Assembly: GCA_030653935.1 (NCBI GenBank)
Contig: JAURYL010000081.1
Coordinates: 1 to 34,561 of the forward strand
Direction of reading: 5' to 3'
Source of the DNA: Pseudomonadota bacterium
Lineage (GTDB): Bacteria > Pseudomonadota > Gammaproteobacteria > Burkholderiales > Thiobacillaceae
Length of the DNA stretch: 34,561 nt
Made by a program: the position numbers and the translations under genes
In this document: in pieces, positions 1-34,561 of the stretch
How the letters are laid out: every line of letters begins with the position of its first letter
How positions within the stretch are numbered: position 1 is the first letter of the stretch
The notes under the pieces: generated by a model
What the model saw: only the letters and a program-made list of their open reading frames with translations
The model's database searches: none
What the model was told of the DNA's origin: nothing

Positions 1-61
1 CGTCTCGCCGGCTTCGTAGGCCTGATCAGAAGAACGAAGCCGGCGAGACGCCGGCGCTACA
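1..61. repeat. REP-like palindromic element, copy 1 (truncated by window edge)
   Basis: Two GCCGGC-containing arms in inverted orientation separated by a short spacer with CTGATC, ending in GCCGGCGCTACA. It belongs to the same subtype as the copies at 8654-8726 and 17782-17851 (arm GCCGGCGAGACGCCGGC). The left end is cut by the start of the window. It lies downstream of the DUF302 gene, as is usual for extragenic palindromes. Confidence 0.85.
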
Positions 62-103
62 AGGTGATCCCGGATAATTGACAATCCGGGTTAAACGAAA
101 TGC

Positions 104-622
104 TTATTCGAGGATGCCCTTGTACAGCGCGTCTTCCTCGACGGCGAGTTCGCCCAGCACCTTCGACAGGTCGCCCTGCATGCCTTTGGCGAGGCTGTGC
201 AGGTTCATGCGCACGACATTGATCTTGCCATCGGCGGTTTCGAATACCGTGACCCGACAGGGCAGGGCGGGCGCCTTGCCGCCGCTGGCCTTGGCGACGC
301 GCTCGTTGGCGCCGACCGGGCAGAGGTTGATCGCCTTCATGCGGCGCGCATCCTTGACGCCGGTTGTACGCATCTCGGCCTGCACGTCATGTATCCCACC
401 CAGTTTCCAGCCACGTTTCTCCGCGCCGGACTTGATCGCCCCTACGGTCTCGTCGAAGCCGAGGCGGGAATAACGCAAGTCATACAGGCTGGCCATCGCC
501 TGTATCTGCTGTGCCATCAGCATTTGCTGCATTTGCAGCAACTGTTCCTTGCTCGGTTGTGGCGCCTGCGCGGATGCGGTCAGGCTGAAACAGGCGAGCA
601 GGGCAATGGCGAGTCTTTTCAT
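104..622 (-). CDS. DUF302 family periplasmic protein
   Basis: A 172-residue protein with an N-terminal signal peptide (basic MKR, hydrophobic core, SASA-type cleavage site near residue 18), so it is probably periplasmic. The rest, from about residue 45, resembles the DUF302 domain: a conserved YSRLGFDETV segment, a central region with a Cys, and a VFETADGKINVVRMN strand. The biochemical role of DUF302 is not established. The ATG has a GAGGAG about ten bases upstream. It starts 14 nt after the zinc-finger gene ends and probably shares a transcript with ilvE and that gene. A REP-like element follows it. Confidence 0.75.
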   Translation of the reverse strand: MKRLAIALLACFSLTASAQAPQPSKEQLLQMQQMLMAQQIQAMASLYDLRYSRLGFDETVGAIKSGAEKRGWKLGGIHDVQAEMRTTGVKDARRMKAINLCPVGANERVAKASGGKAPALPCRVTVFETADGKINVVRMNLHSLAKGMQGDLSKVLGELAVEEDALYKGILE

Positions 623-636
623 GGGTGGAGCTCCTC

Positions 637-840
637 TCAGTGTTTGCGGGGCGCGTGAGCGTCCCAGTCTTGCAGCTTGTAGAGCGTGCCGCAGTAGGGG
701 CAGCGGGCTTCGCCTTTTTCTTCAAAGGCAAGAAAGACGCGCGGATGCGCGTCCCAGACCGGGTCACCCGGCATCGGGCAATGCAGTGGCAGATCGGATG
801 CCTTCACTTCGACGACGCGTTGGGTCTTGCTCACGGACAT
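637..840 (-). CDS. Small CHCC-type zinc-finger protein
   Basis: A 67-residue protein with C21 (PLHCPMPGD), H32 (AHPRV) and a CPYCG pair at C47/C50, the pattern of the zf-CHCC family, whose best known member is a small subunit of respiratory complex I. Such free-standing bacterial proteins are common beside ilvE in betaproteobacteria; their role is not well defined. It starts 4 nt after the ilvE stop. The GAGGAG that would serve as ribosome binding site touches the ATG directly, so the GTG at codon 3 (first base at 834), six bases from that motif, may be the real start. The longer upstream frame through ilvE is not supported. Confidence 0.8.
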   Translation of the reverse strand: MSVSKTQRVVEVKASDLPLHCPMPGDPVWDAHPRVFLAFEEKGEARCPYCGTLYKLQDWDAHAPRKH

Positions 841-844
841 CTCC

Positions 845-1765
845 TCAAACGTGGCTGAGCCAGCCGGCATGCGCCGGGGAACGGCCCTGCACGCAGTCGA
901 AATACAGGGTTTGCAGCCTTTCCGTGATCGGGCCGCGGTGGCCGCTGCCGATGGCGCGGTTGTCGAGCTCGCGGATCGGGGTGACTTCGGCGGCGGTGCC
1001 GGTGAAGAAGGCTTCGTCGGCGACATACACCTCGTCGCGGGTGATGCGCTTCTCGATCACCGGAATGCCCAGCTCGCCGGCCAATTGGACGATGGTGTCG
1101 CGGGTGATGCCTTCCAGGGCGGAAGTCGTGTCCGGTGTGTACAGCTTGCCGTTGCGGATGATGAACACGTTTTCGCCGGAGCCTTCCGCGACGAAACCGT
1201 CGACGTCGAGCAGCAGGGCTTCCTGATAGCCGTCCATTTCGGCTTCGCGGTGGGCCAGGATGGAATTCATGTAATTGCCGTTGGCCTTGGCCTTGCACAT
1301 GGTGATGTTGACGTGGTGGCGAGTGAACGAAGAGGTCTTCACCCGGATCCCGTCGGTCAGGGCTTCCGCGCCCATGTAGGCGCCCCAGGGCCAGGCGGCG
1401 ACGATGACGTGAACGGAGAGATTCTTCGCGGAAATGCCCATCGCTTCCGGCCCGAAGAAGGCCATCGGCCGCAGATAACCGCTTTTCAGGCCATTCTCGC
1501 GCACGGCGGCCTTCTGCGCCTCGATCAGGGTTTCCTTGTCGTAGGGCAACTTCATGCCGAGGATGTGCGCCGAGCGGAACAGCCGGTCGGTGTGCTCCTG
1601 GAGCCGGAAAATGGCCGGGCCGTCGGGGGTTTCGTAAGCGCGCACGCCCTCGAACACACCCATGCCGTAGTGCAGGGTATGGGTGAGGACGTGGGTGGTG
1701 GCGTCGCGCCAGTTCACCATCTTGCCGTCGTACCAGATAAGACCGTCGCGGTCGGCCATGGACAT
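845..1765 (-). CDS. ilvE: Branched-chain amino acid aminotransferase
   Basis: A fold-type IV PLP transaminase that reversibly transfers the amino group between glutamate and the 2-oxo acids of valine, leucine and isoleucine. The N-terminal WYDGKMVNWRDA and THTLHYGMGVFEG motifs are typical of IlvE, and the PLP lysine lies in the CKAKANGNYMNS segment (about residue 160). A second conserved block, FVAEGSGENVF, supplies the glutamate near the cofactor ring. Length (306 residues) matches E. coli IlvE. The ATG at 1765 is preferred over an upstream TTG because a GGAG lies eight bases before it. It heads a likely three-gene transcript with the zinc-finger and DUF302 genes. Confidence 0.93.
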   Translation of the reverse strand: MSMADRDGLIWYDGKMVNWRDATTHVLTHTLHYGMGVFEGVRAYETPDGPAIFRLQEHTDRLFRSAHILGMKLPYDKETLIEAQKAAVRENGLKSGYLRPMAFFGPEAMGISAKNLSVHVIVAAWPWGAYMGAEALTDGIRVKTSSFTRHHVNITMCKAKANGNYMNSILAHREAEMDGYQEALLLDVDGFVAEGSGENVFIIRNGKLYTPDTTSALEGITRDTIVQLAGELGIPVIEKRITRDEVYVADEAFFTGTAAEVTPIRELDNRAIGSGHRGPITERLQTLYFDCVQGRSPAHAGWLSHV

Positions 1766-1959
1766 GATCAAAACTCCGAGTAGCTCAAGAAAGGCGGCGA
1801 TTTTAACCCGGCATTGCCCCGGTCAGCAGTCCTGTCGGTTCCTGGCTGATGGGGGCGGCGTATCCATGAAATACAATATTTCGCATGCCACCCCGCTCAG
1901 CACGGCTGAAAAGGCCTCACGCAGGCGCGGGCAATCGTGTAATCCGGGATAATGCCGCC

Positions 1960-2478
1960 ATGCAGGAATCATTCACCACCCCTCGTAGCCTCTGGCTGGT
2001 ATTGGCTGCCGCGTGCGCCGGCATGTTCGTCACCAGCCTGGTACTGACCGCCTGGCAGAATCTACACCCCTGCCACTTGTGCATCTTTCAGCGCCTGCTC
2101 TATCTGCTGCTCGCCGTGATCGGCCTGCTCGCCGGTTGGCTGTCGCAGCGTCCGGCGATGCGTTGGCTGGGCTTTTTCGCCTTGCCGCTGGCCGCCGGTG
2201 GTCTGGCGGTGGCGGTTTATCAGAGCTGGTTGCAACTGCAACCGCCCGGCGGCGTCCGTTGCGTCGGCGGTGATCCCAGCCTGATTGAAAGCCTGGTGGA
2301 ATGGCTGGGCCAGATTCAGCCGGAACTTTTTCTCGCCACGGGATTCTGCGAAGAAGCCGAGCTGATCATCCTGGGGCTCTCGCTGGCCAACTGGTCCGCC
2401 CTGGGGTTCGCGGCTTGTCTGGCGCTGGCCTACCGCGCGTGGCGCCCGATACCGGAACGCAGACTATTCAGATCTTGA
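1960..2478 (+). CDS. dsbB: Disulfide bond formation protein B
   Basis: A 172-residue inner-membrane protein with four hydrophobic segments (about residues 11-31, 44-62, 67-88 and 142-163). DsbB reoxidises periplasmic DsbA and passes electrons to quinone. Both required cysteine pairs are present: C38-H-L-C41 in the first periplasmic loop, within PCHLCIFQR, and C101/C130 in the second loop. The ATG at 1960 is chosen because the homologous region begins there; the frame is open further upstream without recognisable sequence. dsbA follows 13 nt after the stop, so the two partners are probably co-transcribed. Length is typical of the family. Confidence 0.92.
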   Translation: MQESFTTPRSLWLVLAAACAGMFVTSLVLTAWQNLHPCHLCIFQRLLYLLLAVIGLLAGWLSQRPAMRWLGFFALPLAAGGLAVAVYQSWLQLQPPGGVRCVGGDPSLIESLVEWLGQIQPELFLATGFCEEAELIILGLSLANWSALGFAACLALAYRAWRPIPERRLFRS

Positions 2479-2491
2479 TCGAGGAGCCGTC

Positions 2492-3151
2492 ATGTCCAAC
2501 CCCTTCGACCCCAGCCGCCGCCAATTTCACCGCTTCCTGCTCGCGGGCCTGGCGGCAACCGCCCTGCCGGCGCGGGCGACCGCGCCCGAGTGGCTGCCGA
2601 TCACGCCGCCGCAATTCGGCGACAGCCCCGGCAAGATCGAGGTGCTGGAATTCTTTTCCTGGGGCTGTTCGCACTGCCGCGACTTCAACCCCCTGATCCA
2701 TCGCTGGACACAAACCCTGCCCAAGGATGTCGTGTTCAAGCAGGTGCCGGTGAGCTTCGGCCGCGCCGCCTGGGGCAATCTGGCGCGGCTTTTCTATGCC
2801 CTGGAAGGGATGGGCGAACTCCAGCGCCTGGACGCGGCCGTGTTCGCCGCCATTCACGACCGCCGGACCAATCTCTACACGGAGGATGCCGTCCTCGCCT
2901 GGGTGCGGCAACAAGGGGTCGACGGCCGCCGTTTCAGCGACGCCTTCAAAAGTTTTTCGACGGAAACCCGGGTCGCCCGCGCCGATCAACTCAGCCGCGC
3001 CTACAAGGTGGACAGCGTGCCCCTGCTCACCATTGCCGGCCGCTACCGGGTGGTCGGGCGGCCCGGCCAGGGCCAGCCCGGTCTGCTCGCGGTGGCGGAT
3101 GAATTGATCGCGCGGGCGCGCCGCGAAGGGACGAAACTCGGCAGACGCTGA
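2492..3151 (+). CDS. dsbA: Thiol:disulfide interchange protein DsbA
   Basis: A 219-residue periplasmic oxidase that introduces disulfides into exported proteins. It has a thioredoxin fold with active site C59-S-H-C62 in FFSWGCSHCRDF, an inserted helical domain in the middle, and the cis-proline loop DSVPLLTI. The N-terminus reads SRRQFHRFLLAG followed by a hydrophobic stretch and an AxA site, which looks like a twin-arginine signal rather than the usual Sec/SRP signal of DsbA. A GAGGAG lies six bases before the ATG. It directly follows dsbB, its reoxidation partner. Confidence 0.9.
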   Translation: MSNPFDPSRRQFHRFLLAGLAATALPARATAPEWLPITPPQFGDSPGKIEVLEFFSWGCSHCRDFNPLIHRWTQTLPKDVVFKQVPVSFGRAAWGNLARLFYALEGMGELQRLDAAVFAAIHDRRTNLYTEDAVLAWVRQQGVDGRRFSDAFKSFSTETRVARADQLSRAYKVDSVPLLTIAGRYRVVGRPGQGQPGLLAVADELIARARREGTKLGRR

Positions 3152-3169
3152 ACGGGGGCGGGGAACCAA

Positions 3170-3184
3170 GCCGATATAATCGGC
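3170..3184 (+). promoter_or_regulatory. Candidate promoter -10 region in a short palindrome, upstream of the carboxypeptidase gene
   Basis: A perfect TATAAT occupies 3175-3180, inside the inverted repeat GCCGATATAATCGGC, 22 nt before the first ATG of the next gene. No good -35 hexamer is visible upstream, so this is only a candidate. The palindrome could also be an operator. Confidence 0.35.
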
Positions 3185-3202
3185 CTCTTGATTGTTTTTT
3201 AA

Positions 3203-4348
3203 ATGCGCCCATACCCGATGAAAGCTGTCGCCTTCCTGCTGTCCCTCGTACTTCTCGCCCCACACGCCGGTGCCGCTCTGCCGGTGCCGCCCGCCCCGCA
3301 ACTCGACGCCCGCGCCTGGTTGCTGATCGACACCGCCAGCGGCCTGCCGTTGGCGGAAAAAAACGCCGATGCCTCGATCGAGCCGGCCTCCCTGACCAAG
3401 TTGATGACCGCGTATCTGACGTTCAGCGCGGTCAAGGAAGGGCGTTTGAAGTTGGACCAGATCCTGCCGGTATCCGAAAAAGCCTGGAAAGCGGAAGGCT
3501 CACGCATGTTCCTGGACCCGCGCAAGCCGGCCAAGGTCGATGATCTGATCAAGGGCATGATCGTGCAGTCCGGCAATGACGCCTGCATCGTCCTGGCTGA
3601 GGCCATCGCCGGCTCCGAGGAAGGCTTCGCCGCGATGATGAACGCGATGGCCAAGCGCCTGGGCATGACCGGAACTCACTACGTGAACTCCACCGGCCTG
3701 CCGGACCCAACCCACGTCACCACCGCGCGCGACCTCGCGCGCCTCTCCACCGCCCTGATTCGCTCCTTCCCCGAGTTCTACAAGATCTACGCGATGAAGG
3801 ACTTCCGCTACAACGGCATCACCCAGCCCAACCGCAACCGCCTGCTGTTCATCGACCCGAGCGTGGATGGTGTGAAAACCGGCCATACCGACAGCGCCGG
3901 CTACTGCCTGATCGCCTCCGCCAAGCGCGACCAGCGCCGCCTGCTCTCGGTGGTGCTGGGCACCAATTCCGACCGCGCGCGGGCGATGGAAAGCCAGAAC
4001 CTGCTCAATTACGGCTTCCAGTTCTTCGAGACCGTGCGCCTCTACCCCGGCAACCAGGCGGTGAGCACCCTGCGCTTGTACAAGGGCGACACGAGCGAGG
4101 CCAAGGCCGGCTTCCTCTCCGACTTCTACGTCACCGTGCCGCGTGGCAGCGGCAACCGCATCCAGGCCCAGGTCATATCCCAGCAGCCGCTGCTGGCGCC
4201 ATTGCGTCGCGGTCAGCGCATCGCGACCCTGCGGCTGTCCATCGACGGCAAACACCTCGCCGACTACCCGCTGGCCGCGCTGGAAAACGTCGCCGTCGCC
4301 GGTCTGATTGGCCGCACCTGGGACAACATGCTGCTGATGTTCGAGTGA
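3203..4348 (+). CDS. dacC: D-alanyl-D-alanine carboxypeptidase (PBP5/6 family)
   Basis: A low-molecular-mass penicillin-binding protein that removes the terminal D-Ala from peptidoglycan pentapeptides in the periplasm. The active-site motifs are S63-L-T-K66, S123-G-N125 and K225-T-G, in the expected order. An N-terminal signal peptide ends near the AGAALP site, and the C-terminal third has the beta-rich PBP5 C-terminal domain followed by an amphipathic tail (LIGRTWDNMLLMFE) that would hold the protein to the inner membrane. Length (381 residues) is typical. Start may be ATG 3203 or ATG 3218 (MKAVAFLL); no clear ribosome binding site separates them. The D-amino acid transaminase gene follows after 7 nt. 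The family is certain; dacA versus dacC naming is not. Confidence 0.92.
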   Translation: MRPYPMKAVAFLLSLVLLAPHAGAALPVPPAPQLDARAWLLIDTASGLPLAEKNADASIEPASLTKLMTAYLTFSAVKEGRLKLDQILPVSEKAWKAEGSRMFLDPRKPAKVDDLIKGMIVQSGNDACIVLAEAIAGSEEGFAAMMNAMAKRLGMTGTHYVNSTGLPDPTHVTTARDLARLSTALIRSFPEFYKIYAMKDFRYNGITQPNRNRLLFIDPSVDGVKTGHTDSAGYCLIASAKRDQRRLLSVVLGTNSDRARAMESQNLLNYGFQFFETVRLYPGNQAVSTLRLYKGDTSEAKAGFLSDFYVTVPRGSGNRIQAQVISQQPLLAPLRRGQRIATLRLSIDGKHLADYPLAALENVAVAGLIGRTWDNMLLMFE

Positions 4349-4355
4349 GCGCCCG

Positions 4356-5246
4356 GTGACTACCGTCTACCTCAACGGCCGGTTCTTGCCTCTGGAAGAA
4401 GCGCATATCCCGGTCATGGACCGGGGTTTCCTGTTTGGCGATGGCGTCTACGAAGTCATTCCCGTCTATTCGCGGCGGCCGTTCCGGCTGCGCGAACACT
4501 TGGCGCGGCTGCAAGCCAGCCTCGACGGCATCCGCCTGGAAAACCCACATGCGTCGGCGACATGGGAAAGCCTGATCGGCCGCATCATCGAGCAGGCTGA
4601 GAGCGAGGATCAGGGCATTTACGTGCAAGTCACCCGCGGCCCCGGTCCGCGTGACCACGCCTTCCCGAAGCAGGCGACACCCACCGTCTTTATCCTGCCC
4701 CTGGCGCTGACACCACCGGCCCCGGAACTGGTGGCAAACGGCGTTGCCGCCATTACCGCCCCGGACAACCGCTGGCTGCGCTGCGACCTCAAGGCCACCT
4801 CGCTGCTGCCTAATGTTCTGCTACGGCAGCTTTCGGTGGATGCCGGCTGCGCGGAAACCCTGCTCCTGCGCGACGGTTTCCTCTCGGAAGGCTCCGCCAG
4901 CAATATCTTTGTCGTCGCCAACGGTCTGTTGCTGGCGCCGCCCAAGTCCAATCTCATGCTGCCCGGCATCACCTACGACGTGGTGCTGGAACTGGCGCGC
5001 GCGCAGGGCATTGCCCATGAAGTACGGCCGATCAGTGAAACCGAACTGCGCGGCGCCGGCGAAGTGTGGCTCACCTCTTCCACCAAGGAAGTCCTCGCGG
5101 TCACGACCCTGGACGACCAGCCGGTCGGCGACGGTCGCCCCGGCCCCTTGTTCCGCCGCATGCACGCCGCCTACCAGGATTACAAGCACATCGTCATGCG
5201 CGGCGTTAAATCCCCCCCGGCCCCCCTTTTGCAAAGTGGTGAGTAG
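4356..5246 (+). CDS. dat: D-amino acid aminotransferase
   Basis: A fold-type IV PLP enzyme of 296 residues that interconverts D-alanine and D-glutamate with their 2-oxo acids. The N-terminal YLNGRFLPLEEAHIPVMDRG block, the PLP lysine K146 in RCDLKATSLLPNVL and E178 in FLSEGSASNIF match D-amino acid transaminase rather than IlvE. It starts with GTG seven bases after the carboxypeptidase gene, which fits a role in handling D-Ala released from, or supplied to, peptidoglycan. The last dozen residues (KSPPAPLLQSGE) are encoded by a C-tract repeat (see the repeat at 5206-5243) and are probably not part of the ancestral protein. Confidence 0.87.
   Translation: MTTVYLNGRFLPLEEAHIPVMDRGFLFGDGVYEVIPVYSRRPFRLREHLARLQASLDGIRLENPHASATWESLIGRIIEQAESEDQGIYVQVTRGPGPRDHAFPKQATPTVFILPLALTPPAPELVANGVAAITAPDNRWLRCDLKATSLLPNVLLRQLSVDAGCAETLLLRDGFLSEGSASNIFVVANGLLLAPPKSNLMLPGITYDVVLELARAQGIAHEVRPISETELRGAGEVWLTSSTKEVLAVTTLDDQPVGDGRPGPLFRRMHAAYQDYKHIVMRGVKSPPAPLLQSGE
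5206..5243 (+). repeat. C-tract intergenic repeat forming the 3' end of dat
   Basis: A run of the form AAATCCCCCCCGGCCCCC followed by TTTTGCAAAGTGGTGA. It closely resembles the repeat at 13187-13223 (AATTCCCCCCGCCCCCC, then TTTGGGAAAGGGGGG). It is read in frame as the C-terminus of the transaminase and supplies the GGTGAG region that precedes the ybeD-like start codon. Confidence 0.65.
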
Positions 5247-5248
5247 GC

Positions 5249-5512
5249 ATGAGTGAAGACAGCCTGATCGAATATCCCTGCGACTTTCCGATCAAGGTCA
5301 TGGGTGTCGCCAAAGATAACTTCGCCCAGGCCATGGTGGAAATCGTCCTTCGCCACGCCCCCGATTTCGCCGCCGATACCGCGGAATTACGCGCCTCCAG
5401 CGGCGGCGCCTATGTCTCCGTCACCTGCACCATCCACGCCGTCTCGCGCGAGCAACTGGACAACCTCTACCGGGAACTGAGCGGCCACCCGGCGGTGAAG
5501 GTGGTGTTGTAG
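5249..5512 (+). CDS. ybeD: YbeD-like DUF493 protein
   Basis: An 87-residue protein of the DUF493/YbeD family, with the typical start LIEYPCDFPIKVMGV, the central GGAYVSVTCTIHA strand and the LYRELSGHPAVKVVL ending. YbeD has an ACT-like fold and is found between dacA and lipB in E. coli, so the position after a DacA-type gene is a conserved arrangement; its function is not settled. lipB/lipA do not follow here. The TAG stop is part of the REP-like element that begins at the end of the gene. The start ATG lies 2 nt after the dat stop. Confidence 0.88.
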   Translation: MSEDSLIEYPCDFPIKVMGVAKDNFAQAMVEIVLRHAPDFAADTAELRASSGGAYVSVTCTIHAVSREQLDNLYRELSGHPAVKVVL

Positions 5513-5567
5513 CGCCGGCATCCTTGCCGGCGTCTTTTAAAACAGCCGGCTGGAAGCCGGCGCTACA
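5509..5567. repeat. REP-like palindromic element, copy 2
   Basis: TGTAGCGCCGGC head, GCATCCTTGCCGGCG arm, a TCTTTTAAAACA spacer, then the GCCGGCTGGAAGCCGGC arm and the GCTACA end. It is the same subtype as copies at 15025 and 27662, and as the inverted copy at 15591. It supplies the stop codon of the ybeD-like gene and separates it from convergent rdgC. Confidence 0.88.
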
Positions 5568-5570
5568 AGT

Positions 5571-6473
5571 TCAAATCGCCGCCGCCTTCTCGCCGCCCAG
5601 CGCCGCCACCACATCGGTCAGCAGCTTCGCCAGTTCCCCGCTCATCAACGCGAAATCCAGGTCGAACTGTTCGTCGGCGGATTCGCCCTGTTCGCTTTGT
5701 TCCTTGAGGATGTCGAGGAAGGCCACGCGCTTGATTTCCATCTGCTCGCCCAGGACGAAGGAAATGCGGTCGTTCCAGGTCATGGCGAGCTTGGTCGCCT
5801 GCTTGCCGGCGCCGATGTGAGCCGCGATCTCCTCGCCTTCCAGGTCGTGCCGGACATAGCGCACCGTGGCCTTGCCCTCGTCGGAAGCGCGCAGTTCCAG
5901 ATCGCGGTCGATGCTGAAGCCGGCCGGCGCCTCGCCGGAAAGCAGCCACTCGGTCATCGCCGCGCTGGGGGAAAGCTCGGTGTGCAACGACTTCACCGGC
6001 AGGTCGTCCACCGATTTCGACAGCGCCTCCAGCACTACCTCGGCCTTGGCGGGCGCGGCGGCATCCACCACCAGCCAGCCGTTCACCGGATCGATCCAGG
6101 CCCAGGTGGTACGGCGCCGCACGAAAGCACGCGGCAGCAACTCATCGGTCACCTGCTCCTTCAAGTCCCGCATCTGCTTCTTGCCGACCTTGAAGCCCTG
6201 CTGCTCCTCGATCTCGGCCGCCTTCTCCTCGGCGAACTGGTTCACCACCGAGGACGGCAACAATTTCCCTTCCTGCCCCAGCACGATCAGCACCTGATGA
6301 TTGAGCACATGCAGCAAGCGATCATCGCCGCGCGGCGACACCCAGCCCAGCGTCTCCCGATCCATGTTGCCGCACGGCTGCATGGTCAGTGTCGCCAGTT
6401 TCTCTTCCAGTGCGGCGGTGTCCAGCTTCAGAGCAGCGGGCAGGCGATAGACAACAAGATTCTTGAACCACAT
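5571..6473 (-). CDS. rdgC: Recombination-associated protein RdgC
   Basis: A 300-residue protein matching RdgC, a ring-shaped DNA-binding protein that limits RecA loading. The N-terminal MWFKNLVVYRLP, the TMQPCGNMDRETLGWVSP block and the central RRRTTWAWIDPVNGWLVVDAA and FSIDRDLELRASDEGKATVRY segments are characteristic. The ATG at 6473 is chosen because it matches the family start and has a GGAG eight bases upstream; the frame continues 20 codons further without similarity. It stands alone, convergent with the dacC-dat-ybeD group. Confidence 0.92.
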   Translation of the reverse strand: MWFKNLVVYRLPAALKLDTAALEEKLATLTMQPCGNMDRETLGWVSPRGDDRLLHVLNHQVLIVLGQEGKLLPSSVVNQFAEEKAAEIEEQQGFKVGKKQMRDLKEQVTDELLPRAFVRRRTTWAWIDPVNGWLVVDAAAPAKAEVVLEALSKSVDDLPVKSLHTELSPSAAMTEWLLSGEAPAGFSIDRDLELRASDEGKATVRYVRHDLEGEEIAAHIGAGKQATKLAMTWNDRISFVLGEQMEIKRVAFLDILKEQSEQGESADEQFDLDFALMSGELAKLLTDVVAALGGEKAAAI

Positions 6474-6730
6474 GAATGGATCTCCGGAAAATGAGTGCAG
6501 CGAAGTTTCGGCGCAGCCAAAAAAGGCCGGCATTATCCCGGAAAGCGGCGACTCACTCGCTATTCCGTGTCAGCCGCGCCGCGATCCAGGTCGCCCCCAC
6601 CGCCACAGCCTTCCGCCGCATGGGAAAGCCGGCCTCTATCGCGGGGTATGTGGGGAAGCGGAAGGCGCTTCGCTTTTCCTCCCTACGCGACTACCAGCCA
6701 AGGAATTGGCGACGGCAACTACCAAGGTGC

Positions 6731-7024
6731 TCAGGCGCGGCCGAAACCGGCTTGCCAGTATTGCGAGGTATGGAAAACAGCCAGGATGCGCAGCCGGTTT
6801 TCCTGAATGCGGTAGATCACCAGGTAGGGTAAACGGTCGATAACCAGTTCACGGGTAGCGGTGATTTCTCCAGCCCGGCCGATCAAGGGGTTATCCAGCA
6901 GCAACAGGGTGGACTGGCGAATTGCGCGGATTACCCGCGCGGCGGCGACCGGGTTTTCCTTGGCGATGAAGGCCTTGATACCGCGCAAGTCTTCACCAGC
7001 CGCGATGGACCACTCAATCCGCAC
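6731..7024 (-). CDS. ParE/RelE-type toxin
   Basis: A 97-residue toxin of the RelE/ParE fold: VRIEWSIAAGEDLRGIKAFIAKENP, a central RQSTLLLLDNPLIGRAGEI segment, then RELVIDRLPYLVIYRIQENRLRILAVFH. The IEWS start, the basic P-L-x-G-R-x-G turn and the C-terminal YRIxxxxLRILxVxH strand are typical; ParE proteins poison gyrase, RelE proteins cleave mRNA on the ribosome, and the sequence alone does not decide which. The GTG at 7024 is chosen as start because the family begins there, AGGA lies nine bases before it, and it overlaps the antitoxin stop by 11 nt. A longer start at 7051 is possible. Confidence 0.83.
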   Translation of the reverse strand: MRIEWSIAAGEDLRGIKAFIAKENPVAAARVIRAIRQSTLLLLDNPLIGRAGEITATRELVIDRLPYLVIYRIQENRLRILAVFHTSQYWQAGFGRA

Positions 7025-7253
7025 CGTCGATTTCCTGTTCCAGTTCAGCAAACAGCGCTTCCGCTTCTGAGTCGCTCAAGACGCCGGAAGCATCGGCCTG
7101 GACGATCTTCTCTTGCAGCCACTTGCGGCGACGGATGTAGGCCTCCAGAGCGGCAGCGGCAATAGAGGATTTCGAGCGGTGCGCGCCCTGGGCGATTTCA
7201 TCCAGAGCGGCTTTGGTGGATTCGTCGATTCGGATGGTCAGAGTGGCGCTCAT
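7014..7253 (-). CDS. Ribbon-helix-helix antitoxin (ParD/RelB-like)
   Basis: A 79-residue protein starting MSATLTIRIDESTKAALDEIA, the beta strand plus helix of a ribbon-helix-helix DNA-binding domain, followed by a second helix (SKSSIAAAALEAYIRRRKWLQEKI) and an acidic C-terminal tail (SDSEAEALFAELEQEIDGAD) that would wrap the toxin. Such antitoxins bind and neutralise their toxin and repress their own promoter. It overlaps the toxin gene by 11 nt. ATG 7253 fits the family start better than the upstream ATG at 7283. Confidence 0.84.
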   Translation of the reverse strand: MSATLTIRIDESTKAALDEIAQGAHRSKSSIAAAALEAYIRRRKWLQEKIVQADASGVLSDSEAEALFAELEQEIDGAD

Positions 7254-7362
7254 GGCAATGCCTCGTTTTGAACATTTGCGCATCTTAGAACATGGGCAGG
7301 TCCGAGTCTTATCCTCGGAACCGAGGTCTATTTCGATACATGCCGACCAGCTCGCCTCGCCT

Positions 7363-8616
7363 TCACGCCACTCTCCGGCTCCAGCGCGCCGCGACCCAAG
7401 TGACGCCGACCGCCACCGCCATCAGCGCGAAGGCGACGCCCACCTGGCTCAGCCGTTCCGGCGCGAGCAGCAGGAGCAGACCCAGTTCCAGCATCATCAG
7501 TCCGGAGAGGAGCTTGAGCAGGCGGCCTTCCCGTTCCGTCAGCTTGCGCGCGCCCATGGTGCGGACGAAGGCGAGGACGATCAGCGTCAGCGGCACGATG
7601 TAGATCAAGTTGTAGGCGGCGAGATAGCCGTAGCGCGCGGCGGGGGAGAGGTCGGCCAGGGTGAGCAGGCGGGTGTAGACCATGGGGAAGCCGGCGGTGC
7701 ACAGCAACTCATAGAAGTTGGCGGCGATGGCGAGGAAGGCGGTGGCGGCGAACATGGCCGGCAGGCTGTCGGCATTCAGGATGGCGCGGGCGCGGCGGAA
7801 GATGTCGGGCTTTTTCGAGTCCGGAATCGACAGCGAAAGGCCACGCTCGAACAGGAAGAAATCCTTGACGTTGATTACCCCGACGAACAGCGCCAGGGCG
7901 CCGGCGGCCAGCGTCACCCAGGCGAGGTGGCCGAACAACTGGAAGACGTTGAGCCAGGCCGCCATGAAGGCGAAATACATGAGCCCGGAAACCAGCACAA
8001 AGACGCCGCCGATGGCGAGCATGCGGGCGCGGCTTTTCTGGTGCGCCAGCATCGACAGCAGGAACAGCAGTACGAAGAAGGCGCAGGGGTTGAAGGCATC
8101 CAGCCCGGCCAGCACCAGGGTCAGCACCGGCAGCGACAGGCTGGCGGGATCGAGGGTGCCGATCAGAGGAAGTTCGATGCGCGGCGTGGCTGCTACCGGT
8201 GGGGGCGCCGTCGCGCCGCTTTGCAAACGGGCATAGCAGGCGTCCAGCCGCTGGGCGATGAAGGTGGCCGCGCCTTCGCCCCAACCGACGTGCATTTCGC
8301 CACAGAACAGGAGGGCCGGCACAGACGCCGCCGTTTCGCCCAGTTCATGCGCCATCGCTTGGTAGCGGAGGACGTTCTCGGGATGTTGCGTCAGTTCCTG
8401 GCTATGCAGCCTGAGCCAGGGCCGCGCGTGGGCGATGGCCTCGACCTCGGGGCGCGCGGTGAGGCAATGCGGACAGGTGAGTGACCAGAAGAAATGGAGT
8501 TGCAGTGCGGGCTGGCCGTCGCCGTCGGTTTCCGACCAAGGTGTCGCGGCGTGGCTGGCGAAGGCGTACAGGGCCAGCAGCAGAGGGATGAAGAAGTGGC
8601 GTAACCAGGGGGGCAT
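7363..8616 (-). CDS. Membrane protein with N-terminal thioredoxin fold and CcdA/DsbD-like transmembrane domain
   Basis: A 417-residue protein. Residues 1-23 are a signal or first membrane segment; residues about 35-140 form a periplasmic thioredoxin-like domain with C48-P-H-C51 and a VPALLFCGEMHVG loop. From about 160 there are six or more hydrophobic segments with two cysteine motifs, DAFNPCAFFVLLF and ELLCTAGFPMVY, as in the CcdA/DsbD electron-transfer family that moves reducing power across the inner membrane. It follows the arsenic genes on the same strand, 122 nt after the redox-disulfide gene with a REP element between, so it could be the last gene of that operon. The function is inferred; the exact partner is unknown. 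Confidence 0.75.
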   Translation of the reverse strand: MPPWLRHFFIPLLLALYAFASHAATPWSETDGDGQPALQLHFFWSLTCPHCLTARPEVEAIAHARPWLRLHSQELTQHPENVLRYQAMAHELGETAASVPALLFCGEMHVGWGEGAATFIAQRLDACYARLQSGATAPPPVAATPRIELPLIGTLDPASLSLPVLTLVLAGLDAFNPCAFFVLLFLLSMLAHQKSRARMLAIGGVFVLVSGLMYFAFMAAWLNVFQLFGHLAWVTLAAGALALFVGVINVKDFFLFERGLSLSIPDSKKPDIFRRARAILNADSLPAMFAATAFLAIAANFYELLCTAGFPMVYTRLLTLADLSPAARYGYLAAYNLIYIVPLTLIVLAFVRTMGARKLTEREGRLLKLLSGLMMLELGLLLLLAPERLSQVGVAFALMAVAVGVTWVAARWSRRVA

Positions 8617-8653
8617 GCCTGATTATCCATGTTGTCCATTAGCGATGCAGCCA

Positions 8654-8726
8654 TGTAGCGCCGGCGTCTCGCCGGCTTCGTTTTTCTGATCAGCCCTACG
8701 ATGCCGGCGAGACGCCAGCGCTACAT
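8654..8726. repeat. REP-like palindromic element, copy 3
   Basis: TGTAGCGCCGGCGTCTCGCCGGC arm, spacer with CTGATCAG, then the inverted arm and CTACAT. One arm base differs (GACGCCAGCG). It sits inside the arsenic gene series, between the redox-disulfide gene and the thioredoxin/CcdA-like gene, where it could act as an attenuator or mRNA-stabilising hairpin. Confidence 0.87.
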
Positions 8727-8738
8727 GGACGTGGAGCC

Positions 8739-9011
8739 TCAGCAGCAGCCGCCGCAACAACCGCCGCCGCCCGCGGCCGGGGCCAGCCAGCTGGCGACCT
8801 TGTCGCTGTCGGGCACGCCGCCGGCATGGACGACCTTGCCATCGACGACCACGCCGGGGGTGGTCATGACGCCGTAGCCGAGGATGGCGGCCATGTCGGT
8901 GACTTTTTCCAGCTCGATCTGGATGCCTTTGGCGTCGGCGATGCCGGCGATGAGTTTGGCGGTGGTTTCGCAGTTGGCGCAACCGCTGCCGAGGACTTTC
9001 ACGTTTTTCAT
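8739..9011 (-). CDS. Redox-active disulfide protein (thioredoxin-like) with Cys-rich tail
   Basis: A 90-residue thioredoxin-fold protein of the redox-active disulfide protein 2 type: [21 protein letters not shown] with active pair C11/C14, then [22 protein letters not shown] containing the cis-proline. The C-terminus ends in GGGGCCGGCC, two vicinal cysteine pairs (C85/C86, C89/C90) suited to binding As(III) or another soft metal. Its ATG overlaps the arsM stop by 4 nt, so translation is coupled to arsenic methylation. Inferred role: thiol donor or arsenite carrier for the pathway. Confidence 0.82.
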
Positions 9012-9823
9012 AAGGAATGCTCCAGGGGTTTGACAGCCTCGATATTAGCCGAGGCGATGTAGTTCTCGACGCCGCGTCCTGGTGCCCAGTGCTGGATGTA
9101 TTCGCGACTGGCGTCCTTGGGCGCGATGCGGATGGAGGAAAAGCCGGCGTCCGCGAGCAGGGCTTCCAGCTCCGCGACGCTGGCGGCACCGGCCACGCAG
9201 CCGGTGTAGAGCGCCACTTCCGCTTGCATCTCGGCGGGCAGTTCGGCGGTCAGAACGATGTCGGAAATGGCCAGGCGGCCGCCGGGCTTGAGCACCCGGA
9301 AGGCGTCGCGGAATACCTGTGCCTTGTCCGGCGACAGGTTGATGACGCAGTTGGAGAGGATGACGTCCACGGTGGCGTCGGCGACCGGCAGGTGTTCGAT
9401 CTCGCCGAGGCGGAATTCGACGTTGCCCAGGCCGGCTTTCGCGGCGTTGCCGCGCGCCTTGCTCAGCATGTCCGGGGTCATGTCGACACCAATGACGGTT
9501 CCCGACTCACCGACCTGGCGGGCGGCCAGGAAGCAGTCGAAGCCGGCGCCGCTGCCCAGGTCCAGAACGGTTTCGCCCGGTTTCAGGTCGGCGATGGCTT
9601 GCGGGTTGCCGCAGCCCAGGCCCAGGTTGGCGCCCTCGGGCACGGCGGCCATCTCCTCCGCGCTGTAGCCGATGCCTTTGGAAAGCAGTTCGGCCACGGC
9701 GGCGTCTGAAGGGACGCAGCAGCCGGTGGCGGGGCCGCGGCCATAGGCCTGGTCGGCCCGAGCCACGGCGCCGTAGGTGGCGCGTACTTGCTGGCGGAGG
9801 GTGTCGTGTTCGGTCGCATTCAT
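9008..9823 (-). CDS. arsM: Arsenite S-adenosylmethionine methyltransferase
   Basis: A 271-residue class I methyltransferase that transfers methyl groups from SAM to As(III). The SAM site is [11 protein letters not shown] (about residues 87-97), followed by [11 protein letters not shown]. ArsM cysteines are present: C35/C36 in ATGCCVP, C71 in LGLGCGNP, C159 in LSNCVINL and C209 in YTGCVAGA; the last two are the usual As(III) ligands. A GAGG lies about eight bases before the ATG. It lies 10 nt after the Cys-tailed small gene and overlaps the redox-disulfide gene, placing it in the middle of a long arsenic operon. Length is typical. Confidence 0.93.
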
Positions 9824-9833
9824 GGCATGCGCC

Positions 9834-10163
9834 TCAGCAGCAAGACTGGCCGGACTTGGTGGGCGCGCAGCAGGCGCCGCCCGTCTCCATCACGGCAATG
9901 TTGGCGAAGGGGTCGGGCTTGATGGCGGGCTTGGCTGGCGCCATGCATTCGGCGTAGGCGGCGTCGAACTGGGCGTCCAGGGCTTGTGCCGCTTCATCGC
10001 GGATGTGGCGGGCGATCTCGATCACCGCGTCGATCTGTTCCTTGGCCACGCCGTAGCCCCTGAGCTTGTCCACCTGGCACAGGCCCTGTTTGGGATGGTT
10101 GGAGGCGATGTTGGCGGCAAGGGCCACCAGGGCGACGATGGAGGGATGGAGTTCGGCACTCAT
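9834..10163 (-). CDS. Small helical protein with Cys-rich C-terminus, arsenic operon
   Basis: A 109-residue protein I cannot place with certainty. Residues 1-70 look helical ([22 protein letters not shown], then [34 protein letters not shown]), loosely recalling AhpD/carboxymuconolactone decarboxylase-like bundles, with single cysteines C29 and C73. The tail [15 protein letters not shown] carries two vicinal cysteine pairs (C98/C99, C108/C109). Its ATG shares one base with the arsP stop (TGATG), so it is translated from the ars transcript. An As(III)-binding chaperone or sensor role is inferred only from the tail and the context. Confidence 0.7.
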
Positions 10164-11125
10164 CAATAGAGGCTCCTCAAACTGTTGAACAAGACACCCA
10201 CCGCCACGAAGGCCAGGGCGAGATAACCGGCGAGGATGCCCAGCAGCGGCCATTTGGCTACCTTGCGCAGGATCAGCATCTCCGGCAAAGACAGGGTGAT
10301 GACCGCCATCATGAAGGCCAGTACGGTGCCCAGGGGCACGCCCTTGCCCAGCAATGCCTCGGCCACGGGGATGATGCCCACGGCATCGGAATACATGGGA
10401 ATGCCCGCCAGCACCGCCACCACCACCGACGATACGGAGCCATCGCCGGCGATCCGGGCGACGAAGTCCGCCGGGACGTAGCCGTGGATCAGGGCGCCGA
10501 TGCCGACGCCGATGAACACGTACTTCCAGATGCGGCCCACGATCTGGCGGACTTCGTTCCAGGCATAGGCGTGGCGCGCCTTGGGGGACGTGTCCGGGGC
10601 CGCCATTTGCGCCTCGCCCATGCGGATTTGCCAGACATAGGCCTCCACCCAGCGTTCCAGCCTGAAGGCCTGAAGCACATAGCCGCCCACGAAGGCGATG
10701 GTCAGGCCCGTTAACACATAGATCAGGGTCATCTGCCAGCCGATCACCCCCACCAGCACCACCACCGCCACCTGGTTCACCATGGGGCTGGCGATGAGGA
10801 AGGACAGCGTGACCCCCAGGGGGATGCCCGCCTCCACGAAGCCGATGAACAGGGGGATGGAGGAGCAGGAGCAGAAGGGCGTCACCGCCCCCAGGCCCAC
10901 GGCCATGAGCCGGGCACCCGGGCCGGAGCGCCCCTTCATCATGGCCCGCACCCGTTCCGGTGTGAGCAAGGCCCGCAGCCAACCCATGAGGTAGATCACC
11001 GCGGTGAGCAGCACCAGAATCTTGGCCACGTCCATGATGAAGAAATGCAGGGCCGCGCCCGTGGGGGAGGCGGGCGCAAGCCCCAGAAGATCGAAGGCGA
11101 CGAACGTGCCGATGGCGTCAAACAC
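10163..11125 (-). CDS. arsP: ArsP-type organoarsenical efflux permease (DUF318)
   Basis: A 320-residue inner-membrane permease with about eight hydrophobic segments. The VTPFCSCSSIPLFIGF motif with its conserved cysteines and the GIPMYSDAVGIIPVAEALL segment are typical of the DUF318/ArsP family, which exports trivalent organoarsenicals such as methylarsenite. That fits the arsM gene two positions downstream. The GTG at 11125 is chosen because it overlaps the acr3 stop by 8 nt and homology begins about there; an in-frame ATG at 11161 would overlap more deeply. It ends in a TGATG overlap with the small Cys-tailed gene. Confidence 0.87.
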   Translation of the reverse strand: MFDAIGTFVAFDLLGLAPASPTGAALHFFIMDVAKILVLLTAVIYLMGWLRALLTPERVRAMMKGRSGPGARLMAVGLGAVTPFCSCSSIPLFIGFVEAGIPLGVTLSFLIASPMVNQVAVVVLVGVIGWQMTLIYVLTGLTIAFVGGYVLQAFRLERWVEAYVWQIRMGEAQMAAPDTSPKARHAYAWNEVRQIVGRIWKYVFIGVGIGALIHGYVPADFVARIAGDGSVSSVVVAVLAGIPMYSDAVGIIPVAEALLGKGVPLGTVLAFMMAVITLSLPEMLILRKVAKWPLLGILAGYLALAFVAVGVLFNSLRSLY

Positions 11126-12197
11126 GGGCCGCCCCCCGCTCGTACCAGGGCTTGCTGGCATTGACGACTTTCACCACCAGCAACATCACCGGCACTTCGA
11201 TTAGCACGCCGACCACGGTGGCCAGCGCCGCGCCGGATTCGAAGCCGAACAGCGCGATGGCCGCCGCCACCGCCAGTTCGAAGAAATTGGAGGCGCCGAT
11301 CAAGGCCGACGGGCAGGCGACGCTGTGTTTTTCGCCGACCTTGCGGTTGAGCCAGTAGGCCAAGGACGAGTTGAACAACACCTGGATCAGGATCGGCACC
11401 GCCAGCAGGGCGATGATCAGCGGCGCTTTCAGAATGGCCTCGCCCTGGAAGGCGAACAGCAGCACTAGCGTGGCGAGCAGGGCGATGATGGAAGCGTGGC
11501 CGAGCGTGGCCAGGGTGGCGTCGAACTTCGCCTGGCCCTGTTGCAGCAGCACTTTCCGCCAGGCTTGCGCCAGGATCACCGGGATGACGATGTACAGCAG
11601 CACCGAGATGAACAGGGTGTCCCACGGCACGACGATGGCCGACAGGCCGAGCAACAGGCCGACGATGGGGGCGAAGGCGAAGATCATGATGGTGTCGTTG
11701 AGCGCCACTTGCGACAGGGTGAAAAGCGGGTCGCCGCCGGTCAGCCGGCTCCAGACGAACACCATCGCCGTACACGGCGCGGCGGCCAGCAGGATCAGGC
11801 CGGCGACGTAGCTGTCGAGTTGTTCCGCCGGCAGATAGGGCGCGAACAGATGGCGGATGAACAGCCAGGCCAGTAGCGCCATCGAGAACGGTTTCACCGC
11901 CCAGTTGATGAACAGGGTGACGCCGATGCCGCGCCAGTGTGACTTCACCTGATGCAGCGCCGAGAAGTCGATCTTCATCAACATCGGGATGATCATCACC
12001 CAGATCAGCAGGCCGACCGGCAGATTCACCTGGGCGACTTCCATGTGTCCCAGCGCCTGGAACGGCGCCGGGAAAAGCTGGCCCGCGAGAATGCCGACGA
12101 CGATGCACAGCGCCACCCAGAGGGTAAGCCAGCGCTCGAACAGGCTCATGGATACGCCGGCCGCGCGCTTGGCCGTGGTTTCACATTGGGCGGACAT
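11118..12197 (-). CDS. acr3: ACR3-family arsenite efflux transporter
   Basis: A 359-residue carrier with about ten hydrophobic segments. ACR3 exports As(III) using the proton motive force. The family landmarks are LFERWLTLWVALCIVVGI at the start, LPVGLLIWVMIIPMLMKIDF, the essential cysteine C142 in AAAPCTAMVFVWS, and GASNFFELAVAAAIALFG near the end. It starts 2 nt after the arsC stop and overlaps the arsP start by 8 nt. The N-terminal 17 residues before MSLFERW are an extension that may not be translated (ATG at 12149 also possible). Confidence 0.94.
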   Translation of the reverse strand: MSAQCETTAKRAAGVSMSLFERWLTLWVALCIVVGILAGQLFPAPFQALGHMEVAQVNLPVGLLIWVMIIPMLMKIDFSALHQVKSHWRGIGVTLFINWAVKPFSMALLAWLFIRHLFAPYLPAEQLDSYVAGLILLAAAPCTAMVFVWSRLTGGDPLFTLSQVALNDTIMIFAFAPIVGLLLGLSAIVVPWDTLFISVLLYIVIPVILAQAWRKVLLQQGQAKFDATLATLGHASIIALLATLVLLFAFQGEAILKAPLIIALLAVPILIQVLFNSSLAYWLNRKVGEKHSVACPSALIGASNFFELAVAAAIALFGFESGAALATVVGVLIEVPVMLLVVKVVNASKPWYERGAARV

Positions 12198-12199
12198 GG

Positions 12200-12607
12200 T
12201 CAGAGGCCGAAATGCTCGCGCACCGCTGCTACCAGCCGGGTGCGGATGTCATCGCGGACGGCGATGAAGCTTTCCAGCGGCTCGCCGTGCGGGTCGTGGA
12301 AGGGCAGGTGGATGGATTTCACCGGGCGGGGAAAGATCGGGCAGGTTTCTTTCGCGTTGTCGCAGACGGTGACGACCAGATCGATGGACTCGTTCATTAC
12401 CGCGTCCACATCTTTCGGATAGAGGCCGTCGGCGGGCAGGCCGGCGTCCTTGAGCGCGGCGATGGCGCCGTCGGCCACTTTGGGCTGGGGTTTGGTGCCG
12501 GCGGACAGCGCCCGCACTTTCCCGGCCAGTTCGTGATTGAGCAGCACTTCGGCCATCTGGGAACGGCAGGAGTTGCCGGTGCAAAGAACGAGAACGGTAG
12601 CGGTCAT
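12200..12607 (-). CDS. arsC: Arsenate reductase, low-molecular-weight phosphatase type
   Basis: A 135-residue reductase turning As(V) into As(III). The phosphatase loop is C9-T-G-N-S-C14-R-S, and the resolving cysteines are C82 and C89 in VVTVCDNAKETCPIFP, the spacing of the thioredoxin-dependent Staphylococcus aureus pI258 ArsC. FHDPHGEP near residue 105 provides the catalytic Asp. It lies between arsR (36 nt upstream) and acr3 (2 nt downstream), so product and exporter are made together. Confidence 0.94.
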   Translation of the reverse strand: MTATVLVLCTGNSCRSQMAEVLLNHELAGKVRALSAGTKPQPKVADGAIAALKDAGLPADGLYPKDVDAVMNESIDLVVTVCDNAKETCPIFPRPVKSIHLPFHDPHGEPLESFIAVRDDIRTRLVAAVREHFGL

Positions 12608-12643
12608 GAGGTTTCCTTTTTGTAGGGTGGAGTGGCGTAGGCG

Positions 12644-12958
12644 TCAGGCGCATGGCGCGCAGGTTTGCGATTCTGTGGTTGGCAACGGCGGCATGCCATC
12701 CTTCATGTGCAGCAACACCCGGAACGCCCAGGCCGGTAGATCGGGATGAATGCGGTAATGCATCCAAACCCCGTCACGCCGCGCCAGCACCAGGCCGGCT
12801 TCGCGCAGCACCGCGAGATGGCGCGACACCTTGGGCTGCGAGGCATCCAGCACGCCATGCATCTCGCACACGCAACGCTCGTCGGTGTCGAGCAGCAGGG
12901 CCAGGATGCGGCGCCGGATGGGGTCGCCGAGCGCGTCGAAGAATATTTGTTGGTCCAT
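12644..12958 (-). CDS. arsR: ArsR-family arsenic-responsive repressor
   Basis: A 104-residue winged-helix repressor. It has the ALGDPIRRRILALLL helix, the As(III)-sensing ERCVCEMHGVL motif with C29 and C31, and the recognition helix SQPKVSRHLAVLREAGLV. The C-terminus ends TCAPCA (C100, C103), which may add metalloid ligands. Loss of DNA binding on As(III) binding would induce the operon it heads. The ATG at 12958 begins the conserved MDQQIFFDALGDP; the frame is open further upstream. Confidence 0.93.
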   Translation of the reverse strand: MDQQIFFDALGDPIRRRILALLLDTDERCVCEMHGVLDASQPKVSRHLAVLREAGLVLARRDGVWMHYRIHPDLPAWAFRVLLHMKDGMPPLPTTESQTCAPCA

Positions 12959-13040
12959 ATTTATATCTTGTTGCGTGAGCAGTATATGAAGCGACATCGC
13001 GGACTATACATCCGTCACGGCGTATATGTGAAGCTTGTTT
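12957..13040 (-). promoter_or_regulatory. Candidate arsR promoter/operator region
   Basis: The AT-rich leader of arsR contains the inverted repeat ATATTTATAT at 12957-12966, touching the start codon, and further ATATA-like words on the minus strand (CATATACT, GTATAG, CATATACG). TATACT is a plausible -10. ArsR proteins usually bind AT-rich dyads at their own promoter, so autoregulation is likely, but the exact operator is not defined here. Confidence 0.4.
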
Positions 13041-13121
13041 TGAAAGTGGCGACAGCCCGGCATTCGGGCAAAGGCTGCTTGCGTGGGCTGGTGATATGCG
13101 CGAAAGCTGATGGGAACGTGG

Positions 13122-13223
13122 CTTCCCCCTTTATCAAAGGGGGATTGAGGGGGATTTCTCCACGGGGTGTACCTGTGCGAGCGTCCGAAAATTCCCCCCG
13201 CCCCCCTTTGGGAAAGGGGGGAG
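13122..13223. repeat. Pair of inverted C/G-tract repeats
   Basis: Two units face each other: CCCCCTTTATCAAAGGGGG followed by ATTGAGGGGGATTT (13124-13157), and AATTCCCCCCGCCCCCC followed by TTTGGGAAAGGGGGG (13187-13223). Each contains its own CCCCC...GGGGG hairpin and the pair can form a larger stem. A related unit forms the end of dat at 5206-5243. They occupy the stretch between arsR and the convergent-side end of the DUF255 gene; no gene is seen in 13041-13225. Confidence 0.7.
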
Positions 13224-13225
13224 TG

Positions 13226-15013
13226 CTACTGCGCCGGCGCGAACCGCGCGCGCAACACCGCGAGGATGCCGGGGTGGCTGAGCGGGTCGGCCAGCGCGCT
13301 GCGGGTGGCGTGGGCGAGGGCGCGATTCAGGGCCTCGGGCGGGGCTGTGCCGGGTCGGTTCAGGCTAACGCGGATCAGGGTGGCGCTGGGCGAGGGGGTG
13401 GCTTCGTCGGGCAGGGCGGCGTGGCTGGCGGCGGTGGCGAGCAGGGGGTGGGTTTCGCGGCGCCAACCTTCCGGCGTAAAGAACCGATCCCAGGCCTGGC
13501 GCAGCAGTGTGTCGGCCAACACGCGGCTGCCGGCATCGTCGAAGGCGCCGGCATGGTCGAGCAGGCCTTGCGCGAGATAGGCGTAATCGTCCAGTTCGGC
13601 ATCGGCGAACACGTTCTTGCCGACGCGGCTTTTCAGCAGTTGGCCGTTGCGCAGCAGCCCGGCATCGATGAAATCGCGCAACCGCCGCGCCGCCTGTTCG
13701 TATTTCGGTACGCCGCGCCCGGCCAGGCTGAATGCCGAGAGGGCGAGGCCGTTGAGGCCGGCGTTGAGCTTGCCGTCGCGCGGCAGGTCGCGCATCCGCC
13801 CGGCGGCTTTCAGGCGCGCATGAGCGGCGGCGAGCAGGGGGCGCTCGGCGGCGCTGGGCGGCACTTGTTCCATCGGCAGATCGCCGAGATCGAAGTGGCT
13901 GCCGGTGCCCCACACCCGCCGCACCAGGCGGACTTGCTCGGGCGTGAGCCGCTTGCGCAGTTCTGCCGGGCGCCAGAGATAAGCGCCGCCTTCGCGCCCC
14001 TGGCTGTCGAGCGCGGAGGCGCTGGTACGGAATCCACCTTCGCGGGTGCCCAGCACTTCGAGCAGGAAATCCAGCGTTTCATGGGCGTGGTCGCGATAGT
14101 CCGGCCGTTTCAGCACCTCCGCCGCGCGCGCGTAGAGCAGGGCCAGTTGCGCGTTGTCGTAGAGCATTTTCTCGAAGTGCGGGGTGTGCCAGTCCGGGTC
14201 CGTGGTGTAGCGGAAGAAGCCGCCGTTGACCGGGTCATGCAGGCCGAGGCGCGCCATGTTGTCCAGGGTCAGCAGCAGGAATTCACGCAGGCGCGGTTCC
14301 GGCGAGCGTGCCTGAAGATCGAGCAGGGCGCGCAGTTTCGCCACGTTGGGGAACTTGCTCACCGCGCCGAAGCCACCCAGCAGCGCGTCGGCCTCGTTCA
14401 AGGCGGCTTCCAGAAAGCGGCGTTCCAGCATGGCAAGATCCCGCGCGTCGGCGGCTATTGGGTTGGCCGCGATGTCCCGGGCTGGCGTCGCGGCCTGGGC
14501 AGCGGCGCGGACGCCGACGCTGTCCACGCGCCAGTGGTGGTCCAGTTTTTCGGATACGGTCTTGAACTTGTCGGGCGGCTGATAGAGCACGGCATAGAAG
14601 GGGTAACCCTCGGGCGTGACGAAGACGTTGACCGGCCAGCCGGCGACCCCGTGGAGCTGGCGGGTGAATGCCAGCAAATCGGCATCGAGCGCGAGGTTGA
14701 GCTCGCGATCCACTTTCACCGGGATGAAGCGGCTGTTGAGCAAAGCGGCGATGGCAGGGTCGCTGAAACTTTCCCGCTGCATCACATGGCACCAGTGGCA
14801 GGCGAAGTAGCCCACGGAAACCAGCAGCGGTTTGTTCTCGCGTTTCGCCCGCGCCAGGGTCTCGGCGTTCCACTCCTGCCAGACTACCGGGTCTTTGCCG
14901 TGCAGGGCGAGATAGGGCGAGGGGTGGCCGGCGAGCTGGTTGACCAGGGGGGATTCCCCGGCGTGCGCGAGGGAAAGGCCGAACAGAAACAGGGTGAAGA
15001 GTTTGTTGAGCAT
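13226..15013 (-). CDS. DUF255 thioredoxin-domain protein (YyaL/SPATA20-like), exported
   Basis: A 595-residue protein. Residues 1-18 form a signal peptide (MLNKLFTLFLFGLSLAHA). Residues about 22-180 are the DUF255 thioredoxin-like domain: HPSPYLALHGKDPVVWQEW, then C72-H-W-C75 in GYFACHWCHVM and GWPVNVFVTPEGYPF. The remainder is an alpha-helical, six-hairpin glycosidase-like region (GGFFRYTTDPDWHTPHFEKMLYDNAQLA). Most relatives are cytoplasmic and about 700 residues; this one is shorter and appears to be exported. Their reaction is not established. ATG 15013 has AGGTG five bases upstream. Confidence 0.85.
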   Translation of the reverse strand: MLNKLFTLFLFGLSLAHAGESPLVNQLAGHPSPYLALHGKDPVVWQEWNAETLARAKRENKPLLVSVGYFACHWCHVMQRESFSDPAIAALLNSRFIPVKVDRELNLALDADLLAFTRQLHGVAGWPVNVFVTPEGYPFYAVLYQPPDKFKTVSEKLDHHWRVDSVGVRAAAQAATPARDIAANPIAADARDLAMLERRFLEAALNEADALLGGFGAVSKFPNVAKLRALLDLQARSPEPRLREFLLLTLDNMARLGLHDPVNGGFFRYTTDPDWHTPHFEKMLYDNAQLALLYARAAEVLKRPDYRDHAHETLDFLLEVLGTREGGFRTSASALDSQGREGGAYLWRPAELRKRLTPEQVRLVRRVWGTGSHFDLGDLPMEQVPPSAAERPLLAAAHARLKAAGRMRDLPRDGKLNAGLNGLALSAFSLAGRGVPKYEQAARRLRDFIDAGLLRNGQLLKSRVGKNVFADAELDDYAYLAQGLLDHAGAFDDAGSRVLADTLLRQAWDRFFTPEGWRRETHPLLATAASHAALPDEATPSPSATLIRVSLNRPGTAPPEALNRALAHATRSALADPLSHPGILAVLRARFAPAQ

Positions 15014-15024
15014 GTTCACCTCGG

Positions 15025-15082
15025 GTAGCACCGGCTACCCGCCGGCGTCTTGTAAAACAGCCGGCTGGAAGCCGGCGCTACA
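15025..15082. repeat. REP-like palindromic element, copy 4
   Basis: GTAGCACCGGC head with a variant left arm (CTACCCGCCGGCG), a TCTTGTAAAACA spacer and the GCCGGCTGGAAGCCGGC arm. It lies between the protease gene and the start of the DUF255 gene; its left end is 11 nt from that gene's start codon, next to its ribosome binding site. Confidence 0.83.
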
Positions 15083-15092
15083 GGGGAGAGCC

Positions 15093-15587
15093 TCAGTGCG
15101 CCCGCAGCGTCATCTCCCCGGCGCGGATGGCGATGTCGAATCGAGAGAGAAAACTCATGCCCAGAAGGACTTCCTCGGCCCCCTTGCTGGCGATGAGGGT
15201 GCCGGATACATCGCGCGCCTCCAGGCCGCCCAGCGAAACGCTGTCGAGGCGGGTGGCATAGGCGAGGGTGAGGCCACTGGCAGTTTGCGCCTGGAACGCC
15301 TTGCCGGCGCGCAGGCCCATGGCCTTGGCCAGTTCCAGGGGAATGGCGACCTGGGTGGCGCCGGTGTCGACCAGGAAATCGACCGCATGGCCGTTGATGC
15401 GGCCGGGCGCGCGGTAATGACCGTCGCGACCGCGTTGCAGCACGATTTCGGCGCGCGGACTCGTCACCTCGGCGAGGCGGGCATTGGGATTTTCCCGGCG
15501 CTCCAGCGCGCCGCCCATCACCCACCAGATCAGGCCGGCCAGCAACAGCCAGCCGGCGATCATCATCAAGAGGCCGGTGCGGCGCAT
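15093..15587 (-). CDS. Retropepsin-like aspartic protease, membrane-anchored
   Basis: A 164-residue protein with one N-terminal membrane segment (about residues 5-25) and a pepsin-like half domain. The catalytic motif is FLVD74TGATQVAIP, followed by the hydrophobic-hydrophobic-Gly flap region and the LLGMSFLSRFDIAI sequence near the end, as in the TIGR02281 clan AA proteases of proteobacteria. It probably works in the periplasm as a homodimer; the substrate is unknown. It is on the same strand as the DUF255 gene, with a REP element on each side. Confidence 0.85.
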   Translation of the reverse strand: MRRTGLLMMIAGWLLLAGLIWWVMGGALERRENPNARLAEVTSPRAEIVLQRGRDGHYRAPGRINGHAVDFLVDTGATQVAIPLELAKAMGLRAGKAFQAQTASGLTLAYATRLDSVSLGGLEARDVSGTLIASKGAEEVLLGMSFLSRFDIAIRAGEMTLRAH

Positions 15588-15590
15588 TTG

Positions 15591-15649
15591 TGTAGCGCCG
15601 GCTTCCAGCCGGCTTTGTTAAAGACGCCGGCAAGGATGCCGGCGCTACA
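15591..15649. repeat. REP-like palindromic element, copy 5 (inverted orientation)
   Basis: TGTAGCGCCGGCTTCCAGCC arm first, then TTTGTTAAAGA, then the GCCGGCAAGGATGCCGGC arm and GCTACA. It is the reverse complement arrangement of copies 2 and 7 and lies between dut and the protease gene. Confidence 0.87.
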
Positions 15650-15657
15650 GTGGCTGT

Positions 15658-16104
15658 TCAATGCTTCCCCGTGCTGCCGAAACCGCCTTCGCCGCGATGG
15701 CTGGCATCGAAGTCGTCGACCAGGTTGAAGCTGGCCTGCACCACCGGAACGATGACCATCTGGGCGATGCGCTCGAACGGCTGGATGGTGAAGGCTTCCT
15801 TGCCGCGATTCCATAGCGACACCATCAACTGCCCCTGGTAATCGGAGTCGATAAGGCCGACCAGATTGCCCAGCACCACACCATGCTTATGGCCCAGCCC
15901 GGAGCGCGGCAGAAGCATCGCGGCATAGCCGGGGTCACGCAGATGAATGGCCAGCCCGGTTGGAATCAGCCGGGTCTCGCCGGGATTCAGGATGACGGCG
16001 CCATCCAGACAGGCGCGCAGATCAAGGCCGGCGCTGCCGTGGGTGGCGTAGTGGGGAATTTGTTCACGGACGCGCTCGTCCAGGATTTTCAGATCGACTT
16101 GCAT
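15658..16104 (-). CDS. dut: dUTP diphosphatase
   Basis: A 148-residue trimeric dUTPase that hydrolyses dUTP to dUMP and pyrophosphate, keeping uracil out of DNA and supplying dTMP synthesis. All five motifs are visible: [44 protein letters not shown] and the C-terminal [12 protein letters not shown] that closes over the substrate. ATG 16104 ([12 protein letters not shown]) matches the usual start; ATG 16110 two codons earlier is equally possible, and no strong ribosome binding site decides. Confidence 0.95.
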
Positions 16105-16209
16105 GGGCATGGAAGGTTGGGAGTTATCGGGAATGATGGCGTTCACGCTGAATTGACGCGGGCAAGCCGGGGTTGGTTTCACCGGGATGGAGAATTCATG
16201 GGCGGCTAC

Positions 16210-17082
16210 TTACTTAACCGTAATGATTTCAACCGGGGTGTTATAGATGTCCTTGCGCTTGTCATAGAGCGGGATGGTGGTGCCGCTGATGCGGTTCTTC
16301 AACAGCGCTTCCAGGTTCACGTCGGCCACCACGATCTGCTCCATGTTGGGCGTGCCTTCGGCGGCAATGCCGTCGCGCGCAAAGGGGAAATCGGACGGGG
16401 ACAGGATGCTGGCCTGGCCGTAGTGCACGCCCAGTCCTTCCACCGGCAGGCTGCCGACGGTGCTGGTCATGGCCACGTAGACCTGGTTCTCGATGGCGCG
16501 GGCGTGGCAGCAGTAGCGTACCCGCAGAAAACCCTGGCGGTCGTCGGTGCAGGAGGGTACGAACAGGATGTCCGCCTCCGCCTCGCTCACCATGCGCGCC
16601 AGTTCGGGGAACTCGATGTCGTAGCAGATGAGGATGGCGATCTTGCCGTAAGGGGTCTGGAACAGATGCAATTGGTCGCCGTGGTCGGTGTCCCACTTTT
16701 CCCGCTCCCAGCGGGTGCGGTGGATCTTGTCCTGCGTGTACACGGCGCCATCCGGGGTGAACAGGTAGGCGGTGTTGTAGAGCTTGCCTTCGCGCAGGGT
16801 GGGGTGGGTGCCGCCAACCAGGAACACCTTCCACTTGCGCGCCAGTTCCCGCATCAAATCCAGGTAGCGCGGGGTGTATTCGTGCATCTGGCGCACGGCG
16901 GTGTGGATGTCGCTGTTGTCCATGAAGGACAGCAACTGGGTGGTGAAGATCTCCGGCAACAGGACGAAATTGGGTTTGTAGTCGCCCGCCGCCTGCATGA
17001 CGAAACGAACCTGTTTCTCGAAACCCTCCCAGTCGTCGATCTGGCGCAACAGGTACTGGACGGCGGCGATGCGTGCAATCAC
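16210..17082 (-). CDS. Carbon-nitrogen hydrolase (nitrilase superfamily)
   Basis: A 290-residue amidase-type enzyme with the Glu-Lys-Cys triad: E44 in LLPEIFTT, K119 in TQDKIHRTRWE and C153 in ILICYDIEFPELA. The substrate is not evident. Its ATG overlaps the stop of the GNAT gene by 4 nt, so the two are translationally coupled. In many bacteria the same two domains, GNAT acetyltransferase then nitrilase, occur as one polypeptide in the same order, suggesting that the products act together. Confidence 0.88.
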   Translation of the reverse strand: MIARIAAVQYLLRQIDDWEGFEKQVRFVMQAAGDYKPNFVLLPEIFTTQLLSFMDNSDIHTAVRQMHEYTPRYLDLMRELARKWKVFLVGGTHPTLREGKLYNTAYLFTPDGAVYTQDKIHRTRWEREKWDTDHGDQLHLFQTPYGKIAILICYDIEFPELARMVSEAEADILFVPSCTDDRQGFLRVRYCCHARAIENQVYVAMTSTVGSLPVEGLGVHYGQASILSPSDFPFARDGIAAEGTPNMEQIVVADVNLEALLKNRISGTTIPLYDKRKDIYNTPVEIITVK

Positions 17083-17753
17083 GGCAGGTCTCCTTCGGGA
17101 AAGAGGGTGGGCCGATCGGGGTCGTAGTGTGTATTCAGCCAGACGATGAGCGAGGCGTTGCCGAGGGATTCCTTGTCCTCAGGAATGTAGCCCTCGATGA
17201 CGCCGCAGTAGTGAAAGCCCTCATGCAACTGGAAGCCCAGCACCGGGTCACGAAAATCCCCCCACACCACCTTCTGCGCGTACTGCTCCGGGGTCAGCGT
17301 GTCGGCATGTTTGTGGTAACCCGGCAGGCGGCCGCAGGCGATGATGCGTTTCAGGTTCATGCGCCGGCACAGCGCCTTGCGCCCCTCGTAAAGCAGATGC
17401 CCGAGGCCGGCGCCGCGCAGGTCCGGGTCCACGAACACCTCGGCGCCGTAGAGCGTGTGCCCCTCCGGGTTGTGGTTGTCGAAGGTGCCTGACGCGGTGA
17501 TTTCCTTCCAGGTATGCGGCCCCGCCCATTCATCCCAGGACACGATCATCGACCCGGCGCAGCCCACTGGCCGGCCGTCGAGTTCCACCATGATCTGGCC
17601 CTGGGGGAAGACTTCCAGCTGATTGTGGAATTTCTTTTCGGTCCAATGCGGGATGTAGGGATAGACCCGGCGTTGCAGCGCAATCAGCGCCGGGACGTCA
17701 TCGGGGTGGGTGGAGCGGAGGAGGGGAACGGGTTTCTTCATGGCGGCAATCAT
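17079..17753 (-). CDS. GNAT-family N-acetyltransferase, partner of the nitrilase-like enzyme
   Basis: A 224-residue acetyltransferase. The fold is visible as LRSTHPDDVPALIALQRRVYP, the GRPVGCAGSMIV strand and the acetyl-CoA loop VDPDLRGAGLGHLLYEGRK (about residues 108-126). The region after 140 (YHKHADTLTPEQYAQKVVWG and FQLHEGFHYCGVIEGYIPED) is characteristic of the GNAT half of fused GNAT/nitrilase proteins. Start may be ATG 17753 or ATG 17741 (MKKPVP). It is coupled by a 4-nt overlap to the hydrolase gene. Confidence 0.85.
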   Translation of the reverse strand: MIAAMKKPVPLLRSTHPDDVPALIALQRRVYPYIPHWTEKKFHNQLEVFPQGQIMVELDGRPVGCAGSMIVSWDEWAGPHTWKEITASGTFDNHNPEGHTLYGAEVFVDPDLRGAGLGHLLYEGRKALCRRMNLKRIIACGRLPGYHKHADTLTPEQYAQKVVWGDFRDPVLGFQLHEGFHYCGVIEGYIPEDKESLGNASLIVWLNTHYDPDRPTLFPEGDLP

Positions 17754-17781
17754 AAACCTGGAGGGTTGATCGGGTGGACCA

Positions 17782-17851
17782 GTAGCGCCGGCGTCTCGCC
17801 GGCTCTTTGGCCTGATCGGTGGAACGAAGCCGGCGAGACGCCGGCGCTACA
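17782..17851. repeat. REP-like palindromic element, copy 6
   Basis: GTAGCGCCGGCGTCTCGCCGGC arm, spacer with CCTGATC, inverted arm GCCGGCGAGACGCCGGC and GCTACA. It is the same subtype as copies 1 and 3. It lies upstream of the GNAT gene; the stretch 17852-17970 holds no gene that I can recognise. Confidence 0.88.
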
Positions 17852-17971
17852 GGCACATCCCTACGGCGGCCACGCGGATTCCCCAAATGGTGGGCGTCCT
17901 CATGGCATCCAGTGTCTATGCGATATCCCGGTGACCAGGGCGCAGTCAACCGCGACTGTGTTGCGCTTAAT

Positions 17972-18005
17972 AAAACAAAAGGCCGCTTCTTTTTAAAGCG
18001 GCCTT
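17972..18005 (-). terminator. Rho-independent terminator after the partial ahcY copy
   Basis: Read on the minus strand, a ten-base stem AAGGCCGCTT/AAGCGGCCTT with a seven-base loop, followed by a T-rich run. It lies about 40 nt past the stop of the ahcY fragment and so would end transcription of the island operon. Its sequence differs from the terminator of the intact ahcY. Confidence 0.85.
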
Positions 18006-18042
18006 CGGTGCTAAAGCTGGCTTTAATTTGCAGCCATGCCGA

Positions 18043-18305
18043 TCAATAGCGGTAATGCTCCGCCTTGTAAGGCCCGGTCTTGGGCACGCCGATGTAGGCG
18101 GCTTGCTGGTCAGTCAGTTCGCTCAGTTGCGCGTTGAGCTTCTTCAATTGCAGGCGCGCGACCTTTTCGTCCAGGTGTTTCGGCAGCGTGTAGACGCCGA
18201 CCGGGTAACGCTCCGGATGCAGGAACAGTTCGATCTGGGCGATGGTCTGGTTGGCGAAGCTGGAGGACATCACGTAGGACGGGTGGCCGGTGGCGCAACC
18301 GAGGT
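18043..18305 (-). pseudogene. ahcY: Partial second copy of ahcY (3' end only)
   Basis: About 263 bp encoding the last 87 or so residues of adenosylhomocysteinase, through KAEHYRY and a TGA stop, with no 5' part. It is nearly identical to the 3' end of the intact copy (25370-25632). The differences I count affect about six codons and the stop codon, each in the third position and synonymous (His, Tyr, Thr, Lys, Thr, Gly; TGA versus TAA). Similarity ends abruptly one or two bases from the stop codon of the neighbouring DUF4435 gene. It is a remnant marking one edge of the inserted cassette. Confidence 0.93.
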
Positions 18306-18306
18306 C

Positions 18307-19200
18307 TCAGGCATTATTAGACGCGGCCACCGACTCGACGAACGAAACCAATTCAAGCGGAATCCTTGCCATTTCCTTAATTCGATTTGCCAGCAAACCC
18401 TTCATGTCGGCATTTATCCCGTGAACATTGGAAAAACGCATCAAAAGGGCCTTGCCATGAACCCGCCTCAGCAAGCCATCGACTCGAAGTCCTGAGGGCG
18501 CTCCCGGCACATCAAAGGCATCGACTTTGGCGACTTGCTGTGCATATTCCACAGTGGCATTGAGTGCAACAGGTGAAATCCTTGGAAGCTGCTGCGAATT
18601 AATGGCGGTGTTGATCGCCGCCCGAGAGGGAAACCGCGTAACCCATCCGTCTCCCACCGCGTCCATTTTGTAGGTGTGGCACAGCGCGTTGAAGGCGGCA
18701 TGTGGAACCAAAATCTGGCAATGATCCAGCAATTCATCCTGAACCACAGGCACAGGCCTGGCCTGGTCCATTTTTATCTCGGCTCGGCATTTTTCCATCG
18801 CACCGACATCGGCCAGATAACTCTCCATCTCCCAGCGCCGAAGCGTTTTTATTTCTGGGCCGAAAGGTTTTGCCTTTTCGAAGAGATCGTCATCTGTCTC
18901 ATGGACCAAGTCCCACCTGTCTTGGCTCATGACGGCATCCCGGTCCACGATGCCCCAAGCTGGGTTACCAGCGCTTCGTTCCTCGCCCACGGCCCTGAGA
19001 ACTGCATTACAACCTGCAAATCCTCCGCAATGGCTGGCGGCGGATCGGAATTCCACCCTGGATAGTTGCTCCTTGAACCAGCACTCACCAAATACGTAAT
19101 TGTCCTCGTCGGACTCGACGAAGATGACCGGCACTCCACCGTACCGTGAAGACAGCCGCTCCGGTGCACCCAGAACCGGCTGGGATTTGACCACTCCCAT
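18307..19200 (-). CDS. DUF4435/TOPRIM-like protein (AriB-like), last gene of the dnd island
   Basis: A 297-residue protein resembling the DUF4435 family, whose members pair with AAA ATPases in anti-phage systems. The TOPRIM-like metal residues appear as E29 in VIFVESDEDNY and D86-R-D88 in GIVDRDAV, followed by the TLRRWEMESYLAD segment (E124, E126) typical of the family. In PARIS, AriB is a DUF4435 nuclease held by the ATPase AriA; this pair is similar in layout, though homology to AriB itself is inferred. It starts 2 nt after the ATPase gene. Its stop lies one or two bases from the ahcY fragment, so the C-terminus may have been set by the insertion. Confidence 0.68.
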   Translation of the reverse strand: MGVVKSQPVLGAPERLSSRYGGVPVIFVESDEDNYVFGECWFKEQLSRVEFRSAASHCGGFAGCNAVLRAVGEERSAGNPAWGIVDRDAVMSQDRWDLVHETDDDLFEKAKPFGPEIKTLRRWEMESYLADVGAMEKCRAEIKMDQARPVPVVQDELLDHCQILVPHAAFNALCHTYKMDAVGDGWVTRFPSRAAINTAINSQQLPRISPVALNATVEYAQQVAKVDAFDVPGAPSGLRVDGLLRRVHGKALLMRFSNVHGINADMKGLLANRIKEMARIPLELVSFVESVAASNNA

Positions 19201-19202
19201 AG

Positions 19203-20447
19203 TTACCCCCCTTGGTTTTGTTCGTGTTCGCCAGAATTCACCGACCAGTTCCTTTCTGCGGCAGCCTTGGCAATGGCTTCCGCTTTGTCCTCTTCCTCTG
19301 CCGTTTCGATGATGTAAGCACCTTTACGCAGATTCTCCTCGCGGATATTGAGTGCAAAAGCCTTCATCATGCGTTCCGAATGCGTCGCGATGAATACGCC
19401 AACATTCGGGAAATGGGATGCGGCGAGCTTGAACAGGGCATACAGCGTTTCGTATTGCATGTTCCGATGCAGATGAACCTCGGGTTCATCGATCAGCAGA
19501 ATGGTGTTGCGGGTCATGTGCGCCCCCAGGCGCAGATAAAGCTGGACGAGGCTTTTTTCACCACTGGAAAGTCGATCTAGCCGATGCTCCTCCCCGCCAG
19601 CCTCGATGATCGCTTCGGGCGGTTCCTTACGGACACCTTTCAGGCGCTTGCCGGCATAGAGCTGCTTATCGCCCACGAAAAATACCCGTTTGTTGATCGC
19701 CTCCACTGCCGCCTCATAGCGGCCGTCATCCAGCCATTTCAGCCAGACCAGCAGGTTGTCGAGGGAGTCACGCCAATCCCGCCCTTCGACGTCGAAAATA
19801 TGTACCGGCCGGTAATTCCAGTCACGGGGCGCGACGATGGCACGGTCATCGGCGGGCATACGGATGATGTTGCGGTAGGCCGAAAAATAAATGAGTGTCG
19901 GGAAAGTCAGCTCATCACTCTCGAAACCCGAGAGTCGCTCGCCGATGCTGTTCTGGATCAGGATGTTGAAATCCTGTACCCACTCATCGCCACGGCCCAC
20001 CATGCTGTAACGGCCAAAAGCGTTGCGCACGAAGCCGAAACGACACCAACGGCTGGCACCGTATTTGCGCAAATCGGACTCGCCCCAGAGCTTCAAAGAA
20101 GATTCCTCGCCCATCGCGCCCGCCAGCAGCGACAGGATCACCGTCTCCTTACGTCCACCCCGGTTGATAGTGAGACGGACATCCCATTGGGCGCGTCCCA
20201 ATTCCCGGTCGAACGACTCGAAATCCAGGCTTGAGCATTCGGTCTTGCCGAGCATGTTCATCATCGCCGCCATCATTTCCATGACGGTGGTCTTGCCCCG
20301 GCCATTCTTGGAAATCATCAGGTAGACATTGCAGGGCTCGTCGTTGGAATCCGTGAAATCGAATACCTCCATGCGCTCCTGGAACGGTCCTACCCGATCG
20401 ATGGATAGGAACAGGGGTGAAAATTCGTCGATCAGAATATTCATCAT
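19203..20447 (-). CDS. AAA/ABC-type ATPase (AriA-like), dnd island
   Basis: A 414-residue SMC/ABC-like ATPase. Walker A is ISKNGRGKTT near residue 50 (with Ser where Gly is usual at its first position), the signature motif is RLSSGEKSLVQLYLRLG near 297, Walker B is TILLIDEPEVHLH near 320 and the switch histidine is in FIATHSERM. There is no long coiled coil, so it is closer to the AAA15/AAA21 defence ATPases than to DndD. AGGAGG lies seven bases before ATG 20447; the frame upstream runs into the FtsK gene and is not used. It lies 2 nt from both neighbouring genes, which suggests a stoichiometric partnership with the DUF4435 protein. Confidence 0.8.
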   Translation of the reverse strand: MMNILIDEFSPLFLSIDRVGPFQERMEVFDFTDSNDEPCNVYLMISKNGRGKTTVMEMMAAMMNMLGKTECSSLDFESFDRELGRAQWDVRLTINRGGRKETVILSLLAGAMGEESSLKLWGESDLRKYGASRWCRFGFVRNAFGRYSMVGRGDEWVQDFNILIQNSIGERLSGFESDELTFPTLIYFSAYRNIIRMPADDRAIVAPRDWNYRPVHIFDVEGRDWRDSLDNLLVWLKWLDDGRYEAAVEAINKRVFFVGDKQLYAGKRLKGVRKEPPEAIIEAGGEEHRLDRLSSGEKSLVQLYLRLGAHMTRNTILLIDEPEVHLHRNMQYETLYALFKLAASHFPNVGVFIATHSERMMKAFALNIREENLRKGAYIIETAEEEDKAEAIAKAAAERNWSVNSGEHEQNQGG

Positions 20448-20449
20448 CG

Positions 20450-21919
20450 TCAGCCCTCCTTGGACATGCGCCGCAGCATGGATTCCACATCTGCCGGCAG
20501 GATGCGGAATCCATGCACCCGCTCCACCTTGCCGCCCAGCCATTTGGCCAGCATGTCGCCTTTACCCAACAGTTTGTCGGCCCCCGCTTCGTCGAGAACG
20601 ATGCGGGAGTCGGCGGCTTTTTGCACTGTCAAGGCAATGCGCGAGGGGATATTGGCCCGCAACAGGCCACTGAACGTGGCGGCATCGGGACGCTGGGTGG
20701 CCAATACCAAATGGATGCCCGCCGCACGCGCCTTCTGTGCCAATAGAACCAGTTGGTCTTCTGCTTCCGGTGCTTGGGCGATCAAAGAGGCAAGTTCCTC
20801 GACCACGACCACGATGCGTGGCGGCGCGGCATCTCCCAGTTCGCCCAATTCCCGCACGCCGCGCGAAGACAGCAGTTTTTCCCGCCCCTCCATTTCCTTC
20901 ACCAACCCTTTGAGGGCGCGGGTTGCATCAGGCCCCTCGACCACAATCGGGGCCAGCAAATGCGGTGCACCCTGGTAAGCGGCGAATTCCACGCGCTTGG
21001 GGTCGATCAGCAGCAATTGCAGGCGGTTGGGGCCACGCGAGATCAGCAGAGACAACAACATGGCGTGCAGGCAAACACTCTTGCCACTACCGGTCGTGCC
21101 GGCCACCAAGACATGGGGAGCCTCGACGAGGTCGCGCACGACCGGAGTTCCGGCAATGTCCACGCCCAACAGCAGCGGCAGCCCCTGGGTGGGGGCATTC
21201 CATGCAGCCAGGCTTTCCGCGCCCAGGTGCGTCCATTTCTCTTGCGGCCGGGGCACATCCAACCAGACGGTCTTGGGTTCGCCTGCGGGCGCAAGAAACA
21301 CACCGGCATCCTTGAGGCCCAGGGTAAACGCCAAGTCGTCCAGCTTACGCTCCAGCCGGCCGTAGTCTTCGGCATCCGCCAAGCGGACGCTGTAACGAGT
21401 GACGCGGGGGCCTTCCAGGCTTTGCAGAATCTCGGCGACCAAACCGAATTCTTCCAGGGCCTGTTGCAGGCCAACCGCATTCGTAACCGGTGTAGTACCC
21501 GCATCGCCCATCAGGGCGAAAAATTCCTGATACAAAAACTCATGGAAATCATGGGATTCCCGCCAAGTTGCCTGTATCTCCCGAAGCCCGCGCCGGATAT
21601 GCCGCTGCATGTATCGCGCGTATTGCGCATCATCGCCGAACAAATCCTGCTGGTGATAAGCCGACAGCAGAGCGCGAAAGGCATCCACGAACCCATCCGG
21701 CTCCTTCTGGCTCTTTCCCGTCAGGACATCCAGAGTGTATTCGCCATCCTTGCTGCCTTCGAGGCTGTCGAAAGCCTCATCCGGCGGGGTGGATTGCTTG
21801 AGCGACAAGGCCAAGGCCACCCGCAACACCGTCCACTTATGCCCCTGGGCCATAAAGCCCTTGCGCAATACATGGACGATGGTGTCCTCGTCGCTTCGAG
21901 AGGTATAGACCTTGGCCAT
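20450..21919 (-). CDS. DndE-like domain fused to an FtsK/SpoIIIE-type DNA motor
   Basis: A 489-residue protein. Residues about 1-115 resemble DndE (KWTVLRVALALSL; YTLDVLTGKSQKE; HIRRGLREI), the small DNA-binding subunit of phosphorothioation. Residues about 245-489 are an FtsK/SpoIIIE motor: Walker A GTTGSGKS (274-281), LLLIDPKRVEFAAY, Walker B region RIVVVVEELASLI, LATQRPD, and DSRIVLDEAGADKLLGKGDML. In the Walker B region the usual Asp is Glu. There are no FtsK membrane segments and no gamma domain. Its ATG shares a base with the dndD stop. It probably supplies DndE function plus translocation; the DndE assignment is by pattern and is less sure than the motor. Confidence 0.78.
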   Translation of the reverse strand: MAKVYTSRSDEDTIVHVLRKGFMAQGHKWTVLRVALALSLKQSTPPDEAFDSLEGSKDGEYTLDVLTGKSQKEPDGFVDAFRALLSAYHQQDLFGDDAQYARYMQRHIRRGLREIQATWRESHDFHEFLYQEFFALMGDAGTTPVTNAVGLQQALEEFGLVAEILQSLEGPRVTRYSVRLADAEDYGRLERKLDDLAFTLGLKDAGVFLAPAGEPKTVWLDVPRPQEKWTHLGAESLAAWNAPTQGLPLLLGVDIAGTPVVRDLVEAPHVLVAGTTGSGKSVCLHAMLLSLLISRGPNRLQLLLIDPKRVEFAAYQGAPHLLAPIVVEGPDATRALKGLVKEMEGREKLLSSRGVRELGELGDAAPPRIVVVVEELASLIAQAPEAEDQLVLLAQKARAAGIHLVLATQRPDAATFSGLLRANIPSRIALTVQKAADSRIVLDEAGADKLLGKGDMLAKWLGGKVERVHGFRILPADVESMLRRMSKEG

Positions 21920-23955
21920 CAGTAATAACCCCCCTGTTCAACTCGGGTATGGTCGCCTTCCAGGTTGACCAGATGGTATTCCCGATAAACGTGAGGTTGG
22001 ATCAAGGCGTATTTCTCCCTATCCAGTTCGGAATCCGTCGGCAACACGATGACCTGCGGGCCGGCCTTGGGGTAATAGCGGGTGAGCAGATTTTCCTGGT
22101 GTTGCCGGTCGATCCGCGCCAAGGGGGTGTCCACCACCACCGGAGCCTCCCGGCCAGAGACGTCTTTCAAGCCCCACAACAAGGCCTGGGCCACCAGTTG
22201 TTTCATGCCGGCGGAGATATTGCCCATGCCCACCGGCTGTTCGTACGCATCCAGGTAGTGCAAGGAAAAGTCTTCATTCACCCGGATGTTCCGGATCAGG
22301 CCGTGGGAGGTCATCAGTTCGCCAAATCGGCTGTTGATGGCCGCTTCGATGTCTTCACGCCGCCTTGCTTTCAACAGGGAGCGGTAGGCTTCCAACGCCT
22401 TGGATAAACGCTGGCCAATCTTCAGCTTATCGCCTGCGGCTCTGGCGTCACCGAGGCGTTTTTCCAGTTCTCGCAAGCGGTCCCGCGTGGCATTCTGCTC
22501 GCGGATGAGCACCGTCTTTTGCTCACCCAGGCCACCGATGCGCCGCTCCAACTCACTCTTTTTGTCATCAAGGCTCGCCCGCTCGGCCATGCGCTCCTCG
22601 AACAGTTGCCGCTCTTGCGGCGCCAGATTGGAGACATCGTTGCGTTTGCGGTCGATTTCCAGCAGTTCCGCCTTCAGACGACGGATTTCCACCAGATCGC
22701 CGGCCCACTGGCTGCGTTTGCGCTGGTCGTGCCGGTAATCCTCGATCACCTTCAGCACACCCTCCGCCTTCATGGGGGCCAGATGGAACAGGCCGGAAGC
22801 CATGTCCTCCGGTTCGGGTTGATAACTGTCCAACACCCGCACCAGTTTTCGCCGCAGAAATTGGTCCTGCTCCGGGGTCAGGGACGGCACCGGCAAGGGT
22901 GGGTCGGTGAACAGGCGTTCCGGCAGTGCCGTGAATATCTTGGACAACTCATCCTTGAGCCGTCGATTCGGGTGGGCCGCGATCTTCTCCAATTCGTGCG
23001 AAGCGGCACCCAGCAGCGTCGGCAGCACGGCCAGAGGCGCGTCACGGGTAAAAACCTCGAAAAAGGCGGAGGTGCGCTCCTCTAGGCGGCCCACCACCCC
23101 TTCCCGCTTTGCCGCCAACTGGGCCTCTTCACTCTGCAAGGCGAACTGGCGCCGGGCCTGCAAGGCCACATCCAGACGTTTGATGGTGTATTCCGTTTCG
23201 GCGATTTCCTCTTCCAGCCCCTTTTGTTCGCCGTTCAGCCCGGCCAGCTTTTCCTCACTGGACTGGATTTCCAGTTTCTCGAAATTGATTGCATGCTGGC
23301 TGGCATCGTTGGATTCGCGCCTCCAGGTAGTCAGATTCTTGCCCAGGTATTCGTTGACGACGTCGATGTCCGCCAGATCGAGCAATTGCTCGATCTGGTG
23401 CATCTGACCCTCGCGGTTGGCCTCGGCCATCTGCTGAACCCGCTCGCCGTCATAAATAAAGAACGGCATTACAGCCTCTGGCAGCCGGCTCTGAATGAAC
23501 GAACGCGCCTCCCCTTCGACATCCCCATTGAAGTCCTCCATAAGCTCGCCGAAGTCGGGGGTGACGCGGAGGATCTCTTCCACACCCTCTTTCACCAGGG
23601 TCCAGGAACGTTCCACCTTGACCGTGCCGGCGGCCTCCCGCCATTCCAGTTCGACCCCGAACACCTTTTCTCCGGCGGCGCGGGCCTGACGATTGAAGAT
23701 GCCGATCCATTCCTCGCCCATGCCCAGGAGGTAGTGGTCGCGTTTGAAGTTGCGGCCGCTATGCACCCCCGCGCGCAGTTCATCCGACACGCCGGTCAAC
23801 AACAGCTTGAGGCTGTTGAGGAAGCTGGTCTTGCCATAGCCGTTGCGGCCCCAGATCAGCAGCACATTGCGCTCGTCATCCACCGGCCTCAGGTCGAATT
23901 CGCAGGGGCCGTAGTAAGAGAACAGGTTATGGATGCGGAAGCGTTGAAGAATCAT
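21919..23955 (-). CDS. dndD: DNA phosphorothioation ATPase DndD
   Basis: A 678-residue SMC-like ATPase of the DndD type. Walker A is IWGRNGYGKTSFLNSLKLLL (from about residue 35), followed by the DndD-like PFFIYDGERVQQMAE near 170. Coiled-coil stretches run through about 210-290 and 410-540. The C-terminal head has NISAGMKQLVAQALLWGL (signature) and PVVVDTPLARIDRQHQENLL (Walker B and D-loop). DndD hydrolyses ATP during sulfur insertion and is thought to nick or remodel DNA. It overlaps dndC by 4 nt and the DndE/FtsK gene by 1 nt. Confidence 0.88.
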   Translation of the reverse strand: MILQRFRIHNLFSYYGPCEFDLRPVDDERNVLLIWGRNGYGKTSFLNSLKLLLTGVSDELRAGVHSGRNFKRDHYLLGMGEEWIGIFNRQARAAGEKVFGVELEWREAAGTVKVERSWTLVKEGVEEILRVTPDFGELMEDFNGDVEGEARSFIQSRLPEAVMPFFIYDGERVQQMAEANREGQMHQIEQLLDLADIDVVNEYLGKNLTTWRRESNDASQHAINFEKLEIQSSEEKLAGLNGEQKGLEEEIAETEYTIKRLDVALQARRQFALQSEEAQLAAKREGVVGRLEERTSAFFEVFTRDAPLAVLPTLLGAASHELEKIAAHPNRRLKDELSKIFTALPERLFTDPPLPVPSLTPEQDQFLRRKLVRVLDSYQPEPEDMASGLFHLAPMKAEGVLKVIEDYRHDQRKRSQWAGDLVEIRRLKAELLEIDRKRNDVSNLAPQERQLFEERMAERASLDDKKSELERRIGGLGEQKTVLIREQNATRDRLRELEKRLGDARAAGDKLKIGQRLSKALEAYRSLLKARRREDIEAAINSRFGELMTSHGLIRNIRVNEDFSLHYLDAYEQPVGMGNISAGMKQLVAQALLWGLKDVSGREAPVVVDTPLARIDRQHQENLLTRYYPKAGPQVIVLPTDSELDREKYALIQPHVYREYHLVNLEGDHTRVEQGGYY

Positions 23956-25295
23956 GACGTAGTTGCCTGCTCCGCTTGTTGTGCAGCCTTCTTGACCAAG
24001 TCGCCAACGGCACGTTCAAAGCCCGCCTTGGCGCCCCACTTTGCGAGGTCTGGATAATTCCGGCGGCGTATATCCAGCACCTGGCGGATCAATTCCGGGT
24101 TCAGGTCGGACTCGATGGCCACCTGTTCCAGCAGGTCGTCTTCCGGGTGGTTCAAAAGATCTTGTTTATCGGGCATGGCGATGGCCCTCCCATGTTTCGC
24201 GGCAATGCCGCATGCCAGATCGTTTTGGTAGTCGAATTCTCGCGACCACTCCTGCTGAATGTAAAGCAACTCTTCGTCGCCGATGAGGGGCAGCCCTACC
24301 TTTATTTCCAGGGCCAGCAGCTTGTCCAGGATTTCCTGGCGCGCCGCAGGCAGGAAGGGGCCAGGACCGAGCAGCCTGTTTCGCTTGACCTCGCTGCGAT
24401 AGCCCGGCTTGTCACGCAGGGTGATCAACCAGTCGCGAAATTCGACCAAGGGCTGCAATTGTTCCTCGCCCGAGCGGATGAAGCCTTGTAACGATTTGTC
24501 TTCCTTGACCACAGTACAGGTCCAGCAGCCGAAGCGGCTGCCACCACAGGAAGGGGTATTCAGGTCGAAGATCACCGGGCACTCGCCACCACTTGCCTGC
24601 CGGTAAAGAGAGAAGAGAAAACCATGATCGCTGCCCCAGGGGCAGGGATGGGTGGTCAGATATTCCCAGACATCCTCGGTGGTCCAGTCCGCGATGGGGG
24701 TGGACACCAAGGCATTGGGAATTTCGTGGTGGGGGTTCAGTCCGCGACTGTTGATGTCACGCGCTTGCATGGTGCGACCACGTTGGGCGCTTTCGGCGAG
24801 GCGGGTGCCCAGCAGCAGGATGACGCTGCCATGCTGCCGGGTGATGTTTTCGATGGCTCGCCGAGAGGGTTTGATCTTCATGTTGCTGGTACACCAGCGG
24901 AACCAGCGAGAAGGCGGGGGATAGCCCCTGCCGATGAGTTTGCCCCAATAGCTTTCTTCCGGCGTCGGCCTGACCAGTTCCGTGACCAGAGGTAGCCCGA
25001 GTGCCAGGACTGACTGGTGTATGCGGTCAATTGTGGCGGAGACAAAGGCGGCCACATTCGGTGCTTCCACCTGGGTGTCGGAAGACAGCACCACGACCTG
25101 CTTGGTAGCGCGTTCTCTTAACCCCAGCAGCATGTTGAAGACGAGCTGCAGCAGTGCCGTGGAATCTTTGCCACCGGAAAAGGCAATCACCCAAGGCCGG
25201 TTGTCGGCGAAATACAGTGATTCCAGTTGAGTAATTGCTGCGTCCGCCAAGGACTGGCTAGTGGCTGGTGTGGCGTTTGCTGGCAGACTGGTCAT
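23952..25295 (-). CDS. dndC: DNA phosphorothioation protein DndC
   Basis: A 447-residue PAPS-reductase-like protein. The PP-loop SGGKDSTALLQ lies at 40-50; further landmarks are VLSSDTQVEAP, RWCTSNMKIKPSRRAI (C135), ADWTTEDVWEYL, and a cysteine cluster C239, C250, C257 and C260 (PSCGGSRFGCWTC) that should hold the 4Fe-4S cluster. DndC activates the DNA backbone with ATP and receives sulfur from a cysteine desulfurase. No dndA is nearby, so a chromosomal IscS may serve. GGAGG lies seven bases before the ATG. It is the first gene of the five-gene operon. Confidence 0.92.
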   Translation of the reverse strand: MTSLPANATPATSQSLADAAITQLESLYFADNRPWVIAFSGGKDSTALLQLVFNMLLGLRERATKQVVVLSSDTQVEAPNVAAFVSATIDRIHQSVLALGLPLVTELVRPTPEESYWGKLIGRGYPPPSRWFRWCTSNMKIKPSRRAIENITRQHGSVILLLGTRLAESAQRGRTMQARDINSRGLNPHHEIPNALVSTPIADWTTEDVWEYLTTHPCPWGSDHGFLFSLYRQASGGECPVIFDLNTPSCGGSRFGCWTCTVVKEDKSLQGFIRSGEEQLQPLVEFRDWLITLRDKPGYRSEVKRNRLLGPGPFLPAARQEILDKLLALEIKVGLPLIGDEELLYIQQEWSREFDYQNDLACGIAAKHGRAIAMPDKQDLLNHPEDDLLEQVAIESDLNPELIRQVLDIRRRNYPDLAKWGAKAGFERAVGDLVKKAAQQAEQATTS

Positions 25296-25312
25296 GTCTG
25301 GCCTCCCGATAT

Positions 25313-25349
25313 AAAGAAAAAGGCGCCGAACTTAAAGCTGCTCGGCGCC
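25313..25349 (-). terminator. Rho-independent terminator after ahcY
   Basis: On the minus strand, an eight-base stem GGCGCCGA/TCGGCGCC with a twelve-base loop followed by TTTTTCTTT. It lies 20 nt past the ahcY stop codon. The T-run ends only about six bases before the ribosome binding site of dndC, which leaves almost no room for a promoter between the two. Confidence 0.88.
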
Positions 25350-25369
25350 CACGACATACAAGAGGTTGC

Positions 25370-26797
25370 TTAGTAGCGGTAGTGCTCCGCCTTGTAAGGC
25401 CCGGTCTTGGGCACGCCGATGTAGGCGGCTTGCTGGTCGGTCAGTTCGCTCAGTTGCGCGTTGAGTTTCTTCAATTGCAGGCGCGCGACCTTTTCGTCCA
25501 GGTGTTTCGGCAGGGTGTAGACGCCGACCGGGTAACGCTCCGGATGCAGGAACAGTTCGATCTGGGCGATGGTCTGGTTGGCGAAGCTGGAGGACATCAC
25601 GTAGGACGGGTGGCCGGTGGCGCAGCCGAGGTTCACCAGGCGGCCTTGGGCCAGCAGGATGATGCGGTGGCTGGGTTTGCCATCAACCTCGGGGAAGATG
25701 ACATGGTCGACCTGGGGCTTGATTTCTTCCCACTCGTACTTTTCGATGCCGGCGACGTCGATTTCGTTGTCGAAGTGGCCGATGTTGCAGACGATGGCCT
25801 GGTCTTTCATCTTCGCCATGTGGTCATGGGTGATGACGTGGTAGTTGCCGGTGGCGGTGACGCAGATGTCGGCCTTGTCGGCGGCGTAATCCATGGTGAC
25901 CACACGGTAGCCTTCCATCGCGGCCTGCAGGGCGCAGATCGGGTCGACCTCGGTGACCCAGACCTGGGCGGAGAGGGCGCGCAGGGCCTGGCAAGAGCCC
26001 TTGCCGACGTCGCCGTAGCCACAGACCAGCGCGACCTTGCCGGCGATCATCACGTCGGTGGCGCGCTTGATGCCGTCCACCAGCGATTCGCGGCAGCCGT
26101 AGAGGTTGTCGAACTTGGACTTGGTGACGGAATCGTTGACGTTGATGCCGGGGAACTTGAGTTCGCCGCGCTCGTGCATCTGATACAGGCGATGCACGCC
26201 GGTGGTGGTTTCCTCGGTCACGCCCCTGATCTGGGCGAGGCGGGTGGAATACCAGGTCGGGTCCGTCGCTACCTTGGCCTTGATGGCGGCGTAGAGGATG
26301 GTTTCTTCCTCGCTGGTCGGCTGGGCGACAACGCTGATGTCCTTTTCGGCGCGGGCACCCAGGTGCAGCAGCAGGGTGGCGTCGCCACCGTCGTCGAGGA
26401 TCATGTTGGAGTAACCACCGTCCGGCCACTCGAAGATGCGGTGGGTGTAATCCCAATATTCGGTGAGCGACTCGCCCTTCACGGCATAGACCGGGATGTT
26501 CATGGCGGCGATGGCGGCGGCGGCGTGATCCTGGGTGGAGAAGATGTTGCACGAGGCCCAGCGCACTTCGGCGCCCAGCGCGGTGAGGGTTTCGATCAGC
26601 ACGGCGGTCTGGATGGTCATGTGCAGCGAGCCGGTGATGCGCGCGCCTTTCAGCGGCTGGCTGGCGGCGTATTCCTCGCGGATGGACATGAGACCGGGCA
26701 TTTCCGTCTCGGCGATGCGGATTTCCTTGCGACCCCAGGCGGCCAGGGCCATGTCGGCGACTTTGTAGTCGGTAAAGTTTGTAGCCACAGCGTTCAT
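25370..26797 (-). CDS. ahcY: Adenosylhomocysteinase
   Basis: A 475-residue NAD-dependent hydrolase that splits S-adenosylhomocysteine into adenosine and homocysteine, removing the inhibitor of methyltransferases. Landmarks are [32 protein letters not shown], the NAD-binding [16 protein letters not shown], and the C-terminal EHYRY. Length fits the proteobacterial type with the extra insertion. ATG 26797 has AAGGAG about six bases upstream; the frame continues upstream without similarity. An SAH riboswitch precedes it. The 3' 260 bp are duplicated at 18043-18305. ArsM, DNA methylases and MetK-dependent reactions all feed this enzyme. Confidence 0.96.
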
Positions 26798-26879
26798 GCG
26801 AACTCCTTGAACTTGCGGCCGGGAGAGGGGGCAAATGAGTGCGTACTCACCTGGCGCGCCCGTGCCCGGCACAGGTTGA

Positions 26880-26940
26880 ACAGGTGAGCGCAGTTTTGAA
26901 CCGAGCCTGACGGAAAACCGTTGCAGCGCTCCTCGGTGGG
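26880..26940 (-). promoter_or_regulatory. SAH riboswitch upstream of ahcY
   Basis: On the minus strand the leader has CCGAGGAGCGCTGCAACGG, a small hairpin ACGG-TTTT-CCGT (26910-26921), then CAGGCTCGG (26901-26909), and finally TGCGCTCACC (26882-26891). CCGAG pairs with CTCGG, and GAGCGC can pair with GCGCTC to give the pseudoknot. This is the conserved core of the SAH riboswitch, which switches on ahcY when S-adenosylhomocysteine accumulates. It ends about 85 nt before the start codon. Confidence 0.93.
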
Positions 26941-26980
26941 GCGGGATTATCCCGACTCCCGCGTGGATCGCAAAGCGGGT

Positions 26981-27274
26981 TCAGCCGGGGTCGCGCAGTT
27001 CACGCGTATGCCACACCCGGATCACCACCGGCCGTCCCAGTTCATCCAGACGATAGCGAAGCACATAGGCTCCAGCGCCAAAGGCGGCAAAGATTTCCCG
27101 CCGGTTGCGATCCGGCATCGGCCGCCCGATTTCGGGGAACAATTCCAGTTGGCGTGCCGCGACCTGAATGCAGCGCAGGGCGTTGCGGGCGGCATTGGCA
27201 TTTTTCTCGGCGAGAAAGTCGTGCAGGCGCTCGACATCCGCCAGTGCCTCGGGCAGTCAGGCTACCTGGGGCAT
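26981..27274 (-). pseudogene. ParE/RelE-type toxin gene interrupted by a stop at codon 6
   Basis: From ATG 27274 the frame reads MPQVA, then TGA (27257-27259), then LPEALADVERLHDFLAEKNA and onward through ELFPEIGRPMPDRNRREIFA and YVLRYRLDELGRPVVIRVWHTRE to a TGA at 26981-26983. This is a complete RelE/ParE-fold toxin of 97 codons in which the usual early Trp (TGG) has become TGA. The frame is otherwise intact, so the loss looks recent. No ATG, GTG or TTG follows closely enough to restore a full protein. It overlaps the antitoxin gene by 13 nt, the normal arrangement of a type II pair. Confidence 0.82.
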
Positions 27275-27534
27275 GGCACGCGCTGGCCTTCGGCGAGTTG
27301 ATCGAGCCAGGCCATCACGCGCTCTTGCTCGATCGCCTGCCCTTCGGCCTGGTAATGCGCCCAGCGCGCCTCGTCTTCCCGGCGTTCTAGTTCGGCCGCC
27401 TCTTCCCGCGCCAAATATTCCAGCAGGGCCGTCTTGATGACCCAATGCGGCGCGCGGTCCTTGGTATGAGCCAGTGATTTGAGGCGGTCGCGGGTGGCGT
27501 CGTCGAGTTTGAGGCCGAGCGTGGTGGTCGTCAT
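27262..27534 (-). CDS. Ribbon-helix-helix antitoxin (CopG family)
   Basis: A 90-residue protein: TTTTLGLKLDDATRDRLKSLA is the ribbon-helix part, HWVIKTALLEYLAREEAAEL the second helix, and the rest an acidic and Trp-containing tail for toxin binding. It belongs with the adjacent ParE-like gene, which is broken, so this antitoxin may persist without its toxin or act on other toxins. The gene looks intact. Confidence 0.83.
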   Translation of the reverse strand: MTTTTLGLKLDDATRDRLKSLAHTKDRAPHWVIKTALLEYLAREEAAELERREDEARWAHYQAEGQAIEQERVMAWLDQLAEGQRVPCPR

Positions 27535-27661
27535 GGCAACTCCGGTGGCGATAAGTGCAACCGGATTATGGGGTTCGGCCGGGAGGCGAACAAGCGCGTG
27601 AGCGCAGAGTAATCGGCCCGCAGCCGCAAATCGCGCCGAAGAAACACCGCCGATTCACTCC

Positions 27662-27720
27662 TGTAGCGCCGGCATCCTTGCCGGCGTCTTTAAAACAGCC
27701 GGCTGGAAGCCGGCGCTACA
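27662..27720. repeat. REP-like palindromic element, copy 7
   Basis: TGTAGCGCCGGCATCCTTGCCGGC, then GTCTTTAAAACA, then GCCGGCTGGAAGCCGGC and GCTACA; nearly identical to copy 2. The roughly 300-base stretch 27535-27840 holds this element and the terminator at 27792-27818, and no gene that I can recognise. Confidence 0.9.
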
Positions 27721-27791
27721 GGGGTGCGAAATGCCTCAGTAGAACCAATGGCTTGCAAGGTGTTTCTTGGGAGGGCCAGGGCCGGGAACCC

Positions 27792-27818
27792 AACAAAAAG
27801 CCCGGCCGAGGCCGGGCT
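27792..27818 (-). terminator. Rho-independent terminator of the outer-membrane protein gene
   Basis: On the minus strand, a nine-base perfect stem AGCCCGGCC/GGCCGGGCT with a two-base loop as drawn (some closing pairs must open), followed by TTTTTGTT. It lies 22 nt beyond the stop codon of the beta-barrel gene. Confidence 0.9.
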
Positions 27819-27840
27819 GCGTGCGAGGGGTGTGTTGCGT

Positions 27841-28482
27841 TTAGAAGTGGAATACGGCGCCAAGTGAATACAGATCGACGTCGTGTTTATTGAAGTTGTT
27901 TCCGCCGCCAACATCCTGGAAGCGGTCCCATTCGGCCCGCAGGCCCATCTGCTTGCTGATCTGCCAGTTCACGCCGAGGCCGTAGGCCAAGTCGGTGCCA
28001 TCGTCGCTGGCGTTGGCCGAGGCCAGCGTAGTCGACGCGGTTGCTTCGAGGTTCCAGGCGAAAACGCCCGCCTTGGCGAAGACGGCAAACGTCTCGTTTA
28101 CCGGTAGGGTGCCCACGGCGGAAAGCAGGAAACCATCCCCATCCGTTTTCGAGCGATAGGGGCTTCCCGCCAGAGTGGCGTAGGTGGCATTGCCGGTGAA
28201 TGAACCCAGATTCACATAGGCTGCCTCGACTGCGAAATTCTTGTTCACTTGGTAACCGCCGAACAGCTTCCAGCCGGTGTCCGAGTCGTCCACCGAAGCC
28301 ACGACGCCGGTCGCACCGAGCGCTTCCAGATCGGATTTGAGTTGGCCCGCGTCGGAGTCAACCGTGGATTGCCCCAGAGACACCCCGGCATACCAGCCGC
28401 TATCTGCGGCCATCGCCGCAACAGAACTGCCGGCCAGCAGCAGGGTGGCGAGGCTTGAAACGATCAGTTTGGTACGAAGCAT
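27841..28482 (-). CDS. Outer-membrane beta-barrel protein (OmpA-like/OmpW-like fold)
   Basis: A 213-residue protein with a signal peptide ending SSVAAMAA (about residue 25) and a small beta-barrel made of alternating strands, such as GWYAGVSLGQSTVD, WKLFGGYQVNKNFAVEAAYVNLG, FAVFAKAGVFAWNLEA and YSLGAVFHF. The C-terminal Phe is the outer-membrane assembly signal. The family is that of the eight-stranded OmpA-type barrels; no peptidoglycan-binding domain follows. GGAG lies nine bases before the ATG. It is divergent from the XRE regulator across an AT-rich spacer and has a strong terminator. Confidence 0.85.
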   Translation of the reverse strand: MLRTKLIVSSLATLLLAGSSVAAMAADSGWYAGVSLGQSTVDSDAGQLKSDLEALGATGVVASVDDSDTGWKLFGGYQVNKNFAVEAAYVNLGSFTGNATYATLAGSPYRSKTDGDGFLLSAVGTLPVNETFAVFAKAGVFAWNLEATASTTLASANASDDGTDLAYGLGVNWQISKQMGLRAEWDRFQDVGGGNNFNKHDVDLYSLGAVFHF

Positions 28483-28626
28483 TTTCTTTCTCCCGATGAG
28501 TTGAACAAGGTTTGTCTTACGAATTTAGCCTGATAGGCGGTCTGATATTACTGTATTAGTAATTTTGTATGCGTAACTAATGGTATTGTTTTTGCGAAAA
28601 ACGTAAGTAGTTTGCATATTCGCCGC
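28483..28626. promoter_or_regulatory. Divergent promoter region with candidate operators
   Basis: The 144-base spacer between the barrel gene and the XRE gene is much richer in A/T than the surroundings. It holds a perfect inverted repeat TTACTGTATTAGTAA (28548-28562) and a near-palindrome TTTTTGCGAAAAA (about 28589-28601). These are candidate binding sites for the adjacent regulator, shared by both promoters. Confidence 0.5.
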
Positions 28627-28968
28627 ATGAATATCGGCGGCACGATCAAGGCTCTGCGAGAACTACGTGGCTGGTCCCAGGAAGAGTTGGGCTGGCGCGT
28701 GAGTTCGTCGTCAGCAAACATTTCCCGCATCGAAACGGGTAAGCACGGCCCCGGGCCTGATGTCCTCGGAGCCTTGGCCAAGGCTTTCGAGCTCAAGGTC
28801 TATGAACTGTTCGCTTTGGCCGAGGGCGAACCACTGCACCTGGTTGCCCGTCTCCCTGACCAAGCCGAGGAAATGCTGCTCCAGTCCTTCCGGGCGATGA
28901 GCGAGGAACGACGCTTACTGCTTCTGCAGGTGGGTGCCCAGTTTGCGCAGCCAGGCCAGGCTAAGTAG
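28627..28968 (+). CDS. XRE-family HTH transcriptional regulator
   Basis: A 113-residue protein. Residues about 3-58 form a Cro/C1-type helix-turn-helix (IKALRELRGWSQEELGWRVSSSSANISRIETGKHGPGPDVLGALAKAF), followed by a short helical tail. It could repress itself and the divergent outer-membrane barrel gene. ATG 28627 is chosen; an upstream TTG at 28612 is in frame but has nothing to support it. A REP element follows the stop. Confidence 0.85.
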   Translation: MNIGGTIKALRELRGWSQEELGWRVSSSSANISRIETGKHGPGPDVLGALAKAFELKVYELFALAEGEPLHLVARLPDQAEEMLLQSFRAMSEERRLLLLQVGAQFAQPGQAK

Positions 28969-28980
28969 GAAGGTGTTCCC

Positions 28981-29066
28981 TGTAGCGCCGGCTGATAAAG
29001 CCCCTGCCCTTCGGTAATCCTTGCCGGCGGGGTATAAAAAACGCCGGCAAGGATGCCGGCGCTACA
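28981..29066. repeat. REP-like palindromic element, copy 8 (long variant)
   Basis: TGTAGCGCCGGC head, an extra segment (TGATAAAGCCCCTGCCCTTC and following bases) and two inverted ATCCTTGCCGGCG arms around GGGTATAAAAAAC, ending GCCGGCGCTACA. It is longer than the other copies because of the inserted segment. Confidence 0.82.
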
Positions 29067-29107
29067 GTAGGGATTCGATTTTCAGCTGCGGGCCGCTGAC
29101 TTCGCTT

Positions 29108-29689
29108 TCAAGCCACGTCAGTCCCCGCGTACAACTCGGCAATCGGCAGCGCCACGCCGACGCCGGCGAATTCCACCGTGTCGCCGGGTTCATAGGTGAT
29201 GTAGAGCCAACCGCTTATTTGGCTAATCTCACCTTGGCGGCGGTAGATCTCGACCTGTTGCGTGTCCTGGCTGACCAGGGCGTATTCCTGGAGCGCGGGC
29301 AGGCTACGATAGGCGTGCAGTTTTTCGCGCCGGTCGGTGGCCTCCGTGCTGGGCGAAATGACTTCGATCACCAGCAACGGGTCATTCACCACCTGGGATT
29401 CGTTGGCGGCGCGGGCCTGTTCGGAACAAGTGACCATTACATCCGGGTAGTAATAGGCGCTGTCACGGGCGATGTGGAGTTTCACGTCACTCATGAAGAC
29501 CTGGCAGGGTTTGCCGCGAAAGGCCGCCATCAATGCGACGGCGAGGTTGCCGGCGATGCGGTTGTGCCGCTGGCTAACACCGTTCAGGGTGAATACCTCA
29601 CCTCCCACAAACTCGTGGCGGATCGGGCTGGCCTCCTCGAAAGCCAGATATTCAGCCTCGGTCAGCAGCTGGCGTGGGGCGGAGGGCAT
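29108..29689 (-). CDS. Uma2-family (DUF820) putative endonuclease
   Basis: A 193-residue protein of the Uma2/DUF820 family with a PD-(D/E)XK-like fold: LTEAEYLAFEEASPIRHEFVGGEVFTL, YYPDVMVTC (catalytic Asp), VIEVISPSTEATDRREKLHAY (Glu and Lys) and ALQEYALVSQD. Such genes are abundant in cyanobacteria and scattered in proteobacteria; no physiological role is settled. ATG 29689 fits the family start and lies 17 nt after a second Uma2 gene. Confidence 0.83.
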   Translation of the reverse strand: MPSAPRQLLTEAEYLAFEEASPIRHEFVGGEVFTLNGVSQRHNRIAGNLAVALMAAFRGKPCQVFMSDVKLHIARDSAYYYPDVMVTCSEQARAANESQVVNDPLLVIEVISPSTEATDRREKLHAYRSLPALQEYALVSQDTQQVEIYRRQGEISQISGWLYITYEPGDTVEFAGVGVALPIAELYAGTDVA

Positions 29690-29706
29690 GGCGTGCTCGT
29701 ACCCGC

Positions 29707-30180
29707 TCAGTGATTGAGCAGCGGCCTGGGGTCGAGGCCATATTCGGATTGCGCCCGCTCGCCCTCGGCACCGAAGAAGCGTGCCTCGCCTGTTTCCAGG
29801 ACGATCCACACTTCCCTGGCGCCCGCCCCCAGATAGAGGCGGGTCTTGAAGTGAAGCTCTTCCTCGGAGTTGGCGGGGGAACGCACCTCGACGCAGATTT
29901 CCGGTGCGCGTGGGTAGGGGGTTTCGTAGCCGTGGCGGTCGAAAAAGGCATCTGAACACCAGGCCACGTCGGCCACTTTCACGCCTTCGTAGCTGGCAAC
30001 CGAACACTCGATCAACGCCCGGCCACCAGGCAGTTTTTCCAACATGGCGAAGAGGACGCCTTGAAGCCGGCCATGCCGATTACTTGCTGGACTCATGACC
30101 ACGTTCCCCCATTTGTCGAGTTCGATCTTGTACGGCAGGTCTTTGAGCGACCTGTCCGCCAGTACTTCAGCCCATTGCAT
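29707..30180 (-). CDS. Uma2-family (DUF820) putative endonuclease, second gene
   Basis: A 157-residue Uma2-type protein: PYKIELDKWGNVVMSPASNRHG, VADVAWCSDAFF (Asp), APEICVEVRSPANSEEELHFKTRLYLGAGAREVW (Glu, with Lys in the next helix). It is shorter than the neighbouring family member and divergent from it, so this is not a simple recent duplication. GGAG lies about seven bases before ATG 30180; the frame runs on upstream into metK without support. It lies 47 nt from the metK stop. Confidence 0.8.
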   Translation of the reverse strand: MQWAEVLADRSLKDLPYKIELDKWGNVVMSPASNRHGRLQGVLFAMLEKLPGGRALIECSVASYEGVKVADVAWCSDAFFDRHGYETPYPRAPEICVEVRSPANSEEELHFKTRLYLGAGAREVWIVLETGEARFFGAEGERAQSEYGLDPRPLLNH

Positions 30181-30227
30181 GGTGGTCTCCTTTGCCCGTT
30201 GCCAGAGTTCGAGTGTAGTCGTTTGCT

Positions 30228-31421
<1,194 letters not shown>

Positions 31422-31440
31422 GTGTGGCTCCTGTGTGGTT

Positions 31441-31473
31441 CCCCGTTACTGGTCGGCGTGGCCGACTCCGGGG
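31441..31473 (-). promoter_or_regulatory. Nested hairpin in the metK leader
   Basis: An inner perfect stem GTCGGC-GTG-GCCGAC (31452-31466) is enclosed by CCCCG/CGGGG (31441-31445 and 31469-31473), about 20 nt upstream of the metK start on the minus strand. It does not match any SAM riboswitch class that I can recognise. It could be a regulatory leader structure. Confidence 0.5.
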
Positions 31474-31579
31474 ACAAGGAGCGGACGCTTTAGCTGAATT
31501 TGTATCCCGCCCGCAATTTGTCTTTGCATTGCTGCAATTAACTCGGCGGCTGCGATAATTCTACGCACTTGCACAATTT

Positions 31580-32452
31580 TTGGTCAAACCCGCCTTGCTT
31601 TTCTTTCTCCGTCTATTTTCCTGGTTGCCGCTGCCGGTGGCGCACGCGCTCGGCGCGACGCTGGGGCTTCTGGGGCTGTTGCGCAGGCGGCACCGGGCCT
31701 TGCTGCGGGACAACCTGAAACTCGCGCACCTCTATCATCCTTTCTGTCTGTTTCGCGCCGGCATGGAGCTGGGCAAGGGCCTGGCGGAACTGCCCCTGAT
31801 CTGGCTGGCGCCGCTGCCGCGCGTGTTCGGCCTGATCCGGGAAGTGCGCGGCTGGGAGCATGTCGAGGCGGCATCACGCAACGGCGGCGGGCATGGCATC
31901 GCCCTGCTGGCGCCGCACCTGGGCTGCTGGGAGATTTGCGGCATGTTCATCGCCAGCCGTCTGCCGTTTACCGCGCTCTACACACCGCCGCGCCAGGAAT
32001 GGGTACACAGCATGATGCGCGACGGCCGCGAACGCGCCGGGCTGAAAACCGTGCCGCCGACCACCGGCGGCGTGCGCGCCCTGCTCGCGCGACTCAAGGG
32101 CGGCGAGGCCACCTTCATCCTCCCCGATCAATCGGCCAACCGCGGCGAGGGCCAGTGGATACGCTTTCTCGGCCACCCGGCCTACCTGCCGTCGCTGCCC
32201 TATCGCCTGATCGCCAGCACCGGCGCCGTGCCCTTGCTCGTCTACGCGGAACGGCTGAGCTGGGGACGCGGCTTTCGTCTGCATGTCGAGCCGCTGCCCG
32301 CGCTGCCGGAGGGTGACCAGGAAACGCTGGCGCGGGTTGCCAGCCTGGCGATGTCGGCGATCATCCGCCGCCACCCCGAGCAATACCTGTGGAGCTACCG
32401 CCTGTTTCGCCATCACGGCGAAGTGCCGCCGCCACCGGAGGATCTGCCATGA
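31580..32452 (+). CDS. LpxL/HtrB-like lipid A acyltransferase, first copy
   Basis: A 290-residue inner-membrane acyltransferase of the LpxL/HtrB family, which adds secondary acyl chains to lipid A. It has an N-terminal membrane segment, the catalytic H113-x4-E118 motif in LLAPHLGCWEICG, and FILPDQSANRGEG and QYLWSYRLFR further on. The only start near the conserved N-terminus is TTG at 31580, which is unusual; no ATG occurs before residue 62. A GATAAT at 31554-31559 with TGC in front resembles an extended -10. It overlaps the second copy by 4 nt. Confidence 0.87.
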   Translation: MVKPALLFFLRLFSWLPLPVAHALGATLGLLGLLRRRHRALLRDNLKLAHLYHPFCLFRAGMELGKGLAELPLIWLAPLPRVFGLIREVRGWEHVEAASRNGGGHGIALLAPHLGCWEICGMFIASRLPFTALYTPPRQEWVHSMMRDGRERAGLKTVPPTTGGVRALLARLKGGEATFILPDQSANRGEGQWIRFLGHPAYLPSLPYRLIASTGAVPLLVYAERLSWGRGFRLHVEPLPALPEGDQETLARVASLAMSAIIRRHPEQYLWSYRLFRHHGEVPPPPEDLP

Positions 32453-33330
32453 GAAGGCTGGGGGTCGCCCTGCTCTGGCTGCTCTGGCGGCTGCTGCCAG
32501 CCACCGCCCTGGGCCGTCTGGGCGATGGGCTGGGCGTGCTGCTGCACGCCGTCGCCGGGACGCGCATCGGCGTCGGCCTGACCAATCTGCGCCTGTGTTT
32601 TCCGGAACTGGACGAAGCGGCGCGGCGCCGCCTGCTGAAAGCCCACTTCCGCGCCCTCGGCCGCGCCACTCTTCAGGAAACCGTGTCCTGGTGGGGCAGC
32701 CGCGAGGAGGTGGAACGGCTCACCCGTTTCGAGGGCGAGGAGCACCTGGCGCCACACTTGGGCAAGCCCGTGATCTGGCTGGCGCCGCATTTTGTCGGCC
32801 TCAACATCGGCGGCGTGCGGGTGACGGCGGCCTACGCGCCCATCGTCTCGATGTACGCCACGATCAAGAACCCGATCATCAACCGCCTGATGCTGCGCGC
32901 GCGCACCCGCTTTGGTCGCGGTGACCAACACTCGGAAATGTATTCGCGCAGCGACGGCATCAAGCCGGTGATCCGCGCGATCAAGAAAGGGCGGCCGTTC
33001 TACTATCTGCCGGACATGGATTACGGCCCCAAAGACGCCGTGTTCGTGCCCTTCTTCGGTACCCCGGCCGCCACCATCACCGGGTTGTCGCGCCTGACCC
33101 GCGCCACCGGCGCCGTGGTGGTGCCGTGCATCACCCGCCAGGAGGGCGGCGGCTATGTCACCCGCTTCTATCCGGCCTGGGAAAATTATCCCAGTGACGA
33201 CGTGGCAGCCGATACCCGCCGCATGAACGCCTTCATCGAGGCGCGCATTCGGGAAATGCCCGCGCAATACTTCTGGTTGCATAAACGCTTCAAAACCCGC
33301 CCGACCGGTGAGGCCAGTCTCTATGAATGA
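32449..33330 (+). CDS. LpxL/HtrB-like lipid A acyltransferase, second copy
   Basis: A 293-residue paralogue of the preceding gene. N-terminal membrane segment, TNLRLCFPELDEAARRRLLKAHFRALGRA, then LAPHFVGLNIGG, YLPDMDYGPKDAVFVPFFG and QYFWLHKRFKTRP, as in the lipid A lauroyl/myristoyl acyltransferases. In the catalytic motif the acidic residue is replaced: H114 is followed at the x4 position by N119 instead of Asp or Glu. Activity therefore needs testing. Start and stop overlap the neighbouring genes, so all belong to one transcript. Confidence 0.87.
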   Translation: MRRLGVALLWLLWRLLPATALGRLGDGLGVLLHAVAGTRIGVGLTNLRLCFPELDEAARRRLLKAHFRALGRATLQETVSWWGSREEVERLTRFEGEEHLAPHLGKPVIWLAPHFVGLNIGGVRVTAAYAPIVSMYATIKNPIINRLMLRARTRFGRGDQHSEMYSRSDGIKPVIRAIKKGRPFYYLPDMDYGPKDAVFVPFFGTPAATITGLSRLTRATGAVVVPCITRQEGGGYVTRFYPAWENYPSDDVAADTRRMNAFIEARIREMPAQYFWLHKRFKTRPTGEASLYE

Positions 33331-33823
33331 AATCGAAATTTCCCCTGTGCGCCTGGATGAGGCGGAAGCCGTGGTGGACTTGGCCGGCCGCGTCTGGCGC
33401 GCGCATTACCCCGGCATCATCACGCCGAAACAGATCGAGTACATGCTGGCGCAACGCTACCGGCCGGTGTTGGTGCGCCAGTTCATCGCCCGTGGCGACC
33501 ACTGGCTGGCGGCGCGAGCGGAAGGGGTGCTGGTCGGCTTCGTCCACGGCCACCCCCTCAACGAGGGTGATTACAAACTCGACAAGCTCTACGTGGACCT
33601 CGACTGGCAACGCCACGGCATCGGCGGCAAGCTGATCGATGAACTGATCGCGCGCATCGTCCGCCAGGACTTTACCCGGCTGGTGTTGCGGGTGAACCGG
33701 CAGAATCAACAGGCGATCACCGCTTACCTGAAACACGGTTTCACGGTGTCCACCATCCACCTGGAAGACATCGGCAATGGCTTCATCATGGATGACTACG
33801 TAATGACCAAGGAATTGAGATGA
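33323..33823 (+). CDS. GNAT-family N-acetyltransferase
   Basis: A 166-residue acetyltransferase: EISPVRLDEAEAVVDLAGRVW, then LDKLYVDLDWQRHGIGGKLIDELI with the acetyl-CoA loop QRHGIGGK, and LRVNRQNQQAITAYLKHGF, typical of RimI-like GNAT proteins. The substrate is unknown. ATG 33323 overlaps the end of the acyltransferase gene by 8 nt; the frame upstream is open but lacks similarity. It precedes the CoA-binding protein gene by 78 nt. Confidence 0.87.
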   Translation: MNEIEISPVRLDEAEAVVDLAGRVWRAHYPGIITPKQIEYMLAQRYRPVLVRQFIARGDHWLAARAEGVLVGFVHGHPLNEGDYKLDKLYVDLDWQRHGIGGKLIDELIARIVRQDFTRLVLRVNRQNQQAITAYLKHGFTVSTIHLEDIGNGFIMDDYVMTKELR

Positions 33824-33867
33824 AACAGCCCCCTTACTCGCTACGCTCGTTTCCCCCCGAGGGGGAG

Positions 33868-33901
33868 GTCAGTTCCTTCGGAACGGCCGTGCGGAACTGA
33901 C
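33868..33901. repeat. Inverted repeat touching the next start codon
   Basis: GTCAGTTCC (33868-33876) pairs perfectly with GGAACTGAC (33893-33901), and an inner GTTCC-TTC-GGAAC hairpin competes with it. The right arm ends directly at the ATG of the CoA-binding protein gene. The GC-tract CCCCCCGAGGGGG at 33853-33865 lies just before. It could be a mobile intergenic palindrome or a translation-control hairpin. Confidence 0.6.
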
Positions 33902-34321
33902 ATGACCTTCCAGAACCCCGGCCCCGAAGACATCAAGGCGCTGCTGACGCGAGTGAAGACCATTGCCGTGGTCGGCCTCTCACCGAAGCCGGACCGGCCC
34001 AGTTTCGGTGTCTCCCGTGCCATGCAGCGTCTCGGTTACCGCATCGTTCCGGTGCGCCCGGCGCTGGACGAGGCCCTGGGCGAAAAGGCCTATGCGAAGT
34101 TGGCGGACATTCCCTTCCCGGTGGATCTGGTCAACGTCTTCCGCGAAGCCGCCGCCATTCCTGGCGTGGTGGAAGAAGCCCTCGCCATCGGCGCCCCGGC
34201 GATCTGGGTCCAGGAAGGCATCGTTCACGACGCGGCGGCGGAGAAGGCCCGCGACGCCGGCCTCACGGTGGTGATGGATCGCTGCATCTGGAAGGACTAC
34301 ATGCGCTACATGCCTGGATAA
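33902..34321 (+). CDS. CoA-binding domain protein (YccU-like)
   Basis: A 139-residue protein with a Rossmann-like CoA-binding fold: [37 protein letters not shown], then [22 protein letters not shown] and [34 protein letters not shown]. The family (YccU and relatives) is widespread; its function is not established. It lies 7 nt upstream of dapF on the same strand. Confidence 0.88.
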
Positions 34322-34328
34322 TCCGCCC

Positions 34329-34561
34329 ATGAAACTGAAATTCACCAAAATGCAGGGCGCCGGCAACGATTTCGTCGTGCTCGACGGCATCAATCAGCAC
34401 ATCGACCTCATCCCGGCGCAATACCAGGCCCTCGCCGACCGCCACTTCGGTATCGGCTGCGACCAGATATTGCTGGTCGAACCCGCCACCCGGCCCGACT
34501 GTGATTTCCGCTACCGCATCTTCAACGCCGACGGCGGCGAAGTGCAGCAATGCGGCAACGG
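34329..34561 (+). CDS. dapF: Diaminopimelate epimerase, 5' part (cut by window end)
   Basis: The first 77 or so residues: [40 protein letters not shown] and [14 protein letters not shown], the last containing the first catalytic cysteine. DapF converts LL- to meso-diaminopimelate for lysine and peptidoglycan synthesis. The gene runs off the right edge. Position after the acyltransferases agrees with a common betaproteobacterial gene order. Confidence 0.96.

Follow-up and report, generated by a model that had tools for sequence, protein, structure and literature searches.

We read the five-gene operon described here, with about even confidence, as a variant Dnd defence system with a guard of the PARIS type built into it, formed by its last two genes (g4 and g5). 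In the mechanism we propose, a housekeeping cysteine desulfurase would feed DndC, and DndC, DndD and the DNA-moving DndE-FtsK protein would together put phosphorothioate on self DNA, judging by what is known of these families. The g4 ATPase would detect some product or condition of the phage that obstructs or jams the Dnd machine, for example a DNA-mimic anti-restriction protein, and would then free g5, a putative TOPRIM nuclease, to cut tRNA or another nucleic acid so that the infected cell stops. In PARIS, as described in the consulted part of PMC12409363, AriA retains AriB until it is set free to cut tRNA by phage proteins, Ocr among them, and PARIS-like pairs have been recruited by BREX, according to the consulted part of PMC12839542.

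Operon layout and the Dnd core

The initial annotation had described five near-touching minus-strand genes in one operon, and this was borne out: all five open reading frames are present at positions 18307 to 25295 of the window (the whole 34,561-nt stretch of DNA that was analysed), and adjacent genes either share 4 or 1 nt or are separated by 2 nt (Table 1). The g4 length was counted from a likely start that we chose; the mechanical open reading frame starts at 20543. Since the five genes fill the insertion in which they lie, no dndA, dndB or dptFGH is found inside it, as had also been claimed. Two cysteine desulfurase matches were located on other contigs of the same genome. DptF/DndF gave no match in 12 genomes, in a search with one Aliivibrio query and no positive control.

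Table 1. Annotated features of the window, with the basis of each assignment.
Feature	Position	Strand	Length or location	Basis
g1, DndC-like sulfurtransferase	23952-25295	minus	447 aa	TIGR03183, PADLOC DndC, PP-loop motif
Fused small-protein part of g1	23991-24143	minus	residues 385-435, C-terminal	BLASTP and alignment
g2, DndD-type ABC ATPase	21919-23955	minus	678 aa	TIGR03185, PADLOC PbeC model
g3, DndE-FtsK fusion	20450-21919	minus	489 aa	Pfam DndE and FtsK_SpoIIIE
g4, OLD/AriA/PtuA-type ABC ATPase	19203-20447	minus	414 aa	AAA_15, AAA_21, PADLOC
g5, AriB-like/DUF4435-like TOPRIM protein	18307-19200	minus	297 aa	invariant acidic columns, hhalign
Complete ahcY	25370-26872	minus	3' end (25370-25632) is the copy joined to the insertion	
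Partial second ahcY 3' end	18043-18305	minus	other side of the insertion from the complete gene, 1 nt from the stop codon of g5	
Terminator-like hairpin	25321-25350	minus	after complete ahcY, before dndC	consensus scan; site number not above shuffles
Terminator-like hairpin	17978-18006	minus	after partial ahcY 3' end	consensus scan; site number not above shuffles
REP-like repeat GCCGGCGCTACAG	50; 5507-5568; 8653; 15071-15083; 15590-15650; 17780-17852; 27661-27721; 28980-29067			

The first three genes had been named DndC, DndD and a DndE-like/FtsK protein. Family cut-offs were passed in support of these names, with the refinement that DndE and FtsK form a single fused protein and that a small protein is fused to DndC. 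The g1 product scored 353.8 bits against the NCBIfam DndC model TIGR03183 (cut-off 290.4) and matched the PADLOC DndC model at E 1.6e-121. Its PP-loop motif reads SGGKDS, which is kept in all 10 intact DndC proteins, and it has seven cysteines (135, 218, 239, 250, 257, 260 and 362). The C-terminal small-protein part matches a stand-alone 'DNA modification system-associated small protein' of Mesorhizobium (BLASTP 1e-7); it is missing from four other aligned DndCs, in whose operons it is a separate gene. The g2 product passed the NCBIfam DndD model TIGR03185 (266.2 bits, cut-off 245.85), and its best PADLOC model was PbeC (PDLC02738, E 2.8e-150). Assignment of g2 as a CxC/PbeC ATPase was ruled out, since its 678 residues include only one cysteine and so hold no cysteine pair for a Zn-hook. 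In g3, a DndE domain at residues 26-117 (Pfam PF08870, 30.6 bits against a cut-off of 25, E 4.3e-7) precedes an FtsK/SpoIIIE motor at about 240-462 (PF01580, E 5.9e-47), and the PADLOC SspH motor match reaches residue 462. The protein falls below the cut-off of the NCBIfam DndE model TIGR03184.

The operon entered the 3' end of ahcY as a 7.3-kb insertion, and on either side of it stands a copy of the same 263 bp, the two copies differing at 7 positions. Relatives of the same genus, such as G279 and G284, have a single ahcY and after it the window's left flank, so the insertion site is empty there. In G278, another species of the genus, a decayed copy of the operon lies at the same ahcY site (locus L051, contig C197, 1-1302). 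What it retains is the beginning of dndC, the end of g5 and about 22 bases of ahcY, after which other sequence follows; some 6.3 kb that would lie between dndC and g5 are absent. The junction common to the window and G278 suggests a fixed insertion point. No integrase or recombinase was found within the insertion. The window also contains a REP-like repeat, often in inverted pairs, with 13 matches at no more than one mismatch against 0.12 expected.

The ATPase-TOPRIM pair

The last two genes had been described as an AAA/ABC ATPase and a DUF4435/TOPRIM-like protein. For g4 this held, with AAA_15 (2e-11) and AAA_21 (1.4e-10) both over the Pfam cut-off; all 13 g4 proteins carry a Walker A motif. 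PADLOC models for AriAB (9.9e-17), PtuA (1.3e-14) and AriA (1.4e-13) matched g4, and retron ATPases matched about equally; since PtuA and retron ATPases match as AriA does, family membership does not reveal the trigger or the target. For g5 the Pfam part of the claim did not hold: no Pfam family, DUF4435 included, matched at E of 1 or below. DUF4435 kinship did emerge from profile comparison, in which 14 g5 proteins aligned by hhalign with six DUF4435 proteins at a probability of 98%, or 94% once a bridging sequence was removed. That bridging protein, from genome G032, matches the g5 profile (3e-12), DUF4435 (7e-11) and AriB (1e-18). PF14491, the Pfam model itself, had no match in 117 genomes of the taxonomic family, among them the window's own, and matched in 7 of 229 genomes of the class.

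Against the PADLOC AriB model the window's g5 reached only E 0.023, while 9 of the 13 g5 members scanned matched at 1e-3 or better (best 1.2e-11); the four below that level were the window, Sideroxydans, Mesorhizobium and G545 copies. Five acidic residues of g5 (E29, D33, D86, E124 and E126) are invariant in all 14 aligned members, and E29 is probably the counterpart of AriB E26, whose mutant does not cut according to the consulted part of PMC12409363. An OLD-type ABC ATPase adjacent to a TOPRIM gene, the arrangement that PARIS requires, is thus present in the window.

Structural searches added little. A profile of five g5 proteins hit no PDB chain at E of 10 or below, and AlphaFold2 models built on alignments of four sequences were of low quality (mean pLDDT 51.8 for g5 and 46.6 for g4), with g5 fairly confident at about residues 11-90; Foldseek of this poor g5 model against the PDB gave nothing at E of 0.001 or below. 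By tblastn, g5 had no match in plasmids or phages, and g4 (E of 1e-8 or below) had two hits among 72,556 plasmid records, each within a dnd locus. Viral scans returned no g4 relative and one weak DndD relative.

Conservation of the gene order

A search for the five-gene order across genomes had been proposed, and here the order was traced through samples of plasmids and genomes. The first relative came from a plasmid of Mesorhizobium. Genome contigs, when scanned, yielded at least five loci among the 597 stretches listed, with Thiocystis, Sideroxydans and Humitalea carrying the operon; two of the listed loci (L041 and L042) were distant DndD relatives without the other genes and were dropped before counting. 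In the plasmid search with g3, the best 5 of 863 records with an FtsK-type match were opened. A DndD profile run on 398 genomes of the phylum gave 18 genomes with a match at E of 1e-25 or below, of which 11, the window's included, had a strong one (1e-81 or below). Four of the seven weaker matches were fetched and showed DndC and DndD with no pair, and all seven were left out of the counts, as were G217, where g5 matched weakly (E 0.0015), and the type-B loci of G354 and G356. The final set of 16 loci comprised the window, ten strong phylum matches and five named loci, including a copy with broken frames on a Rhizobium plasmid; many of the loci are from draft genomes.

The order DndD, DndE-FtsK, ATPase, TOPRIM was found in 15 of these 16 loci of the window's DndD type, with the pair directly after DndE-FtsK each time; the exception was G564. 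Within the 15, the G545 locus was pieced together from two contigs, and in G488 the contig stops within DndD. Recurrence at this frequency means that the arrangement is not due to chance, and the claim that the pair belongs with dnd genes stands for this DndD type. The pair occurred in none of the six examined loci that have DndE-FtsK with the other DndD type (type B). Two other genomes of the window's genus, G284 (L083) and G275 (L084), have a type-B operon of dndC, small protein, dndD and dndE-ftsK without the pair. The window's DndD type forms a single clade with 100/100 support (13 rows of a 25-row tree). Elsewhere in the family (117 genomes), five genomes had a DndD match at E of 1e-20 or below, and BLAST placed all of these with the other type. 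Pairwise distances of g2 to g5 over 11 loci were correlated for any of the six gene pairs (r 0.88-0.95, with 0 of 2000 permutations as high), a result that shared ancestry alone could give.

The operon occurs in unrelated surroundings; in G594, for example, it lies between a HisRS-like gene and purA. In Mesorhizobium and Humitalea, a module of small protein, DndD2, DndE-FtsK and the pair sits behind a separate DndC-DndD1-DndE. The reverse question, whether the pair usually occurs apart from dnd genes, had been named as a way to refute the link, and the link mostly survived it. With a profile of g5, homologues were detected in 12 genomes of a phylum sample of 398 (taken to be the same sample as for DndD, the two being described alike), and 10 of the 12 lay within the present five-gene type of operon, a proportion to be read with the fact that these ten are also rows of the profile, so that the search leans towards them. 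The two apart from dnd genes were in G443 and G543.

Natural variants lacking one half

Each half of the operon has been found without the other. DndC was intact in 10 of the 15 loci in which its place was covered, the window's among them, and was interrupted in L106 and L034. In G447 and G545 it is gone except for the small-protein part. Its middle is deleted in G461, where a 210-residue remnant keeps SGGKDS and has no cysteine, and where the pair stays and the ATPase gene is also split. Since DndC is thus absent or gutted in 3 of 15 loci, not every carrier needs phosphorothioation. Elsewhere in the genomes of G447 (100% complete, contamination 2%) and G545 (draft, contamination 6%, locus on two contigs) nothing matched DndC at 1e-10; the same was true of G488, which says little because its contig ends before DndC's place. 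The other four genes of G447 and the three fully sequenced ones of G545 are all open and have a third-position excess like that of DndC-bearing relatives. Replacement of DndC by another modification enzyme in these two genomes was ruled out, their neighbouring genes being a pseudouridine synthase and a cation efflux protein.

The converse case is given by two genomes of one genus that are sisters in the DndD tree. G594 has DndC-DndD-DndE-FtsK-ATPase-TOPRIM-TusA, and G564 has the identical order without the pair on a contig that continues for 1.7 kb. Since its same-genus sister has the pair, it was probably lost in G564, as far as these sequences tell. In both, the last gene of the operon is the one for the TusA-like sulfur carrier (L105 13847-14131 in G594; L104 5324-5566 in G564). 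This gene also occurs in two type-B plasmid loci, L035 and L037; its product may be a sulfur donor for DndC. In G443 (L133 10175-12265), a stand-alone ATPase-TOPRIM pair close to g4-g5 was found with no dnd genes in 19 kb. It adjoins an FHA-domain gene and metabolic genes. More distant pairs without dnd genes occur in G543 (19 kb fetched) and G032.

Weighing the alternatives

These variants bear directly on what the pair does. The initial annotation had the last two genes replacing the restriction arm, and as worded this was unsupported: the pair exists without dnd genes in G443, G543 and G032, the core exists without the pair in G564, and G447, G545 and G461 keep the pair with DndC missing or gutted. 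We favoured a guard over this claim because the pair can stand alone and can be absent alone, as a self-contained guard allows for the G443 pair and the G564 core. The weak AriB match and missing Pfam family of the window's g5, together with the three further members that miss 1e-3, count against the guard. The almost invariable association of the pair with this DndD type would also suit a dedicated effector. The pair would then be the primary effector: DndD-DndE-FtsK would scan and pump DNA, meet sulfur-free sites and switch on g4-g5 as the restriction arm, which would destroy the invader or the cell. We consider this unlikely, yet it stays in play because the linkage is so tight (15 of 16 loci against 0 of 6 of type B). 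Also on its side are the lack of a DptF match in 12 genomes, from the search that had no positive control, and the Mesorhizobium and Humitalea modules, which sit behind a separate DndC-DndD1-DndE as a PbeBCD-like module might. An effector reading has difficulty with G564, where core and TusA are present without the pair, with the close pair in G443, and with the three loci that keep the pair while DndC is gone or gutted, since unmarked self DNA should trigger it there.

Those same three loci raise the prospect that some carriers live without phosphorothioation, the small protein, DndD, DndE-FtsK, ATPase and TOPRIM forming a stand-alone DNA-sensing suicide system to which DndC is an optional self-mark. 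That G447 and G545 lack DndC yet keep its small-protein part and open remaining genes, and that the G461 remnant lacks cysteines, argues for such a system. We nevertheless judge it quite improbable, as DndC is intact in most covered loci, the losses of G447 and G461 (those in the tree) fall within one clade and may be recent decay, the G461 ATPase gene is split, and the G545 locus comes from two contigs of a contaminated draft. A little less improbable, though still doubtful, is the view of the conserved unit as small protein, DndD, DndE-FtsK, OLD ATPase and TOPRIM, in which a DNA-moving sensor would be wired to a suicide nuclease, motor stall or capture would be the alarm, and phosphorothioation would be an optional self-mark dropped by some lineages. 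Finally, two unrelated defence modules might simply share an island with no joint function; the insertion in ahcY and the fact that the pair may be absent or alone are consistent with this. Against such cohabitation stand an order and strand that stay the same, with near-touching genes, in distant proteobacteria and unrelated surroundings, and the occurrence of both plasmid matches of g4 in dnd loci; we regard it as highly improbable.

Relation to known systems and significance

The window's operon resembles the Dnd module (DndACDE) in that its DndC, DndD and DndE domain lie over family cut-offs, and differs from it in the fusion of DndE to an FtsK motor and of DndC to a small protein, in having no dndA or dndB, and in the attached ATPase-TOPRIM pair. 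The DndE-FtsK fusion was already known: the Dnd subset of Rakesh, Aravind and Krishnan 2024 (PMC10853773) has, in the part consulted, a HerA/FtsK-DndE fusion beside a DndD-related ATPase. Unlike the present operon, that subset has no TOPRIM or OLD partner named in the text consulted, 'toprim' occurring twice in the main text, for primases and in one reference. No description of an OLD-TOPRIM pair with DndE-FtsK was found in the literature searched, which covered parts of the sources, and an earlier mention is possible.

With PARIS (AriA-AriB) the operon shares an OLD-type ABC ATPase adjoining a TOPRIM gene, and 9 of 13 g5 members match AriB, the window's copy only at E 0.023; pairs of the window's type are mostly fixed behind dnd genes and have diverged in sequence. 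The PARIS-like pairs of BREX (PMC12839542, consulted in part) likewise combine modification-based defence with an OLD-TOPRIM backup, the machinery being BREX there and Dnd here. PbeABCD/CxC-ATPase systems also have a small protein, an ABC ATPase and DndE in a row, and g2 fits the PbeC model best; unlike PbeABCD, the five genes include no HKD nuclease-helicase (PbeA, an HKD nuclease fused to an SF2 helicase), and unlike CxC-ATPases, g2 lacks the Zn-hook cysteine pair.

Of 3416 surveyed taxa with a Dnd-linked nuclease, only 806 had DndFGH, according to the consulted part of PMC10853773, which raises the question of what stops phage in the remaining taxa. A compact five-gene case, together with natural variants lacking either half, makes the question of phage arrest directly testable. 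If our reading of g4-g5 as a guard is true, Dnd-type modification systems, like BREX, would carry a PARIS-type guard against phage counter-defence.
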